Below, one piece after another: positions 1 through 64,000 of a stretch of 64,000 bases of DNA (positions within the stretch are counted from its first letter, which is position 1; each line of letters begins with the position of its first letter). Source of the stretch: Candidatus Brocadia sp. (GTDB lineage: Bacteria; Planctomycetota; Brocadiia; Brocadiales; Brocadiaceae). The position numbers were made by a program, and so were the translations under genes. Location: positions 1 to 64,000 of the forward strand of contig WYAU01000040.1 in the NCBI GenBank assembly GCA_011525665.1. The letters are read 5' to 3'. Below the pieces are notes generated by a model. It had not been told where the DNA came from, ran no database searches, and was given only the letters and a program-made list of their open reading frames with translations.

Positions 1-155
1 AAAACGATCAGGATATTCAATGTTGATGCATAAAAGCAGAAAAATCAGTCTTGGATACCAAACTCATTATGTATTTTGAAACCTTTTGATATCACAAATT
101 ACCCTCTGTGAGAAATGCGGGCTAGAGAAGGCTTAAAATAAACATATCATCCAAA

Positions 156-197
156 CAAAAAGCCCCAATATCCTTTTCCTGATATTGGGGCTTTCAT
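156..197. terminator. Bidirectional intrinsic terminator
   Basis: A perfect 12-bp stem (161-172 pairs with 181-192, AGCCCCAATATC and its complement) encloses an 8-nt loop. A run of A precedes it and TTTC follows, so it could end transcripts on either strand. It lies downstream of the cold-shock gene (minus strand), 106 bp past its stop. The first 155 bases of the window show no gene that I can support. Confidence 0.8.
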
Positions 198-302
198 GTC
201 GTAATTATAACGATAATTTAAATGACTACTCCCTATTTTTATACACCATAACTATTGCAACTGATTATACTTTAAAATATAAGAGTGTACTTTTTCATAA
301 AC

Positions 303-503
303 TTATAATTTGACGACGTTTGTGGCTTTGTAGCCCTTCTGGTCCTTCATGACCTCGAACTCGACCTTGTCTCCCTCTGCAAGGGTTCTAAACCCGCTGC
401 CCTGGATCGATGTCTGATGTACAAAGACATCCTGACCATTATCCTGGGAGATAAAACCAAATCCCTTTTTGTCATTGAACCACTTTACTGTTCCATTTGC
501 CAT
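303..503 (-). CDS. cspA: Cold-shock domain protein (CspA family)
   Basis: A 66-residue single cold-shock domain, the usual length for the family. It starts [18 protein letters not shown] and carries RNP1 (KGFGFI) and RNP2-like (DVFVHQ) motifs, which bind single-stranded RNA or DNA with aromatic side chains. It probably acts as an RNA chaperone. An upstream in-frame ATG at 554 would add 17 residues, but the start at 503 has a strong ribosome binding site (GGAAGAGGGGGTGA) and gives the canonical N-terminus. The gene lies downstream of era on the same strand but is separated by about 250 bp that contain a terminator-like hairpin. It is monocistronic, and the paralogue type (cold-induced or constitutive) cannot be told. 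Confidence 0.95.
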
Positions 504-540
504 TCTTAAATCACCCCCTCTTCCATTAAAAAGTATGCAA

Positions 541-577
541 ACAAAAAAGGCCACGAGGTTGTAAACCTTGTAGCCTT
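541..577 (-). promoter_or_regulatory. Terminator-like hairpin in the cspA leader
   Basis: On the minus strand, 565-577 pairs with 547-559 (13 positions, one mismatch, one G-U pair). A run of six T follows directly and the cspA start codon is only 44 nt further on. It looks like an intrinsic terminator, either for readthrough from era or as an attenuator inside the cspA mRNA leader. A weak promoter candidate (TTGTAC, 18 bp, TGTTAT) sits just upstream on the minus strand and would start transcription near the foot of the hairpin. The rest of 578-754 shows nothing else. Confidence 0.5.
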
Positions 578-754
578 ACTATAACACCACTCTATAATAC
601 GACTGTACAATACAACCAAAAGACATGATGAAATAATATCAAAAATTATGCAACAAAGCAAAGGAAAATAAAAATATAGTGAACAATCGTTAATAAACAT
701 ACGCTGTAAAACAGTCTTTGCCATTTCCCCGTTTCCTAAAACCCTTAAGCAGCG

Positions 755-1657
755 TTATTTGTATCCCAGCCTGGAGAGCTTGCCTTTATCCCTTCGCCAT
801 TTTTCCATAACCTTTACCCGGAGTTCCAGATATACCTTTCTGCCGATCTGCTTTTCAATCTCTTCCCTGGCTATAAGTCCAACCCGTTTGATGGCTTTGC
901 CGTCCTTACCGATAACGATACCCTTCTGTGAATCACGTTCCACGTAAATAATTGCCTTGATATAATCCTTTCCTGCCTCCCGTTCCTTGAATTCTGAGAT
1001 CTCAACTGTTGTAGAATAGGGGATTTCCTCCCCGTAAAACTCAAAGACTTTTTCACGAATGATTTCCGAGGCAAGGAATCTTTCGTTATAGTCGGTCATG
1101 TAATCCTCCGGATAGAAAGGTTCTCCTTCCGGCAGGTGTTTCACTACGAGGGTCAGTATTAAGTCAAGATTTGTTCCTTTTAAGGCAGAAATCGGCACGA
1201 TCTCGGCAAATGTGAATTGTGTATCATACGCTGCAAGGATAGGTATGAGGCTGTCCTTTTCCACCACGTCTATTTTATTGATAGCAAGAATCACCGGGAT
1301 ATTAAGACGCAATAACTTCTCAAGGATTTCCTTGTCTGTGCCGGAAGGTGTCTCAAAGGGCTCCGCCATCAGGAGGATTACATCTGCATCTCCTATGGCA
1401 TCATAGGCGGATTTTACCATATATTTTTGTAATTCGTATTTTGGCTCCATAATACCCGGGGTATCGTAAAAGACGATTTGATAATCTTCCCCGGTCAATA
1501 CCCCCATAATCTTTTTCCGTGTCGTTTGGGGTTTGGGGGTAACAATGGATAATTTACAACCCATAAAATTGTTGATCAGGGTCGACTTCCCCACGTTTGG
1601 TTTGCCCGCAATGGCTACATAACCAGCCTTGAAGGCTTTTTTATTATCTGATTTCAT
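755..1657 (-). CDS. era: GTPase Era
   Basis: A 300-residue Era GTPase, which binds the 3' end of 16S rRNA and assists 30S ribosome maturation at the membrane. The G domain (about residues 10-175) shows G1 GKPNVGKS, G2 around PQTTR, G3 DTPG and G4 NKID. The C-terminal KH domain (about 205-285) has the GKDGKAIKRVG loop. The length is normal. It is followed on the same strand by cspA after a 250-bp gap and appears to be transcribed alone. The 267 bp between its start and the divergent gene at 1925 show no further gene. Confidence 0.97.
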   Translation of the reverse strand: MKSDNKKAFKAGYVAIAGKPNVGKSTLINNFMGCKLSIVTPKPQTTRKKIMGVLTGEDYQIVFYDTPGIMEPKYELQKYMVKSAYDAIGDADVILLMAEPFETPSGTDKEILEKLLRLNIPVILAINKIDVVEKDSLIPILAAYDTQFTFAEIVPISALKGTNLDLILTLVVKHLPEGEPFYPEDYMTDYNERFLASEIIREKVFEFYGEEIPYSTTVEISEFKEREAGKDYIKAIIYVERDSQKGIVIGKDGKAIKRVGLIAREEIEKQIGRKVYLELRVKVMEKWRRDKGKLSRLGYK

Positions 1658-1924
1658 AAAATAATTAAACCAAAATTGCTTGCGTCTAAAGGTTAATTTC
1701 GATTATTATTAATACCCTGAGGTGGGTCGAAAACCCTGCTGCATTTTAAACTTTACATGGCGTTGAATCAAGTGTTTTCGTAATCGCTCCATAACCTATC
1801 AAGAGAGTTACACTGCACCGGGTAATCATCCTAACATACTTTTTTGGACGGACTCGAAATTCAAATATGACGAAAGAAAAGGGGTTTTTTACAAAGGAAT
1901 ACGATAAAGGGGGAGGTTTGTCAC

Positions 1925-3247
1925 GTGGAAGAAATTAAACATCAACAATCGATGCCTGCCTCCGCTGGCGGGCTTTATCGTGAGAAGAAAAGGCCGGATA
2001 CGAGAAAGACAGGGAAAAGCAATAAAAGGGGGTTGAATTCTCAGAAGGTGCGTTGGTCTGTGCAAATAGCATTCTTTGTTGTGGTACTTGTTATTGGCTG
2101 GCAATTTTATACCTTTGTCAAATACTGCGAGGCCGGAGGAAAGGGGTTTTACCTGCCGCGGCCGCCCGGTGTTGAATCCTTTCTGCCGATCAGCGCCCTC
2201 ATGGGCACAAAATACTTTTTTGGCACGGGTACGATTAATCCTATCCATCCTGCAGGATTTGTCATCTTCGGGACGCTGCTTCTGACTGCCTTGTTTTTCA
2301 AGAGGGGATTCTGCGGGTGGATTTGCCCTATCGGCACCGTTTCCGAATGGGAATGGCGGCTGGGAGACTGGTTTCTGAAAAAACTTCCGCAACGGGTTTC
2401 CTCCTTAATGCGAAATATCCCGACGAGATTTACAGCGGGTTTGAGCCTGATTTTCACACCCCTTATCGCCTTGCTGATCTTGGAGGTCATCACGATGGAG
2501 TCCTTTGAATCTCCCCTTTTCAGGTACCTCACGCCTGCCTATATTCTGGCAATGGCGTTGCCGTTTGTTGTTCCCGGCAAGTTCTGGTCTGATAAGATTA
2601 ATGACATTATTGCCCGCGCCTGGAAATTTTCAATCCTTGCCTTTTTTATCCATGTTGTTATCATCAAAATGCCCATTGCACAATTAGAGGTCTTATACAC
2701 GCGCGCACCTTTCGTTCGTGTTGCAGACGTTAAGATGCTCAAATTTTTCCTGAACATGTCCGGAATGGCCTTATCCGTCGTCCTGACCATTCTCCTCCTG
2801 TCACTGATTAACAAAAACTACTGGTGCCGTTTTTTCTGCCCCTATGGCGCCCTTTTGGGCATTATCGGATATGTAAGCCCTATGAGAATTACCCGTGACA
2901 CGGGAAAGTGTATTGATTGCGGAAAATGCACGAGGGCGTGCGCCATGCACATCCTTGTGGAAAAAAAGAAGCACGTCCTGACACATGAATGCGTCGCCTG
3001 CTACGATTGCGTTAATGCTTGTCCGGTGAATGGAGCGCTGGATATGAAACTGGTGGGAGACCGTAAAAAAATTCATTACGGCCTTTATGCCATCATGCTC
3101 GTGGGTTTGTATGTTGCCATAACAAATACCGCCCGCGCCACGGGACACTGGTATACCAAAATATCGGATGCCGAGTATGTCCTGAGGATATCGGAACTCA
3201 ATCATCCAAAATACCTTCACAAGGCAGGCCAGTTTGAGATGGAATAA
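1925..3247 (+). CDS. Membrane-bound polyferredoxin, NapH/CcoG/NosR-C type
   Basis: A 440-residue integral membrane iron-sulfur protein. After a basic N-terminus come several transmembrane segments (first about residues 43-62). Two CxxxCP loops (FCGWICPIG near residue 130 and CRFFCPYG near 300) are typical of the NapH/NosR/CcoG family. Two [4Fe-4S] motifs follow (CIDCGKCTRAC near 329, CVACYDCVNACP near 356), then a last transmembrane helix. Relatives pass electrons between quinones or membrane carriers and periplasmic or Fe-S partners. The GTG start at 1925 is preceded by GGGGGAGG at good spacing. It sits upstream of nifU-nifS on the same strand but 354 bp away with a separate promoter between. 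The precise electron partner cannot be read from sequence. Confidence 0.85.
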   Translation: MEEIKHQQSMPASAGGLYREKKRPDTRKTGKSNKRGLNSQKVRWSVQIAFFVVVLVIGWQFYTFVKYCEAGGKGFYLPRPPGVESFLPISALMGTKYFFGTGTINPIHPAGFVIFGTLLLTALFFKRGFCGWICPIGTVSEWEWRLGDWFLKKLPQRVSSLMRNIPTRFTAGLSLIFTPLIALLILEVITMESFESPLFRYLTPAYILAMALPFVVPGKFWSDKINDIIARAWKFSILAFFIHVVIIKMPIAQLEVLYTRAPFVRVADVKMLKFFLNMSGMALSVVLTILLLSLINKNYWCRFFCPYGALLGIIGYVSPMRITRDTGKCIDCGKCTRACAMHILVEKKKHVLTHECVACYDCVNACPVNGALDMKLVGDRKKIHYGLYAIMLVGLYVAITNTARATGHWYTKISDAEYVLRISELNHPKYLHKAGQFEME

Positions 3248-3601
3248 GCAATCGGGAAACAAATCAGTGAATATCCTTGTGGGATTATGGTGGAAATTTT
3301 TTGCAAGAACCGGTAGATGCAGCCGGGAGAAAGACCTGTTGCAGTCCGAATCTTGACATTCCGGAGATAAAAGAATATAGTGGGTGCTGCGGACGAGGTC
3401 GGTTTTTTTCGGAAAAATGTCCTGCGTAAGGATGAAGACGAGAAAAATCATGTGCGGAGGTTTTGTCTGAAGTGCTTTGTGTCTCGCTTCGGCGTCCGAC
3501 AGGCAGATTTTAAGAAGTTTTCCGGCCAAAATATACAGCATGCCGGTGGCGGGCATGGGGTAAATTTGTTATCTTAGCATAATTTACAGAAAGGAATAAG
3601 G
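3248..3601 (+). other. Gap with nifU promoter and long leader
   Basis: I see no convincing gene in these 354 bp. A small open frame at 3380-3577 has no ribosome binding site or recognisable composition. The region does contain a consensus promoter (3353-3381), so about 213 nt would form an untranslated leader of nifU. Confidence 0.5.
3353..3381 (+). promoter_or_regulatory. Consensus sigma70 promoter for nifU-nifS
   Basis: TTGACA (3353-3358), a 17-bp spacer and TATAGT (3376-3381) match the housekeeping consensus almost perfectly. The expected start of transcription is near 3388, giving a leader of about 213 nt before the GTG of nifU. Confidence 0.7.
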
Positions 3602-4456
3602 GTGTGGGATTATTCTGAAAAAGTTAAAGATCATTTCTTTCATCCAAGGAATGTAGGTGAAATTGCAAATCCAGACGCGGTGGGCGAAGTGGGTAGCCTT
3701 GCCTGTGGAGACGCATTAAAGCTGATGCTGAAGCTGGATGAGACAGGCCGTATTGTGGATGTGAAATTTAAGACGTTCGGGTGTGGAAGCGCCATTGCTT
3801 CTGCGAGCGCCCTGACGGAAATGATTAAAGGAAAAACGCTGGAAGAAGCGGGCAAGATTACGGATAGTGACATCGCCGCGTACCTTGATGGATTGCCGGA
3901 GCAGAAGATGCATTGTTCTGTGATGGGCCGCGAGGCCCTGGAAGCGGCTATCGCAAATTACCGCGGAGTAAAGATAGAGAAGCCCGTTGATGAGGGAACG
4001 ATCGTGTGCAAGTGTTTTGGGGTAACGGATAATAAGATCGCCCACGAGGTGAGAGAGCATAAATTGACCACGATTGAGCAGGTGACAAATTTCTGTAAGG
4101 CAGGCGGCGGGTGCCGCTCATGCCATCCCCAGATTCAGGCCATTATCGACGAGGTATGGCAAAAAGAAAAGGAGAAGGCGCTGATAGAAAAGGTTCGGAA
4201 ACCGGTTAAGAAATTGACGAACATTCAAAAAATGAAATTGGTGCAGGAAACGATAGAACGGGATATCCGGCCTACCCTTCAGTCAGACGGAGGCGATATT
4301 GAATTGATCGACATGGATGGCGACCGTGTTATGGTCTCATTTCGGGGGAGTTGTGCGGAGTGTCCCAGTTCAAAGGTCACATTAAAATCCACGGTGGAGG
4401 CGAAACTGCGGGAGTTTGTGACGGATACGCTTATCGTTGAGGAGGTGGCTTCATGA
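3602..4456 (+). CDS. nifU: Fe-S cluster scaffold NifU (full three-domain form)
   Basis: A 284-residue modular NifU that assembles Fe-S clusters with sulfur from the cysteine desulfurase encoded next. The N-terminal IscU-like domain has the three scaffold cysteines (C35 in SLACGD, C61 in FGCGS, C105 in MHCSV). The middle Bfd-like [2Fe-2S] domain shows CKCFG and CRSCH. The C-terminal Nfu domain has CAECPSS. GTG is the start, after AAAGGAATAAGG. Its stop overlaps the nifS start by 4 nt (ATGA), so the two are translationally coupled. No nitrogenase genes are in the window, so this is probably the general Fe-S assembly pair of the cell rather than a nitrogen-fixation gene. Confidence 0.95.
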   Translation: MWDYSEKVKDHFFHPRNVGEIANPDAVGEVGSLACGDALKLMLKLDETGRIVDVKFKTFGCGSAIASASALTEMIKGKTLEEAGKITDSDIAAYLDGLPEQKMHCSVMGREALEAAIANYRGVKIEKPVDEGTIVCKCFGVTDNKIAHEVREHKLTTIEQVTNFCKAGGGCRSCHPQIQAIIDEVWQKEKEKALIEKVRKPVKKLTNIQKMKLVQETIERDIRPTLQSDGGDIELIDMDGDRVMVSFRGSCAECPSSKVTLKSTVEAKLREFVTDTLIVEEVAS

Positions 4457-5652
4457 AAGTTGTATATGCAGATAATAACGCAACGACAAAGGTAGCGCCT
4501 GAAGTCCTGGAGGCGATGATGCCGTATTTTAGTGAATACTACGGAAATCCTTCAAGTATGCATACCTTTGGGGGACAGGTGGCCAAAAAGGTCGATATGG
4601 CAAGACAGCAAGTGGCAGACCTCATAGGTTCGGACCCGTCGGAGATTGTATTTACAAGCTGCGGTACGGAAAGTGATAATGCAGCGATTTGGGGGATACT
4701 TCGGGCAAACCCGCACAAGAGGCACATTGTGACCTCGCGGGTAGAGCACCCTGCTGTTTATAATTTGTGCAAGTACCTGGCTCAAAATGGTTATCATGTT
4801 ACGGAATTGGGTGTAGATAGCAATGGAATGCTGAATCTGAATGAATTGGCCGATGTTGTAAGAGAAGACACGGCGATTGTGTCCGTTATGTATGCAAACA
4901 ACGAGACCGGCGTGATATTTCCCATAGAGGATATAGGGCGTATCGTGAAGGAGAGGGGTTCTCTACTCCATACCGACGCCGTCCAGGCCGTAGGAAAGAT
5001 ACCCGTGAATCTTTCGAAAAGCACGATAGACTTATTAACCCTCTCGGGGCATAAATTACATGCCCCAAAAGGAGTAGGCGCCCTTTTTGTCCGGAAGGGG
5101 ATTACCTTTACGCCTTTTATCGTCGGAGGACATCAGGAAAGGAATCGTCGCGGCGGCACGGAAAATGTTCCCTCTATTGTCGGTCTTGGCAAGGCGTGTG
5201 AATTGGCGAAGAAACATATGCCTGAGGAACAGACCCGCGTAAAGCAATTGAGGGACAAGCTGGAGGACGAAATTCTGAGAAAGGCGCCGGATGCCAGGGT
5301 GAATGGCCATAAAACACATCGCCTTCCCAATACCACCAATTTGAGCTTTGAATTTGTGGAAGGAGAGGCCATTCTGTTGCTTTTGAATGAAAAAGGAATT
5401 TGTGCTTCATCCGGTTCAGCCTGCACCTCCGGCTCTTTGGAGCCGTCGCACGTGCTCAGGGCCATGGGCGTTCCCTTTACGGCGGTACATGGTTCTGTAC
5501 GGTTAAGTTTGAGCCGGTATAGCACGTTGGAAGACGTTGACTTCATTATCGAACATCTCCCGCCTATTATTAGGAGATTGCGGGAGATATCGCCCTACGG
5601 CAGGCAGACACGGGCGAAGGAACAACCTGCCAGTATATCGGCAAGCGCATAG
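4453..5652 (+). CDS. nifS: Cysteine desulfurase NifS/IscS
   Basis: A 399-residue PLP-dependent enzyme that converts cysteine to alanine and a protein-bound persulfide for NifU. It begins VVYADNNATTKVAP, typical of the class. The PLP lysine is in SGHKLHAPKG, and the persulfide cysteine lies in the loop SSGSACTSGS, the short-loop class I arrangement of NifS/IscS. The start overlaps the end of nifU, and a strong terminator follows 21 bp after its stop. Confidence 0.96.
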   Translation: MKVVYADNNATTKVAPEVLEAMMPYFSEYYGNPSSMHTFGGQVAKKVDMARQQVADLIGSDPSEIVFTSCGTESDNAAIWGILRANPHKRHIVTSRVEHPAVYNLCKYLAQNGYHVTELGVDSNGMLNLNELADVVREDTAIVSVMYANNETGVIFPIEDIGRIVKERGSLLHTDAVQAVGKIPVNLSKSTIDLLTLSGHKLHAPKGVGALFVRKGITFTPFIVGGHQERNRRGGTENVPSIVGLGKACELAKKHMPEEQTRVKQLRDKLEDEILRKAPDARVNGHKTHRLPNTTNLSFEFVEGEAILLLLNEKGICASSGSACTSGSLEPSHVLRAMGVPFTAVHGSVRLSLSRYSTLEDVDFIIEHLPPIIRRLREISPYGRQTRAKEQPASISASA

Positions 5653-5673
5653 ATAAAGAAGGCGAATAACGCA

Positions 5674-5714
5674 GGGGATTTTCGTTGCCGGAGGGCAACG
5701 AAAATCCCCCTTTT
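5674..5714. terminator. Strong intrinsic terminator between nifS and htrA
   Basis: A perfect 16-bp stem (5674-5689 with 5694-5709) closes a 4-nt GGAG loop and is followed by CTTTT. It lies between two convergent genes and probably ends nifU-nifS transcription. Confidence 0.85.
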
Positions 5715-5786
5715 CACCTTATTGCGAAGCAGGGAGAAAGGGGGATTCCGGTTTTTCTCAAAACTAAAATAGGCGGAAAATAGCGG

Positions 5787-7331
5787 TTATTTTTCCTTTG
5801 TCTTGATAATAACGTATCGGGAGAACTCACCTCGTTTTACCAGGAGAAGGATACCCTTTTCCTTATCTCCCTCGCTCAGCGCCTTTTTGAATTCCGTCAC
5901 ATTCGTGATTTTCTTTCTGTTTACCTCTTTAATGAGATCTCCTTCCCGTATATCCGACATGGCTGCAGGGCTTCCCGGCTGAACTTCAGAGACTATCACG
6001 CCGCTGTCTTCTTCAATGCCAAGACTTTTGGCGAGTTCTTTTGTGAGATTTTGCACGGTCATTCCAAGGTCTTTCCCGGTGGGCACCGCACCGGGTACGG
6101 CAGCAAACAGATCCGCCGGTTGTTCGCCGATCTTCACGGCGAGTTCTTTTTCTTTCCCGTCCCTCAGGACTTTGACCTTTACTTTTTTGCCGACTTCCGT
6201 TTGTGCAACGGTATTCCGCAAATGATTCACATCCCTGATGGGCTTTCCTTCATATTCAATCACGATATCGCCGCGTTCAAAACCGGCTTCTTTTGCCGGA
6301 GAATTTTCCTGGATATCACTTACCAGGACTCCTTCAGTAACCGTAACGTTAAATGACTTTGCCAGAGCCGGATCGATATCCTGGATGACAACGCCAAGCC
6401 AGCCTCGTGTGACCTTGCCTTTTTCAACAAGATCCCGCATGATAATTTTTACCATGTTTATGGGAATGGCGAAACCGATGCCCTGATAACCACCGCTTCT
6501 TGTGAATATGGCGGTATTGATGCCAATAATTTCCCCCTTAATATTAACAAGGGGCCCGCCGCTGTTGCCGGGGTTAATGGCTGCATCTGTTTGAATCATG
6601 TCTTCATACGCGGCAACGCCTACGTTGGCCCTGCCCGTGGCGCTAATAATGCCGACAGAAACCGTCTGTGTTAAGCCGAAGGGACTCCCAATGGCGATTG
6701 CCCATTGTCCCACCCTGATCGTGTCCGAGTCTCCTAATTTTGCTGACGGTAAATTTTTCCCCTCTATTTTTACAACGGCAATGTCCGTTTGGGGATCGGT
6801 CCCGACCACCTTTCCATCAAATTCTCTTTTGTCTCCTAAGGTAATCTTAAGCTCATCGGCATCTTCCACAACATGGTTGTTCGTGATTATATAACCCTTT
6901 TCGCCGTCAACAATTACTCCGGAACCAAGGCCCTGTATTTTATACTCACCTTCGGGAAATCTGGGCCTGAAAAAACGGTCAAAAAATTCGTCTCCGAAAA
7001 AATCTCTAAAATCACGGAACGGGTCGGCTTCATTTTCAGGACCGGGTCCCTGCCGATGGAACCGGTCTTCCGGCATCTTCTTTTTTTGCTGGGCATGTTT
7101 AAAAACCTTTACCGAGGTAATGGATACAACGGCAGGTTTTACCTGTTCGACTACCTGTTCAAACACATGCTCGAAATTCTGCGCAGTGGCTAATGCATCT
7201 TTATCGGATTCATTTGCCTGTTTGTTCGCTGCAAAAAGCGCTCTTTCCTGGGGTAAACTTATGCCGATTCCGGCACAAAAGACAAAGATGAAAAGAAGAC
7301 GAAGACAAAAATTTTCTACGCGGTGAAGCAT
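5787..7331 (-). CDS. HtrA/DegP-type periplasmic serine protease
   Basis: A 514-residue Do-family protease and chaperone. A signal peptide (about residues 1-34) is followed by a trypsin-like domain with the catalytic triad H153 (TNNHVV), D183 (TDIAVV) and S257 (GNSGGP). Two PDZ domains follow (about 295-385 and 420-510). A glycine-poor, charged insert rich in Phe and Asp (about 85-128) precedes the protease domain. It should degrade or refold damaged envelope proteins. The start has AAGGAGG seven bases upstream, and a near-perfect promoter is found 47-75 bp upstream. It is transcribed alone. Confidence 0.95.
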   Translation of the reverse strand: MLHRVENFCLRLLFIFVFCAGIGISLPQERALFAANKQANESDKDALATAQNFEHVFEQVVEQVKPAVVSITSVKVFKHAQQKKKMPEDRFHRQGPGPENEADPFRDFRDFFGDEFFDRFFRPRFPEGEYKIQGLGSGVIVDGEKGYIITNNHVVEDADELKITLGDKREFDGKVVGTDPQTDIAVVKIEGKNLPSAKLGDSDTIRVGQWAIAIGSPFGLTQTVSVGIISATGRANVGVAAYEDMIQTDAAINPGNSGGPLVNIKGEIIGINTAIFTRSGGYQGIGFAIPINMVKIIMRDLVEKGKVTRGWLGVVIQDIDPALAKSFNVTVTEGVLVSDIQENSPAKEAGFERGDIVIEYEGKPIRDVNHLRNTVAQTEVGKKVKVKVLRDGKEKELAVKIGEQPADLFAAVPGAVPTGKDLGMTVQNLTKELAKSLGIEEDSGVIVSEVQPGSPAAMSDIREGDLIKEVNRKKITNVTEFKKALSEGDKEKGILLLVKRGEFSRYVIIKTKEK

Positions 7332-7377
7332 GACAAACCTCCTTCAAAAAAGTTTCAATCTTCAAGTGCCTTATCGA

Positions 7378-7406
7378 ATTGTATTCCAGATATAAGTTTT
7401 TGTCAA
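7378..7406 (-). promoter_or_regulatory. Promoter of htrA
   Basis: On the minus strand TTGACA (7406-7401), a 17-bp spacer and TACAAT (7383-7378) form a near-consensus sigma70 promoter. The leader would be about 40 nt. Confidence 0.7.
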
Positions 7407-7436
7407 ACCAAAAGTTGTATAACGCTTCTATATTAC

Positions 7437-7465
7437 TTGCATTCTCTCTTTAGCATTGATACAAT
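7437..7465 (+). promoter_or_regulatory. Promoter of the PLD-like gene
   Basis: TTGCAT (7437-7442), 17 bp and TACAAT (7460-7465), diverging from the htrA promoter. The gene start is at 7561, giving a leader of about 90 nt. Confidence 0.5.
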
Positions 7466-7560
7466 TAAAGAAAATGTGTCCTTTCACGGAGGGTGAGCCG
7501 GGCTGAACCATTGCAAATAATTATATCTTGTAATTATATGTTGGTTAACAGGGGTCGGGT

Positions 7561-9039
7561 GTGAATTTGTTCCAAAGAAACAGGAGGCAGAGGGGTATTG
7601 TGGGTTGGCAAAAGATCTGTATTGTGATGCTCGTTGCAACCGCGAGTTCGTTTTTCTCTTCTCAAGATGCAGCATTTTCTTCAGATGTCTATTTTACATC
7701 ACGGGAAATAAAAGAGCGAATTTTACACGAGATTGAAGGGTGCAAAGAGTCTCTTGACATTGCCATTTCGGATAGCGCCTCGGCAGATATAGTAAATGCT
7801 CTTGCTAAAGCGCGGGAACGGGGAGTTCGTGTCAGGATTGTGGTTGATAGGAAACGCGCCTTCGCGAAAGGGCCATTATCGGGTCTTTATAAAAATACGG
7901 ATGTTGCACTAAAGGTATTGATTCAAAAAGGGCGAACGTATAACAATTTTGCCATCTTTGATGCTAAATTGCTGGCAACCGGGTCGTACTCCTGGAATGA
8001 AGATGCAGGCAGTTTCAACCGATACAACGCCATCTTTACCGATGAAGCCAGATTGCTGGTGAAGCACCAAAGGGAATTTGACCGTATGTTTCACGAGGGA
8101 AAAATTTCGGGTATAAAAGGGAGTGTGCCTGCAGAGACAAAAGGCGAAAGGGTCTCTGGCGCGCCGGTGAATATCATTCCGAAGCCAGGAGGTTCCGGGA
8201 ATCAGGTTGTAGCGTCAAATTTTGGCGTCATCATAACGGAGACGGCCGACGGCTGTATCAGCATGAGTTTTGAAGAGTTTGATGCTGTCTTCGGGATGGC
8301 GAGCGAGTTATCCGACGAGCAAAAAGAGAGTTTGTGGAGCCGATGTGCGGGTAAAAAGGTCACGTGGAGTGGAAAAGTAACTTATATTGGATGGGGGTTG
8401 ATAACGGGATGGATGATGAGCGTATCCCACGGTGACACCAGTGTTGAAATAAAGTTAAATTCAGCTCATAAAGACCGTTTTTCTCCCGTGAAATATGGTA
8501 ATACGGTGACTTATACGGGAAAGCTCGATTCGCGGGTGACGAGGATATTCCCGTATAAACTGGAAGACGGAGACGTGGTTGAAATTAAAAATACCCTTCC
8601 TTCTCAGGCAAGCACTCACGAGTTGTTTGAAAACCCCGATGTGGTGCCCGTTTCCCAGGGACCAAAAAAAATATTTCTCGGAGAGTCTTTTGAGGATCTG
8701 GACAAGATTTTTGGTAAGGGGAGTAATTTATCCGATGCACAAAAGGATAAGGCATGGGAAAAATATAAGGGGAAATATGTCAGCTGGATGGGACAGATCG
8801 TCCATAAAAATTTAAACGTTGCGTCAGGTTTGCGGGTGATGATGCAAATGGAGAGCGGGGACGTGGAGGTAAAATTTGGGTTGGCGAAGAAAGAGAAGGT
8901 GTTGAGATTTCAGGACGGTGAAACCATACTCTATACAGGTAAATTGGCTGAAAGATGCGGCGGTCTTTCTCCCTATATCCTGGAGGATGGCGATATCATA
9001 ACAATGAAAGAGCCGGGTACAGGGAAAAGCGGCATGTGA
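7561..9039 (+). CDS. Exported PLD-fold protein with a degenerate active site and two repeated C-terminal domains
   Basis: 492 residues. A signal peptide (about 1-40) precedes one phospholipase D-like domain (about 42-180). The expected HxKxxxxD motif reads YNNFAIFD: the catalytic His is Tyr and the Lys is Asn, while the GSYSWN tail of the motif is intact. It is therefore probably a binding rather than a catalytic module. The C-terminal half holds two copies of a domain of about 105 residues (about 237-345 and 375-485). Each copy starts F-E-x-x-D-x-(I/V)-F-G, has a conserved Trp-x-Gly strand (TWSGKV, SWMGQI), then YTGKL, and ends LEDGD. This looks like an OB-type or beta-barrel duplication that I cannot name. 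The GTG start follows AGGGGTCGGGT. The function is unknown. Confidence 0.75.
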   Translation: MNLFQRNRRQRGIVGWQKICIVMLVATASSFFSSQDAAFSSDVYFTSREIKERILHEIEGCKESLDIAISDSASADIVNALAKARERGVRVRIVVDRKRAFAKGPLSGLYKNTDVALKVLIQKGRTYNNFAIFDAKLLATGSYSWNEDAGSFNRYNAIFTDEARLLVKHQREFDRMFHEGKISGIKGSVPAETKGERVSGAPVNIIPKPGGSGNQVVASNFGVIITETADGCISMSFEEFDAVFGMASELSDEQKESLWSRCAGKKVTWSGKVTYIGWGLITGWMMSVSHGDTSVEIKLNSAHKDRFSPVKYGNTVTYTGKLDSRVTRIFPYKLEDGDVVEIKNTLPSQASTHELFENPDVVPVSQGPKKIFLGESFEDLDKIFGKGSNLSDAQKDKAWEKYKGKYVSWMGQIVHKNLNVASGLRVMMQMESGDVEVKFGLAKKEKVLRFQDGETILYTGKLAERCGGLSPYILEDGDIITMKEPGTGKSGM

Positions 9040-9139
9040 TATCGTGCGGATTATGGGGAATATGTGAAATTTCAAACACGTTTTACGGGAGGGCACAGAT
9101 GCCTTTTGCCCGACATCCACACCGGTGAAATTCCTTGAT

Positions 9140-9168
9140 TTGACGCATTCCGCACGCGCAGGTATATT
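9140..9168 (+). promoter_or_regulatory. Promoter of the 16-TPR gene
   Basis: TTGACG (9140-9145), 17 bp and TATATT (9163-9168) predict a transcript start near 9175, immediately before the ribosome binding site at 9181. This excludes the longer open frame that begins at 9125. Confidence 0.6.
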
Positions 9169-9193
9169 TTACGGAAAGCGGAAGGAGGTACTC

Positions 9194-11026
9194 ATGATGA
9201 AAAAAGTTATGATTATACCGATTATTGTCCTTCTTGTGCTCGTTGGCTTGAAAGGACTCGTGATCTCTGCAGAAAGTTATGAGAATACCCTTCACGAAGG
9301 AAATCTTTTCGTCCGGAAACAAATGTATCAGGAAGCGCTCGGCGCCTACGAGAACGCTATCCGGATGAAGCCCGATGCCATTGAGGCCTGGTACAATAAA
9401 GCAGTGGTGCTTGATTATTTAGGCAAATACAGGGAATCCGTGGAGTGCTTCGACAAGGCAATTCAGTACAGGCCGGAGTATTATGAAGCGTGGTATATGA
9501 AGGGGCGGACCCTGGATCATGCGGGGAAATACGAAGAAGCGGTTAAGGCGTTTGATAAGGCGTTAGAGATCAAGCCGGATTCTCTTGAGGTCTTATATAA
9601 TAAGGGAAATGTGTTAGACCATATTGGGGATATCAGTGCCGCGGTCCGGACCTACGATCGCATTATTCACCTAAAGCCGGATGCGTATGAGGCGTGGAAT
9701 AATAAAGGCCTGACGCTGGCAAGGATGCCCGAGAGCCGAAATGAGGCATTAGAGGCGTATGACAGGGCTATTGCGATTAATCCAAAATATTATGAGGCGT
9801 GGATAAATAAGGGGAATTGTTTTGTCAGGCTCCGCAGATACCAGGAGGCTGTTGAAGCCTATGACAGGGCAATTGAGATAAAACCTACCGAACATGCATC
9901 GTGGGCCGATAAGGGATTTACCCTTGCCGATCTGGGAAAACATGAAGAGGCCATTAATGCCTTCAGCAAAGCAATTGAATTGAAACCCGATTCATATGCA
10001 GCCTGGAACGGAAAAGGGCTTGCGCTGGACGCTGTGGGCCGGTATGAAGATGCCCTTGCAGCATATGAGAAAACGATTGAAATCCAACCCGATTCGTACG
10101 GGGCATGGACGAATAAGGGGCTGGCCTTGTCCCGTCTTGGGAAGCATGGGGAGGCCGTTGCCGCTTATGAAAAAGCGCTCCAGATTCAGCCTGACTCGTA
10201 TGAAACCATGACAAATAAGGGGTGTGAGCTGTTCCATCTGGGAAAATATGAAGAAGCAATCACTGTTTTTGATAGCACGATAAAACTGAGGTCGGATTAC
10301 CCCCAGGTATGGAATAACAAAGGGAACGCCCTTTTGCGGCTAGGAAAGTTTATGGAGGCAATAAAATCTTTTGATAAAGTGGCCCAGATAATTACTGATG
10401 AGGAAGCGGCAAATATTCCGCGACAGGCAAAAATCAAACATGAAGCCCTCTGCAACAAGGGCCTTGCGCTTGTGCAACTTCAGAATTACGAAGAGGCCAT
10501 AAAGGTATTTGACAGGGCACAGAAGATAAAACCGGACGACTTTGTCGTGTGGATAAATAAAGGGCTTTCCCTTTTGCAATTAAAAAAATACCCGGAGGCG
10601 CTGGATGCATTTGCCAGGGCGACGAGCCTGAGTGGCAACGTTCACGAGGCATGGAATTATCAGGGGTATGTGTTCGAGGAGATGGGGAAAAAACAAGAGG
10701 CGCTGGAGGCGTATAATAAGGCCATTCAGAACAAACCGGACTTCTTTGTGGCCTTCAATAACAGAGGTCTTCTGTTCGACGCCATGGGAAACCACACGGA
10801 GGCGATCGAGTCTTATGATACGGCGTTGCGCATAGAGCCCAAATTCGATGCGGCGTGGTTCAACAAGGCGTGTGCGCAAGTTCTGTCAGACGACAAGTCC
10901 GGAGGTCTGGCTTCTTTAAAGAAAGCTATCGAGTTAAATCCCGCCTATAAAAGGCTGGCGAGGACTAATCCCGATTTCTCAAAACTTCAGGGAGATGCAG
11001 ATTTTCTTAAAATTGTAGGCGAATAG
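9194..11026 (+). CDS. Exported protein made of about sixteen TPR repeats
   Basis: 610 residues. One hydrophobic N-terminal segment (signal peptide or anchor, about residues 4-24) precedes an almost uninterrupted array of 34-residue tetratricopeptide repeats with the pattern A-W-x-N-K-G, Y-x-E-A, F-x-x-A-I-x-I-x-P-D. Such solenoids are protein-binding scaffolds, often in envelope assembly. The start is set by GGAAGGAGG eight bases upstream and by a promoter that overlaps the upstream part of the open frame. No enzymatic domain is visible. The repeats are similar enough to each other to suggest recent internal amplification. Confidence 0.85.
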   Translation: MMKKVMIIPIIVLLVLVGLKGLVISAESYENTLHEGNLFVRKQMYQEALGAYENAIRMKPDAIEAWYNKAVVLDYLGKYRESVECFDKAIQYRPEYYEAWYMKGRTLDHAGKYEEAVKAFDKALEIKPDSLEVLYNKGNVLDHIGDISAAVRTYDRIIHLKPDAYEAWNNKGLTLARMPESRNEALEAYDRAIAINPKYYEAWINKGNCFVRLRRYQEAVEAYDRAIEIKPTEHASWADKGFTLADLGKHEEAINAFSKAIELKPDSYAAWNGKGLALDAVGRYEDALAAYEKTIEIQPDSYGAWTNKGLALSRLGKHGEAVAAYEKALQIQPDSYETMTNKGCELFHLGKYEEAITVFDSTIKLRSDYPQVWNNKGNALLRLGKFMEAIKSFDKVAQIITDEEAANIPRQAKIKHEALCNKGLALVQLQNYEEAIKVFDRAQKIKPDDFVVWINKGLSLLQLKKYPEALDAFARATSLSGNVHEAWNYQGYVFEEMGKKQEALEAYNKAIQNKPDFFVAFNNRGLLFDAMGNHTEAIESYDTALRIEPKFDAAWFNKACAQVLSDDKSGGLASLKKAIELNPAYKRLARTNPDFSKLQGDADFLKIVGE

Positions 11027-11139
11027 CATTTTGTAAAAAAGTAGTCATGATAAAAGGGGGGGAAGGCCGTTGCTCCGGGAGAAATGATTTTTGTTCTCCC
11101 CGGAAATGATGGGCGGGAAACGATTATTGTAACCGCCGT

Positions 11140-12585
11140 TTAAGGGACGCTGTGAAAAGTTAGTTTTAAAATCTTCTTCGTACCGGGCGTTACTTTCACC
11201 TCGTTGTCCGTACATATTCCAACAACCCAGACAGGCCGATCGTTCATGACGACAAGTGGAATAGCGTCGCGTTCTTTCCGGGGGATTTTATTGTCAATGA
11301 AGAGATCTTTCAGTTTTTTATGACCAGTGATACCTAACGGAGAAATCGTGTCTCCGTCTCTGCGTCCCCTCACAGAAAGGGGCATGGTTACCCTTTGCAG
11401 GTCAAAGACCTCTTCATACCTTGTCTTGGTTTTTTTGTACGTTTCCAATGAAAAATCTTGCGTGTCTAGGATTTCAGATGTTATGTGCCCCAATGGGTAA
11501 AGGGGCGTTGTCCCCGGTATTTGAACGACAACTTCGGATAATGGTATGCATGGCTTACGGTGGGGTTCTTTTTTAAAGTGAAGCATGCCGTGTTCATGCC
11601 ATAAATAAAGTTTTCCGGGCAAGGGAAATTGCCTCCCTTTTCCTTTCCTGGTTAATTCATCAAGCATCCTGGTGTAGTGCTCATAGGAAATCTCCTTTAA
11701 AGGGACGTGCATTGTAATTAATATTTCTCTTAATGCAAGGTATTGCAGGATCTCCGGTTGTTTTGCCAAAAAATGGGTATTGACGGTATATGCGTCTTTC
11801 CTTTCCTCTACCGTGGTGGCTTTTGCGATTTTTTTTGCTTCTGAAAGCACATACTCGTTGTTTCTGCAGAGGATTTGGCAGAGTTGCATAAGCAAGCCCT
11901 TGATATTGGGATTGTAGTGGTTTTCCAACAAGGGGATCAGTTCGAGCCGTATCTTGTTTCGGAGATAGACGGGCTCGTAATTGGAGTCGTCCGTTCTGTA
12001 ATTACCGTGTTCTTTCCCAAGGTATTCAATAATATCCTTTCTCCATGAAAAGAGGAGGGGACGAACGAGTTGTACCGAGGAGTCTGTGGCTAAAGGGCGT
12101 TTAAGGGGTATCCCCCCCAGTCCCAGTGTGCCCGTACCCCTGATTATACGATGAAGAAGGGTTTCGATATTGTCATCTGCGGTATGCCCGACAGCTACCG
12201 CAGAGGCGCGATGTTCTTTCGCCGATTCCATAAAAAATTTATATCTCTCCATGCGGGCTGTTTCTTCAACCGAATGTTTCGTTTCGTCTGCGACCTTTTT
12301 AATATCAACCCTTTTCACAATGAAGGGCAGGGAAAGGTCTTTTGATAAATTCCGGACAAATTGTTCATCCTCTTCCGAGGAGGTTCCGCGAAGCTGGTGG
12401 TTAAGGTGGGCAATGAGTAAGCGGAGGCGAAGGTTTTTGGCCGAATTGATGATGGAGAGGGTTTTGAGAAGGGAGACGGAATCAGGCCCTCCGGATACCG
12501 CAATGATGACGGAATCATGAGGTTCGATGAGACGGTATTTTTTGATGGTGTTGAAGACGGTGAAGGGCAGTTTATCTAATCGCAT
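11140..12585 (-). CDS. tilS: tRNA(Ile)-lysidine synthase TilS
   Basis: A 481-residue enzyme that attaches lysine to C34 of tRNA-Ile(CAU) with ATP, changing its identity from Met to Ile. The N-type ATP pyrophosphatase loop SGGPDS is near residue 30. HLNHQLRG and GHTADDNIETLL motifs follow, and a C-terminal substrate-binding domain (about 375-480, RGRRDGDTISPLG) is present, so this is the long, E. coli-like form. There is no Shine-Dalgarno sequence, and the predicted promoter places the transcript start at or next to the ATG. It diverges from the DUF192 gene. Confidence 0.95.
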   Translation of the reverse strand: MRLDKLPFTVFNTIKKYRLIEPHDSVIIAVSGGPDSVSLLKTLSIINSAKNLRLRLLIAHLNHQLRGTSSEEDEQFVRNLSKDLSLPFIVKRVDIKKVADETKHSVEETARMERYKFFMESAKEHRASAVAVGHTADDNIETLLHRIIRGTGTLGLGGIPLKRPLATDSSVQLVRPLLFSWRKDIIEYLGKEHGNYRTDDSNYEPVYLRNKIRLELIPLLENHYNPNIKGLLMQLCQILCRNNEYVLSEAKKIAKATTVEERKDAYTVNTHFLAKQPEILQYLALREILITMHVPLKEISYEHYTRMLDELTRKGKGRQFPLPGKLYLWHEHGMLHFKKEPHRKPCIPLSEVVVQIPGTTPLYPLGHITSEILDTQDFSLETYKKTKTRYEEVFDLQRVTMPLSVRGRRDGDTISPLGITGHKKLKDLFIDNKIPRKERDAIPLVVMNDRPVWVVGICTDNEVKVTPGTKKILKLTFHSVP

Positions 12586-12592
12586 AACCGGA

Positions 12593-12621
12593 ACTATAGC
12601 CGGTTAGTTTGAGTAAGTCAA
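12593..12621 (-). promoter_or_regulatory. tilS promoter, predicted to give a leaderless mRNA
   Basis: On the minus strand TTGACT (12621-12616), a 17-bp spacer and TATAGT (12598-12593). The expected +1 falls at about 12586, one base before the tilS ATG (12585-12583). No ribosome binding site is present, which fits a leaderless message. Confidence 0.6.
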
Positions 12622-12634
12622 GTTTAGAAATAGG

Positions 12635-12662
12635 TTGACTTTAGTTTTTGGGCTCGTAAAAT
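12635..12662 (+). promoter_or_regulatory. Promoter of the DUF192 gene
   Basis: TTGACT (12635-12640), 16 bp and TAAAAT (12657-12662), back to back with the tilS promoter. The leader would be about 28 nt. Confidence 0.5.
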
Positions 12663-12696
12663 ATCCCCTAGTCGTGATTTTGCAAAGAAGAGTGTT

Positions 12697-13167
12697 ATGG
12701 CTATGAATAAAAAATGGCAGCGTTTTTTCCTTATAATACTTTTCGTTCACATCGGTATAGCGTCTGGTGGTTTTGATGCGGTCTCCCGTGATGAACTGAA
12801 AAGAAAGGGCGTATTGTCTATAAACGTGGCAGGAACTGAACTGGAAGTGGAATTAGCAGTTACTCCGGAAGAGCACGTGTTAGGTTTGATGCATCGCGAC
12901 ACCCTGGAAGACAACGGGGGCATGTTGTTTATCTTTCCCCGGGAGCGGATTCTGTCTTTTTGGATGAAAGACACCCGTATTCCCCTTTCTATAGCCTTTA
13001 TAAAGGCCGATGGCCGAATCGTGCAAATCGAATCGATGAAGCCGTACAGTTTGGATACCCATGTTTCACGGGAAAAGGTTAAATATGCTTTGGAGATGAA
13101 TGAGGGATGGTTTAATGCACATAAGGCAAAAGAGGGTGATACGGTAAAAATACCGGCTGGCTATTGA
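12697..13167 (+). CDS. Exported DUF192 family protein
   Basis: 156 residues. A signal peptide (about 1-27) is followed by a complete DUF192 domain (about 40-154) with the family hallmarks GLMHRDTL, GMLFIFP, FWMKDTRIPLSIAF and ALEMNEGWF. The family is widespread, usually exported or archaeal, and has no established biochemical role. An alternative ATG two codons downstream (12703) is equally possible. AAGAAGAG serves as ribosome binding site. Confidence 0.85.
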   Translation: MAMNKKWQRFFLIILFVHIGIASGGFDAVSRDELKRKGVLSINVAGTELEVELAVTPEEHVLGLMHRDTLEDNGGMLFIFPRERILSFWMKDTRIPLSIAFIKADGRIVQIESMKPYSLDTHVSREKVKYALEMNEGWFNAHKAKEGDTVKIPAGY

Positions 13168-13313
13168 AGGAAACGAAGCAACCGGACGGGAGTGAAAATT
13201 TATATTTTAGGACTTTTCATTTTATTTACGTAAGTTGGTTTTTAGGCGGCACGGACAAATACGTTTATCCGTGCTTCACTGGCATTCTTCTTTTATGAAA
13301 AGGGGTATATTCC

Positions 13314-14069
13314 GTGAATACAAAGCGATCAAGGTTGCTGGGTATAGGCGGCGTGTTTTTTCTCTGCGTTGCTTCATATGGTTTGCAGGGGTGCAAGAAA
13401 GAGCCGCCGTCATCCGGTGCAGAGAAGTCCGTACTGGAGCGTGAAATACAAAAAGGACACAGGGAGATCGGTTTAGCGCTTTATGAAAAAGGGAAAAGTT
13501 TAGAGGCTATTGAAGAATTTAAAAAAGCTATTGCAGATAATACGGCGGATGTTGCGGTATATTACAATCTTGCCTCTGCCTATTACGATGAGGAGATGGT
13601 ACATGACGCAATAGGGATGTATACAAAGGTTATTGAAATGGCCCCGGATCATGCCGAAGCGCATTATAATTTGGGCCTTATTCTTATCGACGAAGGTTCG
13701 TGCGACGAAGGGATTCGCGAGCTGAGAAAGGTGCTGGAGATAGACCCCAGGCATGAAAACGCTGCATATAGCCTGGGGGATGCATATTACGATTGTGAAA
13801 AAATCGATGATGCGATAGAAACGTGGAAAACATTGCTAAAGGATAATCCGGAAGATAGCATTCTTCACTATAACCTTGGTGTTGCGTACCGTGAGAAGGG
13901 GCAACTGGATCCTGCAATATCTGAGTTAGAAAAAGCGCTTGAGGGCAATCCCAATGACCGGCATATTCAGCAGTTGTTAAAACAACTAACGACAAAAAAG
14001 AAGAAAGCTGTCAAAAGCTCTGGCAAAGGTAAAAATATGAAAAAGGTGGAAGAGAAGAAAAACAAATAA
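13314..14069 (+). CDS. TPR lipoprotein
   Basis: 251 residues with a lipoprotein signal peptide whose lipobox is LQGC (cysteine near residue 27). About five TPR repeats (residues 45-225) follow, then a lysine-rich tail (KKKKAVKSSGKGK). It should be anchored in a membrane facing the periplasm and act as a protein-protein adaptor. The GTG start follows AAAAGGGG. It shares repeat style with the protein at 9194-11026 but is much shorter. The partner is unknown. Confidence 0.82.
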   Translation: MNTKRSRLLGIGGVFFLCVASYGLQGCKKEPPSSGAEKSVLEREIQKGHREIGLALYEKGKSLEAIEEFKKAIADNTADVAVYYNLASAYYDEEMVHDAIGMYTKVIEMAPDHAEAHYNLGLILIDEGSCDEGIRELRKVLEIDPRHENAAYSLGDAYYDCEKIDDAIETWKTLLKDNPEDSILHYNLGVAYREKGQLDPAISELEKALEGNPNDRHIQQLLKQLTTKKKKAVKSSGKGKNMKKVEEKKNK

Positions 14070-14189
14070 TCGTGCTCTTTTTCTTTAACGGGTAGTCTCA
14101 GGTGAATTTTTTTGGGTAACCGTAGCGGCAATGTATCTTTGCTCCTACAGGGTTTGTTTGAAATTCCTTAACGGTGAATAATAGGTGAT

Positions 14190-14837
14190 ATGACCAAAAC
14201 AGGGGTGGTTAGCATTATTAACGAGAAAGATGGTTCTGAAATGGTTCTTGTGCCGCCGGGTGAATTTATTATGGGTGAGGAAAGAAAAGTGGTGTATGTT
14301 GATGCTTTTTATATTGATAAATTTCCCGTAACGAATTTTCACTATAAAAAGTATATTGATGAGACGGGATCTCAGGAACCTTTGTTTTGGGAGAATGAGC
14401 GATTTAATAAACCATCACAACCCGTCGTGGGTGTTAGCTGGAAAGACGCCGTTGCCTACGCAAAATGGGCGGGTAAACGACTGCCCCGGGAGGTGGAGTG
14501 GGAAAAAGCGGCCCGGGGTGTCGATGGAAGGGAATATCCATGGGGAAACACGCAACCGGATAATTCAAAGGCGGTTTACAATCTGGATCCAAACACCGGC
14601 GCTCCTGCACCGGTCGGTGATCGAAAGGAGGGAGCAAGTCCTTTCGGTTGTTTTGACATGGCTGGAAATGTCTGGGAATGGTGCGAAGATTGGTATGAAG
14701 AAGGAAAGTTTCGCGTCGTCAGAGGCGGCTCATGGGTAAACCATCATTATATTCTGAGAAGCGCCTACCGGAGCTGCAGTTATCCCGAAGGCCGGGATAA
14801 TAACGTCGGTTTCCGCTGCGTAAAGGAAGCGAAGTAA
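14190..14837 (+). CDS. SUMF1/FGE-fold protein without the catalytic cysteines
   Basis: 215 residues covering the whole formylglycine-generating-enzyme fold: MVLVPPGEFIMG near the start, KRLPREVEWEKAARG in the middle, then GNVWEWCEDWY, VRGGSW and a C-terminal GFRC. True sulfatase-activating enzymes have a C-x4-C pair ahead of the AARS segment. Aligned from GFRC backwards, the equivalent positions here are Ile and Ser, so it probably does not make formylglycine. Proteins of this type commonly act as binding or ergothioneine-type modules. There is no signal peptide, so it is probably cytoplasmic. Confidence 0.75.
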   Translation: MTKTGVVSIINEKDGSEMVLVPPGEFIMGEERKVVYVDAFYIDKFPVTNFHYKKYIDETGSQEPLFWENERFNKPSQPVVGVSWKDAVAYAKWAGKRLPREVEWEKAARGVDGREYPWGNTQPDNSKAVYNLDPNTGAPAPVGDRKEGASPFGCFDMAGNVWEWCEDWYEEGKFRVVRGGSWVNHHYILRSAYRSCSYPEGRDNNVGFRCVKEAK

Positions 14838-14842
14838 TTTCA

Positions 14843-15277
14843 TTATTTCTTGATTCCCAGGGCATTAAGTGAGAGGCGGATATCATATTTCCCGTCGAAC
14901 TTGAATCCTTCGTCGAAGACCTTTCTGAGGTCGTAAATATTTTTAAAATCATCGCGGGAATCGGTTTCGGTTTTGCCCATAAGACCGCTTTCCACCAGGT
15001 TGAAAACGATGTTTCCGAAATCTTCGTCTTGCTGTATACCCCATTGTTCAAAAACGGTCAGAGTCATAAAACCAAACTGTTTTAATGCATATTTTCTAAC
15101 GCCCTCCATCAGCTGTTTTCCCGTTACGTGCCGGTCTACATCCGTTGTTTTTTGTTGATTTTTACCGAGCATGTTTGTGGTGTAGTCAAGGGCCTCGAAT
15201 ACAAACTGATATGCCTGGAGGGAGTAACGGGGGTCTTTTTTAATAATTTCTTTTATCTTGTTCCATGTTTTTGTCAT
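14843..15277 (-). CDS. Conserved protein of the Planctomycetes/Verrucomicrobia-restricted family (Minf_1886-like)
   Basis: A 144-residue soluble protein. I recognise it from its pattern RYSLQAYQFVFEALDY, HVTGKQLMEGVRKYA and WGIQQDEDFGNIVF as the small family restricted to Planctomycetes and Verrucomicrobia (TIGR04138/Minf_1886 as I recall it). Its function is not known. GGAGAAATCGCT precedes the start. It lies 28 bp downstream of metG in what looks like a ricT-metG-orf operon, a hint at a translation or RNA role. It is the best taxonomic marker in the window. Confidence 0.75.
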   Translation of the reverse strand: MTKTWNKIKEIIKKDPRYSLQAYQFVFEALDYTTNMLGKNQQKTTDVDRHVTGKQLMEGVRKYALKQFGFMTLTVFEQWGIQQDEDFGNIVFNLVESGLMGKTETDSRDDFKNIYDLRKVFDEGFKFDGKYDIRLSLNALGIKK

Positions 15278-15305
15278 AGCGATTTCTCCAATTTTTTATC
15301 ATCGG

Positions 15306-16832
15306 TTAGAGAGGTTCGATTCTTGGGAAGAGTGGTTTTCCTTTCCGCGAGATGGTACCTTCCTTAATTCCCTGATGAAATTCCAGGCAAAGGGGACGGT
15401 TATCCTCCCCGACGCCAAGCTGTCGTTGAATTTCCTCCGCTGTCTTCGGCATAAAGGGGTAAATAAAAACAGAAATATCTTTTATCGCCCTGGCTAATGT
15501 GCCGATGACTGCGGCAAGTTGCGGCCGTGCAGCGCTTGTTTTCGCCAGCATCCATGGTTTCTTTTCTTCTATGAATTTATTGGCGCGGCCGATAAATTCC
15601 CAAATAATCTCAAGCGCCCTGCTGAACTGGAGTTCATCCATTGCACGATCCATTCTCTCATAAGTTTCCTGTGAAGCGATTCTTAATTCATCATCCGCGC
15701 CGGTGGCCTCCGGGATGACCCCGTGAAAGTATTTTTCGATCATGGTTACCGTGCGTTGCAACAAGTTGCCCAGATCGTTACCGAGGTCGGAATTTATCCG
15801 GTGAACAAGGGCGCCGTAAGAAAAATTTCCATCCAGTCCAAAAGGGACCTCCCTGAGCAAAAAGTATCTGTAAGCATCTGTACCATAAGATTGAATGATT
15901 GTGATCGGGTCTATTGCATTTCCCAGCGATTTCGATATCTTTTGCCCTTCAATTGTCCACCAGCCATGCGCAAAGATTTTAAAGGGTAAGTCTATTTTCA
16001 GCGACATGAGCAGCGCCGGCCAGATAACACCATGAAACCACAGGATTTCTTTTCCGATAATGTGAACGCTTGCAGGCCAATATTTTTGGAATTTTTGCAT
16101 GTCGTCATCATATCCCACTGCGGTAATGTAGTTCAGGAGCGCGTCAATCCAGACATAAATGGTGTGAGTTTGATCCATGGGAACCTGAATACCCCACTCT
16201 ACGGCTGAACGACTGATGCTGATATCTTCTACCGGAGATTTGATCCTCTGCAATAATTCGTTTTTTCTCGATTCCGGTTGGATAAAATGGGGGTTTTTCT
16301 CGTAATGTTCAAGAAGTCTTTTTTGGTATTTTGATAATCTGAAAAAATAATTCTTTTCTTTTACTTTTTCGACGGCCCGACCGCATTCAGGACATTTCTT
16401 TTCCCTGAGTTGTGATTCGATCCAGAAACTTTCACAGGGAATACAATACCATCCCTCATATTCTCCCGGATAAATATCGCCGTTTTCAAAGATTTGCTGA
16501 AAGATTTTCTTGACACGGAGGCAATGCCGCTCATCAGTTGTCCGTATGAAATCATCATGGGAGATGTCAAGATGTGTCCACAAGGTCTTAAATTTACCCA
16601 CTACCGCGTTGACAAATTCCATGGGGGTTTTATTGCAGGATTGCGCCGCCTTTTGTATCTTTTGCCCGTGTTCATCCGTTCCTGTCAGGAAAAAGACGTC
16701 AAAGTTTTTGGTTCTTTTATATCGCGCCAGCGCATCGGCAGCAATGGTGGTGTAAGAATGACCTATATGCGGCACATCGTTGACATAATAAATGGGTGTC
16801 GTGAGATAAAAAGGGCGCTTACTCAAGGCCAC
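15306..16832 (-). CDS. metG: Methionyl-tRNA synthetase
   Basis: 508 residues, class I synthetase. It shows the HIGH-type motif (HIGHS in YVNDVPHIGHSYT), a zinc knuckle (CIPCES and CPECG), and the KMSKS-type motif as KISKS. An anticodon-binding helical domain follows (about 370-500). It lacks the C-terminal EMAP-like dimerisation domain found in longer forms. The GTG start has AAAGGA upstream and overlaps the end of the PSP1 gene by 14 bp, so the two are co-transcribed. Confidence 0.96.
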   Translation of the reverse strand: MALSKRPFYLTTPIYYVNDVPHIGHSYTTIAADALARYKRTKNFDVFFLTGTDEHGQKIQKAAQSCNKTPMEFVNAVVGKFKTLWTHLDISHDDFIRTTDERHCLRVKKIFQQIFENGDIYPGEYEGWYCIPCESFWIESQLREKKCPECGRAVEKVKEKNYFFRLSKYQKRLLEHYEKNPHFIQPESRKNELLQRIKSPVEDISISRSAVEWGIQVPMDQTHTIYVWIDALLNYITAVGYDDDMQKFQKYWPASVHIIGKEILWFHGVIWPALLMSLKIDLPFKIFAHGWWTIEGQKISKSLGNAIDPITIIQSYGTDAYRYFLLREVPFGLDGNFSYGALVHRINSDLGNDLGNLLQRTVTMIEKYFHGVIPEATGADDELRIASQETYERMDRAMDELQFSRALEIIWEFIGRANKFIEEKKPWMLAKTSAARPQLAAVIGTLARAIKDISVFIYPFMPKTAEEIQRQLGVGEDNRPLCLEFHQGIKEGTISRKGKPLFPRIEPL

Positions 16833-17688
16833 AATCCTTTTCGCAGGGGTGGTCGCACGCCGGTTCTTTTTGCCGCACGGGTTCCCTTACCCGGTCTATA
16901 ATGTCGTGTACAGACATGTTGAGTTTGCTTCCATTCTCCAGTTCAATGAGAACCTGCTGTTGTAATACATCGTAATTAACGACTTCTCCGAGTCCCTTCG
17001 CAGTTTTGACAATAGAGCCTTTTCTTGGCAGATTGTGCTTTAATTCTTCATAGACCCTGTCTTCGTAACGCAAACAACACATAAGACGGCCGCATCTCCC
17101 TGAGATCTTGGAAGGGTCGAGCGTCGCCTTCTGGTTTTTTGCCATTTTCATGGTGACGGGTTCAAGATTTTTGAGAAATGACCTGCAGCACAACTCCCGT
17201 CCGCAGTGCTCGTAATCAGCCAGCAGTCGCGCCTCGTCCCGAACGCCGATCTGTTTCATCTCTATGCGCGCCTGATATTCTTTTGCCAGGTCTTTTACCA
17301 GTTCCCTGAAATCTACACGGCCGTTGGCGAGGTAATAAAAGATGATTTTTTTTGTCCCGAACAGGTGTTCAACGCTGGCCAGTTTCATAAGGAGATTGTG
17401 CTCTCTAATCTTTTTCTGGCAAAATTTAAACTCGACAGGGATCAATTCATCTTGGATTCTCCTTTGTTTTTCTTTATCATCGGGGGTGGCTTTTCTCAAA
17501 ATTTCCCCGAGACCTTCAACCGGGTCATTATCTGCGATTTCTTTAACCTTTGTGACGACGTCGCCAAACTCTACGCCCCGATTGGAACGAATGATAACCG
17601 GGTCGCCCTTTTTTAGCGAATTAAACGGTGCGTAAAAATCGGAGGTGTTCTTGAGAACGCCGTATCGGATAGTAAAAATATGTCGCAT
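16819..17688 (-). CDS. ricT: PSP1 domain protein (RicT/YaaT family)
   Basis: 289 residues. The PSP1 C-terminal domain carries the two conserved cysteine clusters GRELCCRSF and CGRLMCCLRYE. In Bacillus, RicT is part of an Fe-S-containing complex affecting RNase Y and phosphorelays. The C-terminal tail (CDHPCEKDCGLE) is cysteine-rich and could bind metal. It is the first gene of an apparent ricT-metG-orf operon. A neighbourhood with metG is common for this family. Confidence 0.88.
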   Translation of the reverse strand: MRHIFTIRYGVLKNTSDFYAPFNSLKKGDPVIIRSNRGVEFGDVVTKVKEIADNDPVEGLGEILRKATPDDKEKQRRIQDELIPVEFKFCQKKIREHNLLMKLASVEHLFGTKKIIFYYLANGRVDFRELVKDLAKEYQARIEMKQIGVRDEARLLADYEHCGRELCCRSFLKNLEPVTMKMAKNQKATLDPSKISGRCGRLMCCLRYEDRVYEELKHNLPRKGSIVKTAKGLGEVVNYDVLQQQVLIELENGSKLNMSVHDIIDRVREPVRQKEPACDHPCEKDCGLE

Positions 17689-18034
17689 GAAGGCGCCGTC
17701 TAAAAAGATGTAATCTGCTTTTCCGCATTACTGTGTAAAAACATCTTTTGTAAGGAAAACTCTATTGCCCTTTATCCTCACCTTACACAAGGGGCGAAAG
17801 AAAGAGAGGCTGTTTTTGGTTGCGTAGCAACGCTGCGTCAGGGAATTATAACATTCCATCATAGCAAATTGCATTATCTCTTGTCAAGTTTCACGGCTTT
17901 TTTGGCAACCATAGGGTCAGGCGTAATGATTTCAATGGATTACACTTGCACTGCCGCTCCGGAATATGATATCATCTCCGGGCAAAAACGGCGTTATGGA
18001 ATTCCTTTATCAAAGCACAGATATGAGGCTTTAG
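17689..18034. other. Divergent intergenic region
   Basis: No gene is supported in these 346 bp between ricT (minus) and the sulfatase-like gene (plus). A weak plus-strand promoter candidate (TTGCAC 17946-17951, 18 bp, TATCAT 17970-17975) could serve the sulfatase-like gene. Confidence 0.4.
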
Positions 18035-19393
18035 ATGAAACTACGGATTACGGTACTGGTGATTTTTGTAATTGCGATTTGTAAACAAAACCCCCTTTAT
18101 TCCGGTGATTACACGATGCCGAAGGGCAATGTGCTGGTTATTTGTGTGGATTCATTGCGTGCGGATCATCTTGGTTGTTACGGATACAAAAGAGATACAT
18201 CCCCCTGCATTGATACGGTGGCAAATGATGGAGTGTTGTTTACCAATGCCATTTCCCAGGCGCCGTGGACAAAACCATCGGTGGCATCTCTGTTTACATC
18301 CATGTACATGTCTGTGCATAACGTTTTGTACGGTTTCAGGGATACGAAAAATTATGCAATCAGTTGCAGAATGAGCAATGATATAGTGACCCTTGCGGAG
18401 ATACTGAAAATTCATGGATATGCAACGGCGGCTTTTGGACAAAAACTCCACCTCCGCAAAGAATTTGGTTTTAAGCAAGGGTTTGATTTATTAAAGATGG
18501 GTTTGGGCAGGTCTTCCCGTATTAATAATAACGTGATTTCCTGGCTTCAGAAGAGACGACCGGACAAATTTTTCTTATATATCCATTATGATGATGCCCA
18601 TTTTCCTTATACCCCTCAGGATAATTTTAAAATGTATGACGTTTATAAAAGCAACGCAAATGTGACGGGTGCGAATTTCAAATCCATCCGGAGCGGTGAG
18701 ATAAAATTGAGCGGGGAGGATATTAACCACATAGTAGCGTCATATGATGGTGAAATAAAATGTGTAGACGAAAAAATAGGTTTACTCCTGAAGCAACTGG
18801 ACGGTATAGGGTACGGGAATAATACGCTCGTGGTTATCCTGGCAGACCATGGAGATGAGTTTATGGAACACGGGGGCGTTGCCCACGGGCATACGCTTTT
18901 TGATGAGTTGATCCGTGTCCCCTTGATTATGAAAGGCCCCTCAATTCCGAAGAAATTGCAAATCAGTGGCCTTGCACAAAGCATTGATGTAACGCCCACC
19001 ATCCTGGATATTCTGGACTTGCAGCCGGATAAGGAAATGGAGGGAAGGAGCCTTATGCCACTCATTTTAAGGGGAGAAGATGTCCATGATGCTGTTTACA
19101 GTGAGCGGAAAAACTATAATGGGGAATTTTTGCGCGCCATACGAACGAAAAAATGGAAATTAATCCGGGATTTTGATACGAAACAAGACCTTCTTTTTGA
19201 TCTGGAAAAAGATCCCGGAGAGATTACGAATGTCCGGGATCGTTTTCCAAAGGTTACGGCAGATTTAGGATCACGGTTGTCCGGTTGGCTGGACCGGGAA
19301 CATGCCAGGGTGAGTGAAACGCGGTTTGAGGACGCAGTCAGAATTGATGAGGCGACAAAAGAAAGGTTAAAATCCCTGGGATATGCGAACTAA
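18035..19393 (+). CDS. Exported sulfatase-superfamily protein with Thr in place of the formylglycine Cys
   Basis: 452 residues. A short signal peptide precedes an arylsulfatase-type alkaline-phosphatase fold: VLVICVDSLRADHLGCYGY (first metal-binding Asp), then VVILADHGDEF and HGHTLFDE (metal and substrate ligands). The usual C/S-x-P-S/A-R nucleophile motif reads WTKPSVAS, so the nucleophile position is Thr. Members with Thr cannot be activated by formylglycine and may act as phosphodiesterases or phosphotransferases. It is monocistronic and the substrate is unknown. Confidence 0.8.
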   Translation: MKLRITVLVIFVIAICKQNPLYSGDYTMPKGNVLVICVDSLRADHLGCYGYKRDTSPCIDTVANDGVLFTNAISQAPWTKPSVASLFTSMYMSVHNVLYGFRDTKNYAISCRMSNDIVTLAEILKIHGYATAAFGQKLHLRKEFGFKQGFDLLKMGLGRSSRINNNVISWLQKRRPDKFFLYIHYDDAHFPYTPQDNFKMYDVYKSNANVTGANFKSIRSGEIKLSGEDINHIVASYDGEIKCVDEKIGLLLKQLDGIGYGNNTLVVILADHGDEFMEHGGVAHGHTLFDELIRVPLIMKGPSIPKKLQISGLAQSIDVTPTILDILDLQPDKEMEGRSLMPLILRGEDVHDAVYSERKNYNGEFLRAIRTKKWKLIRDFDTKQDLLFDLEKDPGEITNVRDRFPKVTADLGSRLSGWLDREHARVSETRFEDAVRIDEATKERLKSLGYAN

Positions 19394-19476
19394 AACCGTA
19401 ATAATTTAGTCAACCGCAGAGAACGTCGAGTTCGCAGAGGCTGTTTGGTATTAAACAGCAAAAATCAGGTAAAAAA

Positions 19477-19556
19477 GTCATTGCAAGGTGTGGAACGCCG
19501 AAGCGATCTCTTGTTTGTAAAAGACTTAAGATTGCTTCGCGGCCGCTTGCAATGAC
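19477..19556. repeat. Palindromic dispersed repeat (cattgc family)
   Basis: Terminal inverted repeats GTCATTGCAAG (19477-19487) and CTTGCAATGAC (19546-19556) enclose a second inverted pair (GAAGCGATCT 19500-19509, AGATTGCTTC 19529-19538). A partial relative (GTCATTGCGAGCCACAGCGA) is at 20650-20676. Nearby, 19411-19441 and 20871-20903 share another dispersed repeat, of the accgcagag/ctctgcggt type. Confidence 0.65.
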
Positions 19557-19625
19557 GGTAATGTATGTAGCATTTATTGAAACGCTATTCTAGGTTAAGT
19601 TACAAAAAACAAATTTTTGTAAGGT

Positions 19626-20186
19626 ATGGTATTCAGGGTGTGGAATATGAGAGCGGCGATGAGAAAGATCTTTGCAGGTGTGGCAGTACCCATAATCCTC
19701 TTTATGCTGGAAAATACGGTATGCGCGCAGGACGTATCGGATAAATTGAATATGCTGGAGATTGTTATTTCAAATCTTATAGCGCGAGTTGAGGCCTTAG
19801 AAAGACGGGTGAACGCCCTGGAAAAAAATCTCCCGACAGGTGTCTCAAAAATGCCCGGGAGAGAGATTTCCGGCAGGGAGCCTTCGAAACCTTCTCCGGG
19901 CGATGGGTTTGAAGATATCGGAAGCGGATTTTTTGTAAGAAATGTGCGGTTCAACCCATTTGGGGATAACGTTCTTTTTACCGGTGAGATAGCAAACAGA
20001 TCGGAAAAGAACTATCGTTTTGCAAAATTTAAGTTAGAGATATATGATGACCGTGATCTCCTCGTGAAGAAAGAAGAATTTACGATACCGGATCTCCCGA
20101 AAGAACGCATAAAATCCTTTGAGGCCATGCTTGTGGGCGTGGATGCAGGCCTTATTCACCGGTATGTGATTCGTGCATCTGATTAA
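19626..20186 (+). CDS. Exported coiled-coil protein with FxLYD-like domain
   Basis: 186 residues. A signal peptide is followed by a heptad-rich segment (about 40-70, LNMLEIVISNLIARVEALE) that could form a coiled coil, a Pro/Ser/Gly linker, and a C-terminal beta-sandwich (about 100-186) resembling FxLYD domains (FTGEIANRS, KFKLEIYDD). ATG 19626 is weakly supported. ATG at 19647 or 19659 is also possible and would shorten the signal peptide. The function is unknown. Confidence 0.6.
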   Translation: MVFRVWNMRAAMRKIFAGVAVPIILFMLENTVCAQDVSDKLNMLEIVISNLIARVEALERRVNALEKNLPTGVSKMPGREISGREPSKPSPGDGFEDIGSGFFVRNVRFNPFGDNVLFTGEIANRSEKNYRFAKFKLEIYDDRDLLVKKEEFTIPDLPKERIKSFEAMLVGVDAGLIHRYVIRASD

Positions 20187-20276
20187 TTTCCTGGCCAGGC
20201 TAAACGACCCTTGGATTGATAAATCGTTGAAACCACAGATTTCACAGATTACTTTCTTTTTTTAATTGTTGATTAA

Positions 20277-20567
20277 TTACGGCAGGAGAAATATTTTCAT
20301 CAATCGATAAAGTACATAGGAGAGAAAGCCAAAAATGATGAAAAGGGCGATCACTTCTCCGAAGACAACCTTATCCCTTTTCTTCATCTTTTCCTGCACT
20401 TTTCTTATATCCTGCGGACTAAGCCATATTCCTTCCCAGGGATATATCCCCTGTCTCTTGTATTCTTCAAATTCTTTTAAAAGCCCCTCCCGTACCTTCT
20501 CCCTTGTTTTCTCTTTCAATTCCCTGATCTTTAGGGCAAGGTCATCGTCTTTTTTCACTTTGGTCAT
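20277..20567 (-). CDS. Small tail-anchored membrane protein, unknown
   Basis: 96 residues: a highly charged, helical N-terminal part (KIRELKEKTREKVREG), a short segment with YPWEGIWLSPQDIRKVQ, and one C-terminal transmembrane helix (about 70-92). No known family recognised. It has no clear ribosome binding site. It lies downstream of the Wzz operon, separated by repeats. Confidence 0.5.
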   Translation of the reverse strand: MTKVKKDDDLALKIRELKEKTREKVREGLLKEFEEYKRQGIYPWEGIWLSPQDIRKVQEKMKKRDKVVFGEVIALFIIFGFLSYVLYRLMKIFLLP

Positions 20568-20913
20568 GGAAAAGGTGGTACAGAATAATAACTATTATAG
20601 CGCTTCGGTAAAGCGTATCCGTAAAAAAATGTCATCAATGAAAAAGCAGGTCATTGCGAGCCACAGCGAAGCAATTCCTTCCTTGAGATTGATTTAAGTT
20701 ATAACCCCCCCCCGCTTTCCCCTCCTTCGCAAGGAGGGGACTTCGTCGTGATCTCAGTCGAACGATGAAGGGTGAGATCTTCCGCTGATTATTTAAGTAA
20801 ATACATAATCGGTTAACATATACCCCAAAACGCGCTTAAATAAAATGAAAATTCCCTGTTTCCTTTATTTCTCAGCGTTCTCCGCGCCCTCTGCGGTGAA
20901 CTATTTACTCCCG
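20568..20913. repeat. Repeat-rich gap with the ccctcc/aaggaggggacttcg repeat
   Basis: No gene. The segment 20717-20776 contains a palindrome (CCCCTCCTTCGCAAGGAGGGG) followed by a tail ending CGAACGATGAAGGG. A near-identical copy lies inverted inside the GT9 gene at 48061-48125. A fragment of the cattgc repeat (20650-20676) and of the ctctgcggtgaa repeat (20871-20903) flank it. Confidence 0.7.
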
Positions 20914-21153
20914 TCAAAACTGCAGGTGCAATAGGAAAACAAAAAGTAAAAAATTAAAAATCAGAATGGATACTCCCAAAAAAATACCGAGAAGGATACC
21001 ACCCGTATACTGCAAAGGCCGGGACATCTTTTTTAAGAAAAGAAAAGGCATCGGTGGGATATGCCCTTCTTTTTCGGCGCGGGTCTGTACCTGACAAAAG
21101 CCCTTTTTTCTTTCCTTTTTCTCCAGGATGGCCAGTATTTCGTCATCTACCAT
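20914..21153 (-). CDS. Small membrane protein downstream of Wzz
   Basis: 79 residues: a soluble, basic N-terminal half and one strongly hydrophobic C-terminal helix (about 48-77, GGILLGIFLGVSILIFNF). It starts 6 nt after the wzz stop with GGGGGAG upstream, so it is probably co-translated with the chain-length regulator. No family recognised; an accessory of the Wzz/export apparatus is a guess. Confidence 0.55.
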   Translation of the reverse strand: MVDDEILAILEKKERKKGFCQVQTRAEKEGHIPPMPFLFLKKMSRPLQYTGGILLGIFLGVSILIFNFLLFVFLLHLQF

Positions 21154-21159
21154 TATGCT

Positions 21160-22533
21160 TCACTCCCCCGTTGATTGTAATATCTTCCACAACCTGTAGA
21201 TCCTTCTCTCCCGCGTCTCTTCCAGATAGTTCACAAAAAAGCAATAAAATACTCCGCCGGCAAGACCGGACAGGCAGGCGACGAGCATATTCAACCATAA
21301 AATAGGAAAGGATGGTCTTCTCGGCGGGGTTGCCTCCTCCACCAGGACAGCCACCTGAGGTGCCCTTCTTGCCTGGGCCTTCGCCTCTTCCAGATTAGTT
21401 TTCAATGTGTCAATGAGCCTTTTATATCTGTCCACTTCTGAAGTGAAGGCGTCGAGCTGGTTCCTGAGTTTGGGGATTTCACGTATTCTCTCCTCTATAC
21501 CGGAGAGAACCTGCCTGGTGCCCTTTATGCTCGCCTCTATCCCCTCTCTTTCGATAGAGAGGCTGATGAGCTGTCTTCTCAAATTTTCATAAAAAGTATC
21601 GGGGGCCTTTACCTGGCTCTTTATGATAATCTCGATTTCTTTATCGATATTTTTTTTAATCTCTTCATAATTCCCTTTTAAGGTCATATATTCAGGGTGC
21701 GATTCTTTTATTTCCACCCTGAGACTGGCCATTTTTGCCTCAATATCTACCAGTTGCGCCCTCAACTTTTCTAACAGCGGACTGGTAACTACGAGTTCGG
21801 ATGTCTTGAATGCCCGGACCTCGTCTTTGAGCTTCCTTTTCGCTGCCAGGATTTTATTCTTGTTTTCACTGTATTCTACATGGGCATTCTCCAGCTGAGA
21901 CTCAAAGGTGGTCTTCAGAGAGATGAGTTGTTTTATTTCTTCGTCAAGGTTGGCTGTCCGGTTTTTCTGCTGAAAGGATTTCAATATCCCCTTTGCCTTT
22001 GAAAGTCTCTTTTTATTGTGTGTTATCTCTTCTTCTATCGTTGTCTGCCTTTCTAATTGAGACGTCCGGGAGTATTCTCCCATAAGGTGCCTGAAATATT
22101 TTACATAGGCATTGGCAATATCCGCAGACAGGCCGGGGTTTTTATCCCTGGCATAGACCTCCAGCAGATACTCGTCGCTTAAGACAAAGTCCATATCCCT
22201 CCTCATTAAGTTTTCGACTGACTTGTGAGGAAAGTCTTTCTGGACAAGGGCAGCGATGGTTCTACTCTTCAGGATGCCGATGTACGGTCCGTGAGGCTCT
22301 TCGTTGCTTGCAGGCATAAGGGGAGACCTGGCCATAATGTCTCCCGGAGATGTGAAGAAGGTTGTAACATCCGGATCTTTCGGGACAAAAAACACGGCTT
22401 TTGCCTCATAAACGGGGGAAAGGATCTTTGACAATACCCCGGCAGTTATCATGGATGAAAGGGTTATAACAAGTATTATCGCCTTTCGATTGTATAATAT
22501 GAACCAGTACTCGAGTAAGGTCTTTTCTGCCAT
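21160..22533 (-). CDS. Polysaccharide chain-length determinant (Wzz/GumC type)
   Basis: 457 residues. An N-terminal transmembrane helix (about 20-40) is followed by a Wzz domain and a long periplasmic coiled-coil region (about 160-385). A GNVR-like segment precedes the second transmembrane helix (about 415-440). It lacks a fused C-terminal tyrosine kinase. Such proteins set glycan length and interact with the Wzy polymerase. The open frame extends 38 codons further (to 22647), but that part overlaps the upstream carbamoyltransferase. ATG at 22533, 12 nt after that gene's stop, is preferred. Confidence 0.88.
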   Translation of the reverse strand: MAEKTLLEYWFILYNRKAIILVITLSSMITAGVLSKILSPVYEAKAVFFVPKDPDVTTFFTSPGDIMARSPLMPASNEEPHGPYIGILKSRTIAALVQKDFPHKSVENLMRRDMDFVLSDEYLLEVYARDKNPGLSADIANAYVKYFRHLMGEYSRTSQLERQTTIEEEITHNKKRLSKAKGILKSFQQKNRTANLDEEIKQLISLKTTFESQLENAHVEYSENKNKILAAKRKLKDEVRAFKTSELVVTSPLLEKLRAQLVDIEAKMASLRVEIKESHPEYMTLKGNYEEIKKNIDKEIEIIIKSQVKAPDTFYENLRRQLISLSIEREGIEASIKGTRQVLSGIEERIREIPKLRNQLDAFTSEVDRYKRLIDTLKTNLEEAKAQARRAPQVAVLVEEATPPRRPSFPILWLNMLVACLSGLAGGVFYCFFVNYLEETRERRIYRLWKILQSTGE

Positions 22534-22544
22534 AAATTCCAAAT

Positions 22545-24263
22545 CTATAAGGATACTTTCCGGGGTTGTTCTACGAGAAGATTGTTTAAGACCAGATAAT
22601 CCACCGTTGTTTTCAGGAAACAGGCCACCGCATCCCTGGGGGAACATACGATAGGTTCCTGCACATTGAAGGAGGTGTTTAATAGTACCGGTATTCCGGT
22701 GCGATTTTCAAATTCCTTAATGAGATTCCAATACAGCGGGTTTGCCTCTTTCCTTACTGTTTGAGGTCTTGCTGTTCCGTCCACATGGGTTACCGCGGGG
22801 ATATCCTTCTGTCTTCCTTGAGTTACTTTGAAGGCAAAGAGCATAAAGGGCGATGGGATAGGGGTTTCAAAGTAATCATAGCTCTTCTCTTCCAGAACAG
22901 ACGGGGCAAATGGTCTGAACGATTCCCTTTGTTTTACCTTAATGTTTATAATATCCCTCATTTCCGGTTTTCGCGGATCGGCCAGGAGGCTCCGGTTTCC
23001 TAATGCCCGGGGCCCCCATTCCATACGTCCCTGAAACCAGCAGACGAGCTTGCCTTCCGACAAGAAGGCCGCAATTGTACTGCATAACTCTTCTTTTGTC
23101 AATTCTTTGTAGGAAAGTCCGAACTCATTAAGTGTATCAATACACTGTTGATTGGAATAGGAAGGCCCCAGATAGGCATCTTTCATCCGGTATCGTCTGG
23201 GTTCACGGGTATAGCGGTGATAAACATGAAGGGCTGCCCCGATGGACGTTCCCGCATCTCCTGCGGCCGGCTGGACAAATATCTGGCGAAAGGGCGTATT
23301 GTCAAACAGCTTCCCGTTTGCCACACAGTTTAAAGCCACCCCCCCGGCCAGGCAGAGCTCATCGACGCGTGTTTTGCTGTGTAGATGATTTGCCATATGG
23401 AAGAGCACCTCTTCAAGGACTACCTGTGCGCTCCGGGCAATGTCCATATGGTGATTCGTGATCTCCTCGTCCGGCAGGCGGTTCTTTCCCAGCGTTCGTA
23501 CAATTTCTTCCAGAAATATCCCTTGCCTGGCAAGGTGATAATCAAGGAAACGACTTTTCAGCCGAAAGGTGCCATCCCTGCGCAGATCGAATATCTCGTT
23601 TCTGAAGAAATCAGCAAAGGCAGGTTTACCATACGGAGCCATTCCCATTACCTTATATTCGTCCGACTGCACTTTAAAACCGAGAAACCCGGTGATGCTT
23701 GCATAAAACTGACCGAGGGAATGAGGGAGTTTTATTGACGCCAGCCGTTTTATTTCCGTACCCTCGCAAACCCAAAAAACCGTTGTCTCTTCCTCTCCGG
23801 CGCCATCCACGGTAAGCGCGGCTGCCCTTTCAAACGGAGAAACAGAGAAAGCACTGGCCGCATGACAGAGATGATGATCTATATAATGGAGCCTGAAGTT
23901 TCCCTTGCCAAAGTGTCTTTCGATGAGCCATTTCATGGTAAAGAGTTGATACCATTCATTTCCCATTTGGCCCATACCACGGCTCGTTTTGGCCTTAAAT
24001 GCCCTTTTTGAAAAAGCGGCGGACTTCACGGCATTCACTATCCTCGTTCGCAATACCCACGGTTTCCACGATAACGCCACCGCATCTACCTCTTTCATGG
24101 TTACACCTGCTTCCGCGAGACAATACCGAATGGCACAGGCGGGAAAGCCAACATGGTGTTTCCTCCGGGTAAATCTCTCTTCCTCTGCGGCAGCGACAAC
24201 ATTACCATTCACGACAATAGCCGCTGACGCGTCATGCATATTGTTTATACCAAGAACTATCAC
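22545..24263 (-). CDS. NodU/CmcH-family carbamoyltransferase
   Basis: About 572 residues. The N-terminal Kae1-like ATP/carbamoyl-phosphate domain has HDASAA and DHHLCHAASAF. The C-terminal carbamoyltransferase domain has RMEWGPRALGNRS and NTSFNVQEPIVCSP. These enzymes carry carbamoyl from carbamoyl phosphate to hydroxyls of sugars or antibiotics. In this locus the target is most likely a glycan residue. The frame is open to a TTG at 24296, but AGGAGG lies inside that extension, so GTG 24263 is the likelier start. It is followed 12 nt later by wzz. Confidence 0.9.
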   Translation of the reverse strand: MIVLGINNMHDASAAIVVNGNVVAAAEEERFTRRKHHVGFPACAIRYCLAEAGVTMKEVDAVALSWKPWVLRTRIVNAVKSAAFSKRAFKAKTSRGMGQMGNEWYQLFTMKWLIERHFGKGNFRLHYIDHHLCHAASAFSVSPFERAAALTVDGAGEEETTVFWVCEGTEIKRLASIKLPHSLGQFYASITGFLGFKVQSDEYKVMGMAPYGKPAFADFFRNEIFDLRRDGTFRLKSRFLDYHLARQGIFLEEIVRTLGKNRLPDEEITNHHMDIARSAQVVLEEVLFHMANHLHSKTRVDELCLAGGVALNCVANGKLFDNTPFRQIFVQPAAGDAGTSIGAALHVYHRYTREPRRYRMKDAYLGPSYSNQQCIDTLNEFGLSYKELTKEELCSTIAAFLSEGKLVCWFQGRMEWGPRALGNRSLLADPRKPEMRDIINIKVKQRESFRPFAPSVLEEKSYDYFETPIPSPFMLFAFKVTQGRQKDIPAVTHVDGTARPQTVRKEANPLYWNLIKEFENRTGIPVLLNTSFNVQEPIVCSPRDAVACFLKTTVDYLVLNNLLVEQPRKVSL

Positions 24264-24740
24264 AGATTCTGTTTTCCTCCTCAATCTTCTCCGCAACAGG
24301 TTACCCCTTGTTCACGCCGCCTTCCCCATAAGCATTAACTTAAGATACGGTCATAGCCGCAGGATGCATATGTTAAACAGCACGAAATGCGAGAAACAAG
24401 GACATATCGAATAATGAACAGGGAAGTATGAATGTCGAAGGATTGGAGAAAATTTGCTCCTGAAGAACGATCCCTTGAATAGGATTGCGTTTGTGACAAA
24501 GAGGGTCACTCTCCTGAAAAAGAGTAAAAAACTTCATTATTCGGTATCCCTTGTTCTGTATTCAATATTCACTGCAGGGTAAGATTTATTTTGCCTCTGA
24601 AGTTAACACATAAGCCTACTCTCCCCTGTCCTCCTCTCTAAGGGAGATAAACCGGACCCTTTCACTTCCCGACAAATCTCTTTTTCCTAACAGCGGCCAT
24701 CGTTGCGGATGGCCGCTGGGGGGTCATGTGTAAAGGGAGA
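24264..24740. other. Gap between the carbamoyltransferase and EF-hand genes
   Basis: No gene seen. A perfect 11-bp stem (24691-24701 with 24708-24718) is the only structure. It lies 23 bp downstream of the EF-hand gene and may be its terminator, although no T run follows. Confidence 0.4.
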
Positions 24741-25316
24741 TTATAAGTCCTCTTCTTCCGCGCTTTCTTCTACTTTATTTTCTGTCTTTTTCTTTACTTC
24801 GTCAGCTGTGATAAAACCATCCTTATTGGAGTCGATCTTTAAGAAAAGCTTTGCGGCTCTTTCATCTGCCCTTTTTTTAACAAAGGCGACCGCTTCTTCC
24901 CTCGAAATTTTTCCATCTTTGTCGGAGTCAACGTCGTCAAAACGCACCTTCAGCTTGTTTTTCCCTTTGAGTTCTGCCTTTGACAAGCACTTGTCTCCGT
25001 CGGTATCCAACCTTCCGGCTTTTTCAGCGATCCTTTCTTTCGCCCTTTTTACTATAAAGGCGACCAGCTCGTCCCGGGATATTTTTCCATCCTGGTCTGC
25101 ATCGACGAGGGAGAGTTTTGGCGGTAAGGCGGGGGCTGCGGCCTGTGGTGGCGCGGGGGCCTCGGGTTGGGGTGGCGCAGGGGCCTCAGCCTGCGCAGAA
25201 GTTTCCGGCTCAGTTGCGCTTTCCACCGCCGGAGTTTCCACCTGTTCCTCTGCATACGACGGGGTTACACAAAAGGGTAAAAGCAATGCCGCTGTTAACA
25301 ATCCTTTTATTTTCAT
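24741..25316 (-). CDS. Exported EF-hand calcium-binding protein
   Basis: 191 residues. A signal peptide (about 1-23, cleavage after SYA) precedes a Pro/Ala/Gln/Glu-rich linker (about 40-70) and four EF-hand loops: DADQDGKISRDE, DTDGDKCLSKAE, DSDKDGKISREE and DSNKDGFITADE. The second is irregular but keeps the acidic ligands. It should bind calcium outside the cytoplasm and may bridge calcium with the surface glycan. ATG 25316 has AAAAGGAGG at ideal spacing. An open frame extending to 25382 is not used. Confidence 0.88.
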   Translation of the reverse strand: MKIKGLLTAALLLPFCVTPSYAEEQVETPAVESATEPETSAQAEAPAPPQPEAPAPPQAAAPALPPKLSLVDADQDGKISRDELVAFIVKRAKERIAEKAGRLDTDGDKCLSKAELKGKNKLKVRFDDVDSDKDGKISREEAVAFVKKRADERAAKLFLKIDSNKDGFITADEVKKKTENKVEESAEEEDL

Positions 25317-25529
25317 AATTTTCCTCCTTTTACGGTTTCTCGTATCAAAATGTACTGACAAAATTAATAGATACAGCTTCACGTTTTTTTAATCATTATC
25401 CCCCCTTTCCGGTTTCTTCTTTTCTTTTTTGCATCGCCGTTTCCTATAAATCCGCCTTTGTTGACATCAGCCGCTGGCTCAGACGGGAATGCCCGAAACG
25501 CATCCTTTTGCAGCAAAGGTAGTGGTGAA

Positions 25530-26562
25530 TTAGTTGTTTTCCAACGCAAGGTTATTGAGCATTATGCTGACATTGTTAGTGTACCAATTAGCAACTGCAA
25601 TATCGATTTTACCGTCGTTGTTCATATCGCCGGATACCAGGGCAGCGGGCCTATTCCCTGCAATAAAGTTTGCGCTAAGTGAAAAACCAAAATCATCATT
25701 TCCTGACAAAATGGATATTATATTATCAAATTCACAAACTACTGCAATATCATACAATCCATCGAGATTGAAATCGTCGAGTGCGATTGTTGAAGGCAAT
25801 TTCCCTACGGTATACGTATTTAGAGTATGGAAGGAACCATTGTCTGATTATCATCAAGGTCTCCTGACGCTACTGAAACGGGGCTTACTCCAACGACACT
25901 ATCTTTCGCTGTTTGATTAAATCTACCATCACCATTTCCGAGAAGAAGAGAAATAGTATTACTGCCAAAATTTGAGATAGCCAAATCCTTTTTTTATCCC
26001 TGTTGAAATCACCTGTTACAAGGGAAACAGGGCGAACCCCCGCAGTGAAACGATGGAAGAGGGAAAATGTGTTGTTACCGTTTCCCTGCAGGATAGTAAT
26101 TTCGCCCGCAGAATCTTGCGAATTAACAGCGCCGAAATGCAATACCGCTATGTCTTTTCTCCCGTCGCCATTGAAATCTTCTATGACAACATCGGTTGGA
26201 TTGAGGCTTGTGGTGTAAGCAGGTATCGCAGAAAAACCTTTGACAATATCCGACCCCTTGGCACCTGGTTGCTGATCACTATGAAAGACCCCGGCGTACC
26301 TATTCTCACCTTCGCCTGCACTGGGGTTTTCCGCTATTTGGGAGTGATCTCGGATGGGATGTAAAAAAGGAAAACTGTACGCATCCGAAGCTCTTTCTGC
26401 CTCTGTCAAGTGACGCGAGATGTGGTTTTGTGGGTTGTATGAATAACTGATTTTGCCAGATAATAGGAATATACTGCTCTGGAAAAGGGCGAAAGACAGG
26501 ACAAATTGCATCACATGCTGTAACACTTTTTTTGGAATCTCCACAACGGCTGCTATGGACAA
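25530..26562 (-). pseudogene. Exported FG-GAP/VCBS repeat protein, broken
   Basis: An N-terminal part (26562 to about 25985) has a hydrophobic leader and FG-GAP/VCBS-type repeats (PTDVVIEDFNGDGRKDIAV, then VSLVTGDFNRDKK). At a run of seven A (minus strand, near 25990-25997) the frame is lost. Adding one A restores KKKDLAISNFGSNTISLL for about 50 further codons. That frame then ends, and the repeat pattern resumes in another frame (GSFHTLNTYTVGKLPS..., to 25530). The repeat between the two is shortened, so a deletion has occurred as well. In intact form it would be a beta-propeller surface protein. Confidence 0.7.
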
Positions 26563-26603
26563 AATATAGGCATTTTGGAAAAAATAAAAATCAGTAAATA
26601 GTA

Positions 26604-28613
26604 TTAATCCGATGTCTGCGGCAAGGTTATTTCAATCAGGAAAACTGCGTATGGCTGCAAGGTTATTGTTTCTTGATAGGAACCGTTGCTTATATGAATC
26701 TGCTTCGTTTTTTTTGAACCTTCCAGGGAGATATGGGGATCGTTATTTATCTTATCGATCCACGTTGAAACGGTAATTGTCTGACCTGAAAGGCTGGCAT
26801 GGTTGCCGAAGAAATAGAGGTCATCATAGGCGTTGTGATACACGTTGTTACAGTCTATAACGTCCTGTTCAAATACCGTGCAATCAGGCGGATAACTTCC
26901 CAGCCCCATGATCCGGGCACAGGTTGGCTCCAGCGAGGAGCTAATACAGTTTTTAAAAAGGGATTCCCTGTCCGTTTTAAAACAGTCGCCCATCTGCTGA
27001 GTAATGACAGCTATCTGTCTTTCGTTATATCCTTTATCCTTTAAGTAATAAATGGCCTCCCGGAAGACCTTGTCCTGAGATTCACACTCTGCTTTCATAA
27101 CCAGCTTGTCTACTATTCCATTCGCGCCGCAGAGAGAATCGGTTTGTTCCTCTTCAGTTTCCTTATTATATCCGCAGGAGTTTGCATGGTTCTTATCTAT
27201 AAGATACGTTGTCATTGTTGCGTCCCCTGAGAAAGGTATATTTTTGAGGCTCACGGTTATTTCCCGCGGGTTTTTTCTATAGGTAAAGGCGCTTGGGTAG
27301 ACTTCCGGGGGAAACGCATTTTTAAGCATTGCTGCGGTAGGAATATAGTTCGAGATCAGTATTCGTATGGTGCGATTGTCCTGTGTTTGAGAGGCGATTG
27401 TTGCAAGAAAAGTATCATCATGAACATCTGTTTCCAGCCTGTTGGCTACTGTGTTTTCCGGTTCACCCTGGACCATGGCAAGCGCCTTAAATGCGTTATA
27501 AACCGATTTGATGACGCCTTCGTTGCTCATTGCGCCGGTACTGCCGGAAAATAATGGATTATGTTCGAAATCAACGAAATTAAAGAAGGTTTGTTTATCA
27601 ATACCGGTATCGAGCATATTATACAGGGCATATACGGCGTATGCACTGTTTCGTTCCGTGGTATGGTCTTCTAAATTATTGAGACTTGCGTCATAGTTCC
27701 ACTCGTCGATAATAAGGGGGATATTTTCATCATAGCCGTACTGTCTCAGCCATTGTTTAATAGTACGTGCTATTTCACTATATTCTGATTTTGTGCCCCA
27801 AAAATTATTCCAACCGACATACATATGCCAGGTGATAAAATCAATGGGCAGGCTGTTTGTTGCTGCATATTTTATAAACTCCTCAATTACCCCTTTATCC
27901 CAAATAGAACCGCCCGGGCCTCCTATTTTTGCATGCGGGTCTGCTTCAAGAGCTCCTTTAACGCTGTATTTATATAAGGTAAAGTATTCTTCCTGGCTTC
28001 CAAGCCAGAAATCGGTATTGGAAAAGAGATACCCCTGATCCGGTTCATTCCATACTTCATACCACAAGTCTAGACCCAATTTGTACTTATAATAACTCAC
28101 GATGCCCTTGACATGTTCTGCCCAGGCATCATAATCGGTCGGAGGTGTGGCGCCCCAATTCGGTCCGCACACATAATCCCCCTTCCTGTTTTTCACGCAT
28201 CTTTTACTCAGCCATTTCGGCATGCCGTAAATGGTTAAGATAAGATCCACTCCCTCTTTTTCGTATGATAACGTTGTATTGTCAAAATCCTTGAGGTGGT
28301 CAAGATATTTCTCAATGGTATTGGACAGATCAGAAACATGATATCTCAAATTCAATCCTGTTCGATAGAGGCTCCCTGTATTTTCAATATCGTCTTCGTA
28401 TTTTTTCCGGAAATATAATTTATAGAAATCATTCCCCCATTGGGAAAGCTCCACTCCCACGGCTGCGATACCCGGCATTGGGCCGAGATTTTGTGAAGCA
28501 TCCACGGTTATTTCTGCGACGCGTGACGCCCTTGCTATTTTTGTGCAGAGAGAAGTGGTTCCGGCTATGAGGATAACCGCCATTGCTCGTGTTAAGTATT
28601 GTATTTTCTTCAT
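26604..28613 (-). CDS. GH39-like glycoside hydrolase, catalytic residues intact
   Basis: 669 residues. A signal peptide (about 1-29) precedes a clan-A TIM barrel like GH39. The acid/base is E190 (EVWNEPD) and the nucleophile E304 (IIDEWNY). The C-terminal beta-sandwich has the family strand YLIDKNHANSCGY, into which a cysteine-rich helical insert of about 120 residues is inserted (about 485-605). It probably cleaves or edits the exported polysaccharide. It lies 5 nt downstream of the O-antigen ligase gene and is a divergent paralogue of the protein at 30178-32415, sharing ISLEGSKKT near the C-terminus. GH39 is the best guess; a neighbouring clan-A family is possible. Confidence 0.8.
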   Translation of the reverse strand: MKKIQYLTRAMAVILIAGTTSLCTKIARASRVAEITVDASQNLGPMPGIAAVGVELSQWGNDFYKLYFRKKYEDDIENTGSLYRTGLNLRYHVSDLSNTIEKYLDHLKDFDNTTLSYEKEGVDLILTIYGMPKWLSKRCVKNRKGDYVCGPNWGATPPTDYDAWAEHVKGIVSYYKYKLGLDLWYEVWNEPDQGYLFSNTDFWLGSQEEYFTLYKYSVKGALEADPHAKIGGPGGSIWDKGVIEEFIKYAATNSLPIDFITWHMYVGWNNFWGTKSEYSEIARTIKQWLRQYGYDENIPLIIDEWNYDASLNNLEDHTTERNSAYAVYALYNMLDTGIDKQTFFNFVDFEHNPLFSGSTGAMSNEGVIKSVYNAFKALAMVQGEPENTVANRLETDVHDDTFLATIASQTQDNRTIRILISNYIPTAAMLKNAFPPEVYPSAFTYRKNPREITVSLKNIPFSGDATMTTYLIDKNHANSCGYNKETEEEQTDSLCGANGIVDKLVMKAECESQDKVFREAIYYLKDKGYNERQIAVITQQMGDCFKTDRESLFKNCISSSLEPTCARIMGLGSYPPDCTVFEQDVIDCNNVYHNAYDDLYFFGNHASLSGQTITVSTWIDKINNDPHISLEGSKKTKQIHISNGSYQETITLQPYAVFLIEITLPQTSD

Positions 28614-28618
28614 GTCTG

Positions 28619-30181
28619 TTATATCTCTGCCCCTGCGTTCGGCTGGCGTCGGGCCGAATTATCACCCTTTGGGGCGGGGTGTCCGGGAGCGGGGTATTTT
28701 TGCTCCAATGCCATATTACGGTCGCCGGTTTCCCTCCTGCTGATTATCACATAAGCATTGACGATGCCCATATATAACCAGGTAAATCTTTCATAGAAAA
28801 ACGGATGAAATTGTATGGTTACCATATAAGCAATAAAACCTGAAAATAGCCCACGGTTTATCCATGTATTTATGTGTGATTTAGCCATCAGGTTAACTGT
28901 GATAAGATTGTAAAATGTATACGATAATAATACAATATAAAAAAACAGGCCCAATATACCCACAGCGTCTGCGGCTTCAATAAAGGAATTATGAGCGGCC
29001 CAGTGTAAGTAATGAGAGGTATATTTGTGGACATCGCTCACTCCTATGCCAATAAAAGGATGTCTCTGCATGAAACCGTATATCCCCTCTCTGGCCAACT
29101 GTAGCCTGATTCTATATTCTCCCCAATGATAATCTGAGGAGATTGCCGTGAAAATATCATCCAGAAAACCCATAAGGTGAATGGCGATGCCCGCTGTCAC
29201 AGCACAAAAAAACCCATGGATGAGGAATTTCGGCCATCTCATAAAGGCAGAAAAGATTAATCCGATGAAGAGAGAGAGAAATCCGTCTTTGGAAAAAGTC
29301 AGCAGCAGCGCGGCGGTCATTAACAGGAAACAAGAAATGAGCATAAACCGTCTTTTACAGGTGAAAGGTCTTTTATAAATAGAGTAATTGAAAACGAGGA
29401 GTATTGCAGCAGTGAGAAAAAAGGTAAAAGGTTTATACGTCCCGAAAAAGGCCGGGATTCTCAGAAAAGGCCCTTGAGAGGTCATTTCAAACATCAGGGA
29501 AATATTTTTTTTGTCCACCATACCGATAAGAAGTATCCCTGTCGTTTTAAAGATTATTTCCTGCCCAATCCCGATCAGGGAGGAAATACACGTCAGAACT
29601 ATCATGCATTTCAAAGAAAAAACTAATAGTTCCCGGTTGTAAATGAAGTTTGAAAGTAAGAACAGGATGAGAATGAATTTGACCAGCGTGGGGGCATAGA
29701 CAACGAAGGGGATAATCCCGGCGTTCATAAATGAAATAAGCGCTGCTGCAACAAAGGCCACATTGAGAATATCGAGCAGTGATATGCCAAACGTCTTACC
29801 CGTGACGGCTGATTTTAACAAAAGGACAAATAGAGCGACCAGCATTACCAGCTCACTCAGGTCTATTTTCACGAGGGTGGTCAAACTGGTGATGTGCATA
29901 CCGCCGAAAAAAAGCGTGATAAATACCTTTTCCGTATGCTGCTTCGTTAAAAGAAAGAACTTCTTTGTCAAAGGCAGAAGCAGGAAAGACAGAAAAAGGA
30001 GGGAGGACAGTTCATAGGGGTAGAGTTTGAAAATATTTCTGCCCCGGAGTGAAATATCGAGCATCTTTGCCAGAGTAGTTGCCAAAAAGGGGTCCAAAAC
30101 CAGAAATGTCCCTGAGAATATCCCCCATAGCAGGGGAAAAAAAGTAACATAGCGGGAACAGGGAAGTATGGAAATACTCAT
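28619..30181 (-). CDS. O-antigen ligase/polymerase family membrane protein
   Basis: 520 residues with about ten to twelve transmembrane segments. A Wzy_C/WaaL signature is at about 370-420 (RHPFIGIGVSDVHKY, then HNSFIEAADAVGILGL), the loop typical of O-antigen ligases and polymerases. It should join or polymerise lipid-linked glycan at the periplasmic face. Its start overlaps the preceding GH39-like gene by 4 nt, and it is followed by the second GH39-like gene after 5 nt. The three are one transcriptional unit. The hydrophilic tail (QKYPAPGHPAPKGDNSARR) is a low-complexity end. Confidence 0.85.
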   Translation of the reverse strand: MSISILPCSRYVTFFPLLWGIFSGTFLVLDPFLATTLAKMLDISLRGRNIFKLYPYELSSLLFLSFLLLPLTKKFFLLTKQHTEKVFITLFFGGMHITSLTTLVKIDLSELVMLVALFVLLLKSAVTGKTFGISLLDILNVAFVAAALISFMNAGIIPFVVYAPTLVKFILILFLLSNFIYNRELLVFSLKCMIVLTCISSLIGIGQEIIFKTTGILLIGMVDKKNISLMFEMTSQGPFLRIPAFFGTYKPFTFFLTAAILLVFNYSIYKRPFTCKRRFMLISCFLLMTAALLLTFSKDGFLSLFIGLIFSAFMRWPKFLIHGFFCAVTAGIAIHLMGFLDDIFTAISSDYHWGEYRIRLQLAREGIYGFMQRHPFIGIGVSDVHKYTSHYLHWAAHNSFIEAADAVGILGLFFYIVLLSYTFYNLITVNLMAKSHINTWINRGLFSGFIAYMVTIQFHPFFYERFTWLYMGIVNAYVIISRRETGDRNMALEQKYPAPGHPAPKGDNSARRQPNAGAEI

Positions 30182-32415
30182 TTGCTGTTTCTGTTAAGAA
30201 CAATCAGGAATACTGAATTGGGTTCCATGCTTATGTTCAGTGTTGCTGTATCTTTTGTTACATCGATGGATTCGGTCTTCTTCGAGCCCTCCAGGGATAT
30301 TTCTTTCCATTCGTTGATCTTGTCAATCTGCTCCCGGATGTAATTTTGCCGAACTACTTTCAACTTCCTGAACCCCATTTCTATGTCTTTTCTTTGAAAC
30401 CCTTTTTTCGTGAGCTGATTAAAAAGTTCTTTCCAATTTCTTTTGTTTTTAGCGAGTTGAATTTTTTCCCTCAGGAGTTCTAAGTCTTTTGCGCTGTAGC
30501 CTTTTGATAAAAGGAGATCTTCCAGTTTTTTTTGTGCATATTTATTTGCATCGGCATCTGCCTGCCACACGGCTTTGTCGACCATTCCGCCAATACCGCA
30601 GAGCGTGTCTGTGGGGGAAGTCTCTGTTTTTTTATTCAGCCTGCAGGCGTTGCTGTGATTGCCATCAATAGTGTATACCGTTGCAGAGGTTGATGGTGAG
30701 AAGGGAATGTTTGTGAAATCAATCGTGAGTTGTTTGCTGGAAGCGGTCCTTTTTACTGTATCCAGTAGCTCAGATGCTATCTTTTTTGTTTCCGGGTACT
30801 TTACCTGGGATGATGCCGCGTGAAAATAACCGGGAACATCCGCAAAGGATGATTTTTTATGGAATCGAAGATAGGTGTTGATAAGAAACTCGGCTGTTTC
30901 TCTTTTCTGTTCATCGTTCAATTTTGCAATAAACTGGTCTTTGCAGGAAAGTAGTGTGTCTTTTTTCTTTTCCTTTCTCCCTTCCTGAATGCATTCTTTT
31001 ATCCAGTTGATTTCTTCGGGAGTGAATCCGGATTTCTCCAATAATAGCCTCGCAATATAAGTGCGCAATCTTTCCTGTTTTGGTACGAAATTGCTTAAAA
31101 GTACATAAATGCCGTCATCTTTCATTGTGGATATCGCTACAATGTCATCCGTAGAAGACTCTACACGTAACATTTCAGGAATTTTATTCCCTGCTGGCTT
31201 TGTAGCCATCGTTAATGCCCTAAACGAGTTATATATAGGTTTGATTATGCCATGTTTGGTAAAGAGTGGCCAGTCACCGATAAATTCCGCGTTCTGCCTC
31301 TCTTTCCGCCGGCTATTTTCATGCGCGTCAACCTGGATATCAAAATCATGTCCGTGCCAGTCAACGCCGCCCTTCCACATAGAGAAAAGCGCAGTTATGG
31401 CTTCAGCAGCGGTTTCTTCCGTATCGAGATAATCGTCGGGATAAGGCCATCCAGCCCAATAAGCCCAATCGGAAATATAGATCCTGACGTTATCAAGGTT
31501 CTTTTCCTTTAACCACCGGGAGGCCATTTTGCCATCGCTGACAAACTGCCTTGAATTGTGGGTAAAAGAATGCCAATTGATGAAATCCAGCGGAACATTA
31601 TTTTTAGAGACATATTCGATGAAACTTTTGAGTAGAGGGTCTTCTTTCGGATTTTCCCAACCGCCATCCCTTTTCGCCAACTCGGCGACAGTGGAAGTAA
31701 TGCCTTCAAAGTCCGCGCCTTCCTTTTTCGCCGTTAAACTCCAGGGGCCGAGACCGCCAACCTTTATCTCGCTGCTCACGCTTTTAGCAGACCTTGCAGC
31801 TGCTTCATAATATTTAAAGAGGCTCTCTTCCGTTCCCATCCAGAGCCAGTTCGGTTCATGACCCACATAAAAACCCAATTTTTTTACTCCGAGTTCGTTT
31901 CGCAAAAAACTGAGTGCATAATTCACCACCTCCCCCCAGTGCTGGTACTCCCGCGGAGGTGATAATTGCTCGATTGTCCACCAGCTTTCGTGGGTAAACG
32001 CCGGCCTGAGGTCTCCTTGCCTTAAGGAAAGCCAGGCAGGTATGGTGAAGGGATCGAAGCCCACGATTAATTCTGCGTCGGCCTCTTTTGCCTTTTGGGC
32101 GATGAGATAGGGTATCCCTGATGGGTGAAAGAACTCGTTCTTGAATTTATGCTTATAATCCTCAAGATTTTTGGTTTTCGGGAGGAAGAGATCAAAGGTA
32201 AACTGGATTGTTTTTGGATGATTTTCTTTAAAGAAACGTTCTATATTATGCCGGTTGTTTGCCTTAACGATCCATATGCTGCTGCTGAAGAGGTCAGGTA
32301 CCGGTCCCAGTCCTTTTGAGGCATCCACTTTCATTTCTATCGTTTCTGGCTGGGCGTATACAGATTTCATTATCAGGATAGCCAGAATGGCCAATAGAGA
32401 TAAAAACATCTTCAT
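30178..32415 (-). CDS. GH39-like paralogue with nucleophile Glu replaced by Asp
   Basis: 745 residues, signal peptide (about 1-21). Same layout as the paralogue at 26604. The acid/base Glu is kept (E187 in VGHEPNWLW), but the nucleophile position reads ISDWAYW, giving Asp (D316) instead of Glu. The beta-sandwich strand YTIDGNHSNACRL and the helical insert are conserved, the latter longer (about 485-560 and 620-715). It is probably inactive or altered in mechanism and may bind the glycan or regulate its partner. It overlaps the GT2 gene upstream and the ligase gene downstream by 4 nt each. Confidence 0.75.
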   Translation of the reverse strand: MKMFLSLLAILAILIMKSVYAQPETIEMKVDASKGLGPVPDLFSSSIWIVKANNRHNIERFFKENHPKTIQFTFDLFLPKTKNLEDYKHKFKNEFFHPSGIPYLIAQKAKEADAELIVGFDPFTIPAWLSLRQGDLRPAFTHESWWTIEQLSPPREYQHWGEVVNYALSFLRNELGVKKLGFYVGHEPNWLWMGTEESLFKYYEAAARSAKSVSSEIKVGGLGPWSLTAKKEGADFEGITSTVAELAKRDGGWENPKEDPLLKSFIEYVSKNNVPLDFINWHSFTHNSRQFVSDGKMASRWLKEKNLDNVRIYISDWAYWAGWPYPDDYLDTEETAAEAITALFSMWKGGVDWHGHDFDIQVDAHENSRRKERQNAEFIGDWPLFTKHGIIKPIYNSFRALTMATKPAGNKIPEMLRVESSTDDIVAISTMKDDGIYVLLSNFVPKQERLRTYIARLLLEKSGFTPEEINWIKECIQEGRKEKKKDTLLSCKDQFIAKLNDEQKRETAEFLINTYLRFHKKSSFADVPGYFHAASSQVKYPETKKIASELLDTVKRTASSKQLTIDFTNIPFSPSTSATVYTIDGNHSNACRLNKKTETSPTDTLCGIGGMVDKAVWQADADANKYAQKKLEDLLLSKGYSAKDLELLREKIQLAKNKRNWKELFNQLTKKGFQRKDIEMGFRKLKVVRQNYIREQIDKINEWKEISLEGSKKTESIDVTKDTATLNISMEPNSVFLIVLNRNSK

Positions 32416-33215
32416 TGTGTCCTCCTTTTCAAAAGATCGTGATGTTTTCCATAAAACTTTGCATACGATTTAAAATGGGAAAAGAGCAATTGAATGCCTA
32501 TCCTGCTCAGGAGTTTCTTTCGCGTTATTCCGCTGACATAATGTTTAATAGTATAGGCTGGGTAATACATTACCGTATAACCGGCTTTTTTGATCCGTGC
32601 GCAATAATCAGCATCTTCGAAGCCGTAGAACATGTTTTCGTCCAGAAGACCTATACGGTTAAATATGTCTCTTCTGATGAGTTGAAAGGCGCCAATGACG
32701 TAGTCAACTTCAACAGGTTTATCCTGATCAGGAAATAATAAATGATGTGCCTTCATGAGCCTGCTGTTTCTAATGAAACCGAGAAACGCCAGCCTTCGCA
32801 GGACGATATCCCGTATGAGCGGAAATGTCCTCGATGCCGGGTACGGTTGATTGTCAAAGGTTATCTGTTGTACCCCCAGCAAGGCAATCTCGGGAGATGA
32901 ATCCATATAGGCAATGACATCGCCAAAATTTTCTGAAACGAATTCCGTATCGGCATCGAGCAGGAGAACGTAACGTCCGGTCGAACGTTTGAGAGACTGG
33001 TTCCTGGCACGTGCGACACCGGCATTCCGGTCGTTTTCTATCAGGAGAACATCAGGAAACTCTCTTTTGATAAGATCTGCAGTTCCATCCGTAGAGGCAT
33101 TGTCAACTACAATGATCTCAAATGGTCTATCCTTTAGCTTTTCGTAAAGTGAAATGAGACAATTTTTCAGAAAGTCTCTGTTATTATAGGTACAGATATT
33201 AATCGATAGGTCCAT
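32412..33215 (-). CDS. Family 2 glycosyltransferase (WbbL-like)
   Basis: 267 residues, GT-A fold. It shows NICTYNNRDFLKNCL, VVDNASTDGT, GVARARNQ and the metal-binding DAD in LLLDADTEF, then YGFEDADYCAR as the acceptor-side ED motif. It resembles rhamnosyl- or similar sugar transferases that extend a lipid-linked chain in the cytoplasm. It has no transmembrane domain. It overlaps the next gene by 4 nt. Upstream lies the degenerate defence island, so it is the first intact gene after the interruption. Confidence 0.9.
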   Translation of the reverse strand: MDLSINICTYNNRDFLKNCLISLYEKLKDRPFEIIVVDNASTDGTADLIKREFPDVLLIENDRNAGVARARNQSLKRSTGRYVLLLDADTEFVSENFGDVIAYMDSSPEIALLGVQQITFDNQPYPASRTFPLIRDIVLRRLAFLGFIRNSRLMKAHHLLFPDQDKPVEVDYVIGAFQLIRRDIFNRIGLLDENMFYGFEDADYCARIKKAGYTVMYYPAYTIKHYVSGITRKKLLSRIGIQLLFSHFKSYAKFYGKHHDLLKRRTQ

Positions 33216-33235
33216 AGATGCTGCATGAAAAATGA

Positions 33236-33406
33236 GCTAATATTGGTTTTACGCGAGATCAATTACCAAAACTCAAAGAACTCGCCAATTTCCTGAATAG
33301 ACGAAAAAAATTCCTCAAGGTAAAATCGACCATAGGTGAGGTATCAAATACGGGAACTCCCACAGGAGCAAAAGAAGTGAGAAAGTTCATGCTAAAGCGT
33401 TTTTGA
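33236..33406 (+). pseudogene. Short open remnant, unknown
   Basis: An open frame of 56 codons with no ATG, GTG or TTG at its start. It reads GFTRDQLPKLKELANFL and then KEVRKFMLKRF, a regular amphipathic composition that looks protein-like. It may be the 3' part of a small gene belonging to the degenerate island next door. I do not recognise it. The interval 33407-33547 holds nothing that I can name. Confidence 0.25.
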
Positions 33407-33547
33407 GCAATGATCTGATTGGCTAAATGGCGGAACGGGAACATGCAAACAGAATCAGAAAGAGATACAACAATTTGTAGTATAAAGGAGCTTAATATTT
33501 ATAAATCCTTCATATTATACCTCTTGCTATAAAATTCTCAAGATGTT

Positions 33548-33700
33548 TTAACCGGTGATTTTTAAGGAACTTATTTGTAATACAATATTCTCTAATTCAT
33601 CTGAATTGATAAATGGCACTTGTGCAATAGTTATGTTGTCTTCTCCTTCCCGTTTAGCTGCAAGATGCCCCTTGCCTAATAGCCGCTCGGCACCTACCCC
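33548..33700 (-). pseudogene. Truncated C-terminus of an FtsK/HerA-type DNA translocase
   Basis: An open frame with no start, joined abruptly at about 33700 to the neighbouring fragment. It reads [18 protein letters not shown], then ITIAQVPFINSDELENIV, and stops at 33548. The GAERLLGKG motif is characteristic of FtsK-like motor domains, followed by the usual (V)(P/A)F-x-(S)D-E segment. Full-length proteins have many hundreds of residues, so more than 90 per cent is missing. Next to dndC sequences, the most natural parent is a DptH-like translocase of a phosphorothioation-dependent restriction system. This is inference. Confidence 0.5.
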
Positions 33701-33702
33701 CT

Positions 33703-34317
33703 CCAATTGAGGATTCAAGTGAACTTAAAGGAGAAGTTCAATTACTCCGTAAAGAAATCAGCAATCTGGAAGATGAATTAAGTAATGAAGTTATTCAAGA
33801 CCGTATTGCTTCTATTATTTCTATAATGAGCAAAGATATGGGTCTCTGGGCAAGTGAATTAAAGCTCGAGTATTCAGAATACCCCTTGAGACTTGATTTA
33901 AAACAATTAACAGTTGTAGCAGATACAGAAGCTGGACCTATTCCAATATTCAAAATGGGGAGTGGTGAAAACTGGGTTGGTTATCATCTCATTGTTCACT
34001 TTGCACTTCATAAATGGTTTGTTAAAAAAAAGCGGCCTGTTCCATGCTTTCTTTTCATTGATCAACCATCACAAATTGGCTTTCCAGCAGATAAAGATAT
34101 TAACGAAAAGATAGATAGCATTAAAAATGAGGATCGCGAAGCTGTTGCTCGGATGTATAGGTTAGCTTTGAGTGTTGTTCAAGAGTTGAATGGAGACTTT
34201 CAAGTCATATTAACAGACCACGCAGACATTAGTGAAAAATGGTTTCAGGACTGCGTTGTTGAGAGATGGCGTGGAGGAAAAAAACTTATTCCTGAAACAT
34301 GGGAAAGAAGCGGTTAA
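33703..34317 (+). pseudogene. 5'-truncated DUF3732 ATPase fragment
   Basis: An intact C-terminal part of about 204 codons with no start of its own (first Met at 33826). It reads [19 protein letters not shown] (end of a coiled coil), then [18 protein letters not shown], a Walker-B-like [13 protein letters not shown] and ILTDHADI. These mark the head domain of the SMC/ABC-like proteins with DUF3732 that occur in defence islands. Family members are about 600 residues or more, so the ATP-binding and most coiled-coil parts are lost. At its 5' end it meets the translocase fragment head to head. Confidence 0.65.
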
Positions 34318-34413
34318 TTTAAAATGATAGTTCGATGCTTTATGTAATTTTCCTTTGAGTTTCTTGATATGTTTGAGTTACAAAAGTTTTGCGATTGTTT
34401 AATTTAATAGCAA

Positions 34414-35445
34414 TTATGATAAGCTATCCTTGTGATATTTTCTATGCTGATAAAAATTTTCAATGCTTGGATAAAACTTTTCTTCTGCGGGCAATAATAT
34501 CATATTACCTTCAAATTGTCGTAATGAATAGATGCTTTTGCTTTCTACAAATTTCTTTGAAACAATCACTCTGTAATTATCATCAATTGCAATTAATCCT
34601 CTATCGAATGCCCTATGCAAATTAGGACACAAGGCAATTCCATTTTTGATTGTATCATCATAACTTTCACTCAATGGAACAATATGGCACGCATCAATCA
34701 TTGAGATATTAATAGTTGCATCCACCCTGAATCCAGAAATGCAACAGGTGTTGTTATAAATTTTTGGTATCTCTCTTTTGAAAATGCCTCCTCTCAAATA
34801 AATCTCTTCTTGATAGTTTTCTTCATCCAACTTCTTTTTCAGCTCTTGAACATGCGTACGATATTCTGCTGATTCCTCTTCTAAAATTTCACTTTTTACA
34901 TTGTTCAGGTAATCGTTTTCATTATGATCCGTGTAATTACCTTTTGTTTCCGGAAAATATTTTTCTAATAAAGTTTGCTTCAAAATTTCTCTGTTTTCTT
35001 TTTCTTTAAGTAATTCAAATAATTCAGAATCAATTTCTGCATATGCAACCGCAACATTTAAATTGTTAAAACTTCTCATTGAACCTTTGGAACTTATCCA
35101 TTTTTCACATCCAGCATTTGGAATAATTTTCCAAAACGGTTCGGAATTCATAGGATAAAACGGAAGTGCAAATTTTAAATCATGATCTGTTCTTACTAAA
35201 GCTGCCCAAGTACTTTTGAAAAAACCAACCAGTTCCGGGGTGATGTATATTTTATTAGTTGTAATCAGCTCATTTTCATAGGCTTGAATGATGCTTAAAA
35301 GTAAGATAGGTTTATGTGGTGCGCCTCCCTTTTTATAATCCCTTCTTAGCTTTTGAAAAGCGTTTACATAATAAGATAACTTTTTAATTTTATCTTTCCC
35401 TCTTAAGCTGCAAGTTGATTGATTTTCATTCTTTCGGTACACCAT
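34414..35445 (-). CDS. HNH endonuclease of a restriction/defence system
   Basis: 343 residues. The N-terminal domain has KGGAPHKPILLLSII, seen in many defence-associated HNH proteins. The C-terminal HNH domain (about 225-290) shows CCISGF, DACHIVPL and NGIALCPNLHRAFDRG with His, Asn and His in place. It is likely a restriction nuclease for modified or foreign DNA. The first 20 or so residues overlap the dndC fragment in another frame and look artificial. The true start may be a non-standard codon near 35360 after AGAGGGAAAG, or the original start may have been lost in the deletion that fused the two genes. It is clearly AT-richer than its neighbours. Confidence 0.75.
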   Translation of the reverse strand: MVYRKNENQSTCSLRGKDKIKKLSYYVNAFQKLRRDYKKGGAPHKPILLLSIIQAYENELITTNKIYITPELVGFFKSTWAALVRTDHDLKFALPFYPMNSEPFWKIIPNAGCEKWISSKGSMRSFNNLNVAVAYAEIDSELFELLKEKENREILKQTLLEKYFPETKGNYTDHNENDYLNNVKSEILEEESAEYRTHVQELKKKLDEENYQEEIYLRGGIFKREIPKIYNNTCCISGFRVDATINISMIDACHIVPLSESYDDTIKNGIALCPNLHRAFDRGLIAIDDNYRVIVSKKFVESKSIYSLRQFEGNMILLPAEEKFYPSIENFYQHRKYHKDSLS

Positions 35446-35834
35446 CTGAAAACATTATTCGGTGCTGGATACCCTTTTCCTATTAAATTTACCCAAAATG
35501 TATCTTCAAGTTTGGGGGCGGTGCGATGCACAGTTATTGGCAATGATTGCTCAACAGATGCCTTTTGGATTTTTCCCAATACCTTTTCAGTGTATTCGAG
35601 GATTTTTGGATTTTCTACCAATGTATTGTTGCACACGACATAAATTTTTCTTGTTCGTGGCTCTACCGGAATGGATTTTAAGGCATACCATACTAACTGG
35701 AACAACATGGTAGAGTCTTTTCCACCGCTGAAACCAACAATCCAGGGTCTATTATTATCTTTTGCAAAATATTGGTCGATGATTTCATTCTGGATTTGCT
35801 TTGGGCTGAAAGCGGCTGAGTTTTGATCAGTCAT
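35403..35834 (-). pseudogene. dndC: 3'-truncated DndC (DNA phosphorothioation sulfurtransferase)
   Basis: 143 residues of the N-terminal domain only; intact DndC is about 500 residues. It shows the ATP pyrophosphatase loop VGFSGGKDST, then LVENPKILEYTEKVL, DTFWVNLIGKGYPAPNN and RWCTERMKI, the PAPS-reductase-like signature of DndC. The normal sequence stops at MKI, followed by four foreign codons and a stop, exactly where the HNH gene begins. A deletion has removed the rest of dndC and the genes that should follow it. No dndB, dndD or dndE is present. Confidence 0.8.
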
Positions 35835-35931
35835 AGTTGGTTCTTGATGTAGATATGTTTTATTCTAGATTTGTAATGTTCCTACGATTATTACAAACAG
35901 GTACATTTGTAGTATGGGTATATCCGGTGAT

Positions 35932-36040
35932 TTATGGCGTTTCAACTTTATAAAGGAAAATCTTAAATCCATCTAAAGATTTCATGATTAAGCAGTCTCT
36001 CATCTCCTCATCCAACAGTACGTTGTTTATTGCGTCCCTG
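35932..36040 (-). pseudogene. Duplicated C-terminal fragment of a GT4 glycosyltransferase
   Basis: Immediately downstream of the GT4 stop codon, and partly overlapping it in another frame, the minus strand reads DAINNVLLDEEMRDCLIMKSL, matching DAINKVLLDEELRNSLIIKSL of the intact gene (36112-36205 on the map), then diverges and stops at 35932. It is the tail of a second, related glycosyltransferase gene, otherwise deleted. It marks the border of the defence-island remnant. Confidence 0.7.
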
Positions 36041-37193
36041 ACATATCAGGCGATAGATTTCCAGTGTCTGCTAATTTTCTGTATATTTCCAACGTTTTCC
36101 GGGCGGTATTCTCCCATGAAAAATCTTTAATCCGTTCTAAAGATTTTATGATTAAGCTGTTTCTCAACTCCTCGTCCAGCAGCACCTTGTTTATTGCGTC
36201 CCGGAGAGCAGTAACATCGTGCGGATTAACAAGTACGGCTGCATCCCCTGCAACCTCTGATATTACGGGAATATCAGATGCAATGACCGGTATTCCATGC
36301 CCCATTGCCTCCAGGACAGGCAAGCCGAATCCTTCGATAAGTGATGGAAAAACAAATACCCGTGCTTTTTTATAAATGTATTTTAAATCATCATCCTGGA
36401 CGTATCCCAGAAAAAAAACCTTTTCCTCTAATTTGCAATCATGAATAGCTACCTTTACATCTTCATATGCATTTCCCTTGTTACCGGCAATCACAATGGC
36501 ATAATTCCTTTGTAAGGAATTGTCAAGGAGGGAAAACGCCCTTATAATAGATTCAACCTGCTTTGTTTTTTCGATAACACCTACATATAATAGATAATGC
36601 CTGGGCAGGTGATACTTTTCGAAAATATATTCACCATCGTTGGTATCAACGGATAAATTCCCGGAGATACCTTCCAGGGTTACATCGATAGATTCAGGCG
36701 AAAAATCTAATAGATCTAGAATTGCCTTTCTCGTGGTATCTGATACGGTTATTATGAAATTGGCTTTCTTTATACACAGGAGAACGAAAAGACGTTTTGC
36801 ATAACTTTTAAGTGTTCCATATTTTGCTGGTTGAATGAACTCCGCAAGATCGTGGATGGTTACTACAATAGGACAGTGTCGTTTCAGAATTGGTATGGGA
36901 TTGGTATAATGAAGCACATGGAGTTTATACTTTTTTACCACTTTGGGGAATATCAGCGCCTGCCAGAATGCTTTTAACAGGATTCCTTTTGGCGGAGACA
37001 TTTGTATAAACTGAAAGTTGGATGCCGTGAGTGGCTTTACGAATCTTTGCCAGTGTGCATAGAAGATAAAATACTGATTCGTCTTATCCATTGTAGCGAG
37101 TTGATAGAGTATCTCTGTGGTATACCTGTCAGTACCTCTTAAGGTTTCGTTAGAGGTGATCATATTGATACCAATATTCAGTCTATTCTTCAA
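36027..37193 (-). CDS. Family 4 glycosyltransferase
   Basis: About 388 residues, GT-B fold. The N-terminal domain begins NIGINMITSNETLRGTDRY. The C-terminal donor-binding domain has VFVFPSLIEGFGLPVLEAMG and GIPVIASD, with the E-x7-E motif of retaining GT4 enzymes (E in LIEGFG and LEAMG). TTG 37193 has AGGA at good spacing. An upstream TTG (37208) lacks one. The last residues (PDMSGTQ) lie at the recombination junction with the duplicated fragment, so the native C-terminus may have been altered. Confidence 0.88.
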   Translation of the reverse strand: MKNRLNIGINMITSNETLRGTDRYTTEILYQLATMDKTNQYFIFYAHWQRFVKPLTASNFQFIQMSPPKGILLKAFWQALIFPKVVKKYKLHVLHYTNPIPILKRHCPIVVTIHDLAEFIQPAKYGTLKSYAKRLFVLLCIKKANFIITVSDTTRKAILDLLDFSPESIDVTLEGISGNLSVDTNDGEYIFEKYHLPRHYLLYVGVIEKTKQVESIIRAFSLLDNSLQRNYAIVIAGNKGNAYEDVKVAIHDCKLEEKVFFLGYVQDDDLKYIYKKARVFVFPSLIEGFGLPVLEAMGHGIPVIASDIPVISEVAGDAAVLVNPHDVTALRDAINKVLLDEELRNSLIIKSLERIKDFSWENTARKTLEIYRKLADTGNLSPDMSGTQ

Positions 37194-37217
37194 TGTTGAT
37201 CCTGCCAATCATCGTAA

Positions 37218-38399
37218 TCAGGATATTCCTTCATGAAAATTGTCTGACAATACCTTCTTTACTGCATTGAATACTTCGTCTACAGTAATTTCGTTCAAAC
37301 ACCGAAAATCCTTACAGTCCGGCCTATAGTCATATTGATGTACATAGCAGGGTGAACACGCCAGATTTTTTCTTATCACAACGCACCTTTCCTGATGACC
37401 AATAACCTGCTCCGGCGATGTCGAACCAAAGATAGCCACGGAGGGTATTTTTAAGGCCAGCGCGATATGCAGCGGCCCTGAGTCATTGCCCAAAAACAGG
37501 CTGGAACATTTTATGATTGCTGCCGTCTGCGCAAGGGTGGCCATGCCCATTACACTGATGATATGGGGGCTCTCGACTTCCCTGAGGATTCTTTTGCCTG
37601 TTTCACTATCACCCCTGTTTCCGATTATGATTACTTTTCGTTGCTGCTCTTTTATCAGTCTCTGAATAAGAGATATATATTTTTCACGTGGCCAACACCG
37701 GTATCCGGCATTCCACGATGCCCCCGGGTGGATGGTTATTACAGGGGAAGGGATTTCACGGGTAAGTTGTTTTACTAGAAATTTCGCTTCCAAGATATCC
37801 TTTTCAGGCACGCTGAGGTCTATTTCTTCCTTTGTTACCTGTAATCCTGCATTCCGTAAAATGTCCAGGTTTTGCTTTACTATCGGGACGTTTTCTTTGA
37901 GTTCGATCTTTATGGTATTTAAAAAACCTGCCCTGCCTTTCTGAAAACCGAAACGGTGAGGTATGCCGGTGAGAAAGTTCATCAGGACTTCTTCTCTCAT
38001 GCCTTCCCCCCTGTCCGGAGCATAGATAAGGTCGAAATGTTTTTCCCTTAACGAAAGGATAAGCGGGAATTTTCTGAAAAACCCCTTGTGCCTGTCTTTA
38101 AGGTCGTAATCAATAACTTCAGATACGAGATCTTTTTTAGAAAACAGGGATAAAATCTCTTTTGCCTCCGGAGATGCCAGAACAGAAATAGAGGCGGCGG
38201 GGAAATTATCTTTCAGGCATTCTATGGCCGGGAATACCCTTATAAGGTCTCCTATGCCACCGCCTTCGGCAACAAGTATCTTTCTTATCTGTGAATGAGC
38301 TATGGACTTATTGTTACTGCCGAGGCAAGGTGCAAATTTTTCTAAAAGAGAAAAAAAAATGTTTTTTATGCTTGCCTTTAGACTTAAAACACTGCTCAT
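37218..38399 (-). CDS. Family 9 glycosyltransferase (heptosyltransferase-like)
   Basis: 393 residues. It has ILVAEGGGIGDLIRVFPAIE near the N-terminus and FLGNDSGPLHIALALKIPSV in the C-terminal domain, the ADP-heptose-binding signature of WaaF/WaaC relatives. A cysteine-rich stretch near the end (LACSPCYVHQYDYRPDCKDF) is also found in many anammox and Nitrospirae GT9 proteins. It probably adds a heptose or similar sugar to a lipid-linked core. It lies 24 nt upstream of the GT4 gene. Confidence 0.9.
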   Translation of the reverse strand: MSSVLSLKASIKNIFFSLLEKFAPCLGSNNKSIAHSQIRKILVAEGGGIGDLIRVFPAIECLKDNFPAASISVLASPEAKEILSLFSKKDLVSEVIDYDLKDRHKGFFRKFPLILSLREKHFDLIYAPDRGEGMREEVLMNFLTGIPHRFGFQKGRAGFLNTIKIELKENVPIVKQNLDILRNAGLQVTKEEIDLSVPEKDILEAKFLVKQLTREIPSPVITIHPGASWNAGYRCWPREKYISLIQRLIKEQQRKVIIIGNRGDSETGKRILREVESPHIISVMGMATLAQTAAIIKCSSLFLGNDSGPLHIALALKIPSVAIFGSTSPEQVIGHQERCVVIRKNLACSPCYVHQYDYRPDCKDFRCLNEITVDEVFNAVKKVLSDNFHEGIS

Positions 38400-38447
38400 G
38401 TTCTCTCTAGTATTTCTTCTGAAAAATCTCTTTTATTGATAAGTTTT

Positions 38448-38492
38448 TTACAACCCCCTTCACCCCCTTTTTTAAGGGGGATTTAGGTATGG
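38448..38492. repeat. Palindromic dispersed repeat (aagggggttgt family)
   Basis: Contains CCCCCTT-loop-AAGGGGG and ACAACCCCCTTCA. The minus strand is nearly the same as 49058-49105 on the plus strand, and related copies lie at 39710-39756 and 39768-39803. It separates two glycosyltransferase genes and could act as a processing or termination hairpin. Confidence 0.65.
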
Positions 38493-38502
38493 CTATGCAG
38501 TG

Positions 38503-39705
38503 TTAAAGCTGCCTTTTGTTAGGTTGTTTTTGAAGGGCGTTGATAATAATCTCAGATGCCTTTTCCAGCCTGCCTTCCCATGTCCATCCCTGCGATGCCT
38601 GAATATATTTTTGCACCAATTCTTCTTTTTTACCCTCCTCCAGAGCGGCTTCAATATTCCGGATAAATTCTCCGGAAGTACGGGATAGATGGATTATTTC
38701 CTGATAATCTTCCAGTTCAGGGATCCATGAGGAAACTACGGGTTTACCGGAAGCAAGATACTCAAATGCCTTGGTCGGCTGGCATGCCCTTAAAAAATCC
38801 TCTCCCTGGTAAGGAATCAGACATACATCAAAACCTTTGATATAAGACGGCAAGAGATTTTGCGGTTTGGCTCCCGCAAATACAACATTTTTTTGCTGTA
38901 TAATGTAAGTGGGAGGGTTCTCGACGCATGGACCAACAAAGAAAAAATTCCACTGAGGCTTTGCGACTGCGGCCTCCCGTATCCATTCCCAATTCATCTT
39001 GGAGTTGACCATACCGCCGACAAAGCCGATAACCGGTCTGGAAATACCTTCCAGCTCTGGTGCAACCTTACAGGCCGCAGATCGGGACTGTTGAAAGAGT
39101 TCGCTATCAACACCGGAAGGAAGATAGTGGGTATTGGGGTTTTGTTCCTTCCGGATTCGATAAAGATATTTCGATGTAGTAAAGACGACGTCTGCCCTTT
39201 TCGCCAGCTTTTCCTCCATATCAGACAACCGGTTTCTCTTGTTGAAATGATAACAAAAGAAAAATCCCACGTCGTCATTGCAATCATAACAAACCAGTTT
39301 TTCGTCAAACTCTCCCCCGGGATTGATGGCATAGGGATGATAGATCCATACTGTTGGGTTTGTAAAACCCAGACGTTTGGCTGTTTTTGCAATTGCAGAT
39401 GCCATGAAAGACTGGTTTAAGGCATCCACCTTTTTAATGTGTCCGTACTGCAATAATAGTGGTGGTGGATAATAAACATACATGTTGTTGTTTATCTGGC
39501 GCACCCCGCGCAACCACAGAAATGTTTTTTTCAGGCGGTCTTTCCACAGTGAAGGGCGGATGATCAGGTTGCTATATGCCACGGGGGGGTCTACAAACAA
39601 GACCCTGTTGTGCCTTGACAGCCGGGTCATCATCTGGTGCATCACGAGGGGGATCGAATCCCACACCAGCCACGAGATGCAGATAATGTTTTCATTTTTT
39701 AGCAT
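38503..39705 (-). CDS. Glycosyltransferase (GT4/GT1-like)
   Basis: 400 residues. The N-terminus (NIICISWLVWDSIPLVMHQM) and the motif CYDCNDDVGFF followed by RADVVFTTSKYLY are like TuaH-type transferases with teichuronic acid-like roles. The C-terminal domain has GFVGGMVNSKMNWEW and EYLASGKPVVSSWIPELE. It acts in the cytoplasm on a nucleotide sugar; the acceptor is unknown. Its ribosome binding site (AAGGGGGA, 8 nt before ATG) is supplied by a copy of the palindromic repeat. Confidence 0.82.
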   Translation of the reverse strand: MLKNENIICISWLVWDSIPLVMHQMMTRLSRHNRVLFVDPPVAYSNLIIRPSLWKDRLKKTFLWLRGVRQINNNMYVYYPPPLLLQYGHIKKVDALNQSFMASAIAKTAKRLGFTNPTVWIYHPYAINPGGEFDEKLVCYDCNDDVGFFFCYHFNKRNRLSDMEEKLAKRADVVFTTSKYLYRIRKEQNPNTHYLPSGVDSELFQQSRSAACKVAPELEGISRPVIGFVGGMVNSKMNWEWIREAAVAKPQWNFFFVGPCVENPPTYIIQQKNVVFAGAKPQNLLPSYIKGFDVCLIPYQGEDFLRACQPTKAFEYLASGKPVVSSWIPELEDYQEIIHLSRTSGEFIRNIEAALEEGKKEELVQKYIQASQGWTWEGRLEKASEIIINALQKQPNKRQL

Positions 39706-39709
39706 AGAA

Positions 39710-39803
39710 AATCCCCCTTAGAATAAACTAGGGGGTTAGGGGGGGGTTGTATAATAGCCCGGAAAAAGCACAACCCCCTGAATCCCCCTTTATTAGGGGA
39801 CTT
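39710..39803. repeat. Two inverted copies of the aagggggttgt repeat
   Basis: AATCCCCCTTA...AACTAGGGGG...GGGGGTTGT (39710-39756) and the inverted partner ACAACCCCCTGAATCCCCC (39769-39788, extending to 39803). Together they form a composite inverted element between the UGM-like gene and the glycosyltransferase at 38503-39705. The first copy provides that gene's ribosome binding site. Confidence 0.65.
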
Positions 39804-39866
39804 GAACGAAATAACTTGAATCAACTCCAGCCTTTTTATAGAGTTTGTAATATCATTTAATGATTA

Positions 39867-41210
39867 TCAGATTTTATACACGGTCTCTTCTTTGTCCAGC
39901 AGTATTTTATCTACAACCTCCATTCCCTGCATCACCGAATGGTCCATATTGCCGACCTCGTATTTCCATCCCCCAAACCGTCCCCGGGAATAGATGTTCT
40001 GTCCTGCTAGAAAGGATTGAATATTCCTTATCGCATCATCTCTTCCTATGAAAGGAACAGGAAAAGAGTGCGGTATGTCCATGAGAAATGTTGAAACTAT
40101 CAGGGACCTTTCTTCCTCCTTTAAGAGTTTTGAATTGACCAATCCCTGAATCGTTTCTTCCACTATGGTGTCCCTTGACACGGTTTTAAACCTTGAGTAA
40201 GAGGTCTCTGCCAGAAAAGAAAAAAACTGTCCCCCGGGTGTCATGTTTGGGGAATAGTTGGAAAGATAGGTAACCCTGTAAAAAGGCGAATCATTTTCGG
40301 GAAAATACATCCAGTTTTTATTGCTGGGACAGGGTTTCCCGATGCCAATGCCTACCATGTATCCGCTGCTCCAGAGGAATTCCTCCGCAGACCTTCCGAG
40401 CCAGCCGGGTTTGTCCTCTATTTTATCTATAAGCTCATGGAGGGGGATTGTGGAGATTAATACGTCATACGAAGCCTTTTCTCCGTCTTCAAAGACCATC
40501 TCCTTTCTGTCAGGGGCGATTCTTACGGCATTTTTATTTAAGTATAGGCGACCATGAGTATAAGGCAAAAACCTATTAAACAAACCACCTGTACCGCCAG
40601 ACAAGGGATATCGGAAGGTATTGTTAGGCCCCCATTCGCTGTCATCTTTCTGAGAGATGATATTTTTGAGAATCCGCCTGATATCGATAACGTTCACCCG
40701 TTCGGCTATCCAGTTGTAATCCATCCTGTTTAAAGGGCACGCCCATACCTTGTTATTGTAAGGAATCATAAAATACCGGGCAATTCCTTCTCCGAAGAAA
40801 TGGTAAATCCATTCCTCGAAGTTTTTGTAACAGCCTTTTTTCTGAAAATTCTCAAAAAGTCCCCAAACGCACTCAAACACAAGTTCCTTGTCCGGGTGCA
40901 TGTGAAAATTGCTTTGAAAAGGATACTGAATAAAATTGTTCTTAAGCCATATCCAGCTCTCTCTTTTAAAGGTAAGGACTTCATTATGGAGTAAATTGTC
41001 TACGAGCCGGTTAAATCGGTCATTGTTTGAGAATATGATATGCCCCCCGATGTCCCAGGTAAACCCCTGTTTATCTCTAAAACTGGCAGAGAGACCACCG
41101 ACATAATTATTTTTTTCGTAGATACTCCAGTTATTATACCCCATTTCGTGCAGTCTGTAAGCAGAGCCAAGACCGGTGGGTCCTGCTCCTAAAATGACAA
41201 TTTTTTTCAT
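39867..41210 (-). CDS. FAD-dependent UDP-galactopyranose-mutase-like protein
   Basis: 447 residues. N-terminal Rossmann GAGPTGLGSAYRL binds FAD. WDIGGHIIFSNNDRF and FIQYPFQSNF are near-identical in layout to the eukaryotic-type mutases (GGHVIFSH, VPYPFQNN), more than to the shorter bacterial Glf. It probably converts UDP-galactopyranose to UDP-galactofuranose (or an analogue) for the glycan. A protoporphyrinogen-oxidase-like oxidoreductase of unknown substrate is the alternative. It starts 3 nt after the end of the GT4 gene and is co-transcribed with it. Confidence 0.7.
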   Translation of the reverse strand: MKKIVILGAGPTGLGSAYRLHEMGYNNWSIYEKNNYVGGLSASFRDKQGFTWDIGGHIIFSNNDRFNRLVDNLLHNEVLTFKRESWIWLKNNFIQYPFQSNFHMHPDKELVFECVWGLFENFQKKGCYKNFEEWIYHFFGEGIARYFMIPYNNKVWACPLNRMDYNWIAERVNVIDIRRILKNIISQKDDSEWGPNNTFRYPLSGGTGGLFNRFLPYTHGRLYLNKNAVRIAPDRKEMVFEDGEKASYDVLISTIPLHELIDKIEDKPGWLGRSAEEFLWSSGYMVGIGIGKPCPSNKNWMYFPENDSPFYRVTYLSNYSPNMTPGGQFFSFLAETSYSRFKTVSRDTIVEETIQGLVNSKLLKEEERSLIVSTFLMDIPHSFPVPFIGRDDAIRNIQSFLAGQNIYSRGRFGGWKYEVGNMDHSVMQGMEVVDKILLDKEETVYKI

Positions 41211-41213
41211 ATC

Positions 41214-42524
41214 CTAATCCAGGTTTTTTTCAGCAGATTTACGGTAAATATCTTCCATTTTTTGTGTAATGATGTCCCATGTATAATTATCGAGCATCCT
41301 CTTTTTTCCCCATCGTCCCATACGGGTGCAGAGTTCCTGATCCTGAAGCAGAAGTAATACCTTTTCCGCTATCTCATCAGGGTCAGGATTTACCAGAAAT
41401 CCGCCCTCTCCGTTGTTGGTAAGCTCTATTAATGGAGGTATCCTGGCCCCGATAATCGGTTTTTCAAACATCCATGCCTCAAGAAACGTTCCCCCCAGGC
41501 TCTCCTCCATTGACGGCATGCAGAAGACGTCACAGGCCTTTAATAAGGCGGCCTTTTCGCTTTCTGACACAAAACCCATGACTTTGATCCTCCGGTCGTT
41601 ATACCGGTTGAATATCTCTTCTGAGTTACCCTCTTTTGGCCCGGCAAAGAAGAAATACGTGTCAGGCAGTTTCTTCCACACGATGCGGGCAGCCATTAAA
41701 AGCTCTTCTATTCCTTTATATTCCACGTTGCGTCCAAGAAATAGTACCATCTTTTTATTTTTAAGATCATACTTTTGCCGGAAGTCTGATGTAGAATCAT
41801 CGGCGACTAATGGCCCGACACCGACTTTATGTATTTTTTCGGCGGACATACCATGCCGGATAAAAAAATTCTTCTCAAAATCGGTCATGGCTATAAGGGC
41901 ATCTGCCCCGGAAGATAGTTTGTACCAGAAATAATCTGTCCAGCCCCTCGGGCTGAGATGAAGTTGCGGGTTATACAGAAAGGGCTTCTTGCTGAGTCTG
42001 CTTTCCCTCATCTCCTCGTGCCAGCCTTTATGATACAGGTGAAGAACCGGCGTATAAATAAAAGGTATTCCTCGCCTTCGCGCAGCCTTGAATGCCGCGT
42101 AACCAAAATAGGAGACGCCTCCGTGAATGCAGTGTAAAATATCAGAACCCGTTATCAGCCTGATTAATTTCTTCATATAAAAATTTGACAGCATTTCCAT
42201 CGCCAACCCGACGACCTTGCCAGGCAGCTTTGGGCTTTGGACCCTTACGAAAGGGTAATACATGAATTTTTCTATTAATGATAGTGGCAATCTGGTAACC
42301 TGTGCCCGATTGTCATAGTATTTTCCCGGGGTTGCAGGGGCGTTCCGTATACATGCCACCCAGAGTTCGTGAGAAAGCTTATCCTTCTGGTTATCAATTA
42401 AGGTTATAACCTGTATATCATGCCTTTCTGATAGTCTCTTAACAAGTTCATGGGTATGCAGTTCACACCCGCCTACCGCTGGCCAGTATACGGGTAACAC
42501 ATACGTAATTTTTAAAGGGGCCAT
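41214..42524 (-). CDS. Family 4 glycosyltransferase
   Basis: 436 residues, GT-B fold. The N-terminal YVLPVYWPAVGGCELHTHEL glycine-rich acceptor loop and the C-terminal CMPSMEESLGGTFLEAWM plus KPIIGARIPPLIEL motif mark a retaining GT4 transferase. In the centre FLGRNVEYKGIEELL is the donor-loop region. It is separated from the upstream GT4 gene by 400 bp of palindromic repeats, so it may start a new transcription unit, although no clear promoter was found. Confidence 0.88.
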   Translation of the reverse strand: MAPLKITYVLPVYWPAVGGCELHTHELVKRLSERHDIQVITLIDNQKDKLSHELWVACIRNAPATPGKYYDNRAQVTRLPLSLIEKFMYYPFVRVQSPKLPGKVVGLAMEMLSNFYMKKLIRLITGSDILHCIHGGVSYFGYAAFKAARRRGIPFIYTPVLHLYHKGWHEEMRESRLSKKPFLYNPQLHLSPRGWTDYFWYKLSSGADALIAMTDFEKNFFIRHGMSAEKIHKVGVGPLVADDSTSDFRQKYDLKNKKMVLFLGRNVEYKGIEELLMAARIVWKKLPDTYFFFAGPKEGNSEEIFNRYNDRRIKVMGFVSESEKAALLKACDVFCMPSMEESLGGTFLEAWMFEKPIIGARIPPLIELTNNGEGGFLVNPDPDEIAEKVLLLLQDQELCTRMGRWGKKRMLDNYTWDIITQKMEDIYRKSAEKNLD

Positions 42525-42922
42525 AGTGCTCAGAAAATTTCAGTATTCAAAGCTGGTCCGGTTCGATCTTGCAGTGAACCATTGAATAAGTTGCTGCCAA
42601 AAGCAGCCTGATTTAATGTTCAGGAGTTTCAATTTTGTAGGGTGCGTCCTACGCACCATCCATACGTTGGAATGTTTTGGTGCGTAGGACGCATCCTACA
42701 CAAGCTGTCTTCGTGGGACAGGCATCCTTGCCTGTCATCATCGCAAAGAGAAATCTTACAATGTCAAAATTCCACATATTCGTTCGGAATAACAAGAAAG
42801 TCGTTGGGTTTTTGTCTTTTAAAACCCAACCTAATTAAAATATATACATTTGGTGTGGTGTCAGGAGTTAACTCCTGACACCACAAAAAGCGCGAAATTT
42901 GCGAGTCAGCCCTGTCAGGGTT
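42525..42922. repeat. Repeat cluster: three different palindromes
   Basis: No gene. It contains an imperfect 65-bp hairpin (42636-42700: TGTAGGGTGCGTCCTACGCA with its complement, one mismatch), a perfect 30-bp palindrome (42855-42884: GTGGTGTCAGGAGTT and its complement) and the beginning of a 33-bp palindrome (42908-42940) that overlaps the end of the next gene. A gacaggcatccttgcctgtc element (42717-42738) is a fourth small inverted repeat. Confidence 0.75.
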
Positions 42923-42940
42923 TTAAACCCTGACAGGGCT
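42908..42940. repeat. Perfect palindrome carrying the stop of a GT4 gene
   Basis: AGCCCTGTCAGGGTTT (42908-42923) and its complement (42925-42940) around a single T. The stop codon of the GT4 gene (42925-42923) sits at its centre, and its last residues SPVRV are encoded by one arm. A half copy (CGAAATTTGTGAGTTAACCC then TGTCAGGG) is at 48914-48942. Confidence 0.75.
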
Positions 42941-44143
42941 CGTTTTGCTCTTGATTGCTTCTTCATAAACCGTGAGAAGCCTTTCCATGTGTGGCTCTTT
43001 CCTGTAGCGCTCGTTTACCCTTTTTTGCCCTTCAATGCCCATCTTCTTTGCCAGGAAGGGGTCTGCCAGCAATTGAGAAACCCTATCGGCCAATTCTCTC
43101 ACATCGCCCCTTCTTACCAGAAAGCCCGTTTCATTATGGACAAGCCACTCCCTTATCCCCCCCGAATCAAAGGCAACCACGGGTTTCCCAAAAGACATGG
43201 CCTCAATTCCTACCAGGCCAAATGATTCGGGAACCATTGACGGTATAACAACCATCGCGCAGGATGCATAGTGTTTATTCAATTCCTCTTTTGATAAGTT
43301 GCCGTAGAAATGAATCCGGTCATTCAGCCCCAGTTTATGAACAAGGGTCGTTGCCTCTTTCTGCAAGTTACCTTCTCCAATAATCTCTGCCATCCAATCC
43401 CGTTCTTTTAAAAGGCTAAGACTTTCTATGAATTGCAGAATGCCTTTAATATGATCAAGTTTTCCAACAAAGAGGATATTTTTGCTCCTGCACTCCTTTG
43501 TCTCTTTCTCTCGAATTGGGACTTTTTCGATAGAGTGAGGTATTACTGCAATGTTGTTCTTTGAAAAACCGTTCCTGACCAGTTGTTCTTTCACGTAAGA
43601 ACTGGGAACTATTATCCTGTCGATACTTTTTGAAATCTTTAGTTCATAAATCATCAGGAAGAATGTATAGAGATTCCCAAAAAAACTTCTCTTCTCAGGA
43701 TAAAAGGGGTAACAACTGTTTTTAAAACACGTCAACCCCATCGGGTTATTACAGATTTCACCGGAGTCCGGTATCACCTTCCACCGGAGTCCGGGGCAAA
43801 AAAGGCGGACGTCATGTACCGTTTTAACAACGGGTTTTGCCCTCAGGAGATATTTCAAGATCAACGGACTGAGAAAAAATTGGGTATTATGCAAATGTAC
43901 AATATCAGGATTTTCTTTTTCGAGTATTTCTTTAAATAAACCCTTTATCTTCAGACTACTTCTTAACCCGTAAGAACCTTTTACAAAATATTCCTTTCTT
44001 CCCGGGACGCGTATTGCCTCTTTCTCAGAAGAAATGATGATGATTTCATGGCCTATTTCCTCAAGGGCTTTACAAATACCTAACAGATATTTTTCTGTTC
44101 CACCAAAATCACCATAGTACTCATTGATATGAACGATCTTCAC
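42923..44143 (-). CDS. Family 4 glycosyltransferase
   Basis: 406 residues. It shows NEYYGDFGGTEKYLLGICK, HLHNTQF, then NILFVGKLDHIKGILQFIE, PSMVPESFGLVGIEAMSFG and KPVVAFDSGGIREW. GTG is the start. The C-terminal tail KTSPVRV is encoded by a palindromic repeat, so the native end has been replaced or extended. It follows the GNAT gene after 23 bp, so the two are probably co-transcribed. Confidence 0.88.
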   Translation of the reverse strand: MKIVHINEYYGDFGGTEKYLLGICKALEEIGHEIIIISSEKEAIRVPGRKEYFVKGSYGLRSSLKIKGLFKEILEKENPDIVHLHNTQFFLSPLILKYLLRAKPVVKTVHDVRLFCPGLRWKVIPDSGEICNNPMGLTCFKNSCYPFYPEKRSFFGNLYTFFLMIYELKISKSIDRIIVPSSYVKEQLVRNGFSKNNIAVIPHSIEKVPIREKETKECRSKNILFVGKLDHIKGILQFIESLSLLKERDWMAEIIGEGNLQKEATTLVHKLGLNDRIHFYGNLSKEELNKHYASCAMVVIPSMVPESFGLVGIEAMSFGKPVVAFDSGGIREWLVHNETGFLVRRGDVRELADRVSQLLADPFLAKKMGIEGQKRVNERYRKEPHMERLLTVYEEAIKSKTSPVRV

Positions 44144-44166
44144 CTTTCAACCGCTTCCTGCTAAAA

Positions 44167-45231
44167 TTAAAACCCATCCGTATCCCCATAGGTAAGATGC
44201 CAGTTTTTTTGATTCAGGAGATACTCCGTGTCAACCTCTTGTGTCAGCGGTGTGACGACTACCGGGATCGGCTTGATCTCCTTGTGTTCCCTGAAACCCA
44301 TCCTTTTAAGCTGTGCACACAAGGGGTCCTGCCTCAAAAAACCGCACAAGCTATAATCAACGTCCTCTTCAAGAAAAAATCTCAGACAACCTGCCACGAG
44401 AGAGGCTATTTTGTCATTACGGGAGAAGATGTCCATGATATAGCCTACCCTCGCATCACCGGAATTTTCTATCTTTGTAACCGCATATCCCGTGAGTTCT
44501 GCATTCTTTTCACCTATGAATATGCGGTATTGTTTGCTTTTGTATCTCCAGTTCAGGTATGACATGTTTCTCACCGTCATAATTTTGTATCTATCCTTGA
44601 TACTGTTCCAGAACCTGTTTACCCTCTCGTCGAATGCAGTAACAGCCCTTACCACAGTGCATGTATCGAACCCTCTTATGAAAATCTCAAACCGGTAAAA
44701 TACTCTACTGATATGGTGAAACAGATGTATTATCCAGCCGGGACACCATCTAAATCTCCTTTTCAATGAGATTCTGAGACCTTGTCTCTTAAACAATTGA
44801 ACCATCTCTCCCAGGTCTTTGTACCCGAGAAATCTTTTCCCGACCATATATGCCGCTTCATTGGGAAAACCAAAGCCAAACAGGGCGATTCCATTATTGT
44901 GCTTCACGTGCAAGTCGTAGAGTTTGCCAATGAGTTTCATACCGGCCTTTGCCGAAGGGTCTATTATGGTATCTACCGGTTGTCCTGTCTTAACCACGCT
45001 GTTGCCATATTTCATTTCCGTTGCGAGGCTGGTGTAATGTCCAATCATCCTGCCGTCTCTCTCAGCTACAACAATCCAATCTGCAGGGTCTTTGCTCGCG
45101 GGATTCTCCCTGAACTTCCAGTTCCATTCCTCAACGGTCCTTGACTTATAAAAAATCCTGTTAAAGAGTTTATTAATGACTTCTTCGTCCCCGCACTGAT
45201 AAGGTCTGATCGTTATGGGTGTATCCGCCAT
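44167..45231 (-). CDS. GNAT-type acyltransferase
   Basis: 354 residues. It begins ITIRPYQCGDEEVINKLFNRIF, typical of N-acetyltransferases, with VVAERDGRMIGHYTS, and a second GNAT half (MSYLNWRY, IFIGEKNAELTGYAVTKIE) in the C-terminal portion. It resembles the large GNAT proteins found in polysaccharide loci that N-acylate amino sugars. It overlaps the PIG-L deacetylase gene by 19 bp. A deacetylase immediately upstream suggests that free amino groups created there are re-acylated here; this is inference. Confidence 0.75.
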   Translation of the reverse strand: MADTPITIRPYQCGDEEVINKLFNRIFYKSRTVEEWNWKFRENPASKDPADWIVVAERDGRMIGHYTSLATEMKYGNSVVKTGQPVDTIIDPSAKAGMKLIGKLYDLHVKHNNGIALFGFGFPNEAAYMVGKRFLGYKDLGEMVQLFKRQGLRISLKRRFRWCPGWIIHLFHHISRVFYRFEIFIRGFDTCTVVRAVTAFDERVNRFWNSIKDRYKIMTVRNMSYLNWRYKSKQYRIFIGEKNAELTGYAVTKIENSGDARVGYIMDIFSRNDKIASLVAGCLRFFLEEDVDYSLCGFLRQDPLCAQLKRMGFREHKEIKPIPVVVTPLTQEVDTEYLLNQKNWHLTYGDTDGF

Positions 45232-45986
45232 CCTAATGCCTCTCCGAGTCTCCGGTATTCATTCAACGGGCATGCGATAAAGAGTTCGGCATAACCATTC
45301 CCGCCGTTCAGGATTGAATAGTATCTCGATAGTCCCCTGGCAGCTTCTGCCAGGTCAATAAGCTCAAGCTGAGATTTATGCTCATGTATTGCCAGGTTCT
45401 TTGTCTCCAGATATGCGGTTATATCTGACACGATATTGGATGTGGGCAGGGGTGTCCAAATTCCGTACGAGTAACACAGGGAGGAAGTAAGAGATTTTGC
45501 AGCAGAAAAAAATATCTGGCTGGTTGCAGTATGGTCATGGTGATTATCCATAAAAAAGGGGATGAAGACGGCCTCTGGCTTATAGTCGTTGAGTATCGCT
45601 GATAGTTCCGTAATAGTCTTGCGGGAAGGGGAGAGTTCAGAGTCCCTGTTATCGAGGAATATGAGTTTGTCGACACCAAGAATCCTTGATGCCCTCTTCG
45701 CCTCTTCCTGCCGTAGAGACACCAATTTATCTTCACTGTACCGGTCATTTCCCTTTCTGCCATCGGTCATGTATACCACGGCGATCTCAGCTCCCATCTG
45801 GTGATACCGGCAGAGAGTTCCGCCGCATCCGATAACGTCATCATCGGGATGGGGGGAAAGTACAAGGACCTTCTTTTCCTGCAAGCCATCCACCTTTGGC
45901 ATTCTCAGGCAGGGGAATACGTCTACGGATTGGCTTATCCTCGCAGGAAGGAGATTTTTGTAGATGTATCTAAGGAGCTTTTTCAT
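45213..45986 (-). CDS. PIG-L family deacetylase
   Basis: 257 residues. It shows the metal-binding LSPHPDDDVIGCGGTL near residue 43 and the second His ligand in FMDNHHDHTATS. PIG-L enzymes remove acetyl from N-acetylglucosaminyl groups on lipid-linked sugars or related substrates with zinc. Its start overlaps the stop of the phosphodiesterase-like gene (45983-47656) by 4 nt, and its end overlaps the GNAT gene. All three are tightly coupled. Confidence 0.88.
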   Translation of the reverse strand: MKKLLRYIYKNLLPARISQSVDVFPCLRMPKVDGLQEKKVLVLSPHPDDDVIGCGGTLCRYHQMGAEIAVVYMTDGRKGNDRYSEDKLVSLRQEEAKRASRILGVDKLIFLDNRDSELSPSRKTITELSAILNDYKPEAVFIPFFMDNHHDHTATSQIFFSAAKSLTSSLCYSYGIWTPLPTSNIVSDITAYLETKNLAIHEHKSQLELIDLAEAARGLSRYYSILNGGNGYAELFIACPLNEYRRLGEALGWRIHP

Positions 45987-47656
45987 CCAACATACCCAAG
46001 GTCCCGCAAGGCCTTCTTGATTTTCTCAGATTCTTCGTCGCTAAAAATTCCTTCTCCCCTTGCTACCTCAAGGTCAGAGGCAGGACTATGAGTAACCGGA
46101 TACTGTTCCAAATATTCTTGTGTAAACACTTCATCAAGGACCTTTCCATCCATATCTTCAGGGACAGGGAGCCCTAACCGGTAAAGGATTGTCGGGGCAA
46201 TATCGGTAATCTTTGCGCCGTTTATGGTGGCATTGGTTTTTATGCCGTTTCCTTGCATGATCAGGATACCCTCATTTCGGTGAGTGCCGGAGCTTTTATT
46301 CGGCAAACCGAAAAGCTCTTTATGGTAGAACTCTTTTTGCAGGATATATTCGCCCCCATTCATTTCTACAAAGATGTCTGGCGCATCATCAATGTAAGGG
46401 CCATAATATACCTCTTCCTTTTTATAGACCTTTATATCTACAGGTTTTCCGTTTGCAGGGTCTTTAATCTCTTTCAATTTTTTTATGATGGAATCCCTGA
46501 CCTCTTCGTATTCTCTGCCTTTTTCCACAATACCCAAAGGTTCCCGGCCCTTAAGGTTGATGTATATGCCCTGTTCCGTATGGTTTCCGGCGTATGCCGT
46601 GGTTCTTTTCCAGTCAATGAAGAACGGGACGTTGATTCCCTCTCTCGGATCGATAACTCCCCCAAGAATCTTCAGTTTGTCTAAAGGTATTACCCAGGTA
46701 ATCCCGGGGAATCCAAGCCTTCTTATAATTTTGTAGAAGATGTGGGGAAACCTTATGCGCCATAAGGGGGAGAAAATATTCCTGAAGGCAAGGTAGCCCT
46801 GCCGGTGCAACCAGCTATTCACGTAAAATGCGCCTTTTTCCGGACCCGCTCCATGATCTGAAAGGACTATTACAGTCGTATCTTTACCAATTTTTTGTAA
46901 TATTTCACCGATAGCCGTGTCTATCTTTTCGTAAAATTCATGAATGACATTTTCGTATTTTTTTGCTAGATGGGCATCATAGAGGGGGTGTTCCTTATCA
47001 AAAAACTTCCAGAAATGGTGTTGCATGACGTCGATACTGTAAAATACCGCCATGAAAACATCCCACTCTTTGTGTTCTATCAGGTAAAGAATTGACTTTT
47101 TCCTTATTTCAAATATCTCCTTCCATTCCTCAAGTAATTTGTCCAGGTGGTTTGTGTAAAGGCTTTCAAGGTCTCCATACAGGACCCGATATTTGCCAAA
47201 GCGCTCCTGTAACTCCTGCATGACCTCATGAGGATGAGAAAATGATCCCCCTTCGTCAAAGGAATATTGCATTCCGGGAATTATGAAACCATGTACCTCT
47301 TCCGGGGGGTAAGTCATGGGAAGGTTGATAACCCCGACCTTTAGGCCATTATCCGAGAGCATTCTCCAGATGGTTTTTGCCTTGATGTACTTCGAGTTCC
47401 ATACCGGTCTTGCATAGCCATAGGAAGGAGAAACATAGAAATCAAACACCCCGTGTTTGCCGGGGTTTTTCCCGGTCATAAAAGAAACCCAGGCAGGGGG
47501 AGTTACCGGCGGCATGGTTGATTTTAATTGCCCTGACGTTCCCCCTTCGATCAGGCGGGATAAATTCGGCAACTTACCTGCTTTTATCAGGGGATGTATA
47601 ATATCGAATGTCGCACTGTCAATTCCTATGATACATATCCGCGTCTTCTGTTTCAT
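45983..47656 (-). CDS. Alkaline-phosphatase-superfamily enzyme (type I phosphodiesterase-like), copy 1
   Basis: 557 residues, cytoplasmic by sequence, no signal peptide. It shows IIGIDSATFDIIHPL (metal Asp), the nucleophile motif PPVTPPAWVSFMTG with Thr, LSDHGAGP and GTHRNEGILIM, the nucleotide pyrophosphatase/phosphodiesterase fold. Two paralogues lie at 50830-52500 and 52829-54538. They may transfer or remove a phosphate-containing group on the lipid-linked glycan. GAGGTATCGAGG precedes the start. It is translationally coupled to the PIG-L gene. Confidence 0.85.
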   Translation of the reverse strand: MKQKTRICIIGIDSATFDIIHPLIKAGKLPNLSRLIEGGTSGQLKSTMPPVTPPAWVSFMTGKNPGKHGVFDFYVSPSYGYARPVWNSKYIKAKTIWRMLSDNGLKVGVINLPMTYPPEEVHGFIIPGMQYSFDEGGSFSHPHEVMQELQERFGKYRVLYGDLESLYTNHLDKLLEEWKEIFEIRKKSILYLIEHKEWDVFMAVFYSIDVMQHHFWKFFDKEHPLYDAHLAKKYENVIHEFYEKIDTAIGEILQKIGKDTTVIVLSDHGAGPEKGAFYVNSWLHRQGYLAFRNIFSPLWRIRFPHIFYKIIRRLGFPGITWVIPLDKLKILGGVIDPREGINVPFFIDWKRTTAYAGNHTEQGIYINLKGREPLGIVEKGREYEEVRDSIIKKLKEIKDPANGKPVDIKVYKKEEVYYGPYIDDAPDIFVEMNGGEYILQKEFYHKELFGLPNKSSGTHRNEGILIMQGNGIKTNATINGAKITDIAPTILYRLGLPVPEDMDGKVLDEVFTQEYLEQYPVTHSPASDLEVARGEGIFSDEESEKIKKALRDLGYVG

Positions 47657-47666
47657 CCTCGATACC

Positions 47667-48854
47667 TCACTGAATAACCCTGTGAACGGCCTCCATTACC
47701 TCTTCTGTCGTAATTCCATCCATACAATTTTTTGCGGGTAGTTTACAACAACCTTCCTGATAACACGCCATAGGTTTCTCTTTTGGAGAAAAAAGGGCGA
47801 GGGGATTATAGTACGGGCATGCTACACTACTTTGGATATATGTGCCCTTTTTACCATAGGGACCTGCCACGGTTCCTGATGTTGAACCGTACAAACCCAC
47901 CGTTGGCACCCCAAGTGCCGCCGCCAGATGAGTAGGGCCTGTGTCAACACCAATGAATATCTTACAGGAGGAAACAATACCCATCAAGAGTGGAAAATCG
48001 ACTCGTCCGACGACGAACTCGCTATTTCCGACAGTAGCAGCACCCTGTAAAAAACTTTTTACCTCCCCTTCATCGTTCGGCTGAGCGCTCACAACGAAGT
48101 CCCCTCCTTGCGAAGGAGGGGAATTAGGGGTGGTTGATGGGTTGCAGCTATGTTGTTTTAAGAGGTTGTGCACCTGGCCAGAATATTCCCTGTCAGCGCA
48201 AAAAAGCACAATATCGTAGGATAACTCTTTGAGTTTATGTATGAGTTCTGCAGTTTTTTCAGGAGACCAGTTTTTAATCTTTATGTTACTTACCGGTGCA
48301 ATTCCTGCCAATTTCCCGGTGCCATTTCCCAAAAAAGCCTTTGCTTCTGATAAGGCAGAATCGGGCAGTGTTAAACAATGACGACTCCTTTCCTTTACTT
48401 CAAAACCAAGTTTTTCAAGGATCCTGAAATAAACTTCTACAATGTGTCTGCTCTCTGAGACTTCCTCCTCGAGATATGATCCCATGGATATGGTTTTCAG
48501 AAGACAAATCTTTGCCGTCAGATTAAACACCCTCTGAGGAAGCCTCTTATCACCCCGCAAGACGATCGTATCAATACGGTTTTTTATGAAAAACATGCAC
48601 AGGCGCAAAAACACCTCTACACGGGATGCCCCTCTCCTGAATACCGATTCAAACGGATAAACATGGTCGACAAAGGGAATGGCCTGCACAAAAGGCAGTG
48701 AATATTCATTGGTAAGAACGGATATGTCGATTCCTCGTATATTATCCTTTATGGTTTTATAAACAGGTGACAGCAGGATAGCGTCACCCATCGCAAGAAA
48801 CGGGTGTACGAAGAGGATTCTCCTGGAATTTTTTATCCTGTCAAGTTCTGACAT
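47667..48854 (-). CDS. Family 9 glycosyltransferase with an in-frame repeat insertion
   Basis: 395 residues. N-terminal ILFVHPFLAMGDAILLSPVY and C-terminal FIGVDTGPTHLAAALGVPTV are the GT9 signatures, and a cysteine-rich tail (ACYQEGCCKLPAKNC) follows. Between them, at about residues 237-264, a stretch reads NPSTTPNSPPSQGGDF and continues VVSAQPNDEGEV. It is encoded by a dispersed palindromic repeat (48061-48135) also present at 20717-20776. It falls in a variable surface loop between the two Rossmann-like domains, so the protein may still be functional. It ends 10 nt before the phosphodiesterase-like gene. Confidence 0.85.
   Translation of the reverse strand: MSELDRIKNSRRILFVHPFLAMGDAILLSPVYKTIKDNIRGIDISVLTNEYSLPFVQAIPFVDHVYPFESVFRRGASRVEVFLRLCMFFIKNRIDTIVLRGDKRLPQRVFNLTAKICLLKTISMGSYLEEEVSESRHIVEVYFRILEKLGFEVKERSRHCLTLPDSALSEAKAFLGNGTGKLAGIAPVSNIKIKNWSPEKTAELIHKLKELSYDIVLFCADREYSGQVHNLLKQHSCNPSTTPNSPPSQGGDFVVSAQPNDEGEVKSFLQGAATVGNSEFVVGRVDFPLLMGIVSSCKIFIGVDTGPTHLAAALGVPTVGLYGSTSGTVAGPYGKKGTYIQSSVACPYYNPLALFSPKEKPMACYQEGCCKLPAKNCMDGITTEEVMEAVHRVIQ
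48061..48135 (-). repeat. Palindromic repeat inside the GT9 gene
   Basis: The palindrome CCCCTCCTTCGCAAGGAGGGG (minus strand) plus a tail ending CGAACGATGAAGGG matches 20717-20776 except for a few bases. It is in frame and contributes about 25 residues to the GT9 protein. Confidence 0.75.
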
Positions 48855-49246
48855 TTTTTATATTCTCGTATAACCAAACCCGAACGAATCGTAAAAGACA
48901 AAATCAGAAGCACGAAATTTGTGAGTTAACCCTGTCAGGGCTAACAATTTATTATTCATTTTTCAGGGGGCTTCACCTCCCCTGCTATGCACTGTCTGCC
49001 CTTCGGGCATAAAAGTTAACATTCCGGCATTTTGTAGGGCAGCGAAGCCGCAACCAAGTCCCCCTTAGAAAACTAGGGGGTGAAGGGGGTTGTAAAAAAC
49101 TTGCAAAAAAGAAGTTTTTACACAGCAATAATATAAGGTAAAACACTTACCATTTTTCCAAATATTAAACTGATACAATTTTTATTTGTTTTTTAAGCCC
49201 CTTTTCTCAAACAGATTTTACTTTATCAATATCCTTTTCTTTAACA
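48855..49246. repeat. Repeat-rich gap
   Basis: No gene. It contains a half copy of the ccctgtcaggg palindrome (48914-48942), the aagggggttgt repeat (49058-49105), and AT-rich sequence with no clear promoter. It separates the beta-propeller gene from the GT9 gene, so the two may belong to different transcripts. Confidence 0.65.
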
Positions 49247-50833
49247 CTATTTTTCCCCTTTTTCGTAACGATAAAAGAAAGTTTCCTTGTAGTCAACCTC
49301 TTCACCGGTAACCGGTGAAGAGAGTCGCGCCCTGAGTTTGTAAAGTCCCGCGCCACCCTTCTGTAGAAATGGATGAGGTGGGATATTGAAATTTAAAACC
49401 CCCGTGGTTATTGAAAGCAATTTATCTTCTAAACTGATTATTTTTCTGCGCCCTGATTCAACGAATTCGGCCCATACCTTTAAATTCAAGCTCAAATCCC
49501 CTCCCTCCTGATTATTGACCTTGATCGTTGCATGAACGGTCTCATCGGTCGCAAATTCTGTCTTCTCAATGCCTATTTCAAGTATGGGTAATGGGGTGCC
49601 AAATGCAAGCAATCGTGTCCCTGCCGTCAGGTAAACAGTGCCATCATCTGAAATAACCGGGGTTCCATGGATAAAGGTGTAGGTTGACAGCTTCTGCCTG
49701 AGTTCACCAGCAGGGGTAAGGACATATAAATGGCCACTCAGCGACGTAAAGTATACGTTTCCTTCCCCATCTATAGACGCAGAGGCCTCAATGGATTTTC
49801 CTGTATTATAGGTCCATAGTGTCCCTCCTTCCTTCGATACGGCATACAAATTACCATCCCATGACCCAAATACTATGGTGTCATTCCCGGCTATTGAAGC
49901 GGTGGTCCTGATATCACTCCTGGCCTTAAATTTCCACTTTAATGTGCCGTCAGGATGAATCGCATAGAGTATTCCTCCCCGTGATCCGGCATAAACAGTC
50001 CCATCGTCATCGATTGACGGAGAAGTCCGTACTCCTCCTTCTGTCCCGAATTTCCATTTAATACTGCCGTTGCTGTCCAGTGCATATAAATTGCAATCGT
50101 ATGAACCGATATAGATGGTGCCGTCTTTTGCCACAGCCGGTGAAGATGCACTGATATGTCCTAACGATTCTGAAACCCATTTTAATGTGCCATCGGGATT
50201 TATTGCGTAAAGGTACCCATCGTGGCACCCGACAAAGATAGTCCCGTCGCGTCCTATCACCGGTGAGGAATCTATTTGTTGCTCAGAGAGCACTTTTATC
50301 CATTTGGCTACTCCGTTGTTATTTATGGCATATAAAGCGCCATCCCTGGAGGCGAAGTATATAGTGCCATCTCGTGCAATTGCTGCAGTTGCCCTGACAG
50401 GTCCGCGTGTCTGGAATTTCCATCTCAATTTCCCGGATGGGGTTACAGAGTAAAAACTGGAATCATATGCCCCGAAATAGAGAGAGCCATCTACGCCAAT
50501 AACAACCGAGGATTCCACAATAGTGTTGACTTCCAATATCCACCTTGGTCTAAGGTTGTTTTGTCCTATAAGAACGCTCCTGCCGGTATGTCTTTCATCT
50601 GCCTGAAATGCCGGCCATGGTGTCTCTGCCAGGGTATTTGTAACAGTATTGGTGGAAACAGCGCTTGCAATCCTGTGAATGGGCGTTGCCGTACTTCGCT
50701 CTCCGTGGTCTTTTATAGTGACAACCCTTTGTTTCTGCGGAAGATTTAGGAGTTTCTTGTATCCTGCAAAACCACCACAGAGACCGGCAATTGCTGCAAT
50801 AATAAATATGAGTTTAGTTTTCATACATTTCAT
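49247..50833 (-). CDS. Membrane-anchored or exported PQQ-like beta-propeller protein
   Basis: 528 residues. One hydrophobic segment (about 5-25) is a signal peptide or anchor. A beta-propeller of PQQ-type blades follows (about 70-400), each repeat reading like DGTIYFGSYDGNLYAI and NPDGTLKW, about eight in all. A C-terminal beta-sandwich (about 405-525) completes it. There are no PQQ ligands, so it is a structural scaffold, perhaps BamB-like, in the envelope. Start and stop overlap the phosphodiesterase copy 2 gene by 4 nt, so it is co-translated with it. An internal Met three codons downstream may be the real start. Confidence 0.8.
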   Translation of the reverse strand: MKCMKTKLIFIIAAIAGLCGGFAGYKKLLNLPQKQRVVTIKDHGERSTATPIHRIASAVSTNTVTNTLAETPWPAFQADERHTGRSVLIGQNNLRPRWILEVNTIVESSVVIGVDGSLYFGAYDSSFYSVTPSGKLRWKFQTRGPVRATAAIARDGTIYFASRDGALYAINNNGVAKWIKVLSEQQIDSSPVIGRDGTIFVGCHDGYLYAINPDGTLKWVSESLGHISASSPAVAKDGTIYIGSYDCNLYALDSNGSIKWKFGTEGGVRTSPSIDDDGTVYAGSRGGILYAIHPDGTLKWKFKARSDIRTTASIAGNDTIVFGSWDGNLYAVSKEGGTLWTYNTGKSIEASASIDGEGNVYFTSLSGHLYVLTPAGELRQKLSTYTFIHGTPVISDDGTVYLTAGTRLLAFGTPLPILEIGIEKTEFATDETVHATIKVNNQEGGDLSLNLKVWAEFVESGRRKIISLEDKLLSITTGVLNFNIPPHPFLQKGGAGLYKLRARLSSPVTGEEVDYKETFFYRYEKGEK

Positions 50834-52500
50834 TCCATATATCCAAGTGCCCTGAGTCCTTCTTCTATTTTTTTCTTCTCTTCTTCCGAGAATTCCTGAT
50901 CGGTTCCTTTTAAAGGGCCGGTTCCCTCTTCTTTATAATATTTTGGAGGGTGTATCCTGAAGAACTCCTCGTGCATGGCTTCTGATATAACCCTCCCGTC
51001 CATGGCGTCCGGAATGGGTCTTCCCAGCAGGTAAAGGACCGTTGGGGCAATATCTGTTATATTCAACCCGGATAAAACCTGACCCGCCTTTATACCAGGA
51101 CCTTGCATGATAAAAATCCCTTCCATTCTGTGCGGAGCCCTTGGGTCTTCAGGTCGTTCAAAGAGGACTCCATCATCCAGCGCCGGACTAAAGACATAGC
51201 TCGTATCCTGAGTGAGAACCAGGATGTCCGGTGCATCTTCCAGGTACGGGCCGTGATACACCTCTTCCCTCCGGTATGCCTTATCGATAATCTTTTCTCC
51301 GGTTTCAGGGTCTCGTACTTCAAGCAGTCTTTCTATTATTGTATTTCTGACGGTCTCGAATTCTTTTTGAGACACCGCTCCTGCCGGCTCCCTGCCTTCC
51401 AGGTTTATCCGTATGATTTCATCCGGCCACGTCAGATTTGCAAAGGCCTTTGTCCTGCTCCAGTCAATGAGCATGGAAGGATGTTTTGTATAAGGTTTCA
51501 GATAAGGGATTCTCATCCGTTTGAACAGGGATGGAATAAAAAAATTCAGATAAGACGCCCCCACCCTTTGAATGAGATGAGAGAGGGGCGCCCTGGTGAT
51601 GCTGATGCCATGCAATGATGCTCCTTTTTTCAGAGCGAGAAACCCTTCCTGTCTCAGCCATCTGTTGATGTAGAATTTCTTTTTCAACGGTCCTGCGCCG
51701 TGGTCTGACATTACCATCGTTACCGCATCCTCGCCCATGGAACTTATTAAATCGGCCGCAATGGAATCCATCTTTTCGTAAAACTGAAAGAGCACGTCCT
51801 TAAATTTTTTGGATACCTCAGGATTTGCTTTACAGTACTCTTCGTCAAGGAATTTGAATGCGACATGCTGGAGGAAGTCAGTGCCCCTGAATACCACGAC
51901 AAAGAGGTCAAAGGGCCCTTTTTTCCTGAGGAGGTAAAGCGCCGCATCCCTCCTCGACCCCGTATACTGATAGAGGTGGCTGAGTGTTTCAACGGGAGAC
52001 ATCCTGGTCTGGCTTGATATGAGGGTCGTATCCATCATATAACTGCCTATTTCCCTTATTATCTCCGTGTGGAGGCCGGGGGGATAGGTAAAAATAGACT
52101 CTTCCGAGGGAACCGGCCAGCCTGAAATCATGTATCCGTTGATCTCCCGGGGAGGAAAGGTCATCGGTATATCGATCAACCCTATCCGTTCCGTGTCAAG
52201 GTAATCCCAAATCTTCTTTGCCTTTATGGAGAGCCCGGTAGCCATTTGGGTGCCGTAGGTTTCCGTGGATTGAGTATAAAAAGCAAAGACCCCATGTTTA
52301 CCAGGATTTTTCCCCGTCATGAACGACGACCAGGCAGGCGGAGTAATTGGCAAGACCGTGGATTTTAGATTTCCATGGGTACCATGAGCCAGAAGATTTG
52401 CAAAAGTTGGCAATCTCCCTGCCTCCACCATGGGCTTGATGATGTCAAAAGTAGCCCCATCGAGACCGATGATTAGTGCCCTTGCACGCTTAGTATCCAT
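50830..52500 (-). CDS. Alkaline-phosphatase-superfamily enzyme, copy 2
   Basis: 556 residues. Same architecture as the other copies: IIGLDGATFDIIKPM, nucleophile motif PITPPAWSSFMTG with Thr, MVMSDHGAGP, and APHRMEGIFIMQ. It ends in the shared C-terminal pattern EEKKKIEEGLRALGYME. The start follows AAGGA. It overlaps the beta-propeller gene by 4 nt. No signal peptide is present, so action is probably on a cytoplasmic or membrane-inner-face substrate. Confidence 0.85.
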   Translation of the reverse strand: MDTKRARALIIGLDGATFDIIKPMVEAGRLPTFANLLAHGTHGNLKSTVLPITPPAWSSFMTGKNPGKHGVFAFYTQSTETYGTQMATGLSIKAKKIWDYLDTERIGLIDIPMTFPPREINGYMISGWPVPSEESIFTYPPGLHTEIIREIGSYMMDTTLISSQTRMSPVETLSHLYQYTGSRRDAALYLLRKKGPFDLFVVVFRGTDFLQHVAFKFLDEEYCKANPEVSKKFKDVLFQFYEKMDSIAADLISSMGEDAVTMVMSDHGAGPLKKKFYINRWLRQEGFLALKKGASLHGISITRAPLSHLIQRVGASYLNFFIPSLFKRMRIPYLKPYTKHPSMLIDWSRTKAFANLTWPDEIIRINLEGREPAGAVSQKEFETVRNTIIERLLEVRDPETGEKIIDKAYRREEVYHGPYLEDAPDILVLTQDTSYVFSPALDDGVLFERPEDPRAPHRMEGIFIMQGPGIKAGQVLSGLNITDIAPTVLYLLGRPIPDAMDGRVISEAMHEEFFRIHPPKYYKEEGTGPLKGTDQEFSEEEKKKIEEGLRALGYME

Positions 52501-52828
52501 TGATTATCCTTACGAAACAAAAAATTTGGTAACAGTTTAGTTTCTTGAAATATATCTTTCAAGTGCTCGCTCCCAAACTCCTTCCCCATTTTCATGAGGA
52601 CATGGTTTGGGAGTGTAATGAACGAGAAACTCAGTTTTTTTGCAATTGTGTTCCGAAACAGATGCTTCAACAGGTGCAACGCATGGTTTGGGAACAAGCA
52701 GTGGTAGTTTGTGAAAAGGCACTTTTTCAAATGGCTAAAATGTTACAGACTCTGTAATGATTTGGTTGTTTGAGATAGAGCTATTTTGATCAACGGTGAA
52801 TGTCCGCAATCCCGCTTATTAATCTTCC
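52501..52828. other. Gap between phosphodiesterase copies 2 and 3
   Basis: No gene I can support; an open frame across it (minus, 52473-52730) lacks a ribosome binding site. The sequence contains repeated pieces of the form GGTTTGGGA (52608-52616 and 52684-52692) that look like decayed dispersed repeats. Confidence 0.4.
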
Positions 52829-54538
52829 TTACCCCATGTACCCAAGTTCTTTGAGCTGTCTTTTAATAGCTTCACTGTCTTCATCAATCAACGTTTGGTC
52901 TCCAATACTATGGCCTTTCTGCTGTACGTCTGAATATTTTGATATTGTTATGGGATGAGATTCAATGTATTCCTGATTCATTGCCTCGGTTAACACTCTG
53001 CCATCCATCCCTTCGGGTACAGTTCCACCCAAGAGGTATAACACGGTGGGTGCTATATCCATGATATGGGGTTCCCTCAGTACAGCCCCGGGGACAATAT
53101 GAGGGCCTTTCATGATACAGATTCCCTTTGGAAAACTTGTATGATGCCCGGTCAATCTATCTTCAGGCGTTAGCTGCCGGAACAGATGAGGAGAGAAAAG
53201 GTCCTTTCTTATGGAGAATTTGGGATCTTTAAAGAAGAGCAGGATGTCCGGGGCAGCTTCTACATAAGGGCCGCTGTATATCTCCCTTTTTTCTGCGACT
53301 CTTTCTATAATTTTTTGGCCGTTATCCGGGTCTTCTGCTTTGCAGAGTTCTTCCTTTATATAATTTGCCAGACTGTCGTATTCTTCTCCAGGTTCTACAA
53401 TGCCTTCGGGTTCCCTACCCTTCAGGTTTATATTTATTGCATAAGACGTTGCGTATGCCTTTGTTTGTTGCCAATCGATGAGTTCGGGGATGGGCTTTAA
53501 ATTCCTCTTAACAGCCGGTATTCTCACATTATTTAATCTCTCGGGTAATAGCCGTGATATAAATCCAATGCCCATCTTCTGGAGGAATCTGCCAAAAGGG
53601 ATCCTTGTTCCTGCAAAGGAGTGCTTTCTTCCTCTTTTCAGTTTGAGGAGCCCCCTTTCCATTAACCATCTGTTCGGATGAAATATCTTGTGGAGCGGAC
53701 CAAAGCCATGATCTGAAACCAGGATGATAGTGGTATCATCATTTACCTTATTCAAAATCTTTTCAAGGGCCTGGTCTACCCATTTGTAGCCTTCGAAGAT
53801 AATATTTTTATATTTAGCAGCAAGTTCAGCATTATATGATGGATGATTCTTATCCATAAAACACCATAGATGGTGTTGTAGTGCATCGATGGGTAGCATA
53901 ACCATGCTGAAGTCATATTCATCTTTACCGAACAGATAAAGTATTGCCTCCGTGAGCTTCTCAATAACCTGACGGGATGAGGAGACGACGGTATCGAAAA
54001 ATATTTCCAGCTCTGAACCCACCCGTGAAAGGTGCATCTCCATGTAGTCCATGCGTTTCTTTAATACGGAAGAGATCTTAAGTTCGTTAAACAGCTCATG
54101 GGAAAGTTCCGGCGGATAGGTCTTTACCTTATTGGGGTCTATGACCCTGACCGGAGAGACCATAACTCCGTTGACCTGAACAGGTGGATTTGTCATGGGT
54201 ATAGCGACCACCATAACCTTCTTGTTCTTTTCACTTAACAGCGTCCAGAGAGGTTTTGCCTTTACATCGGTTGAAAATACAAACCTGCCCTCATCGTACG
54301 TCAGATGAGAGTTTTCGCGAAAGTCGTAGACACCGAGATTGCCCGGATTCATCCCGGTAGCGCACGAAACCCAAGCAGGTACCGTATGCGGAGGATAGGT
54401 AGACATGAGTTCTGCCCATGTCCCTGTATCCATAATGCTTTTGAAGGCAGGAAGCTCTCCTCTCTCTATCATCGGGAGGATAATATGAAATGTAGCGCCG
54501 TCGATGCCGATTACGAGAACCTTGTTGTCCTTTTTCAT
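52829..54538 (-). CDS. Alkaline-phosphatase-superfamily enzyme, copy 3
   Basis: 569 residues. VIGIDGATFHIILPM (the His replaces the Asp two residues before the hydrophobic stretch), nucleophile motif PPHTVPAWVSCATG with Thr, LVSDHGFGPLHK, and TGHHTSFPKGICIMK. It is the most divergent of the three. It lies 10 nt downstream of the flippase gene. The ribosome binding site (GGAGAAA) is more distant than usual (about 13 nt). Confidence 0.82.
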   Translation of the reverse strand: MKKDNKVLVIGIDGATFHIILPMIERGELPAFKSIMDTGTWAELMSTYPPHTVPAWVSCATGMNPGNLGVYDFRENSHLTYDEGRFVFSTDVKAKPLWTLLSEKNKKVMVVAIPMTNPPVQVNGVMVSPVRVIDPNKVKTYPPELSHELFNELKISSVLKKRMDYMEMHLSRVGSELEIFFDTVVSSSRQVIEKLTEAILYLFGKDEYDFSMVMLPIDALQHHLWCFMDKNHPSYNAELAAKYKNIIFEGYKWVDQALEKILNKVNDDTTIILVSDHGFGPLHKIFHPNRWLMERGLLKLKRGRKHSFAGTRIPFGRFLQKMGIGFISRLLPERLNNVRIPAVKRNLKPIPELIDWQQTKAYATSYAININLKGREPEGIVEPGEEYDSLANYIKEELCKAEDPDNGQKIIERVAEKREIYSGPYVEAAPDILLFFKDPKFSIRKDLFSPHLFRQLTPEDRLTGHHTSFPKGICIMKGPHIVPGAVLREPHIMDIAPTVLYLLGGTVPEGMDGRVLTEAMNQEYIESHPITISKYSDVQQKGHSIGDQTLIDEDSEAIKRQLKELGYMG

Positions 54539-54548
54539 CTGTTTTCTG

Positions 54549-56012
54549 TCATTTCTCCTGCCAGTATTTTTCCCTTAACTTATGAGTAAAAAAGACGATC
54601 TGCTGGCGGAAACCTCTGAATGAGAGGATGTAGATGAGATATAATATCAAAGTGAGCAGAAAAAGTCCAACATTGCTTAGAGAACTTTGCCGGGCTAAAG
54701 ACAGCACAATAAATATGGCGCCCATTGGCAACGAGATCTTCACCAAAGAACCCTGTGTATCCAGTCTCTTTATCCCCCAGATGGTTTGTAAGAGGTAATT
54801 CCTCAAAAATGTTTCAAATACCTTGGCAACGAGAAAGGCTATTGCAGCTCCAACAAAGCTGTAGTACATAATTAATGGCACAGCCAGGGCGATGTTTATG
54901 CAGAACTCGATCGTTGCCCACGGAATAAATTTCTTTATCTCCCGTGAGGCAGAAAGAGTCACGGTTACCGGGGAGTTAAAGACCTGCAGGGCATAGGCCC
55001 AGCCCAGGATGGTTAAGGTCAGGGTTGAGGGGAGATATTCTTTGCCAAAGATGAGGTTAATAATCTCTTCAGGGAAGAAAGTGGTGGCAAGGATGAGCGG
55101 AAATATGACTAACGCAAGGAGCGATTTTGTGGAATTTGCGATGATACCTTTTATGATTCCGGGATTTTCCGCATGGGAAGAGACGGTGGGAAGGGCTGCC
55201 TGTCTGAAACTATCGGGGAACATCAAGGCGTTCCGGCATACGGAAGCAGGGGGGTTGTAATATCCCATTGCCGTCTCTCCGGGAAAGGGGCCGGGAAGCC
55301 TGGAGAGGAGGAGTATGTTTATGTTGTTCGTAACTTGTTGAAAGAAGAAAAGAACGGCAAAGGGCATGGATTGTAACAAGAGATCCTTGAAGACAGGTAG
55401 ATTGAAGACAAATTTATATTTCAGGAATTTTCGCCTTATCCAGATACCTGAAATTACTGCAGCCAGGAGATTTCCAAAAAAAGAAACCCAGATAATACCT
55501 TTCAATCCATAACCCGAATAGAGGACAATGATATGGGATATAGTGCTGAAAAAGGAAACCAGAATAGCGATAAGAGAAGGGGTCTTAAACCTCTCAAAGG
55601 CCACATACAAGATCCGAAAAGAACCTGAAAATGCTGATAATACCGCCGAAAGTCCGGCAATGTAAACCAGGTATTTAACATCGCTACTATATCCGAGAAT
55701 ATGGATTACGACGAGAAGAACGGGATAGAGCAAAAGAACAATGCCCACCCTGAGGGAAAGGATATGGCTGAATAATGTCCCTGCTTTTGTTTTATCGCGG
55801 GAGATCTCCCTTATGGCCATAGGGACTATACCGAAATTACCAAAGGCGGAAAAGAGTAACGCCACGGTGCCTATAAATGCGTATAAACCAAAATCCGCCG
55901 GGCCAAGAACTCTGGCCGCGTAGGCGATGAAAATGAAGGAAAAGAGTTTGCCGGCTATGCCGGAAATAAAGACAAAGCCTGTGTTTTTGATGAGTCTGTT
56001 ACCGATTCCCAA
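54549..56012 (-). CDS. Polysaccharide flippase (Wzx, MOP superfamily)
   Basis: 487 residues with about fourteen transmembrane helices. It begins TGFVFISGIAGKLFSFIFIAY and shows ARVLGPADFGLYAF, typical of Wzx/oligosaccharide flippases that move lipid-linked oligosaccharide across the inner membrane. It starts with TTG after AGAGGA. It is separated from the ACP gene by a palindromic repeat of about 80 bp and is followed 10 nt later by phosphodiesterase copy 3. It ties the PKS-type genes to glycan export. Confidence 0.9.
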   Translation of the reverse strand: MGIGNRLIKNTGFVFISGIAGKLFSFIFIAYAARVLGPADFGLYAFIGTVALLFSAFGNFGIVPMAIREISRDKTKAGTLFSHILSLRVGIVLLLYPVLLVVIHILGYSSDVKYLVYIAGLSAVLSAFSGSFRILYVAFERFKTPSLIAILVSFFSTISHIIVLYSGYGLKGIIWVSFFGNLLAAVISGIWIRRKFLKYKFVFNLPVFKDLLLQSMPFAVLFFFQQVTNNINILLLSRLPGPFPGETAMGYYNPPASVCRNALMFPDSFRQAALPTVSSHAENPGIIKGIIANSTKSLLALVIFPLILATTFFPEEIINLIFGKEYLPSTLTLTILGWAYALQVFNSPVTVTLSASREIKKFIPWATIEFCINIALAVPLIMYYSFVGAAIAFLVAKVFETFLRNYLLQTIWGIKRLDTQGSLVKISLPMGAIFIVLSLARQSSLSNVGLFLLTLILYLIYILSFRGFRQQIVFFTHKLREKYWQEK

Positions 56013-56031
56013 AGTATCCTCTCAGGTTAAA

Positions 56032-56115
56032 CGGGTAGGGTGGGCATCGCCCACCGGAAAACAAAGCAACGCTGACACGTGAGCGCTCTTTTGGTGGGCG
56101 ATGCCCACCCTACAA
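56032..56115. repeat. Palindromic dispersed repeat (gggcatcgccc type)
   Basis: GTAGGGTGGGCATCGCCCACC near 56034-56054 pairs with GGTGGGCGATGCCCACCCTA near 56095-56114. The layout is the same as 42636-42700. It lies between the ACP and the flippase genes. Confidence 0.7.
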
Positions 56116-56134
56116 AAATTGACGCAAAGGCAAT

Positions 56135-56446
56135 TTACGGCGCTTTAAGATGGGTATGCAAAAAATCTACCACATCTGATACCCGTATATCATCAACATT
56201 GCGGTTATCGGACATAAAGAGTGTCTGGAAAGGCAAACCCTGCCTTTGAAAGTGTTTTTCTATGGCGATGACGAGTTGAACTATCTGTATAGACTCCAGT
56301 GCAAGATCGGCCACGAGACGTGTATCTGCTCCAATTGTACCAGAGAATCCACTCTCCCAGTCTGAAGGCATATCCTTCAGTATCTTGAGGAGATCACGCA
56401 GAATCGTATCTTTGTCAAAATGATTTTTATTATTTCGATCCACCAT
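56135..56446 (-). CDS. Free-standing acyl carrier protein
   Basis: 103 residues, four-helix ACP fold. The phosphopantetheine attachment site is S52 in DLALESIQIVQL (the usual Asp-Ser appears as Glu-Ser). The C-terminal part (IRVSDVVDFLHTHL) is the usual helix IV. A phosphopantetheinyl transferase is encoded immediately upstream (56590-58968), so activation is provided in cis. It is likely to carry an acyl or polyketide intermediate made by the PKS. Confidence 0.85.
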   Translation of the reverse strand: MVDRNNKNHFDKDTILRDLLKILKDMPSDWESGFSGTIGADTRLVADLALESIQIVQLVIAIEKHFQRQGLPFQTLFMSDNRNVDDIRVSDVVDFLHTHLKAP

Positions 56447-56589
56447 TTTCCCTGTTACTCCTTACCTAACCCGAACAAGTCGGAATAGAGATATAAAGGG
56501 GAAAGAGAAACGGGGGAAATGGAGAATTATTCCAACTTATATTTTTTCTTTTTACTCTCCGTTTCTCCACTCTCTCCCTTTCTCCTTTC

Positions 56590-58968
56590 TTACACAAGTG
56601 AGATTGCAAAAACATGGTTGTCTTCGCATTTTGTACGGGCTGTGAAAATCATGTCCGCATAGGCGGGCAATTGCCGGACTAACTCTCCGGTAAGCGCCAA
56701 TGATACTTCGCCGGTTTCCACCGCTATCTTCTGAATTATCAGGTTGAGGGGGCCTCCTGTCATTCCGCGTCCGACGGCCTTGGCCACCGCTTCCTTGGCG
56801 CACCAGCATCGTAAAAACCATTCCTTTCTTTTCGCGGCAGGAACCGCAGTGAGTAATGTCTGTTCTTTGGAAGACAGGGTTAACTTTTCCAATTCCTCGT
56901 GGTTCTGATCAATGTGCTCCATATCGACGCCTACGCCCAGATGGTCGCCACATATACCAGCTACGGCGACTGCGCTTTCCCCTGAATGGGAAATGGAAAG
57001 GGTTAAGCGGCAGCCTAACTTCCCGATGAGTTCTCCGCCGGCAACGGGCCTCCCATGCTCGTCCGTGGTAATTTCTATGTCTGCCGGACTTACTTTCAAT
57101 TGATACTGATCCTTCAGGAAGAGTCGCACCGCATCCTTTGCTGCCAGTCTGCCAAGCAACCATTCCTGACGGCGTTTCTCGGGCCCGGCAAGACGAAGCC
57201 ATACCTCCAGTTCCCGGTGGTTGAAAACACTATGAATCAATGCTTGAAGCCGGCGCTCATCTCCTGTTCCGAAGATACGGCAGCACCGGAATTCGCGTGA
57301 GGAAGGTAAATGAGAGACGAACTGTGGCCATGGTGTGCTGAGTATGGTGTCATATAGGGCCTTGTCTGGTCTGGCCAGGAATGCACTCATGATTTCCTGC
57401 TGTGCGGTCAGGAACCGTTCCATCGTTTGCAGGTAATCCAGCATGGCCCTGAATCGGGCACTATCCGGTGATTGGAAGTTATCATTCTGTGTTGTTTGAA
57501 CAGAAGGTTTGTTGTTTGCTACCAGTGAAGGCGGAGATGCTTGAACTGATGTCTCTTTCTTGCCTGAGGATTGCGTTTCACGCAGTGGTAATTTTTTTGG
57601 AGTCCGATGCGTATAGAGCGTATAGAGATAATCAAGCCGCATGTGGACACCGTGGGCGGCCAGCAGACCGATCAGGTAATTGATCTGCGTTATACCAGAA
57701 CGGTGTGAGACATTGGATGGTACAGCGAGATAACGGCGATTCTGCAGGATGTCGTCAACAAAGCTGGTAAGGTTTCCCTTCGGGCCCACCTCGACAAATA
57801 TGCGTACCCCATCATGGTACATTGCATTTATTGTCTCATGAAAACGCACCGGACGGCGCCACTGTTCAACTGCGAGACGGCGGATTTCCTCCGGATCATT
57901 CTGATGTGATTGTGCCGTGGCACAGGAGTAGATGGGGATGCGGGGAGAAACGATTTTGAGCGTCTGGAAGAATGGGAAAAACCGGTCACAGACCGGCTTG
58001 AATGAAGGGGTATGATAGGCGCGGTTAAACGGCAACAGGTTACAGATTGCACCCTGAGATTGCAGCCGGACCGTTACGCCGTCTATCGTTGCTTCAGATC
58101 CGCAGAGGACTACCTGATGGGGGCAATTATCCATTGCCACACGGAGCAATCCCCCACTTTCAGCCACCACTGAATTTACCACCGAGGGATTTGCTGCACC
58201 CACTGCCAGAAGTCTTGCCTCGGGGACCTGTTCCCCCAGGGACTCGTGTATGCGAATTAATTCGAGGGCAAGCCGGATAACCTGTTCCTCACTTTGAATG
58301 TCCACGGCACCGGAGGCTATTAAGGCTGCAAACTCACCGCTGCTGTGACCAACCATGGCATCAGGCCGGATTTCTAAGTGATCAAGCAAAGTAAAGAGGG
58401 CCTGGTTAGCAATAAAAACCGCCGCAACGGCAAAGTCCATGTGCCAGAGAGTCTGTTCGGAAGTCTCAATCCCTAAGGCTTGAGCATGGGGCGGAGGAAA
58501 TATTATCTGGCCGGGCAGAATATCCCTCTTGTTGTTCAGAAATGCCCGATCGATTCGATCAAAGCAAGCCCTGACATCATGAAAATGATGGTATAGGTCA
58601 GCCAGCATATTGACATACTGCGATCCCTCCCCGGGAAAAAGAAAGGCAAGGGTTCCCTCCCGGTTTAAAGGTTCTTCAAAAAAGAATATTCCGCTCTTGT
58701 CCTTGATCCTGTTGCAGCCGGGATTCGATAGCTGTTTCAGGCTGTGGTTCAGTTTTTTTTCTAAATCCTGCAGGGAATTGGCAACAATCGCAAGGCGATA
58801 TCCCGATTCCTGCAAAGGGCAATTCAGGGTGAAAGCCAGGTCCTTAAGTTCAAGTGCGGGATTGCCTGAAATAAACCGGCAGAGCCGTTCAACTGCTTTC
58901 ATCAGATACGGGCGGGATTCTCCCTGAATGATGAAGACCTCCGTGTCCCGGTTGTGAAGCGAATTCAT
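56590..58968 (-). CDS. Acyltransferase fused to a phosphopantetheinyl transferase
   Basis: 792 residues. The N-terminal part has the PfaB-like acyltransferase: LAFLFPGEGSQY near 110, the nucleophile S209 in GHSSGEF, and the His of AYHTPSF. A Pro/Ser/Gln-rich linker (about 455-500) follows. The C-terminal domain (about 545-790) is an Sfp-type phosphopantetheinyl transferase with LGVGVDMEHI and RCWCAKEAVAKAVG. It should load acyl units and activate the ACPs. It overlaps the end of the PKS gene by 4 nt. The fusion of the two activities is unusual. Confidence 0.85.
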   Translation of the reverse strand: MNSLHNRDTEVFIIQGESRPYLMKAVERLCRFISGNPALELKDLAFTLNCPLQESGYRLAIVANSLQDLEKKLNHSLKQLSNPGCNRIKDKSGIFFFEEPLNREGTLAFLFPGEGSQYVNMLADLYHHFHDVRACFDRIDRAFLNNKRDILPGQIIFPPPHAQALGIETSEQTLWHMDFAVAAVFIANQALFTLLDHLEIRPDAMVGHSSGEFAALIASGAVDIQSEEQVIRLALELIRIHESLGEQVPEARLLAVGAANPSVVNSVVAESGGLLRVAMDNCPHQVVLCGSEATIDGVTVRLQSQGAICNLLPFNRAYHTPSFKPVCDRFFPFFQTLKIVSPRIPIYSCATAQSHQNDPEEIRRLAVEQWRRPVRFHETINAMYHDGVRIFVEVGPKGNLTSFVDDILQNRRYLAVPSNVSHRSGITQINYLIGLLAAHGVHMRLDYLYTLYTHRTPKKLPLRETQSSGKKETSVQASPPSLVANNKPSVQTTQNDNFQSPDSARFRAMLDYLQTMERFLTAQQEIMSAFLARPDKALYDTILSTPWPQFVSHLPSSREFRCCRIFGTGDERRLQALIHSVFNHRELEVWLRLAGPEKRRQEWLLGRLAAKDAVRLFLKDQYQLKVSPADIEITTDEHGRPVAGGELIGKLGCRLTLSISHSGESAVAVAGICGDHLGVGVDMEHIDQNHEELEKLTLSSKEQTLLTAVPAAKRKEWFLRCWCAKEAVAKAVGRGMTGGPLNLIIQKIAVETGEVSLALTGELVRQLPAYADMIFTARTKCEDNHVFAISLV

Positions 58969-61900
58969 TCGTTGTTTCCTCTGGCTGATTCAGCAATACC
59001 GGCAAGCCGGTTCAGTGCTTTGCTGCAGGAAGCCTCTACGCCCTCCAGAAAAGCAAGCATCCTGCCTGTTGTATCGAGGAAACAGATGTCAGCAAAGAGG
59101 ATATGTCCCCCGGCACTGGGATATGCCCGCAGATAGCAGCGAACTGGTGAACCGGAAGGAGAACCAAAGCGACGGTAGGATTTAAAACCCGTGGGAAGAG
59201 GTGTCATATCATAATGAACGCGTTCCCACAAAAGGGCTAACTGTAAACCACAGTCGAGGAGCACCGGATCAATTAACCACTGACTGTTCGTATGCTGATT
59301 GAGGCATTGATCGGGCGATGATGGGAGAAGAATAGCGCATATTCCCTGCTGATTGATCCCCTCAATTACCGAGATATTTTGAAAACAGGGACCGTGAAAC
59401 AGCCAATGCCGGTAAATATCTTTCACGGTCTTGGGAAACGGGTGAAGGTTGCAGAGTTCACCGGCATCGTATGGCGGGGGAGGCGGAGGTTGTTTTCCTG
59501 TCTGGACTACAGCACGGTAACTTGGATGTCCGGACTGATTCAATTCGTAAATCTCCACATCTATTTCCCTGTTTGAATTTCCGTGATAGGTATCGGTCCG
59601 GGGATGAGCAACGACACGAATTTCTTTGGCGCCATCTTCCACGACTATACCCCGAAGGACGTGTAAGGACTTCATGCCTGTGACCTGCCATTCAGGCCAT
59701 GTTTTCTGGATAACCTCCGATATCAATTCCATGGCTATCGTCATGGGCAATACCGGTTTTCCGTCGATCCGGTGATCCTGCATGTAGAGGTCAAATGCCG
59801 GATCTATTGTGCGTATATACTCAACGGTACCGGCAGTTCCCACCATGGGAGGAGTTTCATTCAGGAGGGGAAATACGTTCAGAGAAGCGGATGCTGGTGC
59901 ATACTCTGCATCTACCCATGGGCCATTTCCCACAACAACCTCAACTTCGCCTTTTCGACCGGATGTCAGTTCTTTATCCAACATGTCCCGTCCGGTATCG
60001 GGTGAAATCATCTGCACACCGCGCTCTTCAAACTGTCTGCGCACTTCGGCCGATACCATTCCGGCCTTATCCCAGGGACCCCAGTTGATCGCTACGACCC
60101 GTCCAGGCCATTGATTATCCAAGTAAACTGCCAGTTTATTCAGTACTTCATTTGCGGCAGCGTAATCGCTCTGACCACGATTACCAAAGCATCCGGCCAC
60201 TGAGGAGAAAAAGACCAGGAACCTGAGTGAATCGGGTCGTAGTTTGCGGCTGAGGATGAAGGCGCTATCGGCTTTTGTATGAAAAACCCGATCAAAAGAT
60301 TCCGGGGTCTTGTCTTCGAGCAGTTTATCTTCAATAACGCCGGCACCATGAATGACGCCATCCATCCGGCCATAAGTACGATAGACTTCATCGATGAGGT
60401 TACTGAAGGCATGCTTATCAAGAACATTTACCTGATAGTAGCGCACGGTTGCCCCCGTCCGCTGCATTTCTGACAGGTTATTCCGCATCTCCCTTTCCTG
60501 CACTACATGAGAGCAGGCGGCTTCAACCTGTGCAGGTGTAACCGGCTGTCCTGACCGTCGCATCTGATTGATTAATGCCGCCTTGAGTTCCTGCGGTGAG
60601 ATGAGTTCGGCAATCTCCGGAGGTTCCTGTGATGCTGGTAATGGTGCACGACCCACCAGCACGAGGGTAGGCCGGTAGCGCCTTGCCAGTTCACAAGCCA
60701 CCTCAGCCGTGATGCCTCTGGCACCACCGGTAATAAGTATGACCCAGTTTGAATCAATGGTCATAGTGGCCGGGCGATTCTGATTCGGGAGAACTTTTCT
60801 GGGCTTCAGAATGAATCGATGCGAATTGCTGTAGACAATCTCGGCCTGCTTGTCTTTGTCCGCCATCTCATAAAGCAGATTGTTTACGATAATTGAATCT
60901 TCCCCTTCTTTATCGAAGTGAACTGCCTTGCAGCATACGCGTGGCCATTCCAGGGTTAATGTCTTGATCAGTCCGGCAATCCCACCCTGACTTGGAGAAA
61001 AGGACGTAAACTCCTTCTGATGTCTGGTAAACACGCCACCCAGTTCCGTTGCAGCGACCAGCCACCCACCTCCCGTTTCAGCAGCCTTTTTCAGGTCTTG
61101 ACCGGCAGCCTTTGTAAGGTAGAAGAGGCTCTTGACTTCCAGACAAATGCGATCCTTCCAATTTTTCATGTCCATCTCTTCAAAAGACATCCCTTTCTTC
61201 AAGGGAAGGAGATGGACGAGACCGGTGATGGGTCCACATTTTTTGCGAACAAGCTCCACGAGATCGGCTGCTCCTGCTGGATTCGTCAAGTCTGCCGTGT
61301 AAAGGCTTGTTTCTCCTTCAGTGGTTTTATCATCCATCCGAACAAGAACGGCACGCCCTCCGAGATTTCTGAGTTTATCTGACAGTGTCCGCGCAATCCC
61401 CCGCTCGTCGTCGGTGATGATAAAGACTGAACCCAAGGGCAGCTGTAATGGTTGATCATTCTTTGGGGCATCGATAATCGTCAAAAGACAACGAGAGGCG
61501 TCAGCTTCCTTACTGTTTCTCTCAGAAAAGGTCCGGGCAGTTACAGCCTCATGTTGGTCAGGGGCTGGTTTATCTGCTTTTGCTTCAGGCTGTGATTGAA
61601 AAATGTTGCCGATATGGTCAATAATACCGCGCAAGGTCTTGATTTTCGTTAATTCCTCCATTGCCATTTGTGTCTCCCCATAATTGGAGAGATAAACACG
61701 CTGGAGGGCGCCGAGGATCTCGACTCGTTTGATGGAATCGATGCCCAGGTCGGCTTCGATATTGAGATCCAGTCCCAGCATCTCCGGTGGATAGCCGGTA
61801 CGCTCGCTCACAATCTGGAGGAGTTGCGTTGTCAGTTGCTCTCTGTAAAAAGAAGGCTTTTGTTCCGGAACGGCAGTGGATTCAGCAGGGGTGGTTAAAG

Positions 61901-64000
61901 CGTCGGTGGCATCAGGCGGAGACAATTCTTCTTTTAGGGGGGCAGTCTCTTTAGATAACAGCGGGGAAGGTTCCCCTGAATGAGAAATTGAGGATGTCCG
62001 TGCCTGAGGAGACATGCTGTCCATGAGTTTGGACAAGGCCGAGACCTCGGATTCCGGAATTTGCCCGCCATGTGAACTCCGGAGATAAGCAAGCATGATC
62101 TGCTGTTGTACCTCCAGGAACCGGTTCATCAATTTCTGAAACTGAAATATGACCTGCTTCTCTTCATCGTTTGAAGATGGCGGTTTATCTGCAGAAGGTG
62201 CCTGATGCTGAGCGAGAGCCGGGGGTTCCGGGATTTTGGCAGATGAATCGGGATGCTGCGGTACGGCTTCGGGTGTCGGGTGTAAATCATCCCCTCCGGC
62301 TACGGCAGCAGTTGATGCTGCCATCGGTGGTTTGAGTCCGGGTACAGGAATTTCAGCATTACCGGGTGCGGTTTGTCCATGCCTGGCTTGAGCCGTTCCG
62401 CGCATGGGGCGAACCCGGCTGCCATCGACCAACAGGGTTGTAAGTGGGAGAGGTTGTTCCCTTGTCTCTTCGACGAGTGCATCGAGTTTGAGAGGGCGTA
62501 CCTCCCTTCCCTGATAGAGGCGATCAAGCTGGAGATGCACTCCGTGAACCGCCAGTTGTCCTAATGCGTGTAAAAGGTGAATGGTGCCTGACCGGCCGGG
62601 TACATTTAATGCCACGGCAAGGTATGATTGCCCGTCAAGAATCTGATGAGTAAGCCCTGTGAGTACATTGCGCGGTCCTGCTTCTATAAAGATGCGGGCG
62701 CCGGCACGGTACATAGCCTCGATTTCGCCTGCAAACTCTACCGGCTGTACCAGATGTTTACTCAGGAGGGTGGCAATATCCTTCGGGTACTGCGGATATG
62801 GCGCCGCTGTGGTGTTGGAAAAGACATCCTGATTCGGTGGAGCGACCTCTATAGTTGAGAGGAACTCTGCCAGCCGATCCCGTGCCGGAGACATCAAGGG
62901 TGAATGAAATGCACAGGAGACCGGTATGGGACGGGTCCGCATTCCCTGCGCTTCAAGGCGTTTTACGGCCTCTTCTATGCCGGGTCTTGTTCCGGAAATG
63001 ATAGTTTGCTTCGGGGCGTTAAGATTGGCAATCCATACACCCCCGACGGATGATATGATCTCTTTGATTGTCTCACGCCCTGCATCTACAGCAACCATAG
63101 TCCCGGGGTCCTGCCCTGTCATTTCCATAATGAAGCGTCCCCTTGCCTCAGAGAGGGCGTACAATATCTCTTCACTAAAAACGCCGGAGGCACAGAGCGC
63201 AACATACTCGCCGTAGCTGTGTCCGGCGACCATATCCGGCTTGATCCCGAAGGTTTGCAGCAGGTGGAATAGTCCCATATCCGCTGCACCAAGGGACGGC
63301 TGGGCGATGTTGGTCTTTGTAAGCTCCTGCTGACATGTTTGCTCTTCCTTTTGATTGAAGGAGGGAGGTGGAAAGATAAAGGTGCTGAGTGGCCGGGGGA
63401 ATCGACCGGACAGCGTACGGTCAGCCAGTTCGAACCGCTCCCGCACTTCAGGGAACAGAATTGCCAGATCGCGGAGCATGCCCGGATACTGTGACCCCTG
63501 GCCGGGAAACAGGAATGCAACCTTGCTATCCCTGCCAATGGGTTCCCCGGTAAAATAGATTCCCTTTGGGTCCTGGATTTGGGCGCACCCCGGATTCTTT
63601 AAATTTTCTCCGGCAGAGGATAATTTCTGCTGTAAATCATCCAGAGATCCGGCTACCATTGCCACCTTAAGTTCGGAATGATCCCTCCTGGAGTGCTTCC
63701 ACAAGGTATAGGCAAGATCGCGCAATGCCGGCCTGGCACCATGCGATAGGGCCTGACTTAGCTTATCTATGGTTTCGATCAACTCCTTGCGGGAATGCCC
63801 TGTCAGGAGGAAGAGTTCACCCGGCCAGCGGTGGGAAGCTGAATCATGAGATAAGGGTAAAAAGTTCCCCGTGTACTCCTCAAGTGCAGTATGAAAGTTC
63901 GTCCCGCCAAAGCCAAAGGCGCTGACACCTGCCCGGCGCGGCTGGTTCATGGTTCCGCAAATCCAGGGACGTGCCTCGGTATTCACGTAGAAAGGGCTTC
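58965..64000 (-). CDS. Type I polyketide/PUFA-type synthase (partial)
   Basis: At least 1677 codons, cut off by the window edge at its 5' side. The first visible codons (SPFYVNTEARPW, then GVSAFGFGGTNFH) are the C-terminal end of a ketosynthase, so the true start lies outside. Then: acyltransferase (about residues 140-470; FPGQGSQY, GHSYGEY), a Pro/Ser-rich linker, one ACP (near 749; DLGIDSIKRVEI), a split ketoreductase with a structural part (about 860-1000) and a catalytic part (about 1075-1330; ITGGARGIT, FSSVAG, SDYAAAN), and a hot-dog dehydratase (about 1400-1640; QDHRIDGKPVLPMT). The ACP motif and order are PfaA-like. No enoylreductase or thioesterase is visible. It is likely to build an unsaturated or hydroxylated acyl chain. 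Confidence 0.9.
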   Translation of the reverse strand, partial: SPFYVNTEARPWICGTMNQPRRAGVSAFGFGGTNFHTALEEYTGNFLPLSHDSASHRWPGELFLLTGHSRKELIETIDKLSQALSHGARPALRDLAYTLWKHSRRDHSELKVAMVAGSLDDLQQKLSSAGENLKNPGCAQIQDPKGIYFTGEPIGRDSKVAFLFPGQGSQYPGMLRDLAILFPEVRERFELADRTLSGRFPRPLSTFIFPPPSFNQKEEQTCQQELTKTNIAQPSLGAADMGLFHLLQTFGIKPDMVAGHSYGEYVALCASGVFSEEILYALSEARGRFIMEMTGQDPGTMVAVDAGRETIKEIISSVGGVWIANLNAPKQTIISGTRPGIEEAVKRLEAQGMRTRPIPVSCAFHSPLMSPARDRLAEFLSTIEVAPPNQDVFSNTTAAPYPQYPKDIATLLSKHLVQPVEFAGEIEAMYRAGARIFIEAGPRNVLTGLTHQILDGQSYLAVALNVPGRSGTIHLLHALGQLAVHGVHLQLDRLYQGREVRPLKLDALVEETREQPLPLTTLLVDGSRVRPMRGTAQARHGQTAPGNAEIPVPGLKPPMAASTAAVAGGDDLHPTPEAVPQHPDSSAKIPEPPALAQHQAPSADKPPSSNDEEKQVIFQFQKLMNRFLEVQQQIMLAYLRSSHGGQIPESEVSALSKLMDSMSPQARTSSISHSGEPSPLLSKETAPLKEELSPPDATDALTTPAESTAVPEQKPSFYREQLTTQLLQIVSERTGYPPEMLGLDLNIEADLGIDSIKRVEILGALQRVYLSNYGETQMAMEELTKIKTLRGIIDHIGNIFQSQPEAKADKPAPDQHEAVTARTFSERNSKEADASRCLLTIIDAPKNDQPLQLPLGSVFIITDDERGIARTLSDKLRNLGGRAVLVRMDDKTTEGETSLYTADLTNPAGAADLVELVRKKCGPITGLVHLLPLKKGMSFEEMDMKNWKDRICLEVKSLFYLTKAAGQDLKKAAETGGGWLVAATELGGVFTRHQKEFTSFSPSQGGIAGLIKTLTLEWPRVCCKAVHFDKEGEDSIIVNNLLYEMADKDKQAEIVYSNSHRFILKPRKVLPNQNRPATMTIDSNWVILITGGARGITAEVACELARRYRPTLVLVGRAPLPASQEPPEIAELISPQELKAALINQMRRSGQPVTPAQVEAACSHVVQEREMRNNLSEMQRTGATVRYYQVNVLDKHAFSNLIDEVYRTYGRMDGVIHGAGVIEDKLLEDKTPESFDRVFHTKADSAFILSRKLRPDSLRFLVFFSSVAGCFGNRGQSDYAAANEVLNKLAVYLDNQWPGRVVAINWGPWDKAGMVSAEVRRQFEERGVQMISPDTGRDMLDKELTSGRKGEVEVVVGNGPWVDAEYAPASASLNVFPLLNETPPMVGTAGTVEYIRTIDPAFDLYMQDHRIDGKPVLPMTIAMELISEVIQKTWPEWQVTGMKSLHVLRGIVVEDGAKEIRVVAHPRTDTYHGNSNREIDVEIYELNQSGHPSYRAVVQTGKQPPPPPPYDAGELCNLHPFPKTVKDIYRHWLFHGPCFQNISVIEGINQQGICAILLPSSPDQCLNQHTNSQWLIDPVLLDCGLQLALLWERVHYDMTPLPTGFKSYRRFGSPSGSPVRCYLRAYPSAGGHILFADICFLDTTGRMLAFLEGVEASCSKALNRLAGIAESARGNNE

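Follow-up and report, generated by a model that had tools for sequence, protein, structure and literature searches.

The segment at positions 33,236–36,040 of the window (the whole 64,000-nucleotide stretch of Candidatus Brocadia sp. DNA analysed here) is likely a scarred defence hotspot, in which a restriction gene for phosphorothioate (PT) DNA, encoding a sulfur-binding domain (SBD) and an HNH domain, has survived, and whose present arrangement goes back to displacement of the PT writer. The SBD would bind PT DNA and the HNH domain would cut it, restricting incoming DNA from dnd+ or ssp+ donors (type IV restriction).

Composition of the segment

The first-pass annotation reported four broken or orphaned pieces here (dndC, an HNH gene, a translocase, and a DUF3732 gene), all of which were matched in open reading frame (ORF) and family searches. 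The features are given below; G004 is a related genome.

32412–33215, minus strand: left-flanking GT2 glycosyltransferase (Pfam, 3.6e-28)
33548–33694 (ORF 33548–33724), minus strand: sspH 3' stub, last ~45–50 codons, stop at 33548–33550 (PADLOC SspH, 1.6e-13, profile positions 1721–1765 of 1766)
33695–34317 (ORF 33658–34317), plus strand: lmuB (DUF3732, Lamassu ATPase) 3' stub, ~206 codons, in-frame ATG at 33826
34414–35394 (ORF extends to ATG 35445), minus strand: SBD-HNH gene, 326 codons homologous to G004
About 34582–34746, minus strand: HNH_2 match in the SBD-HNH gene (Pfam, 2.9e-13)
About 34951–35394, minus strand: SBD, the N-terminal part of the protein
35398–35400, minus strand: ancestral HNH start codon, GTG in G004, GGG in the window
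35403–35834, minus strand: dndC 5' stub, codons 1–139 joined in frame to QLAA-stop (DndC profile, 3.1e-55)
35403–35417, minus strand: CAA CTT GCA GCT TAA (QLAA-stop), the end of truncated dndD in G004, similar to the ClpX LAA degron
35418–35420: deletion junction with ATCAA microhomology; 1.9 kb (remaining dndC plus truncated dndD) present in G004
35835–35978, minus strand: dndC upstream (promoter) region, common to G004, 86% alignment as far as 35978
35963–36041: 79-nt copy of the glycosyltransferase 3' end (36127–36205), 84% identical; right edge of the scar
36027–37208, minus strand: right-flanking GT4 glycosyltransferase (Pfam, 1.8e-39)

The stubs of sspH, lmuB, and dndC are dead. The translocase tail, described earlier as FtsK/HerA-type, indeed comprises the last ~50 codons of its gene, and its assignment is refined to the SspH type; of the sspF, sspG, and full-length sspH set, the window holds this 3' end only. 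The last ~200 codons of a DUF3732 ATPase are likewise confirmed (Pfam DUF3732, 1.3e-52; PADLOC LmuB, 4.8e-47, profile positions 434–609 of 611); this is the C-terminal third of LmuB, without the rest of a Lamassu system and its partner genes, and is 51% identical to a full-length LmuB in the genome G022. Resemblance to SspFGH and Lamassu is thus limited to 3' sequence: the final ~48 codons of sspH and ~206 of lmuB are all that is present of either system. DndC is cut after residue ~139, as had been noted (positions 12–138 of 481 in the DndC profile), and these 139 codons are all that the window holds of a complete dndBCDE writer. The head-to-head junction, previously placed at ~33700, lies at about 33695/33696, and the higher AT content is seen as well: GC content is 31.5% in the HNH gene and 37–40% in the stubs vs. 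45.0% in the whole window.

In the host genome (G000; 3.63 Mb, 99.9% complete), the region occurs once, and DndC is matched nowhere else. The ORF 33236–33406 (plus strand) has no family match and corresponds to intergenic sequence common to the relative G009. The region's inverted repeats, being short and imperfect, were taken as chance. The partial copy of the GT4 3' end (35963–36041) adjoins the GT4 gene itself; a similar short trace is seen in G003.

The SBD-HNH protein

The HNH protein is an SBD-HNH enzyme and probably a PT reader, which the first-pass annotation had missed; its likely role is type IV restriction of phosphorothioated DNA. Over the first ~148 residues it matches SBD-Hga (8h0l; phmmer, 3.6e-10), which is also the best match of the predicted fold (Foldseek, TM 0.84), followed by the SBDs of SprMcrA and ScoMcrA; prediction quality is low in the HNH half, the model being weak at residues 214–253. 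Residues H27, K28, and P78 are invariant in an alignment of 20 homologues and correspond to H116, R117 (or Lys), and P165, which form the sulfur pocket of ScoMcrA (PMC6224610). The HNH motif (H237, N251, H260) is kept, with N251 and H260 fully and H237 nearly invariant in the same alignment. The NCBI model of PT-dependent enzymes, NF045808, scores 95 bits, below its cut-off of 180; the model is narrow, and this weakens only the assignment to the named family. No SRA/SAD domain is found by Pfam in the HNH protein; in published tests, SBD-HNH enzymes lacking SRA cut PT DNA and block dnd+ plasmids (PMC7461809, PMC6224610).

Thus, the protein shares with SprMcrA, EcoWI, and SBD-Hga the N-terminal sulfur-binding fold, the His/Lys/Pro pocket, the C-terminal HNH domain, and the absence of SRA, but is distant in sequence (as reflected in the NF045808 score) and adjoins a broken dnd writer, whereas less than 3.6% of known SBD-HNH enzymes are reported near dnd genes (PMC7461809). 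Similar to the wHTH(SBD)+SAD+HNH proteins described by Iyer et al. (2024; PMC10853773), it would be a PT-binding HNH nuclease beside dnd genes; unlike them as described there, it has no SAD/SRA domain and takes the place of dndD, rather than following a complete writer. With the Dnd/Pbe operon (dndC-dndD-dndE) the window shares the dndC stub, but not dndD, which is gone, or a complete writer.

The HNH frame is open across 326 codons. The ancestral GTG start is changed to GGG, and the only canonical in-frame start is the upstream ATG inside the dndC stub, out of the dndC frame. The gene may now be silent because its start codon is lost and the sole replacement lies within the stub. The earlier suggestion that HNH may remain functional is upheld as a possibility: the gene is nearly intact, but lacks its GTG.

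Origin of the pieces

Comparison with related genomes, recommended by the first-pass annotation, reveals both the states of the defence hotspot and the source arrangement of dndC and HNH. The site between the two glycosyltransferase genes is full, nearly empty, or scarred in congeners. In G009, ~12 kb of other defence genes lie between the same two glycosyltransferases (L018, 2827–14866). G009 aligns with the window unbroken to 33695, inside sspH, where the window switches to lmuB while sspH goes on in G009, its remnant there having 67 codons in total and one stop; the contig of G005 ends within the same sspH stub. In G004 the site holds almost nothing besides a 37-nt sspH trace, and G003 and G018 have short spacers. 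SspFGH genes are intact in G002, spread over two contig ends, and a complete DndABCDE plus DndH is present in the congener G008. These full, empty, and scarred states identify the site as a defence hotspot inside a glycan cluster, with all three states within one genus; PT systems circulate in this genus, as in G002 and G008.

As to other contents of the site, the G009 island carries a DrmD-like helicase in two ORFs, a DRT-type reverse transcriptase (UG21/UG9-like), a ~485-aa protein weakly similar to pAgo, and a type III MTase with REase. The G001 site (L022, 2665–7089) contains a transposase, repeat-rich proteins, and other genes, and the next glycosyltransferase is inverted.

The dndC-HNH block of G004 lies 220 kb away, flanked by an rfbD-like gene and lpxB. 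It consists of full-length dndC (442 aa), a 332-aa remnant of dndD (positions 1–317 of 685 in the profile), and HNH, and is 86–88% identical to the window, from which 1.9 kb is missing. This deletion, at the ATCAA microhomology, left dndC reading in frame from codon 139 into the QLAA-stop of the already truncated dndD, a fusion that had escaped the first reading. A dndC remnant is present at the rfbD-like/lpxB site of G006 (L026, 7613–8687).

The lmuB stub has no DNA match in 39 relatives. As the sspH scar is common to G009 and G005, the dndC-HNH block lies 220 kb off in G004, and lmuB is unmatched, decay of one island is unsupported. The stubs stem from at least two acquisitions, with three being probable. 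The earlier view of a composite island shrunk by deletions holds insofar as the segment is a composite remnant with deletions; a single island decaying in place is not what the comparison indicates.

The dN/dS values between the window and G004, which average both lineages, are 0.118 for HNH, 0.069 for dndC codons 1–139, and 0.147–0.171 for the flanking glycosyltransferases. Judged by its value, HNH is the one gene of the segment still under purifying selection.

The site between lpxB and the rfbD-like gene is a second hotspot: empty in G002, G003, and G005 (about 14–22 bp), it holds the dnd-HNH island with IS3 in G004 (L019, 5597–17998), Wadjet-like SMC genes in G009 (L171), and ~1.1 kb of small genes in G000 (L170).

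Recurrent displacement of dndD

The dndC-stub/HNH arrangement recurs in other bacteria, another point missed by the first-pass annotation. Scanning ~85,000 species genomes identified 80 close SBD-HNH loci; 37 more came from additional searches, making 117, with a few genomes of the first set repeated; many loci were read with limited flanks, and some contigs end. In many of them dndC is directly upstream of SBD-HNH, being full-length in about a dozen loci and truncated or reduced to the first 27–54 residues in others; many further loci have no dnd gene nearby within the stretches read. The dndD N-lobe is absent from the 117 loci, except for a distant match (29%) in L108; L090 retains only a coiled-coil piece of dndD. 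Several loci have a dndD C-lobe remnant of 110–388 residues and a DndE-HerA gene after HNH. In the PADLOC model PDLC02742, the dndD N-lobe of G004 matches one half and the dndD C-lobe of L099 the other. On the opposite side, none of 12 intact dndC-dndD-dndE operons has an SBD-HNH gene within about 10 kb in the stretches read. Direct replacement is seen among close relatives: between the intact locus L250 and L084/L246/L081, dndC is 86–88% and dndD C-lobe plus dndE 84–85% identical, while 1.61 kb of dndD is exchanged for 1.08 kb bearing HNH. On the DndC tree, six switches of neighbour between dndD and HNH are counted, and well-supported branches force at least five of them.

The missing N-lobe, the HNH-free operons, the switches in the tree, and the direct replacement together show, at the level of gene order and phylogeny, that the SBD-HNH nuclease has displaced the PT writer repeatedly. 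The displacement pattern may have been described earlier. A reader of matching specificity would be incompatible with an active PT writer, and because the two could not coexist, SBD-HNH would be found repeatedly where the DndD ATPase half was, next to intact, truncated, or nearly erased dndC. Why some PT-cutting enzymes adjoin PT-writing genes was a question left open in PMC7461809, where broken dnd clusters are suggested as one explanation; the approximately dozen loci with full-length dndC but no dndD are poorly explained by pure decay. In this clade the writer is in fact broken, repeatedly and at its ATPase, which is direct evidence from evolution for mutual exclusion of reader and writer.

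Other routes of spread were rejected: a conserved mobile-element terminus before HNH (no common DNA around HNH starts) and viral spread (only two weak relatives in IMG/VR contigs). Among four SBD-HNH plasmid loci inspected, none lists dndC, and one lists dndD/dndE ~3–5 kb off. In L099 (11034–12608) and similar loci, the dnd operon closes with a ~520-aa fusion of a DndE domain and a HerA/DndH-like ATPase. In L096 (1568–3357) and L091 (543–2357), truncated dndC ends with NKLAA and NKLVA, respectively, and is immediately followed by two small genes (the first TIR-like, with a ThsB match), a caspase-like gene, and then SBD-HNH; these genes are variable cargo where dndD was.

Alternative explanations

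The segment might be entirely dead, with HNH also a pseudogene in an ordinary deletion scar and its dN/dS predating the loss. The change of GTG to GGG and the removal of the rest of the operon by deletion agree with this, as does the likewise low dN/dS of the dndC stub, by which truncation may be recent; on the other hand, the 326-codon frame is open, the pocket and the HNH motif are retained, and so is the dnd upstream region, making this account plausible but the less probable one. It is rather unlikely that DndC and SBD-HNH form a functional pair, with DndC still making or sensing a sulfur mark in the absence of DndD, HNH serving as its effector, and the window copy being broken. About a dozen loci, some of them adjoining dndA, have full-length DndC right before HNH, and this, like the tight dndC-HNH spacing, would fit such a two-gene system, but in other loci DndC is cut at many different points or is only 27–54 residues long, known PT modification requires DndD, and the at least five switches with dndD remnants left behind favour displacement. 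A two-gene system would also suit the reported occurrence, 3' of Dnd modification genes, of HNH proteins that carry a PT-binding wHTH (SBD) (PMC10853773).

Ends of the truncated dnd genes

Under the preferred reading, displacement of the writer, HNH would be expressed from the old dnd promoter, and the in-frame dndC stub would be a translated leader cleared via its LAA end; an LAA end is recognised by ClpX. More tentatively, SBD-HNH genes could be recurrent invaders of PT operons that replace the DndD half, seize promoter and translation, and keep the truncated writer as a leader with an acquired -LAA degron, the window being a takeover later moved to the glycan hotspot and trimmed further.

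A hydrophobic residue followed by AA-stop ends 11 of the 1549 ORFs of at least 100 aa in the loci, seven of these being truncated dnd genes at junctions, the window included. By class, such ends occur in 7/11 truncated dnd genes, 0/27 full-length DndC (p = 2.6e-5), and 4/1538 other ORFs; the count is post hoc and shared ancestry (window with G004, L092 with L096) makes the p-values overstated, the enrichment still being large with five lineages. The -LAA ends could instead be a leader carried by the HNH gene and retained after in-frame deletions, rather than selected degrons, an option that is plausible but less likely than not. The same QLAA leader DNA follows dndC in the window and dndD in G004, and in L081/L084 the TAQ end of dndC gives way to KVA/NVA where HNH adjoins, as expected of a carried leader; however, lineages show no conservation of the DNA beyond the stop, codons differ, the LAA end of L096 precedes the TIR gene instead, and stubs shorter than 55 residues have no LAA end. 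Selection for removal of the translated stub and inheritance of a leader together with HNH would both account for the AA-stop ends. Should these ends be genuine degrons, they would exemplify, in nature, the gain of disposal tags by truncated genes. An origin of the LAA end from the host tmRNA was rejected for G000 and G004, where the tmRNA tag ends with AMAA.
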